Below, piece after piece: positions 1 through 64,000 of a stretch of DNA of 64,000 nucleotides. Location: the NCBI GenBank assembly GCA_025201345.1, contig JAIXMG010000035.1, positions 186,001 to 250,000 of the forward strand, given 5' to 3'. The number at the start of each line of letters is the position of its first letter. Position 1 is the stretch's first letter. The position numbers were made by a program, and so were the translations under genes. The notes under the pieces were generated by a model, which was not told the origin of the DNA, did not search any database, and saw only the letters and a list, made by a program, of their open reading frames with translations. The DNA is from Thamnidium elegans (taxonomy: Eukaryota; Mucoromycota; Mucoromycetes; Mucorales; Mucoraceae).

Positions 1-301
1 ATTTTTTTTTTTTTTTTTTTTTTTGGTATGAAAGAAAAAAGGAAAAAAAAAAAAAAAAAAAGCTGTATATATATATTTTGACAATCGAAAAAAAAATATT
101 TTTTAATTTCAAAATGACCTGATATGGTCTTTTGAGTAATACAAAATACCCCTACAAACACACTCTGTTTACATTAAGGTATTCTGTAAGACCCTTTCAT
201 TTAAAGTAAATATCTTTTATTATAAAAAAGAAAAAATAGTATGAATTATAATATTTATTTGTAGTGCTTTTTTTTTTTTGTATAATGTATTTAAACTGCT
301 C
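1..301. other. AT-rich 3' flank of ACR3
   Basis: Mostly poly-T and poly-A runs (a 24-T run opens the window) with no ORF of substance. It lies downstream of the ACR3 stop codon, so it probably holds that gene's 3' UTR and polyadenylation region. Nothing else is visible. Confidence 0.6.
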
Positions 302-1680
302 TTATTTTGAGTCTGTCATCTGATCGTCTTTGGAAGGTAAAGTTTGTTCGATATCGCGAGCGACATTTTTGCTCCAATTGAGTTTCTTCTTGAGATACAG
401 AGTAATATAGACCAAGATAACCAGTACAGGCACTTCAATCAAAGGACCGATGGTAGCCGCCAAAGCCTGTTCTGAATTAATACCATAAGTACCCACGGCA
501 ACGGCAATAGCCAACTCAAAATTATTACTACCAGCAGTAAAAGCTTGTGTTACCACCAATTCATAAGGGAAATGGAAAAGACTCTTGAGTAAGAAAAAGG
601 TAACAAAAAACATAATGATAAAGTAACAGAACAAAGGCACGGCAACGCGGAAAACAGAACCGATATTATCAATGATATGTCGACCTTGATTAGCAAACAT
701 AACAATGATGGTGTAGATAAGACCAACGAGAGCCAATGGGCCAAAGTGAGGTAAAAACGTCTTGTTGTACCACTTGTCGCCTTTTAACCAGCGCAATGAG
801 AATCGTGTGATGGCTCCAGCGACAAGCGGAATTCCGAGATAAATCAAGACGGATTGAGCTACGGGCCAAATGTCTACGTTAATGTTGTTATCTTGTTCTG
901 CACCAAACCAAGAGGGAACAATATTAATAAACAGCATGGCGTATGGAGAGAAAAGAGCAATTTGAAGAATCGAATTGATAGCTACTAAAATTGCACAATA
1001 GTCAGGATCTCCACCTGACAGGGTATTCCAGATCAAAACCATTGCGATACATCTGTTAATATATTTAGTAATTATACCAGTGGTAAAACGTTTTTTTGTT
1101 TTTGTTTTTTTACCTAGCAATACCAACCATAACTACACCAGTACGAAAACCAGGTAAATCAAATAAAGTAGCCCAAGCAAGAGCGGTCATAACGATAGGA
1201 CCAATAACCCAGTTAATAACAATTGAAATAAGGATTTGAAGCCAAACTCTTCTATCGGCAAGGATAATGTGCATTCTTTCGTATTGGATTTTACACAGTA
1301 CGGGGTACATCATAACAAGCAGGCCGATAGCAATAGGAACAGAAACAGAACCAAACTGAACTGTCTCAAAAGATTTTTGAACGTCAGGTACAAAGTATCC
1401 GATAACAACGCCAATTATCATAGCTAGCAAGATCCATACTAGAAGGTATCGATCAATAAATCCCAATTTACGAATCAAAGCTACAAAAAGGGCTGTTTAG
1501 AAAAAATATGACATGTTTTAAAATGAGTTATAGCTTACATGTTTCTTGTTCATTGTTACTTTCTTCATTGGCTCCTATGCGTTCGTTGGAAGTACTATTT
1601 GGTTGATATAAAACTTCTTCTCGATCGATACAATAGCTCTCTTTACAATCTTCTGTCTTATAACAGTTTGCATTAGACAT
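302..1680 (-). CDS. ACR3: Arsenite efflux transporter ACR3
   Basis: Three exons (1680-1539, 1480-1114, 1052-302) join in frame to 419 aa; yeast Acr3 is 404 aa. The protein is a polytopic membrane transporter of the ACR3/BART superfamily that exports arsenite, and in some homologues antimonite, across the plasma membrane. The first 45 residues are hydrophilic. Membrane segments begin at IDRYLLVWILLAM. The joint of exons 2 and 3 rebuilds the family signature IARCIAMVLIWN, with the conserved membrane cysteine at about residue 171. The second half shows the typical NNFELAIAVAVGTYG segment and ends in a short charged tail. No arsenate reductase or arsenic regulator is nearby, so there is no visible ars cluster. 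The start is the only ATG upstream that splices into the conserved frame. Confidence 0.95.
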
Positions 1681-3822
1681 GATGAAATATATAGTATAAC
1701 AAAAAGAAAGAAAAATTAATTAGCCAGATCAGCCATTTTTATATTCGGATCCTGTGTGACCGTCTGATGTTTAAAAAGAAAAAAGAAAAACTAGCGTATC
1801 GTGAAAATACGTGGAGCTGAAGGATATCTTCGTATCTAAATGTAAAAGCTGTATAATGAACATTAAAGTATTTACTGATACTATAGTAGGTCTATATACC
1901 TTATTGAAGAGTTCTTTATCACTCACTAGACTAAAACATGGCAAAATTTGCGTAAAGTATAATGTGACCCTACTACTCGGATTATGATTTGCATTAAAAA
2001 AAAAAGATTTTTTACAAACAACCTCCCTCTATACTTAACCATCAATAATAAATAGACTATAACGCGTTTTAGTACATACATAGCTTTACTCATTCAACTA
2101 GTTATACTTTTTCTGAAAGATGAAGAGAAAATGGATCTGTTTATTTTTTTTTTGTCGTACCACCGCATCTTAATTTTATAATTTTTGATGGATTAGTAAT
2201 CCAGTTTTCCTGGTCAAACCTGATTTTTTAATTTTTTTTTTCAGGCCACAGACAAAAAAAATGTTTGGCCATATGTAGTGCATATAGGCTTGTGACAAGA
2301 GAGAGGTAACGTCTATGTACACTACCCGTGGATGTGGTTCCTGGGACTGTGTCAAAACAAACTTTTAAAATTCTACCCCTTCAGAAAACGCTACAAAACA
2401 CAGTTTTGAAATAGTAATTTCTAGGCCTTCCAGGTGACTTTTTAAGCTTGCACTATTCTACAGACTTTTGACAATGTAAACGAAGTGCATGATTCTATCG
2501 GGATAGATTGTGTGGCTATAGGTCAATATCTTACCTTCATTACGGTGATGAAGAACGATATATAGTTTTATGAGAAGGGAATTGTTTGTTTTTTTTTTGG
2601 TACACACCTTTCTTAGAATAAACTACTTCTCTTTTATCGTTTTTATTAAGTACTTTTTTTTTTATATATATGTGCACCTTTTAAAGGATCTTAGCTATTT
2701 CTAGTGTTTTTTTTTAGCATTTTTATTTTCCTTAAGCCTATACAGACGGATACGGTTCGAAACAACCGCAGCGCATAAGAGCACTTGTTACGAACGCTCC
2801 AATGTAGTCCATCCGAATGTAATATTGTAAAGTTAAAGATACTTTTTTCAGCGCTTTATGATGGTATGAAAAAAATAATAAGTATATATACATATTTTAC
2901 AAATAAATTACTTGTGGCTATTTGTATTCATTTTTTTTTATTATTCAAGTTTAAATCATCACATACATAAAGCGAGCCTATTTTCCGATACCAGCATCAG
3001 GGACTATTCTGAAGAAGAATTTAAGTTGAAGTTCTGGTAGTATGTTTTCGAAGAAATCTTTGGATACATCAAATGGTAAGTCGTCTCCAAAAAAAAGAAT
3101 TATAATCGGTGGCCAAATTCTGTAGAATGAATTCGTTCTTCAGTGGGCTGAAATTAAAGTAGTTTCTCGTATCCTGTGGCTAGGAACCAAATAAACGAAG
3201 GTGGAATCGAACGTTCTTTCATATATTAAGGTAGCGTGCTAGGACACTCACAGTACAGTCAACTTAATTATCTGTACCTTATTATAGATCTCTGCTTTAG
3301 AGATGAAGGTTCAGATAGATACTACCAAAGTTAGAAACTAAGTTAGTATGATTGATGACCTCTTGGATACGAGTATACTCGAAAGATGTTGATTACGGCA
3401 GTGGAAAGAGAAAAGTCGAAGAGCAGTTACAAAGAAGTAAGAAGAAGACCGTTTTAGGAAAAGAAGTTCAAGTAAAAAAAAATCTCATTTTCGGAATTAT
3501 ACTTCTTGGTATATCATTACCATAATAAAGAAGTTTGATTCAGATAAAAAAGAAATTAGCTAGTACAAATATAGAGCATGTACGTTTCGATTGACAGTAA
3601 ACAAAGCGGGGTTACGCAATATCTTGTCACCGTAATTTAGGCAAATAGGCACATATATATATATATATTTTAAAAACACTAAGCTCAGTTTGTATAAGAG
3701 AGAAAGAGAGAGGAATCATGTGTAAAAGTACAAAAAGGAAGCGGGGAAATATTTTAAGCCAACGGTTTTGGAGGAGAAAATTAAAAAAAAAAAGAAAACC
3801 TTTCTTTCTTATCTAAATTCAC
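1681..3822. other. 2.1-kb gene-poor intergenic region
   Basis: Only short, low-complexity ORFs occur here; the longest, about 61 codons at 2785, has no recognisable composition. The stretch upstream of ACR3 probably contains its promoter. The last 150 bases before 3823, with AT dinucleotides at 3651-3668 and GAGA-type purines at 3700-3715, probably hold the APP1 promoter and leader. I see no tRNA, repeat or coding remnant that I can name. Confidence 0.5.
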
Positions 3823-5608
3823 ATGAGCTTTTCTAGTTTTAATTCAGAAGGTGAACCACGAGTTCGTCGTCGTGACCGATTACGTTCGCTTGCACAAACA
3901 ACTACATTTGTTATAAAAAAAGAGATTAACAAGTATTATGAAGGTTCACCTCCACCTTTACCGCCCAGAAGACCTCGAAGTGTCATGTCTACAACTTCTA
4001 ATGAACCCATAAGCACAGAAATAAAACGTACTGATACAGAAGAAATTGATGATATTATAAAGAACTCTGTTCCTGACTTGGTTCAGCCTCAATGTATGTT
4101 ATTTCCAACATATGCATGTCAAGTAGATGATGATGAGCAAGAAGTTCATTGGAAAATACATTTAGCTGGTTGGGCCTTTGCTAATCCTGGTTCAAGTCGT
4201 TTAGATAGGTGGTTGCTAGGTAACCTAAAAATAAAAAAAAAATAAAAAAATAAAAAATAAAATAAAAAAAAATAAAAAAAAATTAACATTAAATGCTTTT
4301 TTTTTTTTTTTTTTAGCTGCTGGTAGAACGTATGGTGGATTATCAAGAGATACAGTAGAAGATAATCATTTTACTACATTACTAAATCAATTTCGATGCG
4401 AGACAATGCGTATGACCGATATTCAACTTACATTACCTGGCATTATTGCAAAAAAAATTATTGACGATAATGAAGAACGTTTGGAGATAAACCAACAAGA
4501 GAAAATAAGAGATTTTGCTGCTTCTGTAAATACTGGACCCAATGGACGATTTGAAGAGGAGATTTATTTAGATACTGCTTCTGTCAAGAAATTAAAGGAG
4601 CAATCAAAGTATTTGACAGTAGAAGCTAGTTTTACCGAAGATGGTAATATATACAGACATATGTAATGGCTTATTACTGCGACTAAAAACTACATATAGA
4701 AGAAACTCCATTTCCCGGTTATATAGATATCATTGATCCTTATGGTATCTCAGTCATTTCAGATATCGATGATACCATTAAAATTACAGATATTTTAGAT
4801 GGAAAAGATGCCATTTTACAAAACACATTCTTTAGAACAGCAAGAGAAGTACCTTATATGAGCGAAGTATTTAGAACTTGGGTATCAGAAGGAGCACATA
4901 TCCATTACGTATCTAATTCACCATGGCAAGTATATCCTGCTCTGAGTAAATTTATTGTCAATCAAAAATTTCCTCAGGGAAGTATGCATCTTCGAGCAGT
5001 AAGTACACAGGAATTAATTATCGGTAAACCAGGTAAACACAAGTTGGATATTATCCCCAAAATAATTCGTGATTTTCCTCATCGTAAATTTATTCTTGTG
5101 GGTGATTCTGGTGAAATTGATCCTGAAATGTAAGCTTGTACATTGTGTATATCAGCATATAAATCATATATTTATATTTATATATTATAGTTACCAGCAG
5201 GTCTATAATGAATTTCCTGATCAGATTATCAAGATATTTATACATGATGTGACCTCTCAACGTGCCATGGATGCAGACAAACTTGCAAAAGATAAACCAG
5301 ATTCTTACTATAGTAGTTTACGCAAGTTTTTATCACGAGAATCAAAATTACTAAAAAAGGGTCCTTCATCTGCTTTAGCTATTGACGCTATGGCATCCAC
5401 CGAATTACCTGACGAACAAGAACAAAGTTTGGATCCTGAAGTACCTTTATTAACTAAATTAGAACAGTTTGATCAACGTATGCAAAGAGTATCTTCTCAA
5501 ATGAGAGAAGGTGTCTTTACTGTATTTTCTCTTGCTTCTCAATTAATGTTGGATCCTGTTGTAGCTGAAGAATTCTTGATGTCCAAAACGAGCGACATGA
5601 AAATTTAA
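3823..5608 (+). CDS. APP1: APP1-type phosphatidate phosphatase (DUF2183)
   Basis: Four exons (3823-4219, 4317-4643, 4700-5129, 5191-5608) sum to 523 aa. The protein belongs to the App1/DUF2183 family, Mg2+-dependent phosphatases of the HAD superfamily that convert phosphatidate to diacylglycerol; yeast App1 acts at cortical actin patches and endocytic sites. The catalytic DxDxT motif is visible as SDIDDTIKITD in exon 3. It is followed by the family's HYVSNSPWQVYPAL segment and by the aspartates of VGDSGEIDPE, whose end is completed across the last intron (EIYQQVYNEFP). The N-terminal part contains a proline patch, SPPPLPPRRP, a plausible SH3-binding site matching App1's known link to endocytic SH3 proteins. 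The intron at 4644-4699 must be removed to avoid an early stop. Confidence 0.93.
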
Positions 5609-5675
5609 AAACACATTATTGTATTACTTATTTATTATTATTTACATACAGGGATTATACACATAAAAAAAAAAT

Positions 5676-6308
5676 CTAATCATCATCATCTTCTGAATCT
5701 TCTTGTACCATTGTTTTACAAAATAACTTTAATCGGAAAGCGTCCACTCCATTCAAGTAATAACGATATAGTCTCTTATCCTTTATGAACCCTAATCTTT
5801 GGTATAATCCCAATGCGCCCAAATTCGTAAATTCTGTCTCTAAAACCACCTAATAATAATAAAATCTTAAGTAAACCGGGCCAACTTTTTTCTTTTTATA
5901 TGTGTATGTAATACCTCGTCAGCATCCATATCTTTCATTGCTCGAATAGCCTTTTTAACCAGATTTGAACCGATAGATAATTTACGATGTGTCTTTGATA
6001 CAGCCAACATGGCAATATATCCTCGAAGTCTATCCTTATGTCTATCCAACTTGCAAATAATGACACCTACGTATTGGTCGCCATCCATAGCCTAATTTTT
6101 ATTTTTGTTAATATATAGTTATTTGAGTGTCAATGTGAGTGTGTTTTTTTTTTACCAAAAAACACAAGTTTGGCCAGTTGTGAATAAAGTATCGATAGGT
6201 GTATACGGAGTAAGGTTCTGACAAGTCATTTTCAATCAACCGAATAATGTCTGGTAACTGTAACTCTGATTTGTATTCACTGTATTCAATGTTTGGTATA
6301 TGACTCAT
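5676..6308 (-). CDS. NAA30: N-alpha-acetyltransferase 30 (NatC catalytic subunit, Mak3)
   Basis: Three exons (6308-6156, 6091-5915, 5849-5676) give 167 aa, typical for Naa30/Mak3. The enzyme is a GNAT-fold acetyltransferase that uses acetyl-CoA to modify N-termini starting Met-Leu/Ile/Phe/Trp, as the catalytic subunit of ribosome-bound NatC. Visible signatures are the N-terminal [17 protein letters not shown] motif, the acetyl-CoA loop ([13 protein letters not shown], the R/QxxGxG/A equivalent), and [21 protein letters not shown] rebuilt across the last intron. The C-terminus is acidic (EDSEDDDD). It is transcribed away from the CtIP/Ctp1-like gene with 163 bp between start codons. Confidence 0.95.
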
Positions 6309-6471
6309 TTTTTAAATAAAAATACAGATGAGAAGAGGAAAAAAAAAAAAAAACGCCAAATATTTTTTTTTTAACCAGTCCCCCCCTTTTGTAATATTCC
6401 CTTTTTTTTTTAAAAAAAAAAAGAGAGTAATACACACCTTTTCAGTTTACTGTACTTTTAACTTTTTAAGC
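6309..6471. promoter_or_regulatory. Divergent promoter region NAA30 / CtIP-like gene
   Basis: Only 163 bp separate the two start codons. The interval is almost entirely A- and T-runs with a short C-run (ccccccc at about 6380), so both genes must share or closely pack their promoters here. No TATA box can be assigned with confidence. Confidence 0.5.
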
Positions 6472-8452
6472 ATGGACGAAGGTTAATATATATATATATA
6501 TATAAAAGTGTACACAACGTTACTTATATTTTTTAGCGTAGATAGGTTAACGGACAGACTGAATCAGGAACGAATCACTACGCGCTTACAAAAGCAAGAG
6601 ATTCAAAAACTGGAAACTCAAAACAATAAACTGCAAAAAAAACTTGGCGAACTAAAGCAGCAACTATTAAAAAGAGAACAAGAGATTCAAGAAGAGGAAG
6701 AAGAGATTTTGCAAAGAGAAGAACAAGTAAAAGAGCAATATGACAGTATCAAAGCTTGTCTCAACGGAAATATAAAAGGTAAGTTTACATACATAAAAAA
6801 AAAAGGAACTTGACAAAAAAGACTAATTCTTTTTTTGACATAAGAGAAACTGGATGAAAATGCAAAGTTAAAACAAGAGTTACAAACAGTAAAAATTCAA
6901 AAAGAGCACTTGGAAGCAGAAAATAAATTACTACATGATACGTCTGAAAGTACGCCACGAAAATCACTGCTTTTATATAATAGTAGATACTAATACAACA
7001 ATTTATAGATTTACAAGCAAAAATGAATGAACTAACGAGTACACTAACAGATAAAACGAATACGATTGCTAATTTAAACATGATTGTCAAGTTACAATCA
7101 ACTCGCATTGAAGGTAACACAATCACACACTGACAAAAACTATTTGACATAATTTATTATATTTTTAAGGTTTTATGGCTGATAATGCACATCATATGGA
7201 ACAAAACTTGAAATTAAATCGATTGTAATTATTCAATAATTTACTATTTATTATATACTTATTTTTGTTGTTGTACTGTAGACTAGAGGCAAATAGTAAA
7301 ATTATTACATCAGACCAAAAGTCCTCTAATCAAATCCAACGATCAATTAATACAATCTTAACTAATCCATTACATCCTACTACATCATCTTCATCACCAG
7401 AACATACCTATACATTCTTTGATCATGTTCATCCTACTGATACAAAGGCAAACAAGAGACCGTTGGATGAATCTACTAGTACCGCAGCTATATCTAAATC
7501 AAACCAGAGATCCACAACTTATAGCTCACCTGAGATTAGTAGAGGTTCTGCTATAACAAAAGTAAAGTCTCCTGGCTTGGGCGATTCTCCATACTCGTGT
7601 GTTGATTTCGATAATCAAACCGAAAGTGCAGTAATATTTGACGTTTCGTTATCTCCTCACGATGCACAATCGCCCTCAGAAGAAAACGAAAAACGACTTG
7701 TCTATCTTGATGAAAGTTCTTTCGAAAACACATTTTCATCCCCTACTAGGTTAAAATCAATGTCACCGCCTGATAAAAACGCAAGAGTATCACCATTAAG
7801 AGGAAGATCTTCGCAATCTAGTGATATCCAAAGACGAATTTCGTTATTGGATGAAGCACAAAAAAGATCATCACATTCTTCTAGTGATAATCAAAAGAAA
7901 AACTTGATGGAAGGTCTCCAAAAGAGGTCTTCATATTCAAAGGGAATTACAAGAGGATCTTCTTATTCTACTGAATTACCGAGAAGGTTATCTGTCTGTG
8001 ACGAAAATGATGTACCTCCCGATGCAGCATTAAAAAATGAAGTATCTACTGAAAATAACGGTAGACAACCTTTAACCGAGACTACCAATATTTTAACTAC
8101 TCAGAAACCAATCTCGTTAAAAACTGGACAATTGAATCAGTTATTACCACAGGTTAAAAATGTATCTGTCGCGAAACCAAATATGAGGCCTTTAACTGTT
8201 AAACACAAACATGGTAAAGATACTACTTGTGTTGCTTGCGAAAAGGTTAGACATTAATTTTATATTACAATATATTGCATACTAAATATATATATATAGT
8301 TTTATGATACAGGACCTTTACCTGATGTTGAAAACACTAATAATGCAATGTCTCCAAGAGAAAGAATTCAGCTCCACTCTAGGCACAAGGCTAGAGAGAC
8401 TACTCCACCAGAGTTTTGGGATTTAGGATTTCCATATACTTTATCTCCATAA
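6472..8452 (+). CDS. CtIP/Ctp1/Sae2-family DNA end-resection factor
   Basis: Seven exons (6472-6481, 6542-6778, 6845-6949, 7009-7113, 7170-7224, 7282-8245, 8300-8452) sum exactly to 542 aa. The first ~170 residues are a long coiled coil, as in the N-terminal tetramerisation region of this family. The middle is Ser/Pro-rich and disordered. The C-terminus carries the family signatures: CVACEKFYDTG (CxxC-x-KFY, completed by the last splice) and SRHKARETTPPEFWDLGFP (the RHR-TPP-FW-GFP block of the SAE2/CtIP domain). By family knowledge it would stimulate the Mre11-Rad50-Nbs1 nuclease at double-strand breaks. Many SP sites fit CDK control, known for CtIP, Ctp1 and Sae2. The 10-nt first exon is inferred because it alone gives an ATG in frame, using an acceptor at 6541. 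I am sure of the C-terminal domain and less sure of exon 1. Confidence 0.85.
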
Positions 8453-8564
8453 TAAAATTAATTCCTAACTGGGCTTAAAGATGAAAGCGGTCCTTTTTTT
8501 TTTTTTTTTTTTTTTTTTTCTCTCTTTCTTTTTGCTTAGTTTTTTGTTGCTGCTTTAAAAAAAG

Positions 8565-8860
8565 ATGCCAGAAGGTTCAGAAACGAAAGGAGCTGTAAAA
8601 AGAAGAATAACTCAAGCTTGTATATTATGCCGAAAGAAAAAGGTTTTATTTTTTAAAAAGATGAAATATAGTCAGCTCATAAGTTTTAATATATAGATCA
8701 AATGCGATGGTGCTAAACCAGAGTGTGTACATTGTTTAGACGCAAAGTTAAACTGTCAATACACAGAGTATAAAAAACGTGGTCCACATAAAGGCTATGT
8801 TCGTTTATTAGAAGATCGTCTTGCTCAGTTAGAAAGAAAGTTACTGACCAATGCAGAACC

Positions 8861-8901
<41 letters not shown>

Positions 8902-9644
8902 CATATTTACATATTTCCAACGTATTATATAATAGAGTTATTGACACAGCCAAAATTAAAAACTGAGTCTGATGAATTTCCGCCTGAAGAAATAGTTACG
9001 CATCTTATCGACTTGTTTTTTCAACATATTAATTCCGTATTTCCATTTGTACATCGTGCTAGATTAAAGAAATCAATACAGGACGGAAACGTGTCGAAGC
9101 CTTTAATCTGGGGTGTGATGGCCATTGCCGCAAGGTATGACAGAAAAGTGCTTTTAAAACTAAGCGGGGGGGAGGATATGACTAATTTCCTTAAAATTAG
9201 ATTCTCAGACCATCCTAGTATTAAATCCGATCCACCTTACTGGGCTGGCGAAACATTTGCTACAAAAGCTATATCCTTGATTAATTCTTCTTTACTGGAG
9301 CCAACTATACCAAATTTACAATTCTGGGGTATCATGTCTTGTTTAGAATACGGAAGAGCTTCTGGAGCAAAGTAAGTTTTGAGTATATATATTATGGAGT
9401 ATAAAAGTTTAATTTATATAACTGCCAGAGCTTGGATTTATGGAGGAATTGCGGTACGTATATGTCAAGAATTAGGTTTAAATAAAGAAGAAACCTTGAC
9501 TACACCAATTGTAGCAGATGATGGCACCATTGATTATGTGGCAATGGCTTTACGTAGACGTATATTTTGGAGTTGTTTATGTATAGACAAGTAAGAACTT
9601 GATATTTATATATCGTGGAAATCGCTTTAATCGCTAACCACTTG

Positions 9645-9675
<31 letters not shown>

Positions 9676-10888
9676 TAGATTTGCTAGTACCAGTACAAAT
9701 AGACCACAAGGATTTGAAATTTGTGATTATGATGTTAAATACCCTACACTTCAGGAGAGTAGTCTTTTACGAGACCCATTACAAGGCTACACAATTGATA
9801 AACATACCATTACAGATGACCCACTCATGAATGTCATACCTAACTATATCTCTGTACTGGAACGATTTGGTGAAGTTAGTAAATTTATGAGTAGAGCAAA
9901 GACAACTACCTCTGCTGTTACCTGGCCACCTATTGCGGAAGCTGCCTCATTACATGCCATGATGAAGAACTGGCACGATACATTACCTGAAGCTTATCAC
10001 TTTAATGCAGCTCATGTAAAATTATACAAGGAAACAGCCAGTCAAAATTATATTAGCTTTTGGCTTTGTGCTCATGCGATGTATTGTACGGGTATGCTTG
10101 CTTTGCATAGAGGCAGTTTGGCTTATAGTGATTTAACTGCTGCTGATTTACCGCAAGACGTATATGATCGCATTCAATCCAGTATACAAGAATGTAAAGT
10201 ACAAGTAGAAACGGCTATGGGTGTATTTAGAGCCTTGCATGATATTTGTGGACTCAACGTGTTACCGTACATGTGTTATTGTGCTTATATATTTTCAACA
10301 GTACTTATGACTTCGGCATTCTCTTCTGATCCGGTTTCTTATCGTAAGAGTAGCGCAGGTTTAGTCTCTTTATATGACATGATTGAGTTATTACGACCTT
10401 ACTGGCCTATGAGTGAAAGATTAGCGTCAACTACTCGAGACATGTTATCTGCTCATAGTCGATTGTACGATATTCAAGAACAACAGGAGTTTCCATATGA
10501 ATCAAAACGGTTTATACAGAATAGCCCGGATATCGATTCATTAACGTCGATCTCTACAGTTGAAACATCACTTCCTATTACTTCTACCGCACCTTATCCA
10601 TTTAATAATGTCATGCCAGTTCAAGCCAACATGTCTATACAACAACCTATATTACCACCATACCAAGTTCAGCAGCAACAGCAAGCGCAGGATATTGATT
10701 TTAATAGCTGCGAATTCTTGTATGATTCTGCATTGTTCGGTCAAATTATATTTGATTCTACTAAATCCAATAACTCTGATACTTTAGCACCACAACAAAA
10801 CCCATATGTGTTGAACACATCGGTTAATTATCAACAACCTTATAATGAACAATTGAAAAACACCTCGGGTTCCTGGGGACCTTCGTAA
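8565..10888 (+). CDS. Zn2Cys6 fungal-specific transcription factor
   Basis: Five exons (8565-8642, 8697-8865, 8936-9371, 9429-9590, 9679-10888) give 684 aa. The N-terminus has a zinc binuclear cluster, C-x2-C-x6-C-x6-C-x2-C-x6-C (CILCRKKKIKCDG... on to LNC), split by the first intron. A linker and short coiled coil follow (YVRLLEDRLAQLERKL). Residues about 110-400 form the fungal_trans regulatory domain (for example FQHINSVFPFVHRARLKK, and AWIYGGIAVRICQELGLN across a splice site). The C-terminus is low-complexity with a Gln run. These nuclear proteins control metabolic genes, but the target cannot be read from the sequence and no metabolic cluster is adjacent. Introns 2 and 4 carry A-runs of about 20 bases or more. 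Confidence 0.93.
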
Positions 10889-12136
10889 ATTCAAGTTAAA
10901 ATAAAGGCCCTTTTTTTATACAGGATTTCCTACTTATTTATTTTTTTATATATACTTTTCGCTGTCAAAAAAATACCAGGGGGTTTTTTATATATAGTAG
11001 CGCGTATTGTATTTATCTATGTGTACCTATTCGTCTTAAATTTTAATCTGTTGCCCATCACAAAGCAAAAGCTCATATTTATGCATAAGTATTATGTATT
11101 TTTTCCCCCTAGCTTTGGCTGCATGCGACATGTACAGACTGATTCGTAGTACGATCAGCTATGCGAAATAACTACCACGATTATAATTGCCCTTGGTAGA
11201 TAATTTATATGGATCGTGTTCACGGAGACATTAAATTAGTAAATCCCACTGGTAGACAGATGTTGCTGTCTTTCTTACGAAAAGTTCCATAAAAAAAAAC
11301 GTATTTATAAAATATATATCTGAAGTATCTTGAAAATTCACCAACTTAACAAAATATTATATATGACTCTTTTGCAGTATCAATAGATTTCTTAAAGAGC
11401 ATAACTAAGTTTTCCATTATTCCTTAACGATAATATCCAAATCAGAAATAATTCCGTCTTTTTTCTAGAGATATTATTGACGGTTTGTTTTATCACATAT
11501 TTTTATGGAAGGAATTATTGATTCTATTTGAACTGTCTTGTGACCGTAAAACCTTGTTGTCAAAACGGTGTCTTTTTGATCGCACCAAACTTGTTGTGCA
11601 AGGGTTTGTACTCTTCGGAACGATATGTTTTGCTGTTAGATTTCTTCAAATAGGGTGTTACGGCTTTTAATATTAGTCATATGGTCCAGAGTTACATAAT
11701 CGTAGTTTTTTGGGGGGAGGGGGATTCTGAATATTTTGGAGCATCTTGATACAGTTAATTTACGCGATCGGTACAGCTATTTCACCTCAGAATAATAAAC
11801 ACATTTTAATAGCGTAGAATATATAAGTTTATTTATGTTACTAGGGTGCAAAGTCCCATACTCATGTGAACTGCGAAGAAATAGGTATAAAGGTGATTTA
11901 ATGATTGTTGAAATGGTAAAAAGTTGATTTAGTCAGCGTCAACTTGAAATAGCTATTATTTCTTCAGCTTAATGTTTTCTTTTATCTACAGTGGAAATTA
12001 AGATTTTTCGCCTATTTTTTTTTTATTATTGATATATTTGCGAATACAGTTTATGGGATTCTTTTCCTTCCTTACTTTTCGAACTGCTGAAAAAAATTAA
12101 ATGAGAGTTTATATTGTAAAAGATATTGTGTATGAT

Positions 12137-12167
<31 letters not shown>

Positions 12168-12267
12168 GCAATATCATGTATAATACCAAAAAGATGTGGT
12201 CTCGATCAGCTCATTGATAGTCGTATTTACGCATTATAGAATATTATCCAATTTGTAACACCTTCCT

Positions 12268-12313
12268 TATAAAGTGTTATTTGGGTCTATTATAAAGTGT
12301 TATTTGGGTCTAT
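12268..12313. repeat. 23-bp tandem duplication
   Basis: Two adjacent identical copies of a unit beginning tataaagtgttatttgggtc lie head to tail in non-coding DNA. It is a simple local duplication with no coding consequence. Confidence 0.85.
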
Positions 12314-13801
12314 TTTGATGGATTTTTGTGTCAATTTTTTTTTCGGACCATTTAGAATAGTTTTTTTTCGGGATGTCCACAACGAACTAATCCGTCTAAT
12401 CTCCGTTCATCTAGCAAGAAAATGTTTATACGTATAAAGAAACGCAATTCCCATATAATTGGATTTAAACATATGATTCTATACTAATAATAATGAAACA
12501 GTAAGGAAAAGAAATTCTTATGATCATTAAAGACTAGAAAGACCTCGAATCATAACTAGACGTTAAGGAGGTCCCATCACTAAAGTGTCACGTCCAATTA
12601 TAAGCGGCAACGCAAAAAAAAAAAAAAAAAAAAAAGTTCCCTTGATTTTTTTTCGATGACTGATCGTTTTGTTATGACAACTTGATCTCGATTTGCCAGT
12701 ATTACCAATTCATTATATGAGAAAAAAAAGCAGCTACGAAAAAAAAAAAAAAAAGAAAGTATTTCTTTTGACATTGATTAAAAAAGTAAAGCTACAGTAA
12801 ATCTAGTTTTCTGTGTTCTGCATTGAATAAATATTATGCTACTTCGTGTTTCTATTGTCCTTTAGATCACAAATTGCAGTAAACACAATTCAGTCGGAGA
12901 TAAGGTCACGTTTTTCCTTTTTTTTTTTGTGCAGAAGTAAAGCGGAATAAACTGAGTTTGCTAAAAGATTATATTAACACACTGCCAATTAGAGATTATA
13001 ACGATTGTTTAGATTCAATTATGAACAAAAAAAAAGCCTTTTTTCTTAAAAAGAATATTGCCACTTTTTTTTTTTTTACATTTATTTAATAAAAATACAA
13101 TAAGAAGAGAACCCATTGAGTACTATAAGACCTTGTCTAAATCATCATTAGATAAAACCCAAAGATAACAAAACAAAAATTTCGTACTCCCTGAACCATT
13201 CGGCTTTTGATCCCAACTTCGCCAAAAAGTTACAGAAAGATTTATTGTGCGACTCTTTTCTTCTTTTGTGAAAAAAGGTGTATATCACGCTTCAGCAATT
13301 AACGATAAATTTAAAGATGGATTTCAATTGGTTATTCAAATACTAGAACTTTTGACCATTGTTGTTACAAAAAAAGGCGGAGATAATAATAAAATATTAC
13401 GGACCCTTCCCCCATCCAACAGACGTAACTATAAAAATAAAAATAAAAGTAAACAAAAGTGCTATAGAGCACCTATGACCATTATGTCAAATCCAATTTG
13501 AAGGGCATATACATTAACCTTATATATACACATATATGTACATGTAAGCTTTATATTTTGTTATTGCATGGTACTTTTTTTTTAAAAAAAAAAAAAAAAA
13601 AAAAGTGGTCAAAGCTTAATAAATTAAAAACGGAGACGGATGTATTTTTCTTACGTGGGTGCTCGAAAGTTTAATATTTCATTATTGGGTGCAGTAAATT
13701 AGGTCGAACAGGTCTATTCTCCGTTCTAATGAAGTTCGTGCCCTGTTACTCTTTTTTACAAAAAGGACCTAGAGAGCGGTGTGAGACCCCCCCTCCTCAA
13801 T

Positions 13802-13811
13802 GCTATAAATA
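13802..13811 (+). promoter_or_regulatory. Likely TATA box of expansin-like gene
   Basis: The string gctataaata sits about 100 bp before the ATG at 13909, in a locally less A/T-homopolymeric stretch followed by pyrimidine-rich DNA. It matches the TATAWA consensus, and the spacing suits a TATA box plus a 5' leader. This is the clearest core-promoter element in the window. Confidence 0.5.
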
Positions 13812-13908
13812 TCGTACAAATTTCCCCAATTTCAAAAACTATCATCTCTTTCCTTCTCATTACTTCTTCTAACGCTGGTCGTTTAAATTACTATTTTTTT
13901 AAAAAAAA

Positions 13909-14565
13909 ATGTCTCGTACTCTCGCTTTATTCACAATTGTTGCTCTTGCCCTCAGTGGTTTATCTGCAGCTGCACCTCTTGACAGCAATTCTTTAGCATC
14001 GCCTATTGAGAACTCTGTTTCATTCAATGTTAATTTAGAAAAGAGAAAGAAGCATCACGGAGACCATGGAAGAGATAGAAAACATAAACATAGACATAGT
14101 AAGAAGAGAAAAACATCCACCTCTACAAAGAAGACTTCTACCAAAAAGACTTCTACCAAAAAAACTTCCACCTCTACCAAGAAAACTACCACATCCAAAA
14201 AGACTACTACTACCAAGCAAAGCAGCAGTGGCGGTAGCTCATCAAGCGGAACATACACAGGAACTGCTACCTGGTTTAAGCCTGCCTCTGAAGGTGGTTC
14301 TCAAGGTGCCTGTGGCCCCGAAGAAGACGACGACTCATACATTGTTGCTTTGAATGCCCCTCAATACGGTAACATGAGTAAGAAATCCTCATGGTGCGGT
14401 AAGAAGGTTAAGATTACTGGCCCCAAGGGTTCTGTTGTTGCGGTTGTAAACGATGCATGTCCTGGCTGTAGTCATGGTGATCTTGATCTCACCCCTATTC
14501 TTTTCAAACAAGTTGTTGGTGATATGAATATTGGTGTTGCAAAGATCAGTTGGTACGAGGTCTAA
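13909..14565 (+). CDS. Secreted expansin-like protein (RlpA/DPBB domain)
   Basis: A single-exon gene of 218 aa. Residues 1-22 are a signal peptide (SRTLALFTIVALALSGLSAAAP). After a short propeptide comes a very basic His/Lys/Arg stretch (KKHHGDHGRDRKHKHRHSKKRK), then Lys/Thr/Ser repeats of the KKTSTKKTST type forming a linker, then a C-terminal double-psi beta-barrel of about 105 residues. This barrel is of the barwin/RlpA type: it starts at TYTGTATWF, has paired cysteines and contains the NDACPGCSHGDLDLTP signature. Related fungal proteins are small secreted, cell-wall-associated expansin-like factors, some expressed during fruiting or host contact; hydrolytic activity is usually absent. An LEKRKK sequence resembles a Kex2 dibasic site and suggests proteolytic maturation. 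Confidence 0.9.
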   Translation: MSRTLALFTIVALALSGLSAAAPLDSNSLASPIENSVSFNVNLEKRKKHHGDHGRDRKHKHRHSKKRKTSTSTKKTSTKKTSTKKTSTSTKKTTTSKKTTTTKQSSSGGSSSSGTYTGTATWFKPASEGGSQGACGPEEDDDSYIVALNAPQYGNMSKKSSWCGKKVKITGPKGSVVAVVNDACPGCSHGDLDLTPILFKQVVGDMNIGVAKISWYEV

Positions 14566-14976
14566 AAAAAATGTCATTTCATTGTAATCCTATTATTTTT
14601 TTTTTAAAAAAAAAAAAATTGTATCATCTATCCCCCCCCCCAATTTTGTCTATTTTCATTTATATATAACTCTTTTTTATTTTAAAGAACTTAAACCACA
14701 CCTTTTAAATAAAAAGACGTTGTCTGGAGTCTGCGACTACCAATAATATTCTTCTCTTTTTTTACATTTTAAGACTATTTTCTGCTCCTTCCTTCAAGCT
14801 AATAAGGCACAGGTGACATTTTTGTTGCTAATCACTCCAATATAGGTAATAAAATGCTAGTTATATTAAGTGCATCTATGTTTACAAATAGATATCGCCT
14901 CATTAAAAAAGGAGTTCATTTTAGCTAAATATATCTAATTTTATTACTTCGACCCTGGATTTTACTATATAACAAC

Positions 14977-15008
<32 letters not shown>

Positions 15009-15896
15009 CAAGAGGTTCTATTTTTTTTTTTTTTTGACAGCGACAAAAATGCGCACAAACCCTTTTTGTTTTAAGTAAATATATACAAACCGAGAGTGCA
15101 AAGGTGCCCTTCGTATACCATTGTAACACCTTAAAATATTTGTGACACGTAATTTAATATGGTATATTGCCTCGCGAAAAACAGCTTCTTTCGTGATTCG
15201 TATTGTGGCTAGGTTGTCTTGGTAATATACATACTAACAAAATAAAACGATTAATTGTGATGATGTTTTTTTTTAATATGTACTACTCTTGATTTTGATT
15301 GTTCTTTTTTTGCTCCCTTTTTTTTTATTTATATGAGGCACCAATCCCACAATATGGAAACTGCAATGTGGCGTAATTGTTTTGGTATGTCTACTTTTTT
15401 TTTTTTGCGTTATATGTTGGTATTTATTTATATACGCAAGCTTTTAGTCCAAGAGTCCCCGGTACTACTTTTTATTTTAAAAACAAGTGCTTTCAAGCTG
15501 AATATTTTTATATACAATTTCCCCGTGTCATTTTTTTTTATTTATATATATATAGCTTTTACAGCCCCTTCTACACAATTGTTATTATACATATAAAACG
15601 TGGCTTCAGATACTTTTTATATGCTTAATAGTTGTAAATACAACGAGATCCCACGTTTCTTTTATTCAAGGCAGACGGAACACGAAATACACACGATGCA
15701 CAGAAGAAAAGACAGTAGCTTTTATTTAAAGATATTAATATTAATAATAATAATGTTACATACAAAAAAAAAGAAAAAAAAAGAGAGACTTTTAGTGTAT
15801 GTAACTGTAGGTAATAAAGTTATGTAGAATACAAATGGATGAAAAAAAAAGGGGGACAGGGGAAATATATATAGATAGAAGAAAATACAGAAGCTT
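14566..15896. other. Intergenic region with extreme homopolymers
   Basis: The region between the expansin-like gene and the 3' end of the MFS gene. It contains a run of more than 25 T at about 14981-15008, a C-run at about 14631, and overlapping low-complexity ORFs at 15333-15827 that look like translated poly-T. I see no supported gene. Confidence 0.5.
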
Positions 15897-17748
15897 TTAA
15901 GAAGTATAACGGAAACCAGGATGTCTATCACAAAGATCTTCTCCTTCGGCTTCCTTATTGAATTCTTCTTCAGTAAGATTATCACGTCTGGTATTTTCCT
16001 TGTGCAAGAAATACTTGAAGATAAGAGAGATGATGACAACACTACACATAAGACCCAAAGCAGCAGCGTTACCGGTAACATAGGCGGGAGCATCTTCTGA
16101 TCGATACATTTGACCACCAATAATACCACCAATATTACCGATAGAAATAATAAGAGCAACAGCAACACCACGCTTAGTATGACCACCAATATTGTTTGTG
16201 AACCAAGATAACATAGGAGGAACATGTCCAAAGACACCAACAACAGTAATACAAGCAGCTACGTATCTTCCGGCGGCACCGTGATCTTTAAGTCCAATAA
16301 GAAGAGCATAACCAAGAGCACCAATTGCAGCTGGAAGAGCAACGTGGTAACCACGCTCGCCAGTCTTATCAGCATGCATAGAAATAATAACAGTGAACAC
16401 ACAAGCTAAAATAAAATTGCATAGTGCATTAGTCACGAGTTTGTTTCAAAAAAAAAAAAAAAAAAGTGGTATGCAGATATTTACCGATAGCATAAGGAGG
16501 AGCAGACATCGCTTGTGCAGTGATATCAGTAAAACCCATTTCAGAGATAATACTAGGTAAGAATAAACTTAAACTATAGAGAGGGGTAGAACAACAGATA
16601 TAAAGTATAGCATGTATATAAACTCTGTAATCAGTGAAAGCAGCATAGAACTGTTTCCAAGAAAAGTGAGTTTCTACAGAAGGTCCAGCATCTTCTTTAA
16701 GACGATGAACGATAATCTCACGTTCGCGTTCATTAATAACTAAAAAAATAATAAGTTAGTATAACGTTTCGCTTAATTTCTTTTCTCACACAATCACTAA
16801 GATTTCCCCACGGGGTTTCCCACATTTTTTTTTTTAAAAAAAAGGCTTACATTTAGAGTTTTCAGGGAAATCTGGGAGGTACAAGTAAGCAACAAAAGAT
16901 AAAACGAGGGTGGGAAGCGCTTCAATAATGAAAATCCATTGCCAACCATGAAGGTTTTGAATGCCATCCATTTGCATAATACCATAAGCCTACAAAAAAA
17001 ACAGTTAGAGATAAATTTCCCTTGTTATAAGCGTTTTTTTTTTTTATTTACCAAAACACCACCAAAAGCCTACAAGTGAAAAAATGTTTTTAGTTAAATT
17101 AAAATAAGGTACATAACATATAGAACTTACACCAGCAACAGTAGAAAAGGAAAAGAAAATGGCAACACGAGTAGCTTGTTCTCCTCTTTTATACCATAAG
17201 GTAAGATAGAAAATAACACCAGGGAATAAACCAGCTTCAGTGATACCCAAGAAGAAACGAGCAGCTAAAAGACCAGCAGTGTTGTTACAAGCGGCCATAG
17301 CAGCCATAACAGTACCCCAAGAAATCATAACAATAGGAATCCATTTACTAGGACCAATAACCTTCAAGATCATATTGGAGGGAACTTCAAATAAAACCTA
17401 TATAAACATGTAAATAAATAAATAAACAACAACAAAATGGATTAAACTTACATAGCCGACAAAGAAAATGGATAATGAGAGATTATAATCAGAAGGACTA
17501 ATATTGAGATCAGTAGTGATACCGGCTAACTTGGCATTACCAATGTTAACACGGTCCAAGAAGGAACAAAGGTATAAAAGACCAAGGAATGGAATAATTC
17601 GCTTATCTAATTTCCAAAGAACTGCCTTTAACTCTGCGGGAGAAGGTGGTGTAAAATCACTATCAATTGAATGTTCAACTGTACTTTCAATATCAAGATC
17701 AGCAATTTCTTGCTTTTCATTGAGCTTTGTCTCTTTATATTCAGTCAT
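15897..17748 (-). CDS. MFS anion:cation symporter (Dal5/TNA1-like permease)
   Basis: Six exons (17748-17452, 17397-17131, 17069-17052, 16989-16851, 16739-16485, 16405-15897) sum to 494 aa. This is a 12-segment major facilitator of the ACS family, which includes yeast allantoate (Dal5), nicotinate (Tna1) and related carboxylate transporters. Visible family features are KLDKRIIPFLGLLYLCSFLDRVNIGNAKLAG at the first membrane segment, the EVPSNM segment, FLGITEAGLFPGVIFYL in the signature loop, and GGHTKRGVAVALI late in the protein. Both tails are hydrophilic and presumed cytosolic. Exon 3 is an 18-nt micro-exon encoding AFGGVL, a conserved part of the fifth membrane segment. The substrate cannot be assigned. 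An upstream in-frame extension is possible, but the ATG at 17748 begins a normal hydrophilic tail. Confidence 0.92.
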
Positions 17749-18231
17749 TAAAAAAATATATAAAGTATAAAAAAAAACAAATAAATAAATAGTGTACCCC
17801 CCACCCCCTTTATATACTTTGTCACAGAGTAAAGTATGTAGACCAGTCTTGAATCGACTATAACAAATCATGTGAGTCAATCTCCACATTTTAAGCTTTC
17901 AATGGCGATTTTGTGTAACTCAAAATAACCGGAGAATAATCGTATTCAGTGACTAACATGTAATTATCCAATAGAAAGCGATAATGATGATGTATACAAT
18001 AAATTCGGATTCAATACTCAATCTATTTGGCAAGTACGGATGACACAGAAGGGTAATTATAGAACTCTAAATCGTAGTTAGATCGTAATATATATAACTG
18101 TAAGGTTTTAGAACTTTGTATATATATATATACATTTGCATAAGCCGATAAATCAAGTTTATATAATTTGTAAAAAAAAAAAAAGTATAAAAAAGAGAGA
18201 GGGGTATATTCAATGTAACAGCAGTTTTCTT
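17749..18231. other. Intergenic region, MFS promoter and VPS72 3' flank
   Basis: About 480 bp between the MFS start and the VPS72 stop, both genes on the minus strand. It should contain the MFS promoter and the VPS72 3' UTR. An AT-dinucleotide stretch lies at 18119-18133. No other feature is seen. Confidence 0.5.
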
Positions 18232-19610
18232 TTAATTGAAAGGATTCCAACCTTTTGGAACACCTTCAGCGCTAGGTAAATTACCCAGATATAAACTAGA
18301 TGTAAAAGACCAATTATTTTCATGATGCAGACAAGCTTTTATAGTTTGGTATGCTTGTAAATTAGCAAAGGGTACACCTGTATGTGGATCACGGTATTTA
18401 GCAATTTCACCTGTAATTGGACATAGTATAGGCTTATTTGGCTTAGGGTATTTTTCTAACCAACTTGATAATTGGTTAATCAAACCTACGCGATCTAAAT
18501 CTTCCCCAGGTTTATCTAGAAATTCTTCTAAATTTGGGCTTGTGTTAGGCTCTACAAATGTAATAAGGTTTCTTCCCATCAAGTCGCTATCATTCATGTC
18601 CTTTTTAATTTGCCAGTCAACTACACTTTTATCCGTTATACTTTCGGATTCATTATTACCCTCTGGATCTGCAGTAACTAACACCATCTTTCGTACTTTG
18701 GGTCGATCTTGTGATTTCCCGTCCGCAAATGAATAATATCGCACGAATGCTCCCGAAATACCCTTTTTGTCCTTTTTTTTCGCGTTCTCTTTACGTTCGG
18801 CTTCCTTTTGCTGCCACTCTAATAATGAATTCTTGTTTCTTTCTTCTGTAATCTTTGCTTCGGCCAACAATTCTTCTTGTGTTAATTTATTTACAATAGG
18901 TCGATCTCTTTTAAGCTGTGAAGCCTATACTCTTTTTTTTATTAGTATTCTAATAGCCCCCCTCCCACTTTTTTTTGTTGTGTATACCTTTCTTTTATTC
19001 TGCTCTCTTATTTGATCTTCTACTAGTATTCTATTGAGCATTGTATTTTTTCTAGATGAATGGCGGGTGATACGGTCCTCATCGAGATCATCTGTTTTCG
19101 GTAAATGCGTCTTCTTTTTCCTTTGAGCGGGCTTTTTAATAGTGGCGGCAGGAGGCGGATTGAATGCTGTTCTACGCGACTATAACAAAATGTGTGTTAA
19201 ATGATGTTGTTTTGCATGAAATACAAGTTACCCTTTTCTCGGATTTCTCCAGTTGTTTATCCAACGCTTTTCCTTCTTCGATATGATCCTGTTCCCCTTC
19301 AGAAGAGTCTAAATCAAAGTCTGAATCCACTTTATCTTCCTCTTCTAACACTACGGATTTTCTTCAGTACGTTTGTACGCAAATTTATTTATTGTTACCT
19401 TTAGAAGAAAATTCTTCATCGTCTTCACTTTCATTGTATTCAAATAACTCTTCCATGTCCATTTCTTGATCGAGTAGTGCGCGCATGCTTTTTGAAAGAA
19501 GAAGAAAAAAAAACAGTTACTTTATGTTCAATAAAACATATAAAAGTTTGTTAGTGTTATTACCGACTACCAGCATTAGCCCGTTTTTCTCTCTCTTGAA
19601 CAAAAGACAT
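18232..19610 (-). CDS. VPS72: VPS72/YL1, SWR1 chromatin-remodelling subunit
   Basis: Five exons (19610-19564, 19487-19399, 19350-19232, 19179-18988, 18924-18232) give 379 aa. In the SWR1 complex Vps72 (Swc2/YL1) binds the H2A.Z-H2B dimer and helps deposit H2A.Z in nucleosomes. The N-terminal YL1 domain is recognisable: RRANAGSRM-like start, acidic stretches (DMEELFEYNESEDDEEF and following), SRRTAFNPPP and a basic histone-binding segment. The C-terminal YL1_C module lies near the end (CPITGEIAKYRDPHTGVPFAN). It is transcribed in the same direction as the MFS gene downstream, without evident functional linkage. Confidence 0.95.
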
Positions 19611-21249
19611 GATTATGAAGTTGTAAATGAATAAAAAAGAAAAAAAAAAAGGGTTTTTTTTTCTTATTTTAACAGTCCAGATTTTCGCACCAGGTTTTTT
19701 TATTTAACGCCAATTGCTACTAGCACGGTAATTATGTGCTTTGATGAAGTTTCTATTCGGCTTTGCAAAGTTGAGTTAGGTGAATTGCCTCCTTCGTTCC
19801 AATAGTTTGTGAAGAAGAGGTTTTCCGGCCTCTTTAGGAGCGGTGCACTACTTTTATTTTCGTATTGATTCTTGAAAGAGAATGACGAAAGCATTATTAA
19901 AGGTTGTGGGTTCATATTGCATATCATGAACTCAAGTCATAGGGCGACCTGAATCTTTGATTAAAATCATTTTCTTTTTTTTAGTCTGTTTCTCACTCGG
20001 TTGATCCGCACAAGGAAGGCATAAGGTAAGGCGAATCCAATTCTTGCGCTATTAAGAAATGAATATCTACTGCCATGGACATTTAAAACTACATATCTGG
20101 TCAAGTCTTTTTACATTGTAATGTAATTTATGTTAAAATACATGCTCTTTAAAATATATTACGTATATTATTGATTGCCTATCGTAGATATTTATTTGGA
20201 TTACATGAGTAGATGATATGCTAGTATTTTTTCAGGTGCGGGAATAAATTTATTAATGAATCATGTGTTTTGTATTTTTTGGCTATTTAAACCTTTTTTT
20301 ATTTTTTATTTTTACCTTTCTTTTTCGCAACTATTATATCTTATTATACTCTTATCTTACCAGCAAACTTATGTTCTTATATTGTATTTCAAAGCTGCAA
20401 TTGTTAATAAAACAGTTTTGTGAATTTTATACAGCTTTAAAACAAGCAGATGGAGTATATTTTTTTAACAGGACATAAAAGGTAATGATCAACAAGAGAA
20501 TGTTCTAAAAATATTTCAGCTAAAGGTTTTTTTTCACTCAGTCATATAAACAACGGAGATAGTTTCCATCTAGTAGTGGTATGTTTCCATGGAAATTGTA
20601 TTTAGAAGCTTGACGAGAAATTTTTTTATCTTTTTAACTTGCGCAAAGTAAACAAATCATGCAAAAAAAAAAAAAGAAGGAAAGTAGTACAAATTAGACA
20701 TACTTCTCCCTTTTTTTTTTACTCTCTTCATCTTTACCTGTCTACTTCTATTTCTTGGTACATCTTGCAGCAGCATCGATACAATTTATATTTGGGTATA
20801 AGAAGAGGTGATACTTATAGAGTAAGTTTATATAAAAAGGATCAGGCGAAAGTGTAGGCAGTTAAAAAACCTTTTGTTTACATGAACATTTATGGAAGTA
20901 ACTAATTAATTGATCATATGAAAAAAAAAAGAACGTATTGGAAAAACCTGTTTGTTAGTTTGTAGCCTGGCAGCTATTGAGGGTGTTCGTAAGGCTGTCA
21001 TAACAGTTGTACATAAAAGAAAAGCCTTCACTCTTGCCCAGCTAAAATATTAACAATACAATGCCTCTTTAATAATAAGGGTCTTTATAAAACCCACCTT
21101 TTTTTTTCTTATGAGAAGTAATCTTTTTTTTTTTAAAAAAACGCGTAGTTAAAAATAAAGAATAAAAGCTTTTTATTGAATAGAATATAATAGGAAAAAA
21201 AGGAATAAAAAAGAGTGTTTTTTTTAAAAAAATAGAAAGACTATTTTTT
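19611..21249. other. Gene-poor intergenic region
   Basis: No convincing gene. The minus-strand ORF of 75 codons at 19700-19927 has ordinary composition but no recognisable motif and no clear splice partner. The remainder is A/T-rich with short poly-T runs. The 5' flank of VPS72 lies at the left edge. Confidence 0.45.
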
Positions 21250-21372
21250 TTATACAAAGGGATATTTTCTTGATACAAAAGGCTCTTTTTTTTTATACAA
21301 AGGGATGTTTTCTTGATACAAAAGGCTCTTTTTTTTTTTAGTACAAACGGATGTTTCTTGCTGAAAAAGCTT
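21250..21372. repeat. Tandem 44-48-bp repeats just past an orphan stop codon
   Basis: Two near-identical units and a third, diverged and shorter one are arranged head to tail. Each contains acaaagggatgttttcttg followed by atacaaaaggctc and a T-run. The related sequence tacgaagggatattgact lies inside the 3' end of the neighbouring minus-strand gene. Read on the minus strand the units spell peptides like YQENIPLYKK, matching the gene's own last residues (VNIPSYM), so the array appears to have grown from the end of the coding sequence. Confidence 0.75.
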
Positions 21373-21373
21373 T

Positions 21374-21976
21374 TTACATATACGAAGGGATATTGACTGC
21401 AAATTGCTTGTTCTTTTTCTTGAACAAACCGCGTGGGGGTTTCAAAGGGAGTAAAGTACTCTTGAAGTTAACTGAGAGGTTATCATCAACAAAACCCCAA
21501 ACGAAATCTGTTTTTTTGTCCTTTAATAAAAAGGAGTCTCGAACCTGACATTTTGCGCTGTGCATTCTGAACGTTAATTCTGGGTCTCTTTCAATAAATG
21601 GTTTGAAGTCTACACCAAAGCCTCTCATTTCTTTTACTGGTTGTTTTTGAACAAGTAACTTCTTCTTTGCAGCGCGAATATTATTAACTGTAGTAAACAT
21701 ACCATAGACTACCGAATTACTTAAGCTGCTGATCGAATCTTTAAACGCGTTGAAATATGTAGTATCATTATCTTGTGAGACCAATATCTCCATGGATTGT
21801 GTAACACTGGTTACAAGAAAAGGATCATAGTTGGATTCGTCTGCATATTGTTTTGATTGATGTGCATCGTAATTACTAGCATAGGCGTGATAAGACTTGA
21901 TAGTATCTTTGACGCTATCATAGCAGGTGGAAATAAATGAGTAAAATTTGTTGCTTGATTTTGTAAAGTTGCTCAT
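21374..21976 (-). CDS. Hypothetical protein, 200 aa orphan
   Basis: A continuous ORF of 200 codons from an ATG at 21976. I do not recognise the family. The protein is soluble-looking and mixed alpha/beta in composition, without signal peptide or membrane segments. The N-terminal half is rich in Ser, Asn and Tyr; the C-terminal half is basic (PPRGLFKKKNKQ). Its stop at 21374 is followed directly by tandem repeats derived from the coding end, so the C-terminus may have been longer in relatives. Ordinary codon use and absence of low complexity argue for a real gene. It could be lineage-specific. Confidence 0.55.
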   Translation of the reverse strand: MSNFTKSSNKFYSFISTCYDSVKDTIKSYHAYASNYDAHQSKQYADESNYDPFLVTSVTQSMEILVSQDNDTTYFNAFKDSISSLSNSVVYGMFTTVNNIRAAKKKLLVQKQPVKEMRGFGVDFKPFIERDPELTFRMHSAKCQVRDSFLLKDKKTDFVWGFVDDNLSVNFKSTLLPLKPPRGLFKKKNKQFAVNIPSYM

Positions 21977-22466
21977 GCTGAGGATAAAAAAATAAAATAA
22001 AAGTAATGAAAAAAGAAAGGAAAGGAAAAGAAAAGAAAAATGGCCTCTTATTTATGAGAAAAATACGCGTACCAGATTTTCGGACCAGATTTTGTTTTAA
22101 AAACCAGCGTCATTCACTGCACGCACCTCTTTTGCGCACTGAAATGTTTCATTTAACAATACCCTGCCTTGATATCTTAAAAGTAAAATACGTAAGTTAC
22201 CGCACAGACAATTCGGTACCATAACAACTAGTTTCCGCATCTCCGTTTTAGCTTATTCGGCTACAAAAAGCAGCACAATAATTTCCCTCATTAATGGTAA
22301 TACATATGTTATGCTATCGAATTGCTGTTGTTGCCTGTCAATGTTATCGCGTTAAATAAATAAATAAAATCCTAGCACGTTTATCTTTCCCACCCAAAAA
22401 AAAAAGGTTCTATGACATTGGGCTACATGACCAGAGGAAGGTAATATTTTTATTTAAATATACTGT
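21977..22466. other. Intergenic region
   Basis: About 490 bp between the orphan's start and the ATP11 stop. The first 60 bases are purine-rich on the plus strand (repeated aaaagaaagg). This should include the orphan's promoter. Nothing else is seen. Confidence 0.5.
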
Positions 22467-23629
22467 TTATTTGAAAGTAACAGCATTATCAATAAGTTCT
22501 TGGAAATCAAATTCTGCAGGAGATTTATGGAACTTTTCAACAAGCTTCAACTTTTGCTCACCACCAGTAACATAGAATTCTTGAAGAGCGAAAGTCAAGA
22601 ATTGAGCGTTACCAGTATCCAACATACGAGGATCATCATTAATATCACCCTTCATCAATACAATACCCTTTGACTTTTGAAGTTCAGGGAAATGTGTTAA
22701 AGTAAGGAAAGGTCTAGCTTCTGATCCTTTAGTCTTGTATTCCAAAAGAGAAGTAAAATTAACTTGATGAAAGTTGAATTGAAGGAAGAAGAATTCGACA
22801 CCTTGTTCACGAGGCATAGGAACAACAAACTAAAAAAAAAAAAATGCCATATTAAAACTTACTCTCTCTTTTTTTTTTTTCTATTCTATTCTTACCATTG
22901 GGTACTTTTGACTACGTTCATAAAGTTTTTCATAGATATCACTAGGAATAGCAGCGGTAATACAATCTTTATTTGCATGACCCGCATTCCAAATTTGTGC
23001 AATATTTTCTGGTGTCTCTTTTTCAAATAATTCAAGCTTGACAAGTTTATCTAAAGTCTATTTGATTTTTGATTTTTTTTTAATGCACAAATATATGATT
23101 ATATATCACGTTTAAAATCTTACAGGTGCGGAGGAATCATAAGGTAATTGAGATTTTGCTGCAATAGTTGAAGCAGATGCCTTTTTTACGGTACCAGCAA
23201 CAATTTTAGGTTCAATCTTCTTGGGCTTTGCAGCCTTCATCTTTTTTGCTGCTTCGTCCTTAATCTTTTGCTTTAATTCTTCGACAGTAAGACCTTCTCT
23301 ATATATCGTATCTAAACCGTTAACTTTTTTTTTGTATTATCCCCCCCTTCAAACTATATGCAAACCTTTTAGCAATTTCTTTAATTTTATCAGCATATTT
23401 AGATTCGAAATCAGCAGCCTTTACTTGAGCAGTATAAAATCTATTTTGTCCTAATATCCATTATTAATTAACTTATAACCCTGGAAAAAAAAAGACTGAT
23501 AATAATTATATACTAACCAAGTCTCAAATTGATAAAACTTTTTTCAAGTTGAACAAAAGGTTTGGTAGCAACCTTCTTTTGATAAGTATTCAAGTTTCTA
23601 GCAACTTGACGAGAAATATTTGAAAACAT
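22467..23629 (-). CDS. ATP11: ATP11, mitochondrial F1-ATPase assembly chaperone
   Basis: Five exons (23629-23518, 23450-23366, 23298-23124, 23057-22896, 22829-22467) give 298 aa; yeast Atp11 is 318 aa. The chaperone binds free F1 beta subunits in the matrix until alpha subunits join. The N-terminus (MFSNISRQVARNLNTYQKKV) is basic and hydroxylated, as in a mitochondrial presequence. A Lys-rich helical region follows, then the conserved ATP11 domain from LDKLVKLELFEKETPENIAQIW through PMPREQGVEFFFLQF and LTLTHFPELQKSKGIVLMKG. It is divergent from OXA1 with 217 bp between start codons. Confidence 0.95.
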
Positions 23630-23846
23630 ATTGAGACAATGAACTAGAAGAAGAAGAGAAAAAAAAAAGAAAGTTTTTTTCTTTTTATGTCAAAAAGTTA
23701 TATTTGCAGGGCAGTTGTCTCCAATTAAGCAGTGAGTAAGTACGTGACTTGCTTTGACTTTTTTTTTTTTTCAAGAACTTTGACCCTAGTATTCTTTCAC
23801 CTTTCAAAAAAAAAAAAAGTAACCTTTTTCCTTTAAAACAATAGCT
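23630..23846. promoter_or_regulatory. Divergent promoter region ATP11 / OXA1
   Basis: 217 bp separate the start codons of two mitochondrial inner-membrane biogenesis genes. The centre carries a non-homopolymeric block (gtctccaattaagcagtgag..., about 23713-23760), the likeliest place for shared binding sites, flanked by poly-A/T runs. Shared regulation is an inference from arrangement and function. Confidence 0.5.
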
Positions 23847-25224
23847 ATGTTTGGAATCACAACAAGATTAGCTTCTAAAAAGTAAAACAGAAAAAAAAAT
23901 AAAAATAATGTAGTTACAATAGTTAAACCAACCCTTTATTATTGTAGTGCGTTCGCTCGTATTGGAAACCAAACAACTGCTCGTATGGTAAGTGCTTTTT
24001 AAAAAGAAAAGAAAATAGACATAAAATAAATAACCAAAATAAAATAAAAAAAGTTATCAACTGGTTTAATGGCTAGTACTAGAGTTCAACCTTTAGGTGT
24101 TGTTGCCAAGAGAGCAAGCACCCGTATGTTGGGTAACAGTGTACTTTTGAACCATATTGGTGTTCGTCACTTGAGTACAGAAGAAACAGTTACTGAGACA
24201 CCTAAAGTAATGGATTCAGCCAACGAAATTATTCAACAAGCAGCTCAAACTAGCTCACCCGATGCATTAGTTCAAGCAGCAGCACAAATGGGAGATTTTA
24301 AAGCACTTGGATTATGTAATATGACTCCTGTTGGTGGATTAGAGGCCATGTTTGAATATATCCATGTCACCAGTGGTTTACCATGGTGGAGCACCATTGC
24401 CTTAGCTACTATTGCAGTCCGTGTCGCTCTTTTACCTTTAATGATCAAGATTCAAAGAAATAATGCTAAATTAATGAATATCAACCCAGATGTCAACCGT
24501 ATTATGGAAAACTTAAAATCTGCTCAAGCTCAAGGTGATTCTTTAGCAACTGGTAAATATACACAAGAAATTCAATCCCTTTTCAAAAAGAACGATTGTC
24601 ATCCTATGAAATCAATGGGTCTTCCCCTTATCCAAATGCCTGTCATGATTTCTTTCTTTATGGCTATTCGTAGTATGGCTGAAGTTCCCGTTCCTGGATT
24701 ATCTGATGAAGGTATTTTATGGTTCCAAAACTTGGCTGAAAAGGATCCTTACTATATTCTTCCTGTCGTCAGTGCTGCTGGTGTTATGGCCGTTTTAGAA
24801 GCTGGTACTGAAGCTGGTGCCTCTAACCCTCAAAGTAAGGGTATGAAGAACGTTTTCCGTGGTCTTACTCTTGTTATGATTCCTTTCACTGCCTGGATGC
24901 CTAGTGTAAGTTTATATATACATACATGCGTATGTACATTAATACTAAATTTATAAATTTTAGGGTGTATTTGTTTATTGGGTTACTTCCAATTTCTTTT
25001 CTATTGGTCAAATTCTTGCATTAAAAAATCCTGCTGTTCGTAGCGTATTCAATATCCCCAAACTTTTAAAGAAGCCAGAAGAACTTCATAAGAATACCAA
25101 GGGTTTTATGGAGAACTTTAAAGATCAACAAAAGCACCATGATAAATTAGAAAAGGAACGTGCTATCCGTGAAAGACAACAAGCTTCCGCTGCTGCTAGA
25201 AGAGCCGCCAAGCGTAGATTCTAA
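23847..25224 (+). CDS. OXA1: OXA1 mitochondrial inner-membrane insertase
   Basis: Four exons (23847-23881, 23948-23987, 24054-24905, 24964-25224) give 395 aa, close to yeast Oxa1 (402 aa). It belongs to the YidC/Oxa1/Alb3 family and inserts mitochondrially encoded and some imported proteins into the inner membrane. The first ~60 residues form a presequence rich in Arg, Ser and Thr. The insertase core starts near GLPWWSTIALATIAVRVALLPLMIKIQRNNAKL (TM1 and cytosolic loop). It continues through MGLPLIQMPVMISFFMAIRSM (TM2) and WMPSGVFVYWVTSNFFSIGQ (TM4-5, across the last intron). The C-terminal tail is a long basic helix (KLEKERAIRERQQASAAARRAAKRRF), the ribosome-binding tail known for Oxa1. A first exon of only 35 nt is supported by frame. 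Confidence 0.95.
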
Positions 25225-26339
25225 ATCACCCTCTCTCTTTATATTTTGTAGACGAAAAATTATAGTAATAAAAAAAAAAAGTAAAATTGTATAATTATTT
25301 AATAACACTTCTGTCCATCTTTATACGTATATATACCATATATATTATAGTTGATTGAAGCATGAGTGTTTAGTTACCAGTTGACTTTTATACAAACGTC
25401 AAAAAAAAAAAAAGTGTGCGTGCCGTATAACGTTAATAAAGCAGTAGGTAAAAAAAGCTACCAATAATACATCCGTAAATAAACGGCGATTTATAAGTAA
25501 TGTGATTAAAAGTAAATGGTTTGAATATATATATATATATAGTAGTACCTCTAGTAGTAAGAGAATAGAACGTTTTAGTTTATACAAAAACATTTATCAT
25601 ACTTAATATAGACTATGCATGTTAGTAATTGTCTAACATATCTGATATTTAGATGTTTTGTTGAAATAAGATATCACCTTCAAGTGTACGTCTAAATTAT
25701 TTTCTATTAATCATTTTGTTTTGTTTTGTTATTACAATCAGAAATTGTCTATAACAAATGTATACATCTCTACTCGAAACTGCCTCGTAGTGAGGCGTAA
25801 GGAAAAAAGCTAGCAACCAACCCTACTTAGTGTATTTACAGCAGAATATTTTTATGGCACCTCTCTTCATATTATTCCAATTTTCTCCCAGCCAGTGCTT
25901 ATGGTACCAATTTGTGCTTTTGTAATCTTCTTTCTCTTTGTATGTTTACAGATTTGACTCATCCGCGGTATTTTTTTTCGAAGAGGCAGTTTGAGAGTTT
26001 TCTTCCCTCACTTTAAGGTAGGTTGAGGATGTAAACATACAAAAGAAAAAATTGCAGTGATCCAAATTGGGAAAATAGATCCTTTTATGTCTTTATTTTG
26101 AGTTTAAAAATAGGGGTAATAATTAAATATCATTATGTTGAAAAAGATACACAACATATTTTTTCACGCAGTTACTTGGATAAGATAGAAAACAAGTTCA
26201 ACTGATATAATCCATCATTGTTCATCCATTATTTATTTTAAAACACTCGTTTTTATATGAGTTTCCAGGCATCTCCTTTAAAAAAGGTAGTTTTTACAGT
26301 GTTTGAAATAAGGTGTTTTCTGTATATAATTAAAATTCA

Positions 26340-26720
26340 GGAAATGGTTCTTTTGTCCAAGTTACTAAGTGAAAGTCAGTCGTCAAGACATTGTCTTTAA
26401 CATCAGATATTGAAAACCGCTTATTGTTTTATATTTTTCTCGATTTTTTCTACTTTTTTTCGGCTGTTCATTTTTGGTCATTTTTGATCATTTTGGGGGG
26501 TCAACCCCTTTTGTTTTCGATTTTTTTTCTCAGATTTTTTGCAATTACTCCCTATTTACTTTGCTTTTTTTTTGTGAAAAAACCAATGCTAATAAAGTAC
26601 TCTTTTAGGCGCATTTAATCCATTTAAAAGTATATTTTTAATAAAAACACTGAGCGAGTGATCAATGTTTAAAGACGTTTTTTTTTTACTAAAATTCGAG
26701 TTAAGCGGAACTTAAAATAG
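26340..26720 (+). repeat. Dispersed repeat, copy A
   Basis: This stretch aligns with 42826-43097 in the same orientation (shared blocks: caattactc, taataaagyactcttt, aggcgc, atatttttaataaaaacactg versus atatttttactaaaaatactg, cgagtgat). It also aligns, inverted, with 26930-27130. It has no ORF and looks like an old non-autonomous element or a degenerated transposon end. An inverted pair cactgagcgag / ctcgctcagt at about 26650 and 26743 could form a small hairpin. Confidence 0.65.
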
Positions 26721-26929
26721 CGTTTTATTTAAAGCGCGTTTTCTCGCTCAGTTTTATTTGTAGCACTGTCATTTATAAATAAACAATAAAGGATTTTTAA
26801 AGATCTATAATCGCTGCTATAACCAAAAATAGTAATGAAAAAATACATTTTATGTAATCACGTAAATGAAAAAATCGAGAAAAATTGTTACACAAAAAAC
26901 GCGTGTCACTTTTTCCAAAAAAAAGTTAT

Positions 26930-27130
26930 TTTTAAACAATGGTTACACTTTCAATTTTTGTATTAAAAATTTAGTTTAAAATGAACTAGATGCGTCTAAA
27001 CGAGCACTTTACTATCCTTGTTTTTTCCACAAAGAAAGGAAACTTGGATCCGGAGTAATCGCAAAAAAACCGTGATTTTTGGCCAAAAAACAAAAGGGGT
27101 GGACCCCCAAAAATGAAAATCGAAAAAAAA
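26930..27130 (-). repeat. Dispersed repeat, copy B (inverted)
   Basis: Read on the minus strand this matches copy A in order: the block with a G-run followed by tc-c-acccc and ttttgtttt, then gcgattactcc, tttgtggaaaaaa, tagtaaagtgctc, ttagacgcat. With copy A it makes a roughly 790-bp head-to-head arrangement like a foldback element. Coordinates are approximate. Confidence 0.6.
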
Positions 27131-27484
27131 ACAAAAAAAGTACGTTTTTAATTTTTTTTATCAAAGATGTATTCGAAACAACTATTTTGTATTATACAAC
27201 TTGGGTCCGAAACGCGTTTTCTGTTTTTTAATAAATTAAAGACCATTATTCGTTATAACTGCTGAAATTAGCAGTGATTTCTTATGTGAGCGATTTTTTA
27301 GACTGCAGTAACTCAATGAGGTTTTTTCTTAACACCGCTTGTCAGCAATGTTATGTTGCCAACTATTTTATATTGGGCGTAATCCCCCTTTTTTGTTTCA
27401 AAAAAAAAAAGGATTAATTCTTGGTACGCCATCATTTACCCTGTCAGTACCAATTTATGACATAAATTTTTGGTGCACTTTCAA

Positions 27485-27662
27485 CAAATAACAGGTAAAA
27501 AACAATTTTTTTTTTAATTACGTATGAGTACATGAGAAAGTAAATATATTATGATGATTAAATAAGGCTAATTAATGGTACACTACCAACAAATAACAGG
27601 GTTTTTTTCTATTATGTATGAGTACGCGAGAAAGTAAATATAGTATGATGATTAAATAAATC
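27485..27662. repeat. Imperfect direct duplication, about 80 bp
   Basis: Two copies share caacaaataacagg, gtatgagtac, gagaaagtaaatat and atgatgattaaataa in the same order, at about 27485-27565 and 27588-27662. They precede the module also found at 48680-48900. Confidence 0.7.
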
Positions 27663-27880
27663 CTTTTTTATCATAGTTAAATAAGCCCCTTTTTATCATG
27701 ATTAAATCGGCCTATTTATTCCATCCTTTTCTTTTCCTTTTTTTTTAGCAATGAATTCATATACAAGCAAGCGCCTTTTATATAATCAAATGCGTAAATA
27801 TTTCAAAAGGGACTTCATTATGATACGGTGGTGTCGATGCAGGAATTTCCCTAAATTAACACTTGTGGTGTTCCAAATGT
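27640..27880 (+). repeat. Upstream repeat module, copy 1
   Basis: About 240 bp matching 48675-48900 collinearly: aaataaatcc, repeated tcatgrttraataa, tatttattccatccttttc, aatgarttcatatacaa, aaatatttc, tatgatayggtggtgt, aggaatttccctaaattt. Both copies end shortly before a start codon (27909 here, 48942 there), although the ORFs that follow do not resemble each other. It may be a promoter segment carried with mobile genes, or the end of an element. Confidence 0.7.
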
Positions 27881-27908
27881 AAGTCTTGTTAAAGACCTTT
27901 TAAGAGTA

Positions 27909-28440
27909 TGTCTCTTCTTCGTGTCCATGTTAGAAGAGACCATACTTCCAAAATATATCTTACATACAAAGGTGGTAAGTAATTCCACGTAGCTGAATGG
28001 CAATTCAATACTAATTCGTGTTATCACAGAAACGTTTTCCGTTATAAGGATTGACAGTAGATTTCGTTGGTTGTTTAAAAAGATATGGTAATGCAGACAC
28101 TTTCGCTAAGTACTTAAATGAACATGGTCAAGGCGAGTCTGTTACCGTAGTTCGGTCTAATGATGAATGTGCTGTTCTGGAGAATAATGCAATCGATCCT
28201 TTAAAGCGAAGAAACCTTGCAGATGTGGATATATTTACTTCCAGTGAAGGTAGTCAAAAAGCGCTGAAACTGAACTCTGAGAGGCAAGCATCTTGCATGA
28301 CAAAGGCGTTATATTGTGAACCCATTGCAATCCACCCATCACATGATTCGATGGTCAATTCGCATGGTATGTACGGTATTTTCAGCACTAATGATATATA
28401 CGATGCACAAGTACACTATGGCCAGATATTTGGTAAATGA
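27909..28440 (+). pseudogene. Unknown ORF remnant, possibly spliced
   Basis: An ATG at 27909 opens a short exon (SLLRVHVRRDHTSKIYLTYKG) ending in a good donor (ggtaagt). An acceptor at 28027-28028 continues it with ETFSVIRIDSRFRWLFKK and then a stop. A different frame from 28051 stays open for about 129 codons (no ATG) to 28440, with ordinary composition (Asp, Ser and His-rich). The two frames do not join without a shift or a further intron. I do not recognise the product. The repeat module upstream and the long inverted repeat that begins just after it suggest a mobile or lineage-specific gene. Confidence 0.35.
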
Positions 28441-28449
28441 TGCTGTTAT

Positions 28450-28505
28450 TACAGTGAATTGCGTTTGAAAATAGAATTTTTGGGAAATAAAAATAGAATT
28501 TTTAA
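28450..28505 (+). repeat. Left inverted repeat, outer fragment
   Basis: These 56 bp (from tacagtgaattgcgtttg through aaatagaatttttaa) match the outer end of the right arm (complement of about 33493-33548) almost base for base. The match stops where the inserted DNA begins. Confidence 0.85.
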
Positions 28506-29638
28506 TCTTGACAAGAGAAATTTTTCTTAGCCAATAGAAATTCTTATTGAGCAATAGAAATTTTTTTTAACAATAGAGTTTCTTGAGATCAATAGAAAAA
28601 AAATTATTAGCAGTAGAAGAAAAAAAAACCAGTGGTGTTTTTTATCTTATTTATAACCTTTCCATGTTGCGACATTTTGGAAATTGTCTTTGGGAATGTC
28701 GAGCCCAACCTCTATAGTTTTTTGCTGTAACTGTTTTTGCTGCTTCTTCAATTCTATCAGCAATCATTTCGTTCTTTCCAAGTGGAGTTTTGCCAACTAC
28801 TGACTTGTGTCATCATACTATCTAATTAACGATAAGAGTGAAAGATAAAGGAGTAAATCTTTTACACCATAGCCCAAGAAGTGCTAATTCGACTAAGCCT
28901 AATACGACACATTTCATATAACTGAATTAGGAACAAGAAAAAAGAAACCATTTGTTAACTGTGACTGCGCATAATTTGTAACCCGTAACCCGTAACCCGT
29001 AACCCAATACTGGTAACGCCGGAGTATCAAAAAGCAATTTGTTCCCAAAACTCCTTCTCAGTATCTTCTACTTTTCGAGGTACAGTTTGATCATCAGCTA
29101 AAAGTAGTAGTTTACCGTACGTAATAGCAGGATCCTCATCAATGACCATTTCTTCAGCAATCTCTTCGAATCGGTTGTCACTCATTACAATTTCATTTGC
29201 CATTCTCCAATGTTCGTTCAGATTATACAGTGAGAACGGTAAACTTTGTCACTTTGTCACTTTATGTCTAAAAATTTTGTCTTTTTGAAATAAAAGAAAT
29301 ATCACAATAAGTTAAATAAAATTGACCTGAAGATGATATGTATTTTCTGATTTCACTAAAAGTTGCTTGTAATTAAATGCAAAATGCTCACGTTTTAAAG
29401 CAGATTTTGAAAAAGGAAAGATGTGCTGAGGATTCATTAATTATATTATTTTGATATGAACAGATACAAATTTTCTAGCATGTTCTTGCTCACTTTAAAC
29501 TAATCATTTTGAGCGAAAGAAACGGTGACGGTGACGGCAAACTGTTTGGTCATTTCCCTCCTCTTCTTCTGATTGTAGTATGTCCATTCAAAATTGTAAA
29601 TAAACAAATTAATGTCTTCGATTGTATATTATATAATT
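28506..29638. mobile_element. Insertion inside left inverted-repeat arm, with transposase remnant
   Basis: About 1.13 kb absent from the matching right arm. It starts with four degenerate copies of a caatagaaatt-type unit (28535-28600). On the minus strand 28798-28651 it encodes a block ending KNYRGWARHSQRQFPKCR. That resembles the C-terminus of Tc1/IS630-type DDE transposases, where a VT..-Y.GW..H....P.C pattern follows the catalytic domain. A further minus-strand ORF of about 57 codons (29200-29031, MANEIVMSDNRFEEIAEEM...) may be another piece. Four copies of GTAACCC occur at 28978-29005. No intact gene remains. Confidence 0.5.
28978..29005. repeat. GTAACCC x4 microsatellite
   Basis: Four perfect head-to-tail copies of the heptamer GTAACCC. 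The complement GGGTTAC resembles telomere-type repeats with one altered base. It lies within the inserted DNA of the left arm. Confidence 0.9.
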
Positions 29639-29978
29639 CAAAGTATAACACTTTATATCTAAAAAGATGGTCTACTCAGAACTCTACTTTATTAAAACAT
29701 TTAATAATTTAACGTTTTGAATGATTAGCGAATCCGTATAATACGGTTGGAGGTCATGGCTTCGCCTTAAAAAAAATCATTTGAGTTCACTTTTCAATAA
29801 ACTGCATAAGCTCACTTTGGATCCCAGCCAAGCTCGATGTTAGGCCATAGTTTGTTTTGGTGGTAGCAGTTGCATTATTCTAAACTCGCTTTTGTTCCCA
29901 TCGAAATTCTTCAAGATTAAGCGCCTAATCCAAGTTTATTGTATTTGACATGTTTTCGGTTATGTTTCTTCCCGTTCT
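29639..29978 (+). repeat. Left inverted repeat, inner fragment (340 bp)
   Basis: Matches the complement of 33154-33493 with only a few differences over 340 bp, from aagtataacactt to gtttcttcccgttct. Homology stops abruptly at both inner ends. Confidence 0.9.
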
Positions 29979-30249
29979 GCGAAGTATACACTCGATACAC
30001 TCATTTCTCTCCTTAGAAATTCTATTTATGCACTTTATTAATGTATAAAGGCTGTTAACTCATAAAATATCTAAATAGAAACGAAACGCTTTAAACTTGC
30101 TGAAACACCTTTTCGTCTACCTAGAATTATACGTATAATAAATAGTCATTTCTTTATTAAGCAAATAGAAAATGAAAAGCAAATGCACGGGGACGTGTGT
30201 GTCTGTAACTATGAGAGGGAATTAAAAAAAAAAAAAAAACTAAGGTCAA

Positions 30250-31920
30250 CTATCCAAAGAAATCATGGCAAGTTCTTTTACGGCTTTTGTGGGGATCCAC
30301 AAACTCATAAAGAAGACTTATATTGACTGATCTTGATGACCTTTCTTTTATGATCAAAGGAGAGAGACTAGGTTTGCAGTGGCTCCAGAAAGCATTTGTA
30401 ACCTGAATTAGAAATTGCAGATTTTGGGGGCAGCAGAAAGCGGATATGTCTTTTAATGATTTCGGAAACGATACTTTACCGAGTTCAGTCATCGTGTATA
30501 GTTTATGACATGGTAGTTGAGTCATATAAAATGAAACAGAAAAGCCTGTAATACGCCAATATAAAAAAACCTGTACACCTATCACAATGAAGTGTACTTA
30601 CCATGAATTTGGAAACTAAATGAAGCATCTAAAAGATGATTATCAAGGCATTCTTTGGTTAGATGAGTTAATCGCAAAAAGTCGTTGCAAAGTGCTGCTT
30701 TATCGCATGTCGGCTGGCTAATCTTCACTTCACCAAATCCAAGGTTGACACCAAACTGTAACTGGTTGATCGTTGTAAGGGATGCGTCTGGTCTTAAAAG
30801 ATCGTCCTCAGCTTGCTTGTTTAACCATCGTAAGAGTATGTTTCTTTCATTATCGGATATAATGGCAGATAATAAAGGGTCGAAATAAATACTCCACAAT
30901 TCTGATTCAGAAATAGTAGTGATATCTACGATTGGATCTTTAGGGAGTTTTAAGACTCTATAGAAAGAAATTCCACATTAGCATTAATCAGCATATAAGA
31001 GTTATTGATAGTATTTACAGCATTGCAATGCCTATGATGACTCGGCGTTTTTCGTAATCCAAGGAATTGGAAAATACCATAAGATTAGTAGCGATATTAT
31101 GTACACTTTGGGTTTGATTTATCAAATGTTTCAATACGAGGTTTAACTGTGTTAATTCATCACTGGTAAAATCAAGCGAGGAGTTCATTGACTTTTTTAC
31201 TTGTTCATTTGTGATATATTTAATATTCTCGTCAGTGAACACTTCTCTTATCATTTTGCTATGTTGCAATGGTTTTAAAACTAGTATGTGGTTTAAGGCT
31301 GATAACTCTTGAACATGGGATTCAATTGGGATTAAACCTTCAGCCTTAACAAACTGCTCGACACGTTGACAATATTCAGTGAACAAGCTTGTAGCATTGA
31401 TACCATTCTCCAAAATCCAAGGTTCTACTTCGGCACTTTCATCTTCTTCAGTTTCATTAATTTTATTTTGCTCATCTTCATGATACTCAGTAGCTTCTTC
31501 ATCAGTCTTGTCAGTTTGGGTGTCTTTTTCTTGATTCTGACTATTATCCATGGTTCTTATTTGGTCAATTTCAGACCTGACAACATCCCGAACGTATTGG
31601 GCGCCTTCAATATGTGTGTTTGAGACTGTTTCTTCTCTTATTTTCTCTAGCCAATAGTTAGTATTCTTCTTCGAATCCATCCATATGTTATACTCGTTTC
31701 TAATGTTCACAATGTTTTTGGCGCCTTTCAGTTCATTGTTGATAATATTCTTATATCTTCTTGAAATTTTTTGTACTGAATTGTACTCATGGCCAAATGC
31801 ATCATAGAACCTTCTTGTTGTCAAATTGCGCAAATTAGAGAGACACCATTGAGTGTCCTCTGGAAGGGATTTCTTATCACCTTCACGCTTTTTGATGTTG
31901 TGTTTTTTTGACTTTGCCAT
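30250..31920 (-). CDS. Uncharacterised gene inside inverted-repeat cassette
   Basis: Three blocks read as one 528-aa protein: exon 1 31920-31019, exon 2 30957-30602, exon 3 30578-30250. The first intron is normal (61 nt). The second gap is only 23 nt, but starts gtaagt, ends ag, and its removal restores one frame. The protein is hydrophilic with a basic start, an acidic Glu/Asp-rich middle (residues about 120-170), then a helical region and a C-terminal part containing WRITGFSVSFYMTQLPCHKLYTM and a Cys/His-poor tail. I do not recognise the family and see no transposase triad. Related sequences may exist as repeated Mucoromycota hypothetical proteins, but that is recollection of style, not evidence. 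It may be a cargo gene or the element's own protein, intact or slightly damaged. Confidence 0.55.
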
Positions 31921-32371
31921 CACAGTAGCAGTCAGATAGAAATAGTTGCCTATAATTGGCTGGAAGTTATTATAGTTATTTTTTTAAAAGAATAAAGATT
32001 GCTCCCTTCTTCCTTTCCTCCTTTTAGTTTAACCTTCCGTATATTATCTGATTTCACCACTCCGCGATGTGAGTTTCAAAAAAAAATTTTAATAAAAATT
32101 TAAATTACAAAAAAAAAAAAGAAAAAGAATAAAGATAATATTAGCTAAGCAATTTAAGATTCAGATGATGACGAAACAGCTTCACGTCATTTCTAGAGTG
32201 ACGTAAACATTTTGCTAAATAAACGCAGAATAATTTTTTTTTTACATTTTGTGCTCACAAGAGCTGGAAGAAAAGAGCCGTTCAGAAGTTGGAATGAATA
32301 TGTCATGTAGATTTAAGGAAAAGATTTTAAAAAAGTTAAGTATGATTGTACATCTAGTTCAAATGGGCATA
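31921..32371. other. Intergenic stretch inside cassette
   Basis: The 5' side of the cassette gene, presumably with its promoter. A/T-rich, with an A-run at 32107-32119. No gene is seen; the ORF at 32249-32437 runs into the tandem repeat and is probably chance. Confidence 0.45.
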
Positions 32372-32856
32372 AAGATGCGCTTGCAACCACAGCTACCACC
32401 AGTCGCTATACTGAAACTGCTTACCCTGCTATCATAACTTATTTATTGCGGCCTGCATTAAACTTAATTGTTCGACCCCCAAAGTAAATAAGGTACATAT
32501 TGATATGTAAGTAGCTCAGTGTGCTTGGTTTTAGCACAGGTTCCCGATACTTTCTCCCTTGCGTTTTGCTTAGGTGCAGGACCTTTGACATTACCCGGAG
32601 AAAGGTTCTTTATGTTTCTAGAATGCGCTTGCAACCGCAGCTACCACCAGTCGCTATACTGAAACTGCTTACCCTGCTATCATAACTTATTTATTGCGGC
32701 CTGCGTTAAACTTAATTGTTCGACCCCCAAAGTAAATAAGGTACATATTGATATGTAAGTAGCTCAGTGTGCTTGGTTTTAGCACAGGTTCCCGATACTT
32801 TCTCCCTTGCGTTTTGCTTAGGTGCAGGACCTTTGACATTACCCGGAGAAGGGTTT
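32372..32856. repeat. Tandem duplication, two 235-240-bp copies (period 250)
   Basis: Copy 1 is about 32372-32610 and copy 2 about 32622-32856. Both start atgcgcttgcaacc and run to catttacccggagaa-type ends with only a handful of differences, so the duplication is recent relative to other repeats here. A short spacer (ttctttatgtttctaga) separates them. No ORF spans them convincingly. It lies between the cassette gene's 5' end and the right inverted repeat. Confidence 0.9.
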
Positions 32857-33153
32857 CTAGAGATTTGAACTAGGACTTTAATATTTGCGCTGTACATTCT
32901 AATCAAATATAACATTTAGAAACACTTCTTTATATTACCAACAAATGACCCTCTATTATGGATCTTTTTAAGACAATTTGCATATGTTGAAAACAAATCG
33001 GTATATTCCCATCCTCTCTGACTTATTGAATTGTGAAGAAGCAAGTTATATACAGACCAACAAATCAGATCATGCCATATGTGTTCATGTATTATAAAAA
33101 GTTTTGGAAAATAATGGATAATCCATTGTTGCCTCATTAATTCCCCTACATGT

Positions 33154-33548
33154 AGAACGGGAAGAAACATAACCGAAAACATGTCAAATACAATAAACTT
33201 GGATTAAGCGCTTAATCTTGAAGAATTTCGATGGGAACAAAAGCGAGTTTAGAATAATGCAACTGCTACCACCAAAACAAACTATGGCCTAACATCGAGC
33301 TTGGCTGGGATCCAAAGTGAGCTTATGCAGTTTATTGAAAAGTGAACTCAAATGATTTTTTTTAAGGCGAAGCCATGACCTCCAACCGTATTATACGGAT
33401 TCGCTAATCATTCAAAACGTTAAATTATTAAATGTTTTAATAAAGTAGAGTTCTGAGTAGACCATCTTTTTAGATATAAAAGTGTTATACTTTAAAAATT
33501 CTATTTTTATTTCCCAAAAATTCTATTTTCAAACGCAATTCACTGTAG
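33154..33548 (-). repeat. Right inverted repeat arm (~395 bp)
   Basis: Continuous inverted copy of the two left fragments (28450-28505 and 29639-29978). Because it is uninterrupted it shows the ancestral arm structure. Confidence 0.9.
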
Positions 33549-33728
33549 TGGATATAGTTACTAAATACGGAAGATATTCCGCTATTTTCCGTATATGAAT
33601 ACTAAATTCAATAACCATACTATCTCATAGTTTCCGAATTTACAGTTGTTAGTATAAAAAACAACTTTATCTGGCCACTGTGGTAAAAGTCCCGTTAGAA
33701 TCTGTATTCCTTTCTTCGCCATTAACGT

Positions 33729-34150
33729 ATGATGCAGTTTCCAACTGAAAAGAGTTCTGTTATGACCGTTGAAAATATCGAAGATGATAATTCAAAAGCT
33801 TCTGATGTGACTATACTCCTCAAAAAAACAGTACGTAGTTCTTTTGTTCCAAATCTGCTGGAGGAAAATGGAGAATACTCAGAACTTACTAAAGAGGTTC
33901 TAGCATTTTAAACTTCGAGTTTAGTGCGAATCCCTCCTCTTTGCATTCTGTAGCCAAGCTACATACTGGAGCACTTGTTATTGACAAAGAGGTCATCTTT
34001 ACTATAGCATCCGAAGCCTACAGTCGATCAAAAGCTACCGATATTCACGGAAAATCTGATCCAAAGTCTGTTCCACCCGAATCGAATTCATATTATGGAT
34101 CTATGTGTGCCGGAGTATACGGAGGCGCTATTAATAATATTGTTCAATAA
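33729..34150 (+). pseudogene. Frame-broken unknown gene fragment
   Basis: An ATG-initiated frame (33732-33911) reads MQFPTEKSSVMTVENIEDD... to LLEENGEYSELTKEVLAF and stops. A second frame is open from about 33890 and continues without a break to 34150 (RGSSILNFEFSANPSSLHS... ending YGGAINNIVQ). The two overlap, as expected for one gene with a single frameshift. I do not recognise the product. It abuts the right inverted repeat, so it could be flanking host DNA or part of an older element. Confidence 0.35.
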
Positions 34151-34742
34151 ATCACTTTATATTTTATTCTTATTGTCAAATTATTAGGCTTAGACTTGAG
34201 TAAATTACACGTAAACTTATGATTTAAAGCATAAAATATTTCGTATTTATGCAGTGGTTGATTTAAATAACTAGTTTAGGATCCAGGTTGTGTATGTACT
34301 TCTTTTTTATTATTATTGTTATACGGACATCAGTTTCTTGCATAAAAACATTTTCGACCCCCTTTTTTTGTTGCCTCTTTAAAATATGCTATCGTGACGG
34401 TAACATGACGTTGTTTGTATAGTTACAAATGACAAAACATATAGTCAGTTAATAATATAAGACAAAAAAAAAAGTTTTGGACAACAACATGTATGACAAG
34501 TAAACTTTTTCACTGTATCTAGTTTAGCATGAAACACATTTTTTCTAGTGTAACATGTAACCGCCTTTTCTTTTTTGCCAAGGCACCAAACTTTTTTGTA
34601 TTACAAATGTTTATTTCTCCCCAACCCCCCTCCCCTTTGCAAAACTGGAAACGGTTTTTTTTTTCATATACAGAAAGTGAAATTATTTATTATATATACT
34701 GTTTTTTTTGATTTGGGAATAAAGAGAAAGTCAAAAAGAAGT
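34151..34742. other. Intergenic region
   Basis: AT-rich, with a C-rich patch (ccccaacccccctcccc at about 34619). No supported gene. Its right end is the 3' flank of the TM2-domain gene. Confidence 0.5.
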
Positions 34743-35271
34743 TTATCTCAAGTGACAACCATTGGGGTGATCGTTAACAACGTTAAGAGCAATCAAAACA
34801 ACATCGATGGTCCACCAGATACCACTATATTAAATAAATGTAAGTAAAAAAAACCAGGTTTATAAATAATAATAATAATAAAACTTACCCTAAACCAGCA
34901 GTAACGAGCTTGAGAATACCGAGGAAAATATAACCGAGATAGAAACGGTCAACACCCAAGGGACCAAGAAAGATGGAAAGCATAAGAGCGACGAACCAGC
35001 TACGTTCAGAAACACATTGCATATCCAAATCGGCATCGTCAGTAGGATCCTCGGGAATCTTGGGAGAATCATCCTTGAAGGCGTAGTGCAAAGAAATAGT
35101 CAAAATAGCAGTAAGAACAATGATACCAATCCAGCCAAGGATAATATGAAGACGGTGACTATGGAGAACACGCTTAACCTTTTGTCCACAAGTCTCTTGA
35201 GCATCAATATCTCTTGAGACTAAAGGGGTCTCTTCATCATGGTTGTTTACAGCTCCGTATTCAGTAGACAT
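34743..35271 (-). CDS. TM2-domain membrane protein
   Basis: Two exons (35271-34889, 34824-34743) give 154 aa. The cytosolic-looking N-terminus (TEYGAVNNHDEETPLV) carries an acidic dileucine-like ETPLV motif suited to vacuolar or endosomal sorting. A first membrane segment follows (LHIILGWIGIIVLTAILTIS), then a short acidic loop. The C-terminal TM2 domain is two helices joined by the family's DRF-like turn: FLGPLGVDRFYLGYIFLGILKL, and GGIWWTIDVVLIALNVV completed by the splice. TM2 proteins are widespread; their molecular function in fungi is not defined. Confidence 0.9.
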
Positions 35272-36247
35272 TTTTTTTTTAAAAATAAAAAGAAAGGTAT
35301 AAAGAAAAAGAAAAAAGCATTTTTTTCATTCCTTCGCCTTTTTTCTTATATAATGGAACTTGGCATGTGTATTACATCACACATGGCTGCCCTTAAAAAA
35401 ATGATGATGATGAATACACAGTTGAACCCCTTTAATAACCTTCTGTTGTCTTCTATTATTTTTTATTTCTTATGTGCATATGATTATATGCTTTTTTTTT
35501 TTCGTTTTACAAAACTATACAGAAAGAGTTAATTTCTCGAGTATATATAAAGTGCCTTGTTCTTATTTACAAGATCCTGTGAAAATAATATCACGGGTTC
35601 CAAACCGACACCTTCAACTTAATCCCGAATAAGTGTAAACCAAATTTCGCTCTATTTTCTATTAACCGAATACAAGCATACAAGCATACAAGCAATTTTT
35701 TTTTTTATGGATCCGGTATGTCTTTTATATATATATATCTTTGTTATAATTTTATCGAATGAGGTATTTTTTTAAAGAAAGATCTCGTCTTACACGACGG
35801 GTAACTAGAAGGATAAGGAAACAAAAGTGAGGATTGCATCTCCTACTAAAATACAAGGTACAGGGAAACTTTTTTTTTTTACAAAATAAAAAGTGTTGTC
35901 CCCGTCTCCATAGAAACATACTTACTTTATGAATATTATGTGCATAACAATATAAATATATACTCACTAATAATGATTTCGCTATTTTTAGTTGTAGTCT
36001 ATTATAAAATAAAAAATAAAAAAAGTACATGCCATTTATTAAAAAAAAAAAAAAAAAAAGTTTTTTTGTGAAACAGTTTTTTTTTGTATCACAAAAGCTT
36101 TGTGTACTGTCCAGTATCCGATTCGATAAAAACACTTATAAAATGAAAAGACCAAGATCTGTTGACAAAAGAAAGTTTTTTGGTGATAAACCTAAAAGCG
36201 CATAGTTTTTAATATGCAAAACCAGTTTATTTTTTATTCACAAAAAG
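35272..36247. other. Intergenic region
   Basis: Between the TM2 gene's start and the next minus-strand gene's stop. It contains poly-A/T runs (for example 18 A at 36040) and the repeated catacaag at about 35670-35690. The 127-codon minus ORF at 35752-36135 is rich in Phe and Lys from homopolymers and is not convincing. The left end should hold the TM2 gene promoter. Confidence 0.5.
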
Positions 36248-36505
36248 TTATTCTGAAGATCTGTGCCAATCAGAGGTAATAACTGTTTCTTTAACAGGGT
36301 CAATCTATATAAAATGAATTAAATAAAACTGGTACATATTCCCTTTAATTATTTTTTTACCTTGAAATAAAGATAGTCCTCTTTGGGGCGAACGTTGTAT
36401 ACGAAATAAAAGACTTGCCCGGCGCTCTCAGCAGACGCACCACCTTCACCTGCTGGAATAGCCGGACCTTTAAAAATATGTTATTTTTCTTGCATAAAAA
36501 AAAGA

Positions 36506-36541
<36 letters not shown>

Positions 36542-36849
36542 TGGCATAGTTTGGATAGTAGCAGACTTTGGTTGAAGAGATGGAGTCAACTCGTCTGGCT
36601 TACCAAGTTTAGATAATATATCAGAGGCAGGAGTACCAGGTAAACCAAGTTGTTCGCCTAATGCCTATTCTCTCTTCTTTTTTAGATGCTATCTTTTTTG
36701 ATATCTTTTTTTTTTACCTTTAAAACAGTATATTTTTCACCAGTAGGAGAATCAACTCTTTCATCATATTCTCCTCCACCAATTTTACCTGGAATACTAC
36801 GAAGTTTTTGATACTTTTCAGCTAACGTGTTAATATTTTCTTCTGCCAT
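36248..36849 (-). CDS. Small conserved fungal protein, unknown function
   Basis: Four exons (36849-36718, 36664-36541, 36467-36361, 36304-36248) sum to 139 aa. The joined protein is MAEENINTLAEKYQKLRSIP... with a conserved-looking C-terminal block, GQVFYFVYNVRPKEDYLYFKVD, and ends with DWHRSSE. It has no signal peptide or membrane segment. The aromatic beta-strand-like end resembles a short fungal family I have no function for. Four small exons joining in frame make a real gene likely. Intron 2 carries a T-run of about 28 bases. Confidence 0.8.
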
Positions 36850-37379
36850 TTTTTATTTTTTTTGTGAAAAGAAGAAGAAAAAACGGCTAGTTTTTCAAAA
36901 GGGGGGTTTAATGTTTCGAAAAAAAAAATGACGTAAGAGTCGCGTGCGTAAGTACGTATTTTCTTGGAAATAATGCCAAGCGTTTGGCTCGTTTAAACCA
37001 AATATACCAAAAGTTTACTTTGTCTTTTTTTTTTTTTTTAGTAAACAGTGCTTTTTTTTTATAATATATATATGTAAAAAATAGTGGTGGAATCGTTTGT
37101 CTTTTATTATATATATTACCTTTAGCAATAGACTTAAAAGATAAACTTTTTTTTTTGGTATTGCCATAATTAGTTAGGTATTTCCGCATTGTTTGTTATT
37201 TTTATTTCGATTTCTTCGAGCAGAATCTTTAGTGTAATCAATTGCAGCTGGATGGTTCAATTTATACATGTATTAAATATCGATCAACCAACAGTAAGCT
37301 AGGTATTATATTCTAAGCTACCTTAATATATATAATAAAGCATAGATTACCGTTGTTTTTTTTTAATATTAAAAGGTGA
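36850..37379. other. Intergenic region
   Basis: A/T-rich with homopolymers; the minus ORF at 36908-37189 is Lys/Phe-rich homopolymer translation. It presumably holds the promoter of the 36849 gene at the left edge. Confidence 0.5.
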
Positions 37380-37583
37380 TCAATGATGGTGTTTACCCCA
37401 TTCGGCTTCGCCCACACACAAAATAGCTGGCAAGCGATGTTATGCCCACATATAAAAAAAAAACTGACGAGGGGTGTTATGCCCACATATAACATCTCTG
37501 ACAAGCGGTGTTAAGCCATATATAACATTGCTGACAAACGGTGCTATGCCCACACACACACAAAATGGCTGACAAGCAGTGTT
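37380..37583. repeat. Degenerate ~52-55-bp tandem repeat
   Basis: About four diverged copies of a unit built from gctgacaagcggtgttatgcccacatataac. The variants include tagctggcaagcgatgttatgccc, actgacgaggggtgttatgccc, tctgacaagcggtgttaagcc and ggctgacaagcagtgttat. It is a minisatellite upstream of the glycosyltransferase gene. The many frames open across it are artefacts of its periodicity. Confidence 0.75.
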
Positions 37584-37772
37584 ATAATAAAAAAAATAAG
37601 GAGTATGTGCGCACCATGCATGCAAAAAAGAAAAAAGAACCAGGAGTGAACAAAGAGTTGGTTTCTCTTTTATTTTGTTCTTTTAATACGGACACAAAGA
37701 AAGAGAATATCAATGTTACCATGTTCAACCAGGCCTATAGTATTAAATATCCTTTCCAGTAAAGCCTACATA

Positions 37773-39105
37773 ATGTCATTTTCCAAACGCTCCCTCTTTC
37801 TATCTGTACTATTCTCCACCTTACTTATGTTCTGTTTTATTATATCAAACTCGACACCGCGGTTTCTATCCAAAGACCAAACCTACTACCTATCGTGGGC
37901 CAGAAACGATACCCATTTACTATCTAGCAACAAATTCACCAGTTGTCAAGGTCGCTGCGCAACGCCGCCCGTCACAGACCTGGATGCAAGAGAAGTATTT
38001 GAAGCGTGTTTGGATAGAGGAAGCTTGTCCGAGCACTACTTGACGATTATTGTTGTATCGAGGAACGATAACTACGGCAACTTTCAGTACGAGAGGTTCC
38101 AAAATATGTTGGATAGTACATTTTTAATGGCAGAAGAAACAAAGACCAGCATCGAGTTGTTGATTGTTGAATGGAACCCGGATAAAAATAAAAGACGGAT
38201 TCAAGATACATACAGGTAGGTATTTTTTTTAGAAAAAAAAAAAAGAAAACGCTTTTATTCATTTAAGTGTATAGGTTTCGTCGTTCAGAGTATTTGACAT
38301 ATCGTATATTGACTGTACCCCAAAAAATACACGATACATTTAAATATAATACTTTAAAATCAGTTTATGAGTTTGAAGGTAAAAACTTTGGCATACGACA
38401 TGCTAGAGGCGAATTTATAGTATGTACAAATCAAGATGATATTTGGTCGAATAATATGTATCAAGCCACTCAGTCTATGTCATGGCAAAAGAATATGATC
38501 TATACACAATTTCAAGATGAACACAGGTATATAATTGACTGCATATATATATATATATATAAAAGGGAGGGAGAAAACTAACATTTATAACAAGCCCGGA
38601 AAACACGGTAGAATCAACTACTTTAGTTCAACTATCAGATTTCCCCACAGATACAGAGATACAAACTAGTTGTCATACCGCGATCAAGAACGACACTCGG
38701 CAGTTTAGTCTACCCAAACAGGAAATGCAACTAGACCAAGACAACTATTTGCGTATAGGACATGAAGCAAGTGATTTTACATTAGCGCACCGAGAAGTTT
38801 GGATGTCTGTAGGAGGGTACAGGGAAATTGGAGCAACAATTTGGATAGATGTTGAGTTTCTGCTAACTGCTTTTCATACCAAAAGAATACCCATCACATA
38901 TTCACCTCAAGCCTTTAACTGTCATCAAATACATACACCAGTAAAACATAAGGGAGTTGAATTTGATAATAAGGATGTAAAAGTAGAAGATATTATATCA
39001 AATCAAGTATCATATGTCAATATGGGACATTGGGGGCTATCTCATTTAGACTTGTATCAATCAGGTTTAAAATGTAATGTATTTCGTGGAGGACTAGGAA
39101 AATAA
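37773..39105 (+). CDS. Type II membrane GT-A-like glycosyltransferase
   Basis: Three exons (37773-38215, 38275-38526, 38595-39105) give 401 aa. Residues 9-28 form an N-terminal signal-anchor (FLSVLFSTLLMFCFIIS), indicating a Golgi/ER lumenal enzyme. The lumenal part has a GT-A layout: a beta-strand start (YLTIIVVSRNDNYG), then KNFGIRHARGEFIVCTNQDDIW, whose NQDD is a plausible metal/nucleotide-sugar DxD equivalent. Later comes HREVWMSVGGYRE, the acceptor-side motif seen in GT2/galactosyltransferase-like domains, and WIDVEFLL, with Asp/Glu possibly catalytic. The exact donor and family number cannot be assigned. An upstream in-frame ATG at 37713 would lengthen the cytosolic tail by 20 aa; I prefer 37773 because it gives a standard type II anchor. 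Confidence 0.8.
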
Positions 39106-39177
39106 ATAATTATCTTTATTATATATTTCAATTGGGGGGGGGGGGAGGAAGGGATGCGAGTTTTTATATGAATGCTA
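39106..39177. other. Shared 3' region with G12 tract
   Basis: Only 72 bp separate the stop codons of the convergent glycosyltransferase and phosphoglucomutase genes. It contains twelve consecutive G (39134-39145) followed by agg-aa-ggg, a candidate G-quadruplex on the plus strand, in a genome otherwise dominated by A/T runs. Confidence 0.7.
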
Positions 39178-40964
39178 TTAAGTGATGACAGTGGGAGTGT
39201 TGCGACCAGTAAACTTTTGAAGTTCAGATAACTCTAAAGCTACGTCAATCAAGGGCTTTAAAGCAACTTGAGTTTCGTTTGTGTATTCGGTAGTGTCGTT
39301 AGAGTACTTTTCAACATAGAGACGCACAGTAGCACCTTGAGAACCAGTTCCAGATAAACGAATGACGATACGAGAGCCATCCTTAAAGATGATACGGACA
39401 CCTTGGTTCTTGGAAACACTTCCATCAATGGGATCCAAATATTCAAAGTCATCAGCTTTATCAATTGTGAAACCACCAATGGTTTTGTTGGCCAATTCGT
39501 TCTTTTCGATTTGATGACGAAGACGATCGACCATCTCTTCTGCACTCTTACCATCTACCTCTTCATAATCGTATCGAGAGAAGAAGTTACGGCCGTAGAT
39601 TTGATAATGCTTTTGAAGAATATCTTGAACACTGGTTGGTTTTTCCTTATTTACATGGGCAATAATACTTAACCAAGCTATTTTAAAAGTCAGTTTTGCT
39701 TACATAAACCCTTTACAACATTCTGTATTACCTAAAACGGCCCAGAGACCATCTTTTTCACGGATATGATCAGATCCCGTACCGAAAGATTCTTCACCGC
39801 AAATAGAACAACGACCTGCATCCATAAGATTACCAAAGAATTTCCAGCCAGTAGGAACCTCAAAATGCTCCACGCCCATCTTTTTAGCAACTAAGTCAAT
39901 AGCTTGAGAGGTAGGCATAGAACGGGCTAAACCGTGCACGCCGTTCTTTTGGAAATAGGGAATGGCTTCTTTAGCATAATGGGCAATAATAGCAACACTG
40001 TCAGAGGGAGTGACAAAGGCCTTTTTACCAATAATCATGTTGCGGTCGCCGTCGCCGTCAGAGGCAGCGCCAAAATCAAGGCCGTTCTTCTCAACACTTT
40101 CAACCAAGTCGTGAGCATAGGTCAAGTTGGGATCGGGATGAGCTCCCCCGAAATCAGGAAGAGGTTTGCAACGCATGACACTGGATTGATCAAGTCCGAA
40201 CTCTTCAACAAACAAACGTTGACCGTAAGGACCGGTCACACCGTTCATACCATCAAACAACATTTTGAAATCCTTGTTGTTGGTGAAGAAGGACTTGATG
40301 GAATGGAAATCAAAGATTTCCTTCATTAATTCAACATAGTCGTTGACACCGTCAATGATCTCAATCGTTAAATCGCCAATCTCTTGTGTGCCCAGCTTGG
40401 AAAAATCAACTTTAGGAACTTTACCGACTTTGAGCTCCGTGATGGTTTTGGAGTTCTCGTAGATTTTGTTCGTGACTGACTCGGGTGCAGGACCGCCGTT
40501 GGAGCAGTTGTATTTAATACCAAAATCGTTATCTGGGCCACCGGGGTTATGCGAGGCGGTCAGTAAGATACCGCCAGTAGCTTTGCGTTTACGGATGATG
40601 TTTGAAGCAGCAGGTGTAGAAACAATACCGTTAAGACCAACAATTAATTTTGAAACCTATATATACAGATTTTTTTAAAAAAAAACGCGTAACGAATATA
40701 TATATAAGAACTTACACCTTGACCCAAACTACACTTTACAATAACTTGTAAAACTTCGTCAGAGTAATAACGACCATCGCCACCAACAACAATGGTGGCA
40801 TTCTTGGGTCCGCCATCGGCTTCAGGAATGGCTTCAAGAGTAGACTGGATAAAGTTTTCGGTATAGTTTTCTTGTTGGAATACCTTGACTCGCTTTCGGA
40901 GACCGGAAGTACCAGGCTTTTGGCCTTCGAAGGACTTGGTAGGAATAGAGAGAATAGTTACCAT
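39178..40964 (-). CDS. PGM: Phosphoglucomutase
   Basis: Three exons (40964-40716, 40656-39732, 39677-39178) sum to 557 aa, standard for eukaryotic PGM (yeast Pgm2 569 aa). It interconverts glucose-1-phosphate and glucose-6-phosphate, feeding UDP-glucose, glycogen, trehalose and wall synthesis. The four domain signatures are present: the phosphoserine loop TASHNPGG (Ser at about 118), the Mg-binding DGDGDR, the sugar-selectivity [11 protein letters not shown], and the phosphate-binding [13 protein letters not shown] near the C-terminus. It is divergent from ATG3 (405 bp) and convergent with the glycosyltransferase gene. Codon use looks biased toward C/G-ending synonymous codons, consistent with high expression. 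Confidence 0.97.
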
Positions 40965-41369
40965 AGTAAATGAAAAAAAAAGTAGGGAAAAAACAGTAAA
41001 AAAGAGGGTTTCTGGTAAAATTGTTACTTTTATACAATAAATATTTATTTTTTCCCCCAGCTCCCAACGGGGTTTTAAGAACGTAATGATGATGAAAAGG
41101 GGCCATTGAAAGTCAGAAAGGCATTGATCAAACAAGATATACTTTTTAGGGGGACTTTATCCCTATCGACCATCTGTTCCACGTTACATTTTTACAGACC
41201 CAAAGGCCTTGTTATTAAAACAGCGTTGTTGCTATTACACAACGGGAAAAAACAATGGGGAGGAAGGTTTGTTGTACCAAATAAGTCCGCTGACGTATTT
41301 CACGCAACAACAATATTATACTCACAGTACTCTTTTTTTTTTATTTATTTACTTTTTTTTTTTTCTACA
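40965..41369. promoter_or_regulatory. Divergent promoter region PGM / ATG3
   Basis: 405 bp between the two start codons. It contains less homopolymer than average in its middle (41090-41330), with blocks such as gaaagtcagaaagg and ccaaaggccttg that could hold binding sites. T-runs precede the ATG3 start. No TATA box is assigned. Confidence 0.4.
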
Positions 41370-42239
41370 ATGTCCGTACAAGATGCATACAACAAAGTCT
41401 TTTCAAACTTTCAGAGAGTAAGAGAGTACCTTGCTCCTGTGTTAAAGAACTCAAAGTTTAAAGAAACTGGGTGTATTACACCTGAAGAGGTTCGTTGATT
41501 TAAAAAAAAAAAAAAAAAGTAACTGCGGGATTAACTCTTTTTTAGTTTTTAGCAGCTGGCGAATTCTTAGTTTACAAGTGTCCTACTTGGCAATGGTAAA
41601 AGACTATATTATTATTATTTTTTTCTAAAAAAAAAAAAGGGAACTAAGACATGTATTTAGGGAAGGTGGTTTTGACGATAAGAAAAAGGACTATTTACCA
41701 ACTGACAAACAATTCTTGGTTACTCGAAACGGTACAAAATAAAGTTGCAAATTATAGAGATTTTTATACTTATCACATAATCTTAGTACCTTGTATTAGA
41801 CGCGCACGTCAAATGGAATTCACAGAAGATGAAGATCAAGAAACTCAAATAGACGCAGATGATGGTGATAGCTGGATGTACACGCATAGTACAAGAGGTA
41901 CAAATTTTTTTTATATCTTTTTATTGTATGTATGTACTAAATACTCGATTAGTCACTAAAACGATGGATGAAATCGCTCAGACCATCATGACGGAAGAAG
42001 AAGAAGAAGCTGAAATTAGAAAAGGACTAGAAAAGTTAGATGTTGAAGATATACCTGATCTAGACGATATACCAGACATGGACGATATTCCTGATATGGA
42101 TGATCAAGTAGAGGAAGAGGAAGATCCCGTGAGTAACCTTTATTTTTATTATTATTATTATTTTACTTATATAAACTATCTTAGTCTGTAGACCGTGTAA
42201 AGAAGAATACAAAGTAAATATAATAATATATATATATAT

Positions 42240-42272
<33 letters not shown>

Positions 42273-42675
42273 CTGTACTAACATTTTATGCAGCGATAAA
42301 GTATTACAGGTTCGTACATACGATGTATTTATTACCTACGATAAATACTACCAGACGCCTCGTATCTGGTTGTTTGGCTACGATGAAGAGCGTCGTCCAT
42401 TAACATCTACTCAAGTATTCGAAGACGTATCTCAAGACTATGTCAAAAAGACGGTGACAATCGAGACGCACCCGCACTTGGCTCTTAGTTTAGCTTCCAT
42501 TCATCCTTGTAAGCACGCAGAAGTAATGAAGAGAATTATCGAGAGAATGAGCGATGGTACCGATAGTCAAGACGAAGAAAAGGGGATTCGCGTAGACCAA
42601 TATTTAATTATCTTTTTAAAGTTTATGAGTTCTGTTATTCCCACAATTGACTATGATCATACCATTAGCACTTAA
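41370..42675 (+). CDS. ATG3: ATG3, E2-like enzyme of Atg8 lipidation
   Basis: Seven exons (41370-41489, 41546-41595, 41661-41731, 41787-41897, 41953-42128, 42185-42213, 42294-42675) sum to 312 aa; yeast Atg3 is 310. Atg3 receives Atg8 from Atg7 and transfers it to phosphatidylethanolamine during autophagosome formation. Visible features are an N-terminal amphipathic helix region ([12 protein letters not shown]), [20 protein letters not shown] rebuilt across two introns, the PCIRRARQM flexible region, an acidic repeat ([19 protein letters not shown]) and the catalytic [10 protein letters not shown] with Cys at about 258. Exon 6 is only 29 nt. The last intron contains a long TA repeat. Confidence 0.96.
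42222..42272. repeat. (TA)n microsatellite in ATG3 intron 6
   Basis: Alternating TA of about 10 bp, a short interruption (aataat), then about 30 further bp, inside the 80-nt intron 42214-42293. Its length is likely to vary between strains, and it can form a hairpin in the transcript. Confidence 0.85.
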
Positions 42676-42825
42676 AGCCCCTTTTTAGTGCATTTATATT
42701 ATGTTACAGAATTGAATATATTTAAATCTCAATAAAAAAAGATTATATATCCAGCTTTTTTTTTTTTTACTGTGTATTATAGAAGAACGATAAGCTTCAT
42801 TGAGAATATTGCATCACTTCTAAAA

Positions 42826-43097
42826 TCAGGAAATGATCCTTTTGCCCCTCCCCCCAATCTGTATAAATTAGTCGTCTTAATATCAAATATTGGAAACTGT
42901 TTGTGGGGAAGTTAATTTCTCGCGAACGGGTTTAGCAATTACTCTCAATCCACTGACCTTCCTTTGTAGAAAAAGAACTACGATAATAAAGCACTCTTTC
43001 AGGCGCTTCCGTTATATCTAAAAACATATTTTTACTAAAAATACTGAACGAGTAATTACCATTTGAAGATTTCACTTAGTGTTAAGTGGACCTTAAG
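42826..43097 (+). repeat. Dispersed repeat, copy C
   Basis: Collinear with copy A at 26340-26720 (same order of blocks: gaaatg-tccttttg, tcaaatattggaaac, gcaattactc, taataaagcactcttt, aggcgc, atatttttactaaaaatactg, cgagtaat, taagtggaccttaa) but lacking its G/T-rich central insertion. It lies in the intergenic space between ATG3 and SCD6. No ORF. Confidence 0.65.
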
Positions 43098-43231
43098 GAG
43101 ATGTCTGTGCTCTCAAAGAGAAGTCACTACTATGATGTCACGGCTAGCTGAAACGTCATTAGCTGATTTCAGAACTTGTTTTTTTGGAAAAGGTTGCTCA
43201 CCTTTTTTTTCCCTTCGTTTCTGACAACATT

Positions 43232-44850
43232 ATGGCAGGAGAGAATTATATCGGTTCAAAGATTTCAGTGAGTCTCTTTTTTTTTTTCTAGTTACTTTTT
43301 TTTTTTTTTTGTGAACAAGATTGAAAATTAATACTTGCACACTTTTTTTTTTTTTTATGTAGCTAATCAGTTTAAGTGATATTCGCTATGTTGGTATTCT
43401 TCATAGTATCAATGCTCAAGACTCCACAGTTGGTTTGAAGCAGGGTAAGTGAAATAAAAGAAAGATGAAATGGAGGGCAGATTACCAACATGTTTTTGTT
43501 TTTTTAAAAAAAATAAAATAATACGTAGTTCGTTCATTCGGTACTGAAGGTCGTCGTGGAAAACCTGAAGAGGAGATCCCCGCTTCTGATAATGTTTTCG
43601 ATTATGTTGTTTTCCGTGGATCTGATATTAAGGACCTTCAAGTTTTCGAAGCACCCCCTAAACCCACGCCTCCTCCTCAACAACCCGTACCCCAAGATCC
43701 TGCAATTATGGTAAGATTATTTTTATGTGTACACGCACCAGTTGTATTAATATATGATTATTAGAGTATGAGTGGATATCCTCCTGTGAATCCTTACATG
43801 AACAATGGTATGTACATGCAACAACCTCAACAAACTCCTCCTCAACAAAGACAACAAGCTTCTGGTCCTGCCGGCGCGCAAAAGTACTGGCAACCTTCTT
43901 ACAACGAACCTGAAGTTGATAAAGCAAAGTTGGAAAAGGATACATTGGACGAGTTAAAGGCTGAATTGGAAGAAACGGACTCTTTGCAGCCCACTATTAA
44001 CGAAGCTGCTATCGAACAATTGGCAAAGAAAGTGAGCGAGTTAAATACCAGTGACGATAATATCATCTCTAGCAAAAATATTGAAGAGCAACATCATCAG
44101 CAACAATCTCGTCGCCGTTATGATAACAATTATAATCATGGCAACAATAATTATCGTGGTAGAGGTGGTCGTTACAACAACAACGATCGTCAATTCAATG
44201 GTAATAAGACAAAGGCTGAATTCTCTATTCCTACTTCCGAATTCGACTTTGAGGCATCTAACGCCAAATTTGATAAGAGCGAAATTGTTAAGAAGGATCA
44301 TGAAGAAGCTGATGATACTGAAGAAGAAATTGAAATTCCTGCACCTGATGAGTTTTATGATAAGGTAAAAAAAAAAAAAAGTATAAAAGTGCTTGAATAT
44401 GCTTTCTTATTATATATATTAGACCTCTAGTTTCTTTGATAACATTTCTTGCGAATCTAAGGAGCGTAATGAACAGCGTCAATTAAAGTAAGAACTATTT
44501 AGATTTCCAATAGCTGGTTTACTTATGTTTTTTTTTATTAGTGAGCCCCGTCGTAGTCATTTCCACGAGGAGCGCAAATTGAATTTGGAAACCTTTGGAC
44601 AAGCTACTGTCGATCAATCTAGATACCGTAATAACTATAGAGGACGTGGTAATTATCGTGGAGGTAACCGCGGTGGTAATAACAATAATGGATATTATCG
44701 CAATAACCGTAACAACAATAACTATAATAATGGCAATAACAATGGCGGCTATAGACAAAATAAGGTAAATTTTTTATACGTGTGAAGAAATCTTATCACT
44801 AAACTATCTTTTTTTTTTTTTAGCCTCAAGATCAACAAGAAGCTAATTAA
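43232..44850 (+). CDS. SCD6: Scd6/LSM14 (RAP55) decapping activator
   Basis: Seven exons (43232-43267, 43363-43444, 43529-43710, 43765-44364, 44423-44487, 44542-44764, 44824-44850) give 404 aa. Scd6/Lsm14 proteins bind mRNA, Dcp2 and the helicase Dhh1, and repress translation in P-bodies. The N-terminal LSm14 domain runs over about 85 residues ([34 protein letters not shown]... to [13 protein letters not shown]). A Pro/Gln-rich linker follows, then the FDF box ([20 protein letters not shown], with [15 protein letters not shown] as FFD box), the TFG box ([15 protein letters not shown]) and RGG/Asn-rich tails ([16 protein letters not shown]). All boxes are in family order. Confidence 0.95.
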
Positions 44851-45067
44851 AAAAATCATATTCTGTACATGTTTCTCGCATCCCCTTCCCCTCACCTTTT
44901 TAAAAAAGAAAAAGAAAAACTATATATCACCCTAATAAAAAAATAAAAAAAGGAAAAAATTTAAATTGTACTTGGCTTTTTTTGTAAAAAGTTTTTTTAA
45001 TAAGTAATGATGAATAAAAAAAAAATGAATTAGGTAAATTATTTACAGTCTAAGATATTTGTGTTAA

Positions 45068-47054
45068 TTATACAACAGCGGCTTGCTGTTCAGAGTTTAC
45101 GCTCATGGCTCTCTCCTTCTTCTTGCGCTGGAACAAAGTAATGATACTATCCCAACCACGCAAGATTTGGTATAAAAGAATGGCAGTGTAGGTGGGAAGT
45201 CCAATACCATCTAGTTCGAAATTACCCCACTTCAAAGTGGTTTGCATAGAGGCACCGAGAACAACTGGAATACCAGCAACTAACATGTTACGAGAATCTT
45301 TAAAATCAACTTCGTTTTCGACCCAAATTCTGGCACCTGAAACTGTAATTAAACCGAAAAGAATAATGGATAAACCACCAAATACTCCAGAAGGAATAGT
45401 ATGGATAGCTATATATAAAAAAATCTATTAGTTTATGCAGAAAAAAAAATAGTGATATGATTCTTACCAGCACCGAATTTTTGAATAAAACCCAAAAAGA
45501 TAGCAATACAAGCAGCAACCAAAAAGATAAGGGTAGAGAAGATTTGGGTAACAGCCTAAAATTTTAACAAGTTAGTACAAAAAATAAAAAAAAGAAGTTT
45601 TGTGGTCGTACCATAACACCAATGTTTTCGGAATAAGTGGTAGTACCGGGACCACCACCAGCGGCGGAAACGATGGTAGCAAGTGCATCACCTAAAATGG
45701 CGCGACCCAAGTACTTATCAAGAGGTTGTTCGGCCATAGAACCCACGGCCTTAATGTGACCCAAGTTTTCAGCTAAAAGAACAACACAAACGGGTACAAT
45801 GATACTGATGGCTTGTGCTTCGAATTTGGGTTGAATGAATTTAGGAGCAGCGAACCAAGGAGCGGCATATACTTCAGTGTAATCAATGGCAGGACCATGA
45901 CCGGACCAGCCGACACCAAAGTAAATAAGATAGCCAATAACCATACCAATTAAAATAGGGACCCGTTTAAGCATACCAGGTGCGTACACACTGACCAAAG
46001 AAATCAGCATGATCGTGGTGAAGGCCATCCAACTATCAAATGTAGTAGACGTAGCGTTCTTGAAAGCGGAGGTAGATAAATGAATACCAATAGTCATGAC
46101 AACTGTACCGGTAACAACTAAAAAAGCAAAATGGGGTGTTTTAATTTAAAACTCCATTAAAAAAGTTTTTTTCTTTTATTTTTTTTTTATTCCGAACTTA
46201 CCAGGAGGCATAACATAGTTAATCCAATTGTGGCCCAAGAAGAAAATAACTAAGCCAATAGCACCATAGACTAAACCACAGACAAGAATTCCGCCAACAG
46301 CGACATCTGCGCGTGCATTACCGGGTCCACTAGGGACATAATTATAGCCGGTAGCAGATACAACAACGCCAATAAAACCAAATGAAGAACCAACATATGA
46401 AGGAACTGTAAAAATAAAAAGTCGGTACTTAGTATGTAAACCAATAAGGAAAAATCGCTAAAAAATTTTTTTTTTACCTTTTCCACCAGTTACAATGTAA
46501 AAAATGATAGTTCCCACACCAGAAAAGAATAACGCAGCTATAAATTTTTTTTTTTTAATATTTTTTTTTTTTTGACAGGTCAAAATTTTCGTTAAAAAAA
46601 AAACTTACTATTGGTATCAAAACCCATCATGAGAGGAGCTATTTTTTTTAAAAAAAAAAAGAAGAGAGAAATAAGTTAGCATAAGGAATTCGCACACATT
46701 GATCGGGTGTGTGTATTACCAAGTACAGTTGAGCCAAACATAGCCAACACATGTTGAATACCCATCAACAAACATTGGGGAGCAGAAGGTCTTTCATCAA
46801 TATAAATGATACCTACGATAAAAAAACGATATAAGTATGGGTGATTTATAGTAAAGCTTATATATTTTTTTACCAGACTTCTTCAACTTGTATTTGGGAA
46901 AGTAATCAATTAAGGTTTGCTTAGAGAAAAACTTGTGTCCAGTAGATATTTCCTTTTCATCGTGAGAAGAGCTTCCGCTCAAGTTCTCTGTCAAATCATG
47001 ATGTGGCTTGTAACCTGGGTTAAAATCATTGGGATACTTTTCCATATTGTCCAT
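45068..47054 (-). CDS. NCS2 nucleobase permease (UraA/uracil-type)
   Basis: Eight exons (47054-46874, 46812-46720, 46638-46609, 46537-46478, 46405-46202, 46117-45612, 45555-45468, 45408-45068) sum to 500 aa. It is a polytopic H+-coupled NCS2 (NAT) transporter. The protein starts with a hydrophilic tail of about 60 aa. The core has QHVLAMFGSTVLGPLLMGFD (TM1), the AENLGHIKAVG motif (TM8, substrate-contacting Glu) and PGTTTYSENIGVMAVTQ (TM10). The PTTTYGENIG-like form of the last motif is that of UraA-type uracil permeases rather than of Aspergillus UapA-type purine carriers, so a pyrimidine substrate is the better guess. Exon 3 is only 30 nt. Confidence 0.9.
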
Positions 47055-47447
47055 CGCTTTTTTTTTTATTGTTTTATTTTTATTTTTATGAAGTAAAAAA
47101 AAAAAACAAAAAACAAAAAAAGATTGCTTTGATTAAAAAAAAAAAAAGAAAAAAAAAAAAAGAAAAAGAAGAAAAAGAAAAAGAAGAAGAAAAAAAGCTG
47201 TTGAAATCAAGGTAGCTTAAATACCCTTACTGGAGATAGTTGGAGTAGTTTTAACCTAAGGACCAATCATACTACAATGTCTTATTAAATCACGAGACAC
47301 TATGTAGCTCTCTCTAAATCGAGAATATCGAAAGGATTAAAGTTGTGAGGACGATAAAATTGTTTTAAAAATATTTTTAATTTAATGTTTTGAATCGTTA
47401 TATTATTGTAACTCTGTAGCAATATTAATTACAAACGAAAATTTGCG

Positions 47448-47478
<31 letters not shown>

Positions 47479-47600
47479 TATATTTTATTTATTTAGATAG
47501 CTTAATCAATAGATAGCTCGACATAGATAGAAAACCACCTGCTTTTCTTTTTATACGTCTGTATTATATGCAGTTTTTTTTTTTTTACAGTAGTAAATTT
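47055..47600. other. Intergenic region with polypurine tract
   Basis: Upstream of the permease. Bases 47094-47199 on the plus strand are almost pure A/G (repeats of aagaaaaagaag), that is, a long pyrimidine tract just before the permease ATG on its coding strand. A run of about 30 T ends near 47475. No gene is seen. Confidence 0.6.
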
Positions 47601-48560
47601 AAATTGTTTATCCGGGAGATCGTAGCACAACTAGATGTAACGTTGAACAAGTAAATATAATGGAAAACCGAATCAAAAAAAATTCGATAATTACAGTACT
47701 TCCATTCTCAATTGATCCTATTTTAGGACTCAATTGGTTAGGAGATAATTTGACTTTTAGGACAAAACAATTTTTTATTTTGGACGAACTACGTAAAGTA
47801 AAAATAATATGTAGGGATAGCATTTGCCTTAAGCTTAATCCTTTGTCAGTGCACCTATCCCAGAATGTCTCAGCGCGCTTGACAATCCTGAACAATAACT
47901 GATTGACAAGCTGCAGGAAGGCGAGATGTCAGAGTATCTGCTTTATCAAGTGGGTCCCTCTTGATATTGCTCTTTATTTTTGACCAGCACTCTTCAACAG
48001 GATTCAAAAAAGGAGAGTAAAAGGGTGCATGAACAAAGGTTTATTACCCTCTCTTGTTGATAGCGTCAACAACAAATGCAGAGTGGTGAATTCTTCAGTT
48101 ATCCATCACGATAAAGAATCTTTTTTCGTTGTGTTTATCAAGTGCATCCATGAATTTCACAATATGATAAACTGTGGTACCCTTTTTTTAATGACTGTTT
48201 CTTTTCTGGGTCTTTTGCTTTTCTTTTTTTTGGTGGCAGGGTTCGAATACTCTTGTTCTAGTTTTTGTGCGTCTGCTTTCGCCAAAAGGATCAACTTTTG
48301 AAAAATTGACCGTTCCAAAACATGCTATGCATCCAACAATACTTATATTAGCACCTCTTTGTTTGTGAACAGTGACATTTGCTGGTCCTCCTACTTTAGA
48401 CTAAGCTCGGCCCCTTATCATGTGCGTATTAAAGCCAGCTTCATCAACAAATACGGAATTCTTTTGAAAGTTAACGCCTATTTCCTTCCATTTACTTACG
48501 AAGTGTTCTCTCAGCATCTCTTTCTTTATTGGTCGCACTTTTTTTTATGAAAAAAAGCAT
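47600..48560 (-). pseudogene. Degenerate IS630/Tc1-type DDE transposase
   Basis: Minus-strand remnant broken by stops and frameshifts. In order it shows a helix-turn segment (EHFVSKWKEIGVNFQKN), the first catalytic Asp in VFVDEAGFNTHMIRG, GANISIVGCIA and FGTVNFSKVDP, then FMDALDKHNEKRFFIVMDN (second Asp). It continues with NPVEECWSKIKSNIKRDP (catalytic Glu) and the C-terminal FWDRCTDKG. That is the D-D-E order of the IS630-Tc1-mariner superfamily. Its first half (48147-48560) is repeated in inverse orientation at 51800-52180. Stops and frame breaks (around 48100, 48070 and 47870) rule out an active enzyme. Confidence 0.8.
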
Positions 48561-48632
48561 TACCGGTTATGAAAAAAAAGCATAACCGCTATGAAAAAAA
48601 GCATAACCGCATTACCGGTTATGACGTGCACT
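48540..48632. repeat. Left block of ATAACCG/palindrome repeats
   Basis: Four spaced copies of a unit made of gcataaccg or gcattaccgg and an A-run of 7-8 (atgaaaaaaagcat...). The block includes accggttatg half-palindromes. It matches, inverted, the block at 51700-51800. Confidence 0.8.
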
Positions 48633-48674
48633 TCCAACAACGACAGGTACTTTACATGTAAAAACGACTTTTTT

Positions 48675-48900
48675 TTTAAATAAATCCTTTTTATCATGGT
48701 TGGATAAACCCTATTTTATCATGGTTGAATAAGCCCTTATTTTATCATGATTAAATTAACTTATTTATTCCATCCTTTTCTTTTCCTTTTTTTTTTTAAC
48801 AATGAGTTCATATACAAACAAATGTCTAAATATTTCCCTATGATATGGTGGTGTACCAGGAATTTCCCTAAATTTGCACTAGTGATGTAAATGGTGTGTA
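48675..48900 (+). repeat. Upstream repeat module, copy 2
   Basis: Collinear with 27640-27880 (see copy 1). It ends about 40 bp before the ATG at 48942 of the plus-strand nuclease-like gene. Confidence 0.7.
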
Positions 48901-48941
48901 CCAAGAATTAATATTTTGAGTAAGAACATTATTTTACAAAA

Positions 48942-49675
48942 ATGTCTGAAGAGGCTAATGGTAATTTTACAATTTAGTTTTAGTTCTATTCAATGGCAAA
49001 ACTATTTATATAGTTATTCAATTACAGACGAACAATTGAAGGCCTTTACTCTACCTATGAACTGGAAGTCAGATGCGGATCTTGTGAACAAGTTTCTATT
49101 AAATGACAAAAAAAAAATCATAAATCTGATTGTTCAATCTCTACTTGGTATTTATGTTTGGTTTTTAGTATGTAATATGTTGTTTTTATCTAATTGTATA
49201 ACCTTTCACAGGCAGACACTTTCCAGAAAACCTTTACACAGTAGCCCAGATTGAATGGGCTGATACTGAAGGTTTATTTATTATGTACTATTCCTCACAG
49301 AATGAAAATGATGAAAGATACGCGCCAGTAGTTGTTACTGTTCAAAAGGAAATTAGTCAAACTTCAATGTTAAAAATTATTCGATACTGTACGTTCGTTT
49401 ATGAAAAATACAATCTTCTGCCAACTGTTTTGATTATCTCTAGTAGCTCTAGACTAGACACAAGGGTTGATTCAGATATAGATATGAATGTAGATTCATC
49501 TTTCAAACTAATCAAATCCGACTGTTGGGCTCGAGAATGCTTATTGTTTCTTCCTGATTCAATTAGCACAACTCTCAATAACAAATCTACGAATACGCTT
49601 ATCGCATTATGTCAATATATATCTAATCCGAACAAAATACTCTCTTTTTCGTCAAATTCACCATTTGAATTGTGA
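48942..49675 (+). CDS. Nuclease-like paralogue 1 (probably catalytically dead)
   Basis: Three exons (48942-48960, 49028-49147, 49212-49675) join to 200 aa. It is clearly paralogous to the minus-strand gene facing it: FLLNDKKKIINLIVQSLL versus LLLNDTSIINLIVKSLL, NLYTVAQIEWAD versus NLYYSAQTEWAD, and IIRYCTFVYEKYNLLPTVLII versus LIRYCTYVFDRYNVLPVVLVI. The partner resembles PD-(D/E)XK (Rpn/transposase-associated) nucleases with a D...ExQ core. Here the matching positions read GLFIMYY and VVVTVQKE, so both acidic residues are absent. The C-terminus is shorter than in the paralogue. Function unknown; it may be a decayed copy or a non-enzymatic partner. Confidence 0.6.
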
Positions 49676-49864
49676 GGTTGAAGTTAAAAATAACGATTGA
49701 ATGTTATGAAATAATAGTCAAAACCAATATGCAATACATGTTATCATCAATCCAGATGAAGCTACAGCCGTATGGTTTTGAAACAATTGCTACCTAAATG
49801 ATTCCATTCAGATAAAATAACAAATAGTTGCATAGTAGTAAAATATCAGCTTATTTTTTATTGT

Positions 49865-51030
49865 TCATATATTTGTAGTTAAAAAATAAAACCATTTATT
49901 ATTATTAATACACTTTTTTGCTTGGTAATAAGAACTTTTCAGTGTATTTGACGAGGTATATGGTCCAAAGGGACCTTTAGCTTTTCCTTGATCATAAATT
50001 GTTTTCCATTTTTTATACTTTCCTGGTTCAGAAATGGTTTCAATAAACAAATAATTATCAGAACTATATTTTTTTATGTTTTGATTGTCTTCTGTTCCAG
50101 TCAGTTCAGAATCATCATCTTTGAGCTTTCTCTTTTGATTTTGTATGCTGTTTAAAACCTCTTTAACATACATATGGCTCTTTTCGATTATAACATCAGG
50201 CTCTACATCTTCCAATTCAATTATTTTTTGTAATTTTGATTCGGTATCTTCAAGGAACTCATTTGTCATAATTTTTGCCTCTGCCTTCGTGACCATCTTG
50301 TTTGCAATAGCGTAAAGCAACTTCACAGTTGGGTCAGTATTATAAGCTAGGGATTTTAAAGACTGTGATTGGCACGTCATATAATATGCTAAAGCTACAA
50401 GTGGGTTCATTGGATTTTCTTTTATATGGCCTCTGATTGATTTAGGTGAAATAAATCACAAGATTTGGCCCAGCATTTGCATTTCATTTCCAACAAATAC
50501 ATGTGATTAATATTTATGTTAAATTGTTCCTCAAAGGAAACACTTGAAAACTCTTTCACTACAATAACAAGCACAACGGGCAAAACATTGTAACGATCAA
50601 ATACATAAGTACAATATCGAATTAATCTTGACATAAAACTTTGATCAACGCGATTTTGTATTTCAATAAGTATAGGGGGCGACGCGTCGGTAATATCAGT
50701 TTTTGGTACATAAAGTACGTCAGATTTGCTTCCATCTGCCCATTCTGTTTGTGCTGAATAGTAGAGGTTGCTGGGAGTACGTTCCTCTACATAAAATAAC
50801 GTATTTTAAATAAGTCAGCTTCTTACTGAGTTAAGAAGGCATATTTACCAAGTAAAGATTTAACAATGAGATTTATAATACTTGTATCATTTAGTAAAAG
50901 TTTACTACTCAAATCTGTTCCAGGCTTAAGCTTTAATGGCAACGGAGAGTAATCAGCTTCCCTTTCTATGAATGAAAGAGTTAATCCTAGTACTCACAAG
51001 CCATCTTGTAAACTTACCAGCAGGTTCCAT
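49865..51030 (-). pseudogene. Nuclease-like paralogue 2, PD-(D/E)XK type, frameshifted
   Basis: Exons 51030-51018, 50965-50849 and 50786 onward. The protein starts MEPAEREADYSPLPLKL and contains EWADGSKSDVLYVPK then PPILIEIQNRVDQSF, that is Asp, a strand, then E-x-Q. This is the pattern of PD-(D/E)XK nucleases of the Rpn/PDDEXK_2 type. At about 50445 (gatttatttcacc) the frame changes: the first frame stops at 50422 (NQSEAI), while the next frame carries on with SPKSIRGHIKENPMNPLVALAYYM to 49865, including a Lys-rich C-terminal part ending YQAKKCINNNKWFYF. One indel at a T-rich spot therefore separates the halves. It could be a sequencing slip or a true mutation. Nuclease assignment is by motif only. 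Confidence 0.6.
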
Positions 51031-51049
51031 TTTTTTTTGGAGAAAAAAA

Positions 51050-51175
51050 TAATCATAATCGGTTATGTCTTTTTTCATAACCGGTTATGCTTTTCTTCAT
51101 AACCAGTTATGCTTTTTTTTTTTTTTTCATAACCGGTAATGCGGTTATGCTTTTTTTCATAGCGGTTATGTGATA
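51050..51175. repeat. Palindromic CATAACCGGTTATG repeat array
   Basis: Directly upstream of the minus-strand nuclease-like gene. It contains several units of cataaccggttatg (a perfect 14-bp palindrome) and variants (cataaccagttatg, cataaccggtaatg, catagcggttatg) separated by runs of 6-15 T. The same units occur at 48540-48632 and 51700-51800. They can form cruciforms and are good candidates for protein-binding sites of the element. Confidence 0.85.
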
Positions 51176-51699
51176 TTGACGATTATGTTAATAAGAGTAA
51201 ATATCAAAAAGAAAATAAACGTAGAATTTATCAGACTTTAAAAAGGAATTGCTGTTTTTATTAATGAAATAATGTGTGCCTTATATACAAAATAAGTTAA
51301 ATAAGCACTTATCCACTTAATATGAAACATGAACAATGTTAACCATCTAATAGTGGATGAGCAATTTGGAAATATAAATAGTTTCTTTAGAAGGTCAATT
51401 GTAACAGTGGTAATGCTTATTATCTTTCTAATTGGCTTTTCTAAATAAAAGATCCAGGATAGAGGCTTGTTCATTCAAAATAATTGGGGCATTATTTATG
51501 AACCAGTTATCTGTCCTTGATAAGAATTAAAACAGCCTAATGCTTATATAATCGATAAAAGAGAACAATAGAAGGTGTCTGAGTATATATATGTAATATA
51601 CAACGTTTGTGTATAACTTATGTAAGCAATATGTGAGAACATATACTTGTATAAGTTATGTATAAATTTGTATCATTGAATATACTACGTAAGTACAAC
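51176..51699. other. Non-coding stretch inside cassette
   Basis: AT-rich DNA between the two right-hand repeat arrays. A minus-strand ORF of 78 codons (51238-51474) has no recognisable feature. Short repeats of tatgta and ttatgta type occur at 51590-51690. Confidence 0.4.
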
Positions 51700-51800
51700 A
51701 GGTTATGCTTTTTTTCATAGCGGTTATGCTTTTTTAATAGCGGTTATGCTTTTTTTCATAGCAGTTATGCTTTTTTTCATAACCGGTAATGCTTTTCTTC
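51700..51800. repeat. Right block of ATAACCG/palindrome repeats
   Basis: Four to five copies of ggttatgctttttttcatagc-type units, the inverse of the left block at 48540-48632, leading straight into the inverted transposase fragment. Confidence 0.85.
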
Positions 51801-52180
51801 ATAAAAAAAAAGTGCGACCAATAAAGAAAGAGATGCTGAGAGAACACTTCGTAAGTAAATGGAAGGAAATAGGCGTTAACTTTCAAAAGAATTCCGTATT
51901 TGTTGATGAAGCTGGGGCCGAGCTTAGTCTAAAGTAGGAGGACCAGCAAATGTCACTGTTCACAAACAAAGAGGTGCTAATATAAGTATTGTTGGATGCA
52001 TAGCATATTTTGGAACGGTCAATTTTTCAAAAGTTGATCCTTTTGGCGAAAGCAGACGCACAAAAACTAGAACAAGAGTATTCGAACCCTGCCACCAAAA
52101 AAAAGAAAAGCAAAAGACCCAGAAAAGAAACAGTCATTAAAAAAGGGTACCACAGTTTATCATATTGTGAAATTCATGGA
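51801..52180 (+). pseudogene. Inverted partial copy of the IS630/Tc1-type transposase
   Basis: Plus-strand counterpart of 48147-48545. It reads VRPIKKEMLREHFVSKWKE, then FVDEAG, and then has lost about 20 bases that in the other copy encode FNTHMIRG (here geared to AELSLK and a stop), followed by GANISIVGCIAYFGTVNF and KKKSKRPRKE in shifted frames. It ends at aattcatgga, 81 bp from the NSF stop codon. Inactive. Confidence 0.8.
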
Positions 52181-52261
52181 AGTAGTAATGGACAACTATT
52201 TCCAAGGTTATATATGTATATTTTCTCTGTGAGAGAAGGTAATACAAAAATTCTTTATTCA

Positions 52262-54759
52262 TTATAAGGCCAACATTGTATTAACAAACTTATCGACCTT
52301 GTCTTCATCCTGTCTAGCCATTTCAATAATCATCAAAAGCTTCTTGACACCAATAGCCAACTTGTTATCCATATTAGCTTCGCTGAGAATGGAGAGAGCT
52401 CTTGCCTTTTCTTCTTCAGTGAATAATTCCAATTGTTGCAAGACAGCATCAATACCTTCCAAAGAAGTAATTGTAGGTACATAAATTTCGGCAGAGAACT
52501 CATCAGTCATGTCCATTTGCTCCAAAATGTTACGGTGAGTTGTGGTAGCCAAGATCAATAAACGACGATCCTTTGGGGGCTTCTTTTTCAATAAAACTAA
52601 GAGCGCTTGTAATACTGAGTTAGAGAAACGAGGACCAATAGGCACATAATCTAAAAAAAAAGAGTTAGTATCTTGGCTATGAATATCTATTATATATAAT
52701 TTACCTAAGAGACGCTCAATAGCATCAATAACAATGACACTGAGAGGAGATTTATAAGAATCGTTGAAGATTTTGTTGATTTCAGTAACCTTAGCAGCTT
52801 CGCTCATACCGACCATGGACTCGGGAGAGATCAACTTGATGAAAGGGAAATCACTTTGCATAGCAATAGTAGCAGCAAGAGCAGTTTTACCACTACCAGC
52901 AGGACCGGTCAAAAGAACACTGACTAAAGGAGTACGAGATGATTGACGTACTTGATCGACATATAATCTACCATCGACGAGGATTTGCTTGACAGAGGGG
53001 CCAAAGGGAATAATATGATTTGCAACGCACTGTTGTAATTCAGCTTCAGAGACACCAAATGAGGGAGTAACTTCCTTGAGAGCATTTAAGAAATCGTCCA
53101 TGCTCACTTTCATATCTTCTACATCAGCAGAGATACCGGCCATGGTGCCTACTTTAATGTGTCTACTAAAGGCATAAGAGGAAGCAGCTTTAACAACACC
53201 GGAAATTTCAGCGCCACTGTAATTTTTTGTTAACTCGGCCAATTCATCAAGATTAACATCATCTTCCAAGACATCGTTGGTTCTCATTTTATTAGTATGG
53301 ATCTTTAAAATCTGAAGACGACCCTTTTCATCAGGTAACCCAATTTCCATATGAACTTCAAGACGACCAGGACGTAACAAGGCTTCATCAATCATATCCT
53401 TTCTGTTAGTCATACCAATAATCAAGATGTTGTTTAATTGTTCAACACCATCCATCTTTGCCAACAATTGATTAACAACGGAGTCTCCTACACCTGTATC
53501 ACCGCTTCTACTACCACGAGATTTACAAATAGCATCTAATTCATCAAAGATAATGATATGAAGGCCAGACTCTTCTCCCTTGGATCTATATTCTTCTTCA
53601 GCATCTGCAAAGAGCTTACGTACGTTCTCTTCGGATTGACCAACAAACTTGGATAAAACTTCAGGACCACTAACAATTTTGGGCTCCTTGGCGTTCAACA
53701 TTTTACCGATTTGACGGGCCATTAAGGTTTTACCGGTACCTGGAGGGCCATATAGTAAAATACCTTTTACGTGTTGTACACCTAATTTCTCGACAAGTGC
53801 TGGTGGGAAAATACGAGATGCAAAAGCACGACGGAAGATGGCATTAAACTCATCGTCTAAACCACCAATACCGAGATCTTCAAATTGGAAATCAGGTTTA
53901 ATTAAAGCCTTGGCAGTCATTCTATAGAAAAAAAAAAAGAGTAAGTTTCTTTGTCGTAATTAGGTTATATAGAATACTTTACGCTTTCTTTTTGGAAACC
54001 TTCAAGTTGACAAATGAACCTTCAACTTTAGAGAATTCAATATTGGTTTCACGCATCAATATACCACGAACGGCATCAGATTGCTTTTCATGACGCGCAT
54101 CTACTTCACCCTTCTTTAAAACGTTTAAATCGACTACGTCTAAATCAGTTACAGTAACTCTAAATTTAATACCACAATACTCAAATACAAAGAACTGTCC
54201 CTTGGTAAAGATTTGATTATGGAAGTTCTACATATGCAGATTATTAGAATTATAGATATATTTTTGTTTGTACGTCATACTTACGACAGAGAAAGCTTTA
54301 TCGAGCTCTTCTTCCTTGAATTCATCAGGGTATCTACTACTTCTTTGAAAAAAATCGATATCTAATTTCAAGTTACCGAGATAGATGTCCATTCCTTCCG
54401 AGTGGATATCATAAGGTTCTACTGTCACTTCTTGTCCTACGGAGAAACTGGCCCAACGACGGTGGACGCCGTTGATACCGATTTGACCTCTTCGCATAGC
54501 TCTATCGATTCTATTATACAGTATTATTAGTTTATTGGTCCTGTATTTTTGGTTTGTATCTTATTTACCTAACAGAGAATACAAATTCGCGAGCGACAGT
54601 AATATAATGAACTTTTGGGTCAATAGAACCGGGAGCAACATAGGCATAGTTGGTTAAAGCGGCGTTATCAGTAGGACACTGAACAACTTGAAAGAGACCA
54701 CTCTTTTCTTCGTCATCGCTGTAATGACGCTGGTCATCATAACGTGCGTAATTTTCCAT
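52262..54759 (-). CDS. SEC18: NSF/SEC18 vesicle-fusion AAA ATPase
   Basis: Five exons (54759-54569, 54510-54285, 54227-53983, 53921-52705, 52650-52262) give 755 aa, the usual Sec18 length. The hexameric ATPase, with alpha-SNAP, disassembles SNARE complexes after membrane fusion. The N domain spans about 220 residues. D1 has Walker A GPPGTGKT, Walker [10 protein letters not shown] and the second region of homology ([20 protein letters not shown]). D2 has [11 protein letters not shown] and the degenerate [22 protein letters not shown]. The last intron (54 nt, 52704-52651) is a multiple of three and free of stops, so an unspliced reading inserts 18 residues between ERLL and DYVPIG. That joint is conserved in the family, so the intron is real. 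A mobile-element end lies just beyond the stop. Confidence 0.96.
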
Positions 54760-54941
54760 GTTATTCGATGAGTTTGTATAAAATAGAAGATGAAGAAAAA
54801 CTACGTGGAAATATAATTGTGCCACGATTATCCTTTTTAAATGCCAAGTCCCTCTCAAGACTGCATTTTTTATTTTAAAAAGCGATCGTTTTTTTTTCTA
54901 CTTTGCCTTTTATCCTTCACACTTTTCTTTGGATCAAAATA
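54760..54941. promoter_or_regulatory. Divergent promoter region SEC18 / MSH5
   Basis: 182 bp separate a constitutive secretory gene and a meiosis-type gene. The central block (gccacgattatcctttttaaatgccaagtccctctcaag, about 54822-54860) has mixed base composition and is the best place for sites. No core element is assigned. Confidence 0.4.
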
Positions 54942-57243
54942 ATGGAGACAACAATGTGTATTCAGTGGAAATCCAATCATTTGGGTTGTGTTTACTATTC
55001 AAGTCATAGCTTAGAATTACTTTTGATGGAAGATATAAAGGAATCAAATCAGTTTGAGTATATTACTATGTGTGCGCAGTAAAGAAATGTATCTTTTTTG
55101 CATAAAAACCTTACGTGTCAATTTTTTATTTGCAGTGATCGCTCAAATATTACCGAAATTGATCATTCTTCCAGATACAAGTGAGGACGAACTATTTGAG
55201 TACTTTGATAAAGAACATGGTAGTGTAATATAATACATGCGTTTATAAATCGTATTCAATTTCTTTATAGGTGTTTCAATTGAAATTAAAAAAATACGCT
55301 CAAAGGATTTTTCGTTTGAGAAGGGAAGATATATGCTGTTAAATTGGTTTATCCATAAACTACAATTGCAGCAGACTATGTACGAGCCTAATGATACTGA
55401 GGAAAGTCTAGCAAATCAAAATATGTTCATGGTAGACCCAGAAGAAGGGAGCAGAACACATGCTTATTTGCAATTAGAGGGACTTATTCATTTAGACACT
55501 AGTCAGTTGACTGTAAGTGATGTAATTCTCATTATTTGTTTTCTTTGCTAATAATAATAAGACTGGATGTGCCGGTGTACTATTAAAATATTTGCAAAAG
55601 ATTGAACAAGAAGAAGGTATTGATGGTAGTCAAAACGAGCTCTCAATCCAGCCTATCCTACTTCGAACTTTCTCATGGTATAAAATGTCTTTTTCTTTTT
55701 TTTTTAAAAAAAAAAGAACAAAACAAAAAGTGTAAGTTTCTAAACGTATACTATAGTGAAAAATGTATGCATGTTAATTCAGACACTATACAGTAAGTTA
55801 TCAAAATATGTGTATAATGTTATATGTATCAATCATCATCTTGTTTGCAGATCATTATGTATTTTTAATTCTGAATCACATCCAAATATGCATCAAAAGC
55901 ACAGAAAAGAAAGCCTTTCATTATTTGGTACGTAATAAAGAAAAAAATATATTTGTACACGCATCTCATATCTATACAGGTATTTTGAATAGAACTTCCA
56001 GTGTACTAGGAAAACGTCTGTTTGCGGAATGGGTATCAAAGCCTACAACCGATAAAGACGTACTAGATTATCGTCACGAATCTATTCGGTTTTTCTTGCA
56101 AGTCGATATGCGAGATATCGTACTGGAATTATCTAGTAACTTGAAGCATATCAAAAACATACATCATTTATTAACTAAAGTAAAAGAAAGCAAAGCAAAT
56201 CCAAATGATTGGCAAAATATCCTTAAAGTAAGCTTTTTAAAAACAAAAGTTTTATCGTTCTCACTCTTAACAAAATATTTTCAAAGTTCGCATACTATAC
56301 TATTCGTATATTGAGTTTGTTGAGTCAAGCCTATCGGTATGGATCTGATATATCGTTTATGAAAAATACAAGACGGTATATATCTATTGCAGAATATATG
56401 AAATTAGTAGGATCAGATATAAATGAGATTGTAAAGTGCCTAGTGTTTCTTTTTTTTTTCTTTTAATTATGCAACTAATGAAGTCATAATATAATTAGAT
56501 TGATTTCGAAACAAGCAAAGTAGAAGGTAGAATTATTGTAAAGGAGAAGGTCGATACTGTAAGTAAAATACGCATGATATACGACATAGCCGACTAATAA
56601 CCTCTACTTAGGAATTAGAATCACTTCGTGAAAAATACGAAGCTTTGGATACTTATTTGGTACCTTTTGTTTTATTTTATACTAGAAAAGTTTATGTTAA
56701 AATATTTTATGTAGCTTCAAGTATCACAAGAGATTAGCGCTGGGTTACCAGTAGGGTTAGGTGCTGTACTAAATGTAGTGTACTTTCCTCAATTAGGGTA
56801 TTTGATTACGCTACCACAATATCGAGCTAATTCAGGTGACAGCAAAAGTAACAGTAGTCGTAGTAGTAGCCATGTTGGTAGTTATTATGCCAAGTACTTG
56901 AGCGGGTTTGAGTTGCAGGTAAAGAAAAAATTGTTTAGTTTAATATGCACTTACTAGTAACATTTTTTTTTTTTTGTTAGTTTACAACTACCGAAAACAT
57001 GTATTATAAAAATGACAGAATGAAAGGTATGAAGTACATGTATATAAATCATTTTTACTCAAATTAAAATACAGAACTTGATGAAACTATTGGTGATATT
57101 CATGCAATGATCGCTGATAAAGAAATTGAAATTATTCAGGGGTTATCGGAACGCGTTTTACAACACACGGATCATTTTTCTGAGGCTTCAACTTTATTAT
57201 CAGAACTAGACTGGTAAAGAACAATAGAATTTAGATATCTAGG

Positions 57244-57280
<37 letters not shown>

Positions 57281-57979
57281 TATTTTTTTTTCCTATTGTG
57301 TAGTTTATTATCACTTTCTTTGGCGGCGTTAAGGTTCAACTATGTGGAGCCTACAATGACGATGGATGATTCTCTGATTATTACTCAAGGAAGGTAAGTT
57401 TTTTTTTCTTTTTTTTGCGTATGAAATAACTAAGATTTTTTTTGTTGTTGAAAAGGCATCCATTACAAGAATTATGTGTCGATGTGTTTATTCCCAATGA
57501 TACCTACTTGCAAGGCGGGAAGGGGTTTATAAGTAAAAAGAGCGACAAATTATCCAGTTTCTATCAAAGTGAATGTCTAACCCAATTAGAGGACCAATTA
57601 GCCAGTGGCTCAAAGGGACCTACTACGCTAGCAAAAGAGAGCAATGTAACTTTAGGACCAGCAACGGAGCAAGTTCCAGTAGAACGAAATACAGAAACCC
57701 AAACAGAAACACAAGATATAAATAGTGTTCAAATTGTAACAGGAGCAAACTTTTCAGGGAAAAGTGTTTACTTGAAACAAATTGCACTTATTGTATATAT
57801 GGCTCATATTGGAAGGTTAATATTATTCTCAGATGAAATAAAATGTTACTCATGTTTTTATTTATTGTAGTTATGTACCAGCTGAAAAAGCAATAATAGG
57901 TATTACAGATAAATTGTTTACAAGAATTCAAACATCAGAAACTGTATCTAAGGTATTACATTGATTACATTAAATTGAC

Positions 57980-58012
<33 letters not shown>

Positions 58013-58862
58013 TTTCTTCTCAAAAACTCATTTTCAATTTAGCCACAGAGTGCGTTTGCTTTTGATTTACAACAAATATGTCGAGCTTTAAATAATTCAA
58101 CAAATCATACTCTAGTTATAATCGATGAATTCGGAAAGGTAAATCTATCTAGAATATCTCACTCCTCATGTCTCTCCTTTTTTTTTTATATATGTATACA
58201 GCATATTACTCCTCGATCATTACATGCGCTAATAAACTTATAGGGAACCGATAGCTCGGATGGTGCAGCATTATTCTGTTCAGTTATAGGGTACTTTTTA
58301 TCGAAACGCGAAACATGTCCTAAAATAGTAGCTAGTACACACTTTCATGGTATTGTGATTGACATATGTCAAAAATTAAGAGTGGGTTGAATTAAATTTA
58401 TAATATAGATTTAATAAGTCAAGATATATTATCAGCACAAGATGGTATCACCTTATCTCAAACCGAAATCTTGAGCCGTCAACTTAGAACGAAACAAGAA
58501 GAGGATCAAGGAGAAGAAGGAGATGAAGTTGTATTCTTGTATCGCATTGTACCTGGAAAAGGGCCAAGTGCTTCCTACGGAATATGGTGTGCTGGTATTG
58601 CAGGGTTACCATCTAGTACAATTGAAAGAGGTAAACCTAATTAAAAATATAAAAATATGTGTTGATTAAATAACATGCGTTTGTGTAAGCCATTGAATTA
58701 TCTGAATGCTTTCAAAATGATAAACCAATTGAAAAAATTGATACGGATCAAGAAAATTATAAAATGTTAAAACTAATCAAGGATGATTTCCTTGAAGCAG
58801 ATTTAAGTCAAATCAATGCAGACAATTTGATATCATCCATTGAATCATTATTTAAAATGTAA
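54942..58862 (+). CDS. MSH5: MSH5, meiotic MutS homologue
   Basis: A gene of many exons (about 15) that I joined by conserved sequence rather than base-exactly. It starts METTMCIQWKSNHLGCVYYSSHSLELLLMED, as MSH5 does (no mismatch-recognition domain I). Middle parts include FGILNRTSSVLGKRLFAEWVSKP (lever domain start). The ATPase domain has Walker A TGANFSGKSVYLKQ, DEFGKGTDSSDGAALFCSVI (Walker B and signature) and ASTHFHDL, split over several introns. Msh4-Msh5 clamps stabilise recombination intermediates and promote crossovers. The conserved parts have no internal stops, so the gene looks intact. T-runs of about 30 lie in two introns (57243-57277, 57980-58011). The first exon/intron border near 55070 is uncertain. 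Confidence 0.88.
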
Positions 58863-58966
58863 AAAAAAAAAAAATTGTTACATGTACGAATTTATTTTAC
58901 AGCTGGTAAAAAGTACAACATACTATATTAAAAAATCAACTTGTCTATATATACTCTTTTTTTTTA

Positions 58967-58998
<32 letters not shown>

Positions 58999-59505
58999 AA
59001 TAATAATAATAATAAAAAATGTGAAGAATAGTATATCTATATAATTTGTAACCATAGTAACAAGAACTAAAAAAAAAAACTTTTTTTTTCTAGTATAAAT
59101 CAAGAAATTACAAGAAAAGAAAAAAGACTATTATTAGGAGAAGGAGAAGAAAGCATATGATGGAGAAAAATAAGAATTGCACCTTTATTTATTTTGTGTT
59201 CTACTCAAGCAAAACACACTTTAGTGTTTATACTACATATGATTCTCTGCAGTAATTTTTTTCTAAAAAAAAAAAAAAAAAAAGATTGATGTAACAAACA
59301 ATAGTTTAAGGTGGCAATTAAACAAAGGAAAGAAAAAAAAGAACGTCCCCTTAGTAACAAAAAAAAAAAAATAGGTGGTATTATTTTTAATTATATTCCT
59401 TAGCTATTTTTGAACTTGGCACTATATTTATCTCTCTCTTTTTTTTCCCTTTTCTTCTTTTTCCCTCTTTTCTTCTTCTTTTTTTTTCTTCTTAAATAAT
59501 AAAAA
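58863..59505. other. Intergenic region
   Basis: Between the MSH5 stop and the casein kinase start. It contains poly-T/poly-A runs, an AAT-type repeat at 58999-59020 and a pyrimidine-rich leader (59435-59495, ctctttttttccc...) just before the kinase ATG, typical of a 5' UTR region. No gene is seen. Confidence 0.5.
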
Positions 59506-60995
59506 ATGACAAATCAACCGCCAAATCCATCGACAAATAATGTCGTTGGTGTACACTTTAAAGTCGGTAAAAAAATTGGTGAAGGAAGTTTCGGCATAAT
59601 TTATGAAGGTATTATGTTTCCGCTAAAGTCAAAAATAATTGTTTTGCTTACATTTTTTTTCTATAAGGTACCAACTTGTTAAACAACCAACAAGTAGCTA
59701 TAAAGTTTGAACCAAGAAAGAGTGATGCACCTCAATTACGAGATGAGTATAGGACTTATAAAATCATGGCCGGTACAGGTAAAGAAAAAAAAAGCATACT
59801 AGTAAAATAACAAAAATATATTAATCCCCGCCTGATTTAATGATCTCATAGAGGGCGTGCCAAAAGCATATTATTTTGGACAAGAAGGGTTACACAATAT
59901 ATTAGTGATTGATTTGTTAGGACCAAGTTTAGAAGATATGTTTGATTATTGTGGTAGAAAATTTTCTGTAAAGACAGTTGCCATGTTGGCAATTAGCATG
60001 GTAAAACAAAATTATTATTTATATATAGGGCCTTTTTTTTTAAAAAAAACATGTATTTTTTTTTATTATTATAGATTACTCGTGTGGAAACAATTCACGA
60101 AAGAGATTTAATTTACCGTGACATCAAACCTGATAATTTCCTTATAGGAAAACCAGGCACGTCATCTGAAAACGAGGTCTTTGTAGTTGATTTTGGTATG
60201 GCAAAAGCTTACCGCGATAAAGTAACTAAGCAACATATTCCTTATCGAGAAAGAAAGAGTCTTTCAGGAACAGCACGTTATATGAGTATTAATACGCATT
60301 TGGGAAGAGGTAAAAAAAAAAAAAAAAGAAACATACAGGGTGAAACATGTAATTAAATTTCTATATATATATTATTTTAGAGCAATCTCGTCGAGATGAT
60401 TTAGAGGCATTAGGACACGTTTTTTTGTACTTTCTTAGGGGTTCTTTACCATGGCAAGGATTAAAGGCCGCTACCAATAAGCAAAAGTACGAAAAGATTG
60501 GAGAGAAAAAACAGACTACTGGTATTCGAGTATTGTGTGAAGGGTTTCCTAGTAAAGTCTTTTATAATTAGATCACAACACGAGTGACTAAATATATATA
60601 TATTTTTTTTGTGTGTAGATCAATTTGTAAAATATGTGCAATATTCACGTAAGCTTGGATTTGACGAAAAACCAGATTATAATTGGTTACGTGGATTATT
60701 TCAAGATGTATTAATGCACTTGGATGACAATGACGGTATTTACGATTGGCAACTGTTAAATGGTGGTAAAGGTTGGCAAAGTATCGCTAAAGAAAAACGT
60801 CAATCACGTACAAAAAAAGTATTGGGTCTTCCACCTATACCACCACAAACACAAGACGAAGCTACAAAAGCTCATCAGACACTACAAGAACCAACAAAAC
60901 ATCATAATCTTTCTTCTAATAATAATATGAATAGTAATACTTCTAGAAATGCATGGTCAAAAGTCAAGTCATTATTAACATGTGGTATTTTCTAA
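59506..60995 (+). CDS. Casein kinase I
   Basis: Six or so exons give a Ser/Thr kinase of about 370 aa of the CK1 family. Visible are [11 protein letters not shown] (Gly-rich loop), VAIKFEPRK (ATP-binding Lys), [28 protein letters not shown] (catalytic loop), [11 protein letters not shown] (DFG) and the CK1-specific [33 protein letters not shown], which replaces APE. After the kinase core comes a Gln/Asn/Thr-rich tail ending SLLTCGIF. The sequence is nearest to the plasma-membrane Yck1/2-type kinases; a cysteine four from the end could be lipidated as in Yck proteins, but the usual Cys-Cys end is missing. CK1 kinases act in nutrient sensing, endocytosis and morphogenesis. Confidence 0.95.
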
Positions 60996-61143
60996 TATTC
61001 TACTTTTTTATATATCCCCCCTTTTCCTCCTCCTCTTTATTCTACACACACACCAAAAAAAAAAAAAAGCATTATATCATTACATCTTAACATTAATACT
61101 TCTCAAAAGTGCAAAAAAAAAAATACATACTAATAATAATATT

Positions 61144-62974
61144 TTATTCGAGTTTGATTTGATCCATAATTTCCTTTATAGTGCTGGGATATTTAGTATG
61201 TCCTTCTAAATCCAATTCAATATTTTCAATTCTTGGTACATCTTTTACTGGTTCTAAACCAGCAACATTAGTAGCTAACGAATGTAGTCGGTAAACATAG
61301 GCTAATACCCAATCATTGGGTGTATAACAATTAACGAATCGACCAGATACTACGTGAGTAGCGTTACGCCATTCCAAACTTTCTTCTGTAGAAATAGGCG
61401 CACCCATCATCACCACATTATCTACAAGTCCGTAACGCCCCCTTTCTTTTAGTTCTTGTAAACAATGCCAAATAACTAGACATCCACAACTATAGGCAAC
61501 CTATATATGCATTTAAGTTTTTTTTTTATTGAGTATATTTTATTAGTATTATTATTATTTACCAAATTACAAGGTCTATTGCCTTGTACCCGTTCTTCTA
61601 AAATATCAGCCAGTACTAAAATTTTTTGGAATAAGTGTATAGCACACATATTTAATATAAATTTACAACTTTACCAACACCTGCTTTTCTTGAACGATCA
61701 ACTACCAACTGCCAAGGATTATCAATGACATCAGCGACTTTTAAAATGGTTACAGGTAAAGCAACTGCAGCTATGATGATAATATATAAGTTAATACACA
61801 ACATCATTCAAGCATAGAAAAAAAAACATACCAAAAAATGCATGAAGTACAGTCGCTTTTGCTACTTCCATACCTGCATAATTAATAGCAGAATCTCTTA
61901 TAAACTTTCTAAAAGCGTACCCAAGACCTAATAAACTCTCTGTTTCATATTCCAAACAATATATATCTGTAGTACTTCTTATTCTTTCAAATGCGTGTTC
62001 CCAAGGGGTCTATATAACATATAAATAAAAAAATTGCGCAAGCATTTTACTAATTACCTTTGTTTCCGCTTTATCTTCTAGTAAAAAACCAGATATACAA
62101 ATTGTACAATGAAGTGCAGGTACTGGAGGTAAGTCGGGATCATTAAGAATCTGTTTAAATTCAAATTGTTCAATTCCTTTCATACGTCGATGCATTTTCC
62201 AACCTGCTAATCCTCCACCAGTTAAACCAAATAAGCTTGTCACTAATGCTACACCGCCAGCTGTTGCGAAAAAAGTAGCACCGGTTACACCTACTAACAA
62301 TGGAGCCAATAATGGAGCAGCAAGACCACCTGTCAAAGCTAAATGTGTATAGAATTTTTATTAAATATTTATGTACATGACGTAAATAAAGATAATTTAC
62401 CAATCAATGCACCACCTCCAATAATACCAGCACCAGTAGCTAACCATTTAAAGGCTTGCTTCTTTTTACTAGCGTCTTGCATTGCTTTTTTAGCCGATAA
62501 ATCCATATTTTGCTCTACAGAGCTTTCATTTTTTTCTTGACTTTCTAATAAAGCATAATACATTTGTTGTGATACACTCTTTTCCACTGAGGTTAAATCT
62601 CCACGATAGAGCTTTAGTGAGCGCTCTAGTTGGAGTAAGAACTTGCGAGACCTGGAGTCATATATCATGGTCTTTTTGTCGCAAATTTGAAGGGCTAACG
62701 CAAGCAAGTCTACAAGTACCTCGATACGGATATCGCGGGTGGAGGTCGAGAGTATTGTCACAGCGTCTTGAGAGCTTTGCACACGAGATTCCAGTTGCGA
62801 TTGAGCTACCTTTAGGTACTTGAGAATGGCATCCCACCAATCGATGGACCAGGTTTCTCCAAGGATAGGCGCGGTTTGCGTAAGTGCTTGCGCTGATATT
62901 CTAGCAACCGCTAGACGTTGTTCGTGTGTCCACTCTTCTATTGAAAGTTTGATCAATGGTTTGTCTGTTGACAT
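61144..62974 (-). CDS. DUF726/TMCO4-like alpha/beta hydrolase, apparent frameshift
   Basis: Exons 62974-62401, 62338-62058, 62009-61832, 61772-61681, 61615-61563 and 61500-61144 encode about 510 aa. The family (DUF726; yeast Mil1, animal TMCO4) has an N-terminal helical part, two glycine-rich hydrophobic segments (WLATGAGIIGGGALI, and PLLAPLLVGVTGATFFATAGGVALV) and a C-terminal alpha/beta-hydrolase domain. The nucleophile elbow is VAYSCGC (Ser), with VMMGAPIS following and a late His region. In exon 4 the sequence reads ALPVTILK, then in another frame VADVIDNPWQLVVDRSRKAG. Both sides match the family, but the A6 run (T6 at 61739-61744 on the plus strand) has two bases too many. Either a homopolymer sequencing error or a real lesion is possible; the rest is intact. 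Confidence 0.85.
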
Positions 62975-63239
62975 TTAGTGGCGAGGAGTAAAAAAGGAAA
63001 AAAGCACTAGGAAAAAAAAAATAGTTTGGCGCTTTAAAAAAGACGCGGTATCTCAATTGTTCATAATGCATGTGAGAATGTTTATGAGTTACGTAAAATA
63101 GGTTGCTTTTTATTTATCTGAAATTTTGGAAAAATAAAAGACATGGGTACGGATAGAGACATTATCCATAACAAGATAGAACCCTTCTAATTCCGAGAAT
63201 TTACCTAACTGACTCAAGATTCCCTTTAAATAAAAACTC
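62975..63239. other. Intergenic region
   Basis: Upstream of the DUF726 gene, presumably its promoter. No feature is recognised before the transposase remnant. Confidence 0.4.
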
Positions 63240-63740
63240 AAGATAGTGATCAACTCTTGTGCCAGTCTTTGGTATTACTAACTTTTGTTTTACGGGCTAA
63301 GTTTTTTTTTTTTTTTTTTTTTACACATTTGAGCAACTTTGACAACGCAGGCTGTTGAAATTGCGTCAGGAATAGTGTGAGTTTCTGCTCTAGTAGCAGA
63401 AGTATCGATAACAGCCGATGTATTACGGGCGAATCTACTAAATGAAGGTCCCATATTAATATCGAAAGCAGATTCATCAGTAAAAATACAATTTTGTGCA
63501 TAATCTGCTGCACTCGCATCTGGTCTGGATACGTATCATATCGTTTCGAGCCACAGATTGACAGGAGATTTTCTTCATTGACAGATTGCAGTCATGTAAG
63601 ATAAAGCTGTTGATCGTGCTTTTCTTTAAACTAAAACCTTCCACGGCTTCGTCGGTTGTTGCATAAGGCTTTTTGTTGTAAGACTCAATAATATGCTTCC
63701 TTTGTTCTTTTTGAAGCTGACTCCGAGGACAATTAAACAT
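63240..63740 (-). pseudogene. Degenerate Tc1/IS630-type transposase fragment
   Basis: Minus strand. The first frame (63740-63477) begins MFNCPRSQLQKEQRKHIIESYNKK and continues GFSLKKSTINSFI, a helix-turn-helix-like start of a transposase. After a frame break the sequence NCIFTDESAFDINMGPSF (first catalytic Asp region) is followed by ARNTSAVID, ATRAETHTI and AISTACVVKVA, typical of another Rhizopus/Mucor-type IS630 lineage. The catalytic domain is then lost in a T-run at about 63302. It differs from the transposase at 47.6-48.6 kb. Not functional. Confidence 0.65.
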
Positions 63741-63951
63741 GCTCGTCTGCTTTTCATAAATGTTCCAACCAGGCTCGTTCTTTAATTTTTTGGCCCAACC
63801 TTGACTAATCTTGGCGGTTAACAGTAGTATTAACTGTCACTTTTCGGCTAATCATTTTTCAAGTTTCCAGGAAATATATAAAAAAACTTGTCTTTCCCCT
63901 TAAGAAGGACTCTGTTTTTTTTTTACTCGATAACCAAAAAAAAAAAAAAAA

Positions 63952-64000
63952 ATGTCTGCAAAGAATTTCTTTACGTTATTGGACCAGTATAGGATAACAG
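63952..64000 (+). CDS. Partial gene cut by window end
   Basis: An ATG preceded by a long A-run and a T-run, as before many genes in this window, opens the frame SAKNFFTLLDQYRIT and runs off the end. The remaining final base pattern (aggataacag) gives no product clue. Only 16 codons are visible. Confidence 0.5.
   Translation, partial: MSAKNFFTLLDQYRIT

What the first reader, a model, noticed from the sequence alone, without database searches (positions are those of the whole stretch)
28450..33548. Long-inverted-repeat cassette carrying an unrecognised gene
A ~395-bp right arm (33154-33548) matches in inverse the left pieces 28450-28505 and 29639-29978 with very few differences. Between them is a 528-aa gene with no recognisable transposase triad. 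Long terminal inverted repeats around an unknown gene suggest an undescribed DNA transposon type or a foldback element with cargo.
Basis: partly seen in the sequence, partly recalled or inferred. Interest (0 to 1): 0.75.

Follow-up and report, generated by a model that had tools for sequence, protein, structure and literature searches.

The report
Mariner transposon carrying a nuclease-like gene
In a mould genome, a jumping element that has lost most of its own mobility enzyme still carries an intact gene that looks like a DNA-cutting enzyme; relatives of this gene sit beside similar elements elsewhere in the genome, and the gene seems to have passed between mould species.

Summary
The inverted repeat is real: 56 of 56 and 326 of 327 bases match. 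The unit 28450-33547 is not a new transposon type but a non-autonomous Tc1/mariner element. Both ends read TA-CAGTGAATTGCG, as in a 4.96-kb element on contig C19 that holds a DD34E transposase gene. The window copy keeps only the last 51-53 codons of that transposase. C19 and a C16 relic run colinearly through the left-arm boundaries, so the right arm is a derived inverted copy of the left end, lacking about 1.13 kb. The gene is intact: 517 codons in three exons. No Pfam family passes its cut-off, but a conserved RPD...ExK motif and a good model of a distant relative (pLDDT 81) point to a PD-(D/E)XK nuclease fold. Of 32 family loci, 12 lie within 5 kb of a mariner transposase (1.2 expected). 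The protein is 97% identical to one of Choanephora, where host OXA1 is 76%, which suggests horizontal transfer. Mariners with accessory nucleases are in print, so this is a new variant of a known kind. What the gene does for the element is inference.

The parts
28450..33547 (.). whole non-autonomous Tc1/mariner element, TA directly outside CAGT at both ends
28450..28505 (+). left terminal inverted repeat, 56 bp
   Evidence: 56 of 56 to 33492-33547; the other copies
33492..33547 (-). right terminal inverted repeat, 56 bp
   Evidence: 98% to C19:304755-304808
29637..29978 (+). left arm, native copy: 3' flank of the cargo gene
   Evidence: 99.1% to 33154-33496; the C16 relic runs through its inner boundary, 29911-30070, 82.5%
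33154..33496 (-). right arm, derived inverted copy
28506..29636 (.). 1.13 kb of the left end that is missing from the right arm; holds the subterminal region and the transposase remnant
   Evidence: similarity to C19 and C24
28654..28812 (-). remnant of the transposase gene, last 51-53 codons, one stop inside the longer match
   Evidence: 91% over residues 240-292; 94% over 242-292
30250..31920 (-). cargo gene, predicted PD-(D/E)XK nuclease, 517 codons, exons 31920-31019, 30957-30602, 30545-30250
   Evidence: 97% relative P0001 of 516 residues
32375..32855 (.). tandem duplication upstream of the cargo gene, 233 bp twice, about 99% identical

Best explanation
The unit 28450-33547 is a non-autonomous Tc1/mariner transposon that carries an accessory gene for a predicted PD-(D/E)XK nuclease. 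Shown: the ends, the TA flanks, the transposase remnant, an intact cargo frame, other places with the same ends, and co-location of the cargo family with mariner transposases. Inferred: a transposase acting in trans binds the ends and moves the element by cut and paste into TA. Inferred: after an excision, gap repair that switched template copied the left end (terminal repeat plus the cargo's 3' flank, less 1.13 kb) to the right end in inverse order, which made the long arms. Inferred and weaker: the nuclease helps the element persist, most likely by cutting emptied or target sites so that repair copies the element back. The cargo has probably moved between Mucorales species.
For: TACAGTGAATTGCG at both ends; the same ends at C19 and C45:721278-721549 (both ends) and at two single-end places; TA before CAGT at 7 of the 8 ends read. 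[quoted passage not shown] Remnant in the window. Left arm native at both boundaries. Intact cargo with 97% relative in Choanephora. 12 of 32 cargo clusters within 5 kb of a transposase cluster, 1.19 expected (11 of 31 without the window). A second transposase-free unit at C7:630145-632832 with 128-bp arms that start with TA. PD...ExK invariant in 9 of 9 rows of two overlapping alignments; helix-strand-strand-strand-helix-strand core in the model of P0096.
Against: No complete transposase frame with these ends was found: the C19 frame is interrupted at an A-run, so a working source is not shown. One of 8 ends lacks TA. The co-location test ignores clustering of transposons, and only 134 of 369 transposase candidates were scored. 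20 of 32 cargo clusters are not near a scored transposase. The model of the window's near-identical protein was poor (pLDDT 53.5); the good model is of a relative about 19% identical. Foldseek gave nothing at E <= 0.001. In 5 of 31 rows with letters at all four sites the PD...ExK motif is broken. Horizontal transfer rests on one host gene.
Confidence: 0.78

Rival explanations
1. The nuclease gene with its inverted arms and upstream tandem repeat is an independent mobile cassette that inserts into or next to mariner elements; the nuclease, or a factor in trans, moves or copies it.
For: In the window, C7:688k, C13 and C23 one inverted arm lies at the 3' end of the cargo gene and its partner upstream of the 5' end. 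Inverted repeats around the gene also at C17 and C7:631k, away from scored transposases. Tandem duplications upstream of the gene in the window, C7, C23 and C63. Enriched against controls.
Against: Arms differ in sequence and length and share no terminal motif; in C23 and C13 they overlap the 3' coding end of the gene. In the window the right arm is a derived copy. C19, C63, C12b, C34 and C35 show no such arms at the threshold used. The sample is small and the window was picked for its arms.
Confidence: 0.12
2. The arms are two independent insertions of one short repeat around a host gene, or the whole is an undescribed transposon type or foldback element.
For: Long near-perfect arms.
Against: Outer ends with TA flanks and a transposase remnant inside; arm sequence is otherwise found in this genome only as part of a cargo relic; one search finds no direct repeats inside the arms, as recalled foldback elements would have.
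Confidence: 0.05
3. The gene is a conserved Mucorales host gene that a mariner happened to enclose, not a passenger family.
For: Intact frame and introns; relatives in several genera.
Against: Co-location with transposases; species order contradicts the host gene; many decayed family members in this genome.
Confidence: 0.05

Closest known systems
Mariner elements with Fanzor1 and/or restriction endonuclease genes (Bao and Jurka 2013, PMC3627910; passages seen)
   Same: Mariner ends and TA flanks; accessory nuclease gene beside, or without, a mariner transposase
   Different: Theirs with endonuclease genes are in algal viruses; the Mucorales elements named in the passages carry Fanzor1 with MuDr-type ends. 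This cargo has no recognised Pfam family and occurs in Mucorales
Fungal DNA transposons with TET/JBP dioxygenase genes (PMC12730594; passages seen)
   Same: Accessory gene carried by fungal DNA transposons
   Different: Other enzyme, other transposon superfamilies; the word mariner does not occur in that text
mL37/mL65 of the animal mitoribosome, called repurposed endonucleases in PMC8998825 (passages seen)
   Different: 4-7% identity; the match is of relative P0096. That chains s and 5 are mL65 and mL37 is recalled; the call names only the mitoribosome
Type II restriction endonucleases DrdV and BpuSI

Membership tests
Tc1/mariner (IS630-Tc1-mariner) | TA target duplication | tested here: met
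   TA outside CAGT at both window ends and at 7 of 8 ends read; no empty site available
Tc1/mariner (IS630-Tc1-mariner) | terminal inverted repeats shared by several copies | tested here: met
Tc1/mariner (IS630-Tc1-mariner) | DD34E-type transposase in a relative with the same ends | tested here: met
   C19: DDE_3, spacing 34; its frame is interrupted
Tc1/mariner (IS630-Tc1-mariner) | own complete transposase (autonomy) | tested here: not met
   only 51-53 C-terminal codons remain: non-autonomous member
Tc1/mariner (IS630-Tc1-mariner) | excision and integration | not testable with these tools
   needs an assay or sister strains
PD-(D/E)XK nuclease superfamily | PD...(D/E)xK motif | tested here: met
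   present in the window protein; 9 of 9 rows; 26 of 31 rows with letters at all four sites
PD-(D/E)XK nuclease superfamily | core of three strands, helix, strand | tested here: inconclusive
PD-(D/E)XK nuclease superfamily | DNA cleavage | not testable with these tools
   assay needed
Foldback elements | inverted arms built of tandem subrepeats (recalled) | tested here: not met
   one search finds direct repeats outside the arms only (minimum length 30)
Fanzor/TnpB | RuvC-like TnpB domain | tested here: inconclusive
   no such Pfam family among matches to the window cargo; motif not searched on its own

The most novel reading that the evidence does not exclude
The gene belongs to a selfish nuclease lineage of Mucorales that uses mariners as vehicles but keeps its own cassette of inverted arms and upstream tandem repeats, copies itself by cutting and repair (homing-like), jumps between species, and stems from the same nuclease stock as the mitoribosomal proteins mL37/mL65.
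Probability: 0.1. Interest if true: 0.85.

Novelty: new variant of a known kind. Interest (0 to 1): 0.52.

Why it matters
[quoted passage not shown] A family of nuclease-like genes that rides on such elements, and is almost unchanged between mould families, makes an open question testable: what a transposon gains from an accessory nuclease. It also flags a mobile gene that annotation calls only hypothetical.

Tried and rejected
New superfamily or foldback element: rejected on ends, TA flanks and transposase remnant. RNA nature of the tandem repeat: no tRNA in 28000-34000; two Rfam snoRNA matches below their gathering scores, at 30332-30382 and 33027-33126, neither over the repeat. Pfam for the window cargo: nothing above cut-off, best RecG_wedge 21.7 bits against 23; ten relatives likewise. 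The C19 cargo's separate N-terminal frame does pass for a C2H2 zinc finger. PDB by sequence: no match at E <= 5. Foldseek: none at E <= 0.001 in PDB or BFVD.

Arms and tandem repeats against controls. Of 11 cargo stretches (90,799 bases), 6 hold an inverted repeat of at least 100 bp and 90% with 0.5-6 kb between the arms; 5 of the 6 enclose the cargo gene, the one in C2 does not. Controls: 1 in 112,006 bases counted as without cargo (18 kb of it, C16, does hold a cargo relic) and 1 of 16 transposase loci (60,282 bases). Fourteen more cargo loci of 3.2-3.5 kb hold none but are too short for both arms. Tandem duplications: 4 of 11 stretches, against 1 in the 112 kb and 1 of 16 loci; an array in C34 fell outside the filter. 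With the window left out the contrast is 5 of 10 and 3 of 10, so only a lead. Whole-genome searches with five more cargo loci: C17 62 bp at 95% and C7:631k 128 bp at 95% enclose the gene, C24 47 bp at 87%, none seen for C26 and C18 (candidates are capped).

Literature: ten searches were answered; listings were partly capped (for instance 12 of 115, 10 of 220). None of the listed titles or abstract starts described this gene family. Passages of four papers were seen; none was read whole.

Full report
What was checked. The inverted repeat exists as described: 28450-28505 with 33492-33547, 56 of 56, and 29652-29978 with 33154-33480, 326 of 327. With gaps the second pair runs 29637-29978 / 33154-33496 at 99.1%. 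The left arm is split by 28506-29636. The gene between the arms is intact on the minus strand, 517 codons in three exons with GT-AG introns of 61 and 56 nt.

Host. The window is part of a 34.1-Mb assembly of 64 contigs. Its OXA1-like frame is 100% identical over 279 residues to a Thamnidium elegans protein, so the genome is Thamnidium elegans or very close (Mucoraceae).

What the element is. The outer ends read TACAGTGAATTGCG on both sides. The same ends occur at C19 (both ends, 4.96 kb apart), C45:721278-721549 (both ends, 0.27 kb), C24:402355 and C45:1211235 (single ends); such counts are lower bounds. TA directly precedes CAGT at 7 of the 8 ends read. [quoted passage not shown] its frame is interrupted at an A-run. 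The window keeps only the last 51-53 codons. The element is therefore a non-autonomous Tc1/mariner derivative.

How the arms arose. The left end is colinear with C19 across the point where the right arm departs (28448-28633, 82%). The left arm is colinear with a C16 relic across its inner boundary (29911-30070, 82.5%). Both boundaries of the left arm are thus native, and the right arm is a derived inverted copy that lacks 1.13 kb. Template switching during gap repair is the likeliest route (inference).

A family of passengers. Of 32 clusters of cargo matches, 12 (the window included) lie within 5 kb of one of 114 transposase clusters; 1.19 were expected (P 7.5e-10). The test ignores clustering of transposons, and 20 of 32 are not near a scored transposase. 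C2 has a 69-bp perfect inverted repeat around cargo and transposase. C7:630145-632832 is a second unit without a scored transposase, with 128-bp arms that start with TA.

Recurrent anatomy. In the window, C7:688k, C13 and C23 one inverted arm lies at, or overlaps, the 3' end of the cargo gene and its partner lies upstream of the 5' end; arms differ in sequence and length (343, 729, 542, 132 bp). Near-identical tandem duplications lie upstream of the gene in the window, C7, C23 and C63. Controls make both look enriched, but the sample is small, the window was picked for its arms, and arm boundaries are inconsistent, so I treat this as a lead.

Horizontal transfer. The window protein is 97.1% identical to a Choanephora protein, 92.7% to one of Circinella over 384 well-aligned residues, 89.3% to one of Mucor mucedo. 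OXA1 gives 76.3% for Choanephora, 61.5-69.0% for four Lichtheimiaceae (the family of Circinella) and 92.5% for M. mucedo. The order is reversed for Choanephora and M. mucedo. One host gene is a thin baseline, and no foreign DNA was available to test the ends.

Compared with what is known. Mariners with accessory endonucleases, and mariner-ended elements with only an accessory gene, were reported by Bao and Jurka (passages). TET/JBP-carrying fungal transposons are a parallel (passages). The Thamnidium genome paper reports Tc1/Mariner as the largest transposon group in Mucorales (passages). So the arrangement is a known kind; the gene family, its hosts and its near-identity between mould families appear new within the ten answered paper searches listed under Tried and rejected.

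Noticed in passing
window 48147-48614 and 51735-52180: A second inverted repeat, 470 bp at 93.8%, overlapping a degenerate mariner transposase match at 47876-48472 with five stops; frames of 112-181 codons between the arms.
   Followed up: partly
window 29027-29203, minus strand: A 58-codon frame (MANEIV...) whose DNA recurs as the 115-bp inverted repeat around cargo and transposase at C12:171905-175909.
   Followed up: partly
L009 about 2430-3900; L010 about 1820-2010: A minisatellite array between the cargo and the right end of the C19 element; the same units fill the short C45 element with the same ends.
   Followed up: no
C16:72602-72761 and 85377-86232 (L011, L014): A degenerate relative of the window cargo, split about 12.6 kb apart with one piece inverted.
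   Followed up: partly
L009:4034-4798: The C19 cargo's N-terminal frame passes the Pfam cut-off for a C2H2 zinc finger (31.8 bits against 27), so family members differ in their N-terminal part.
   Followed up: no
L051:2517-3587, minus strand: Frames beside a cargo gene that look to me like a tyrosine recombinase (by eye; not searched).
   Followed up: no
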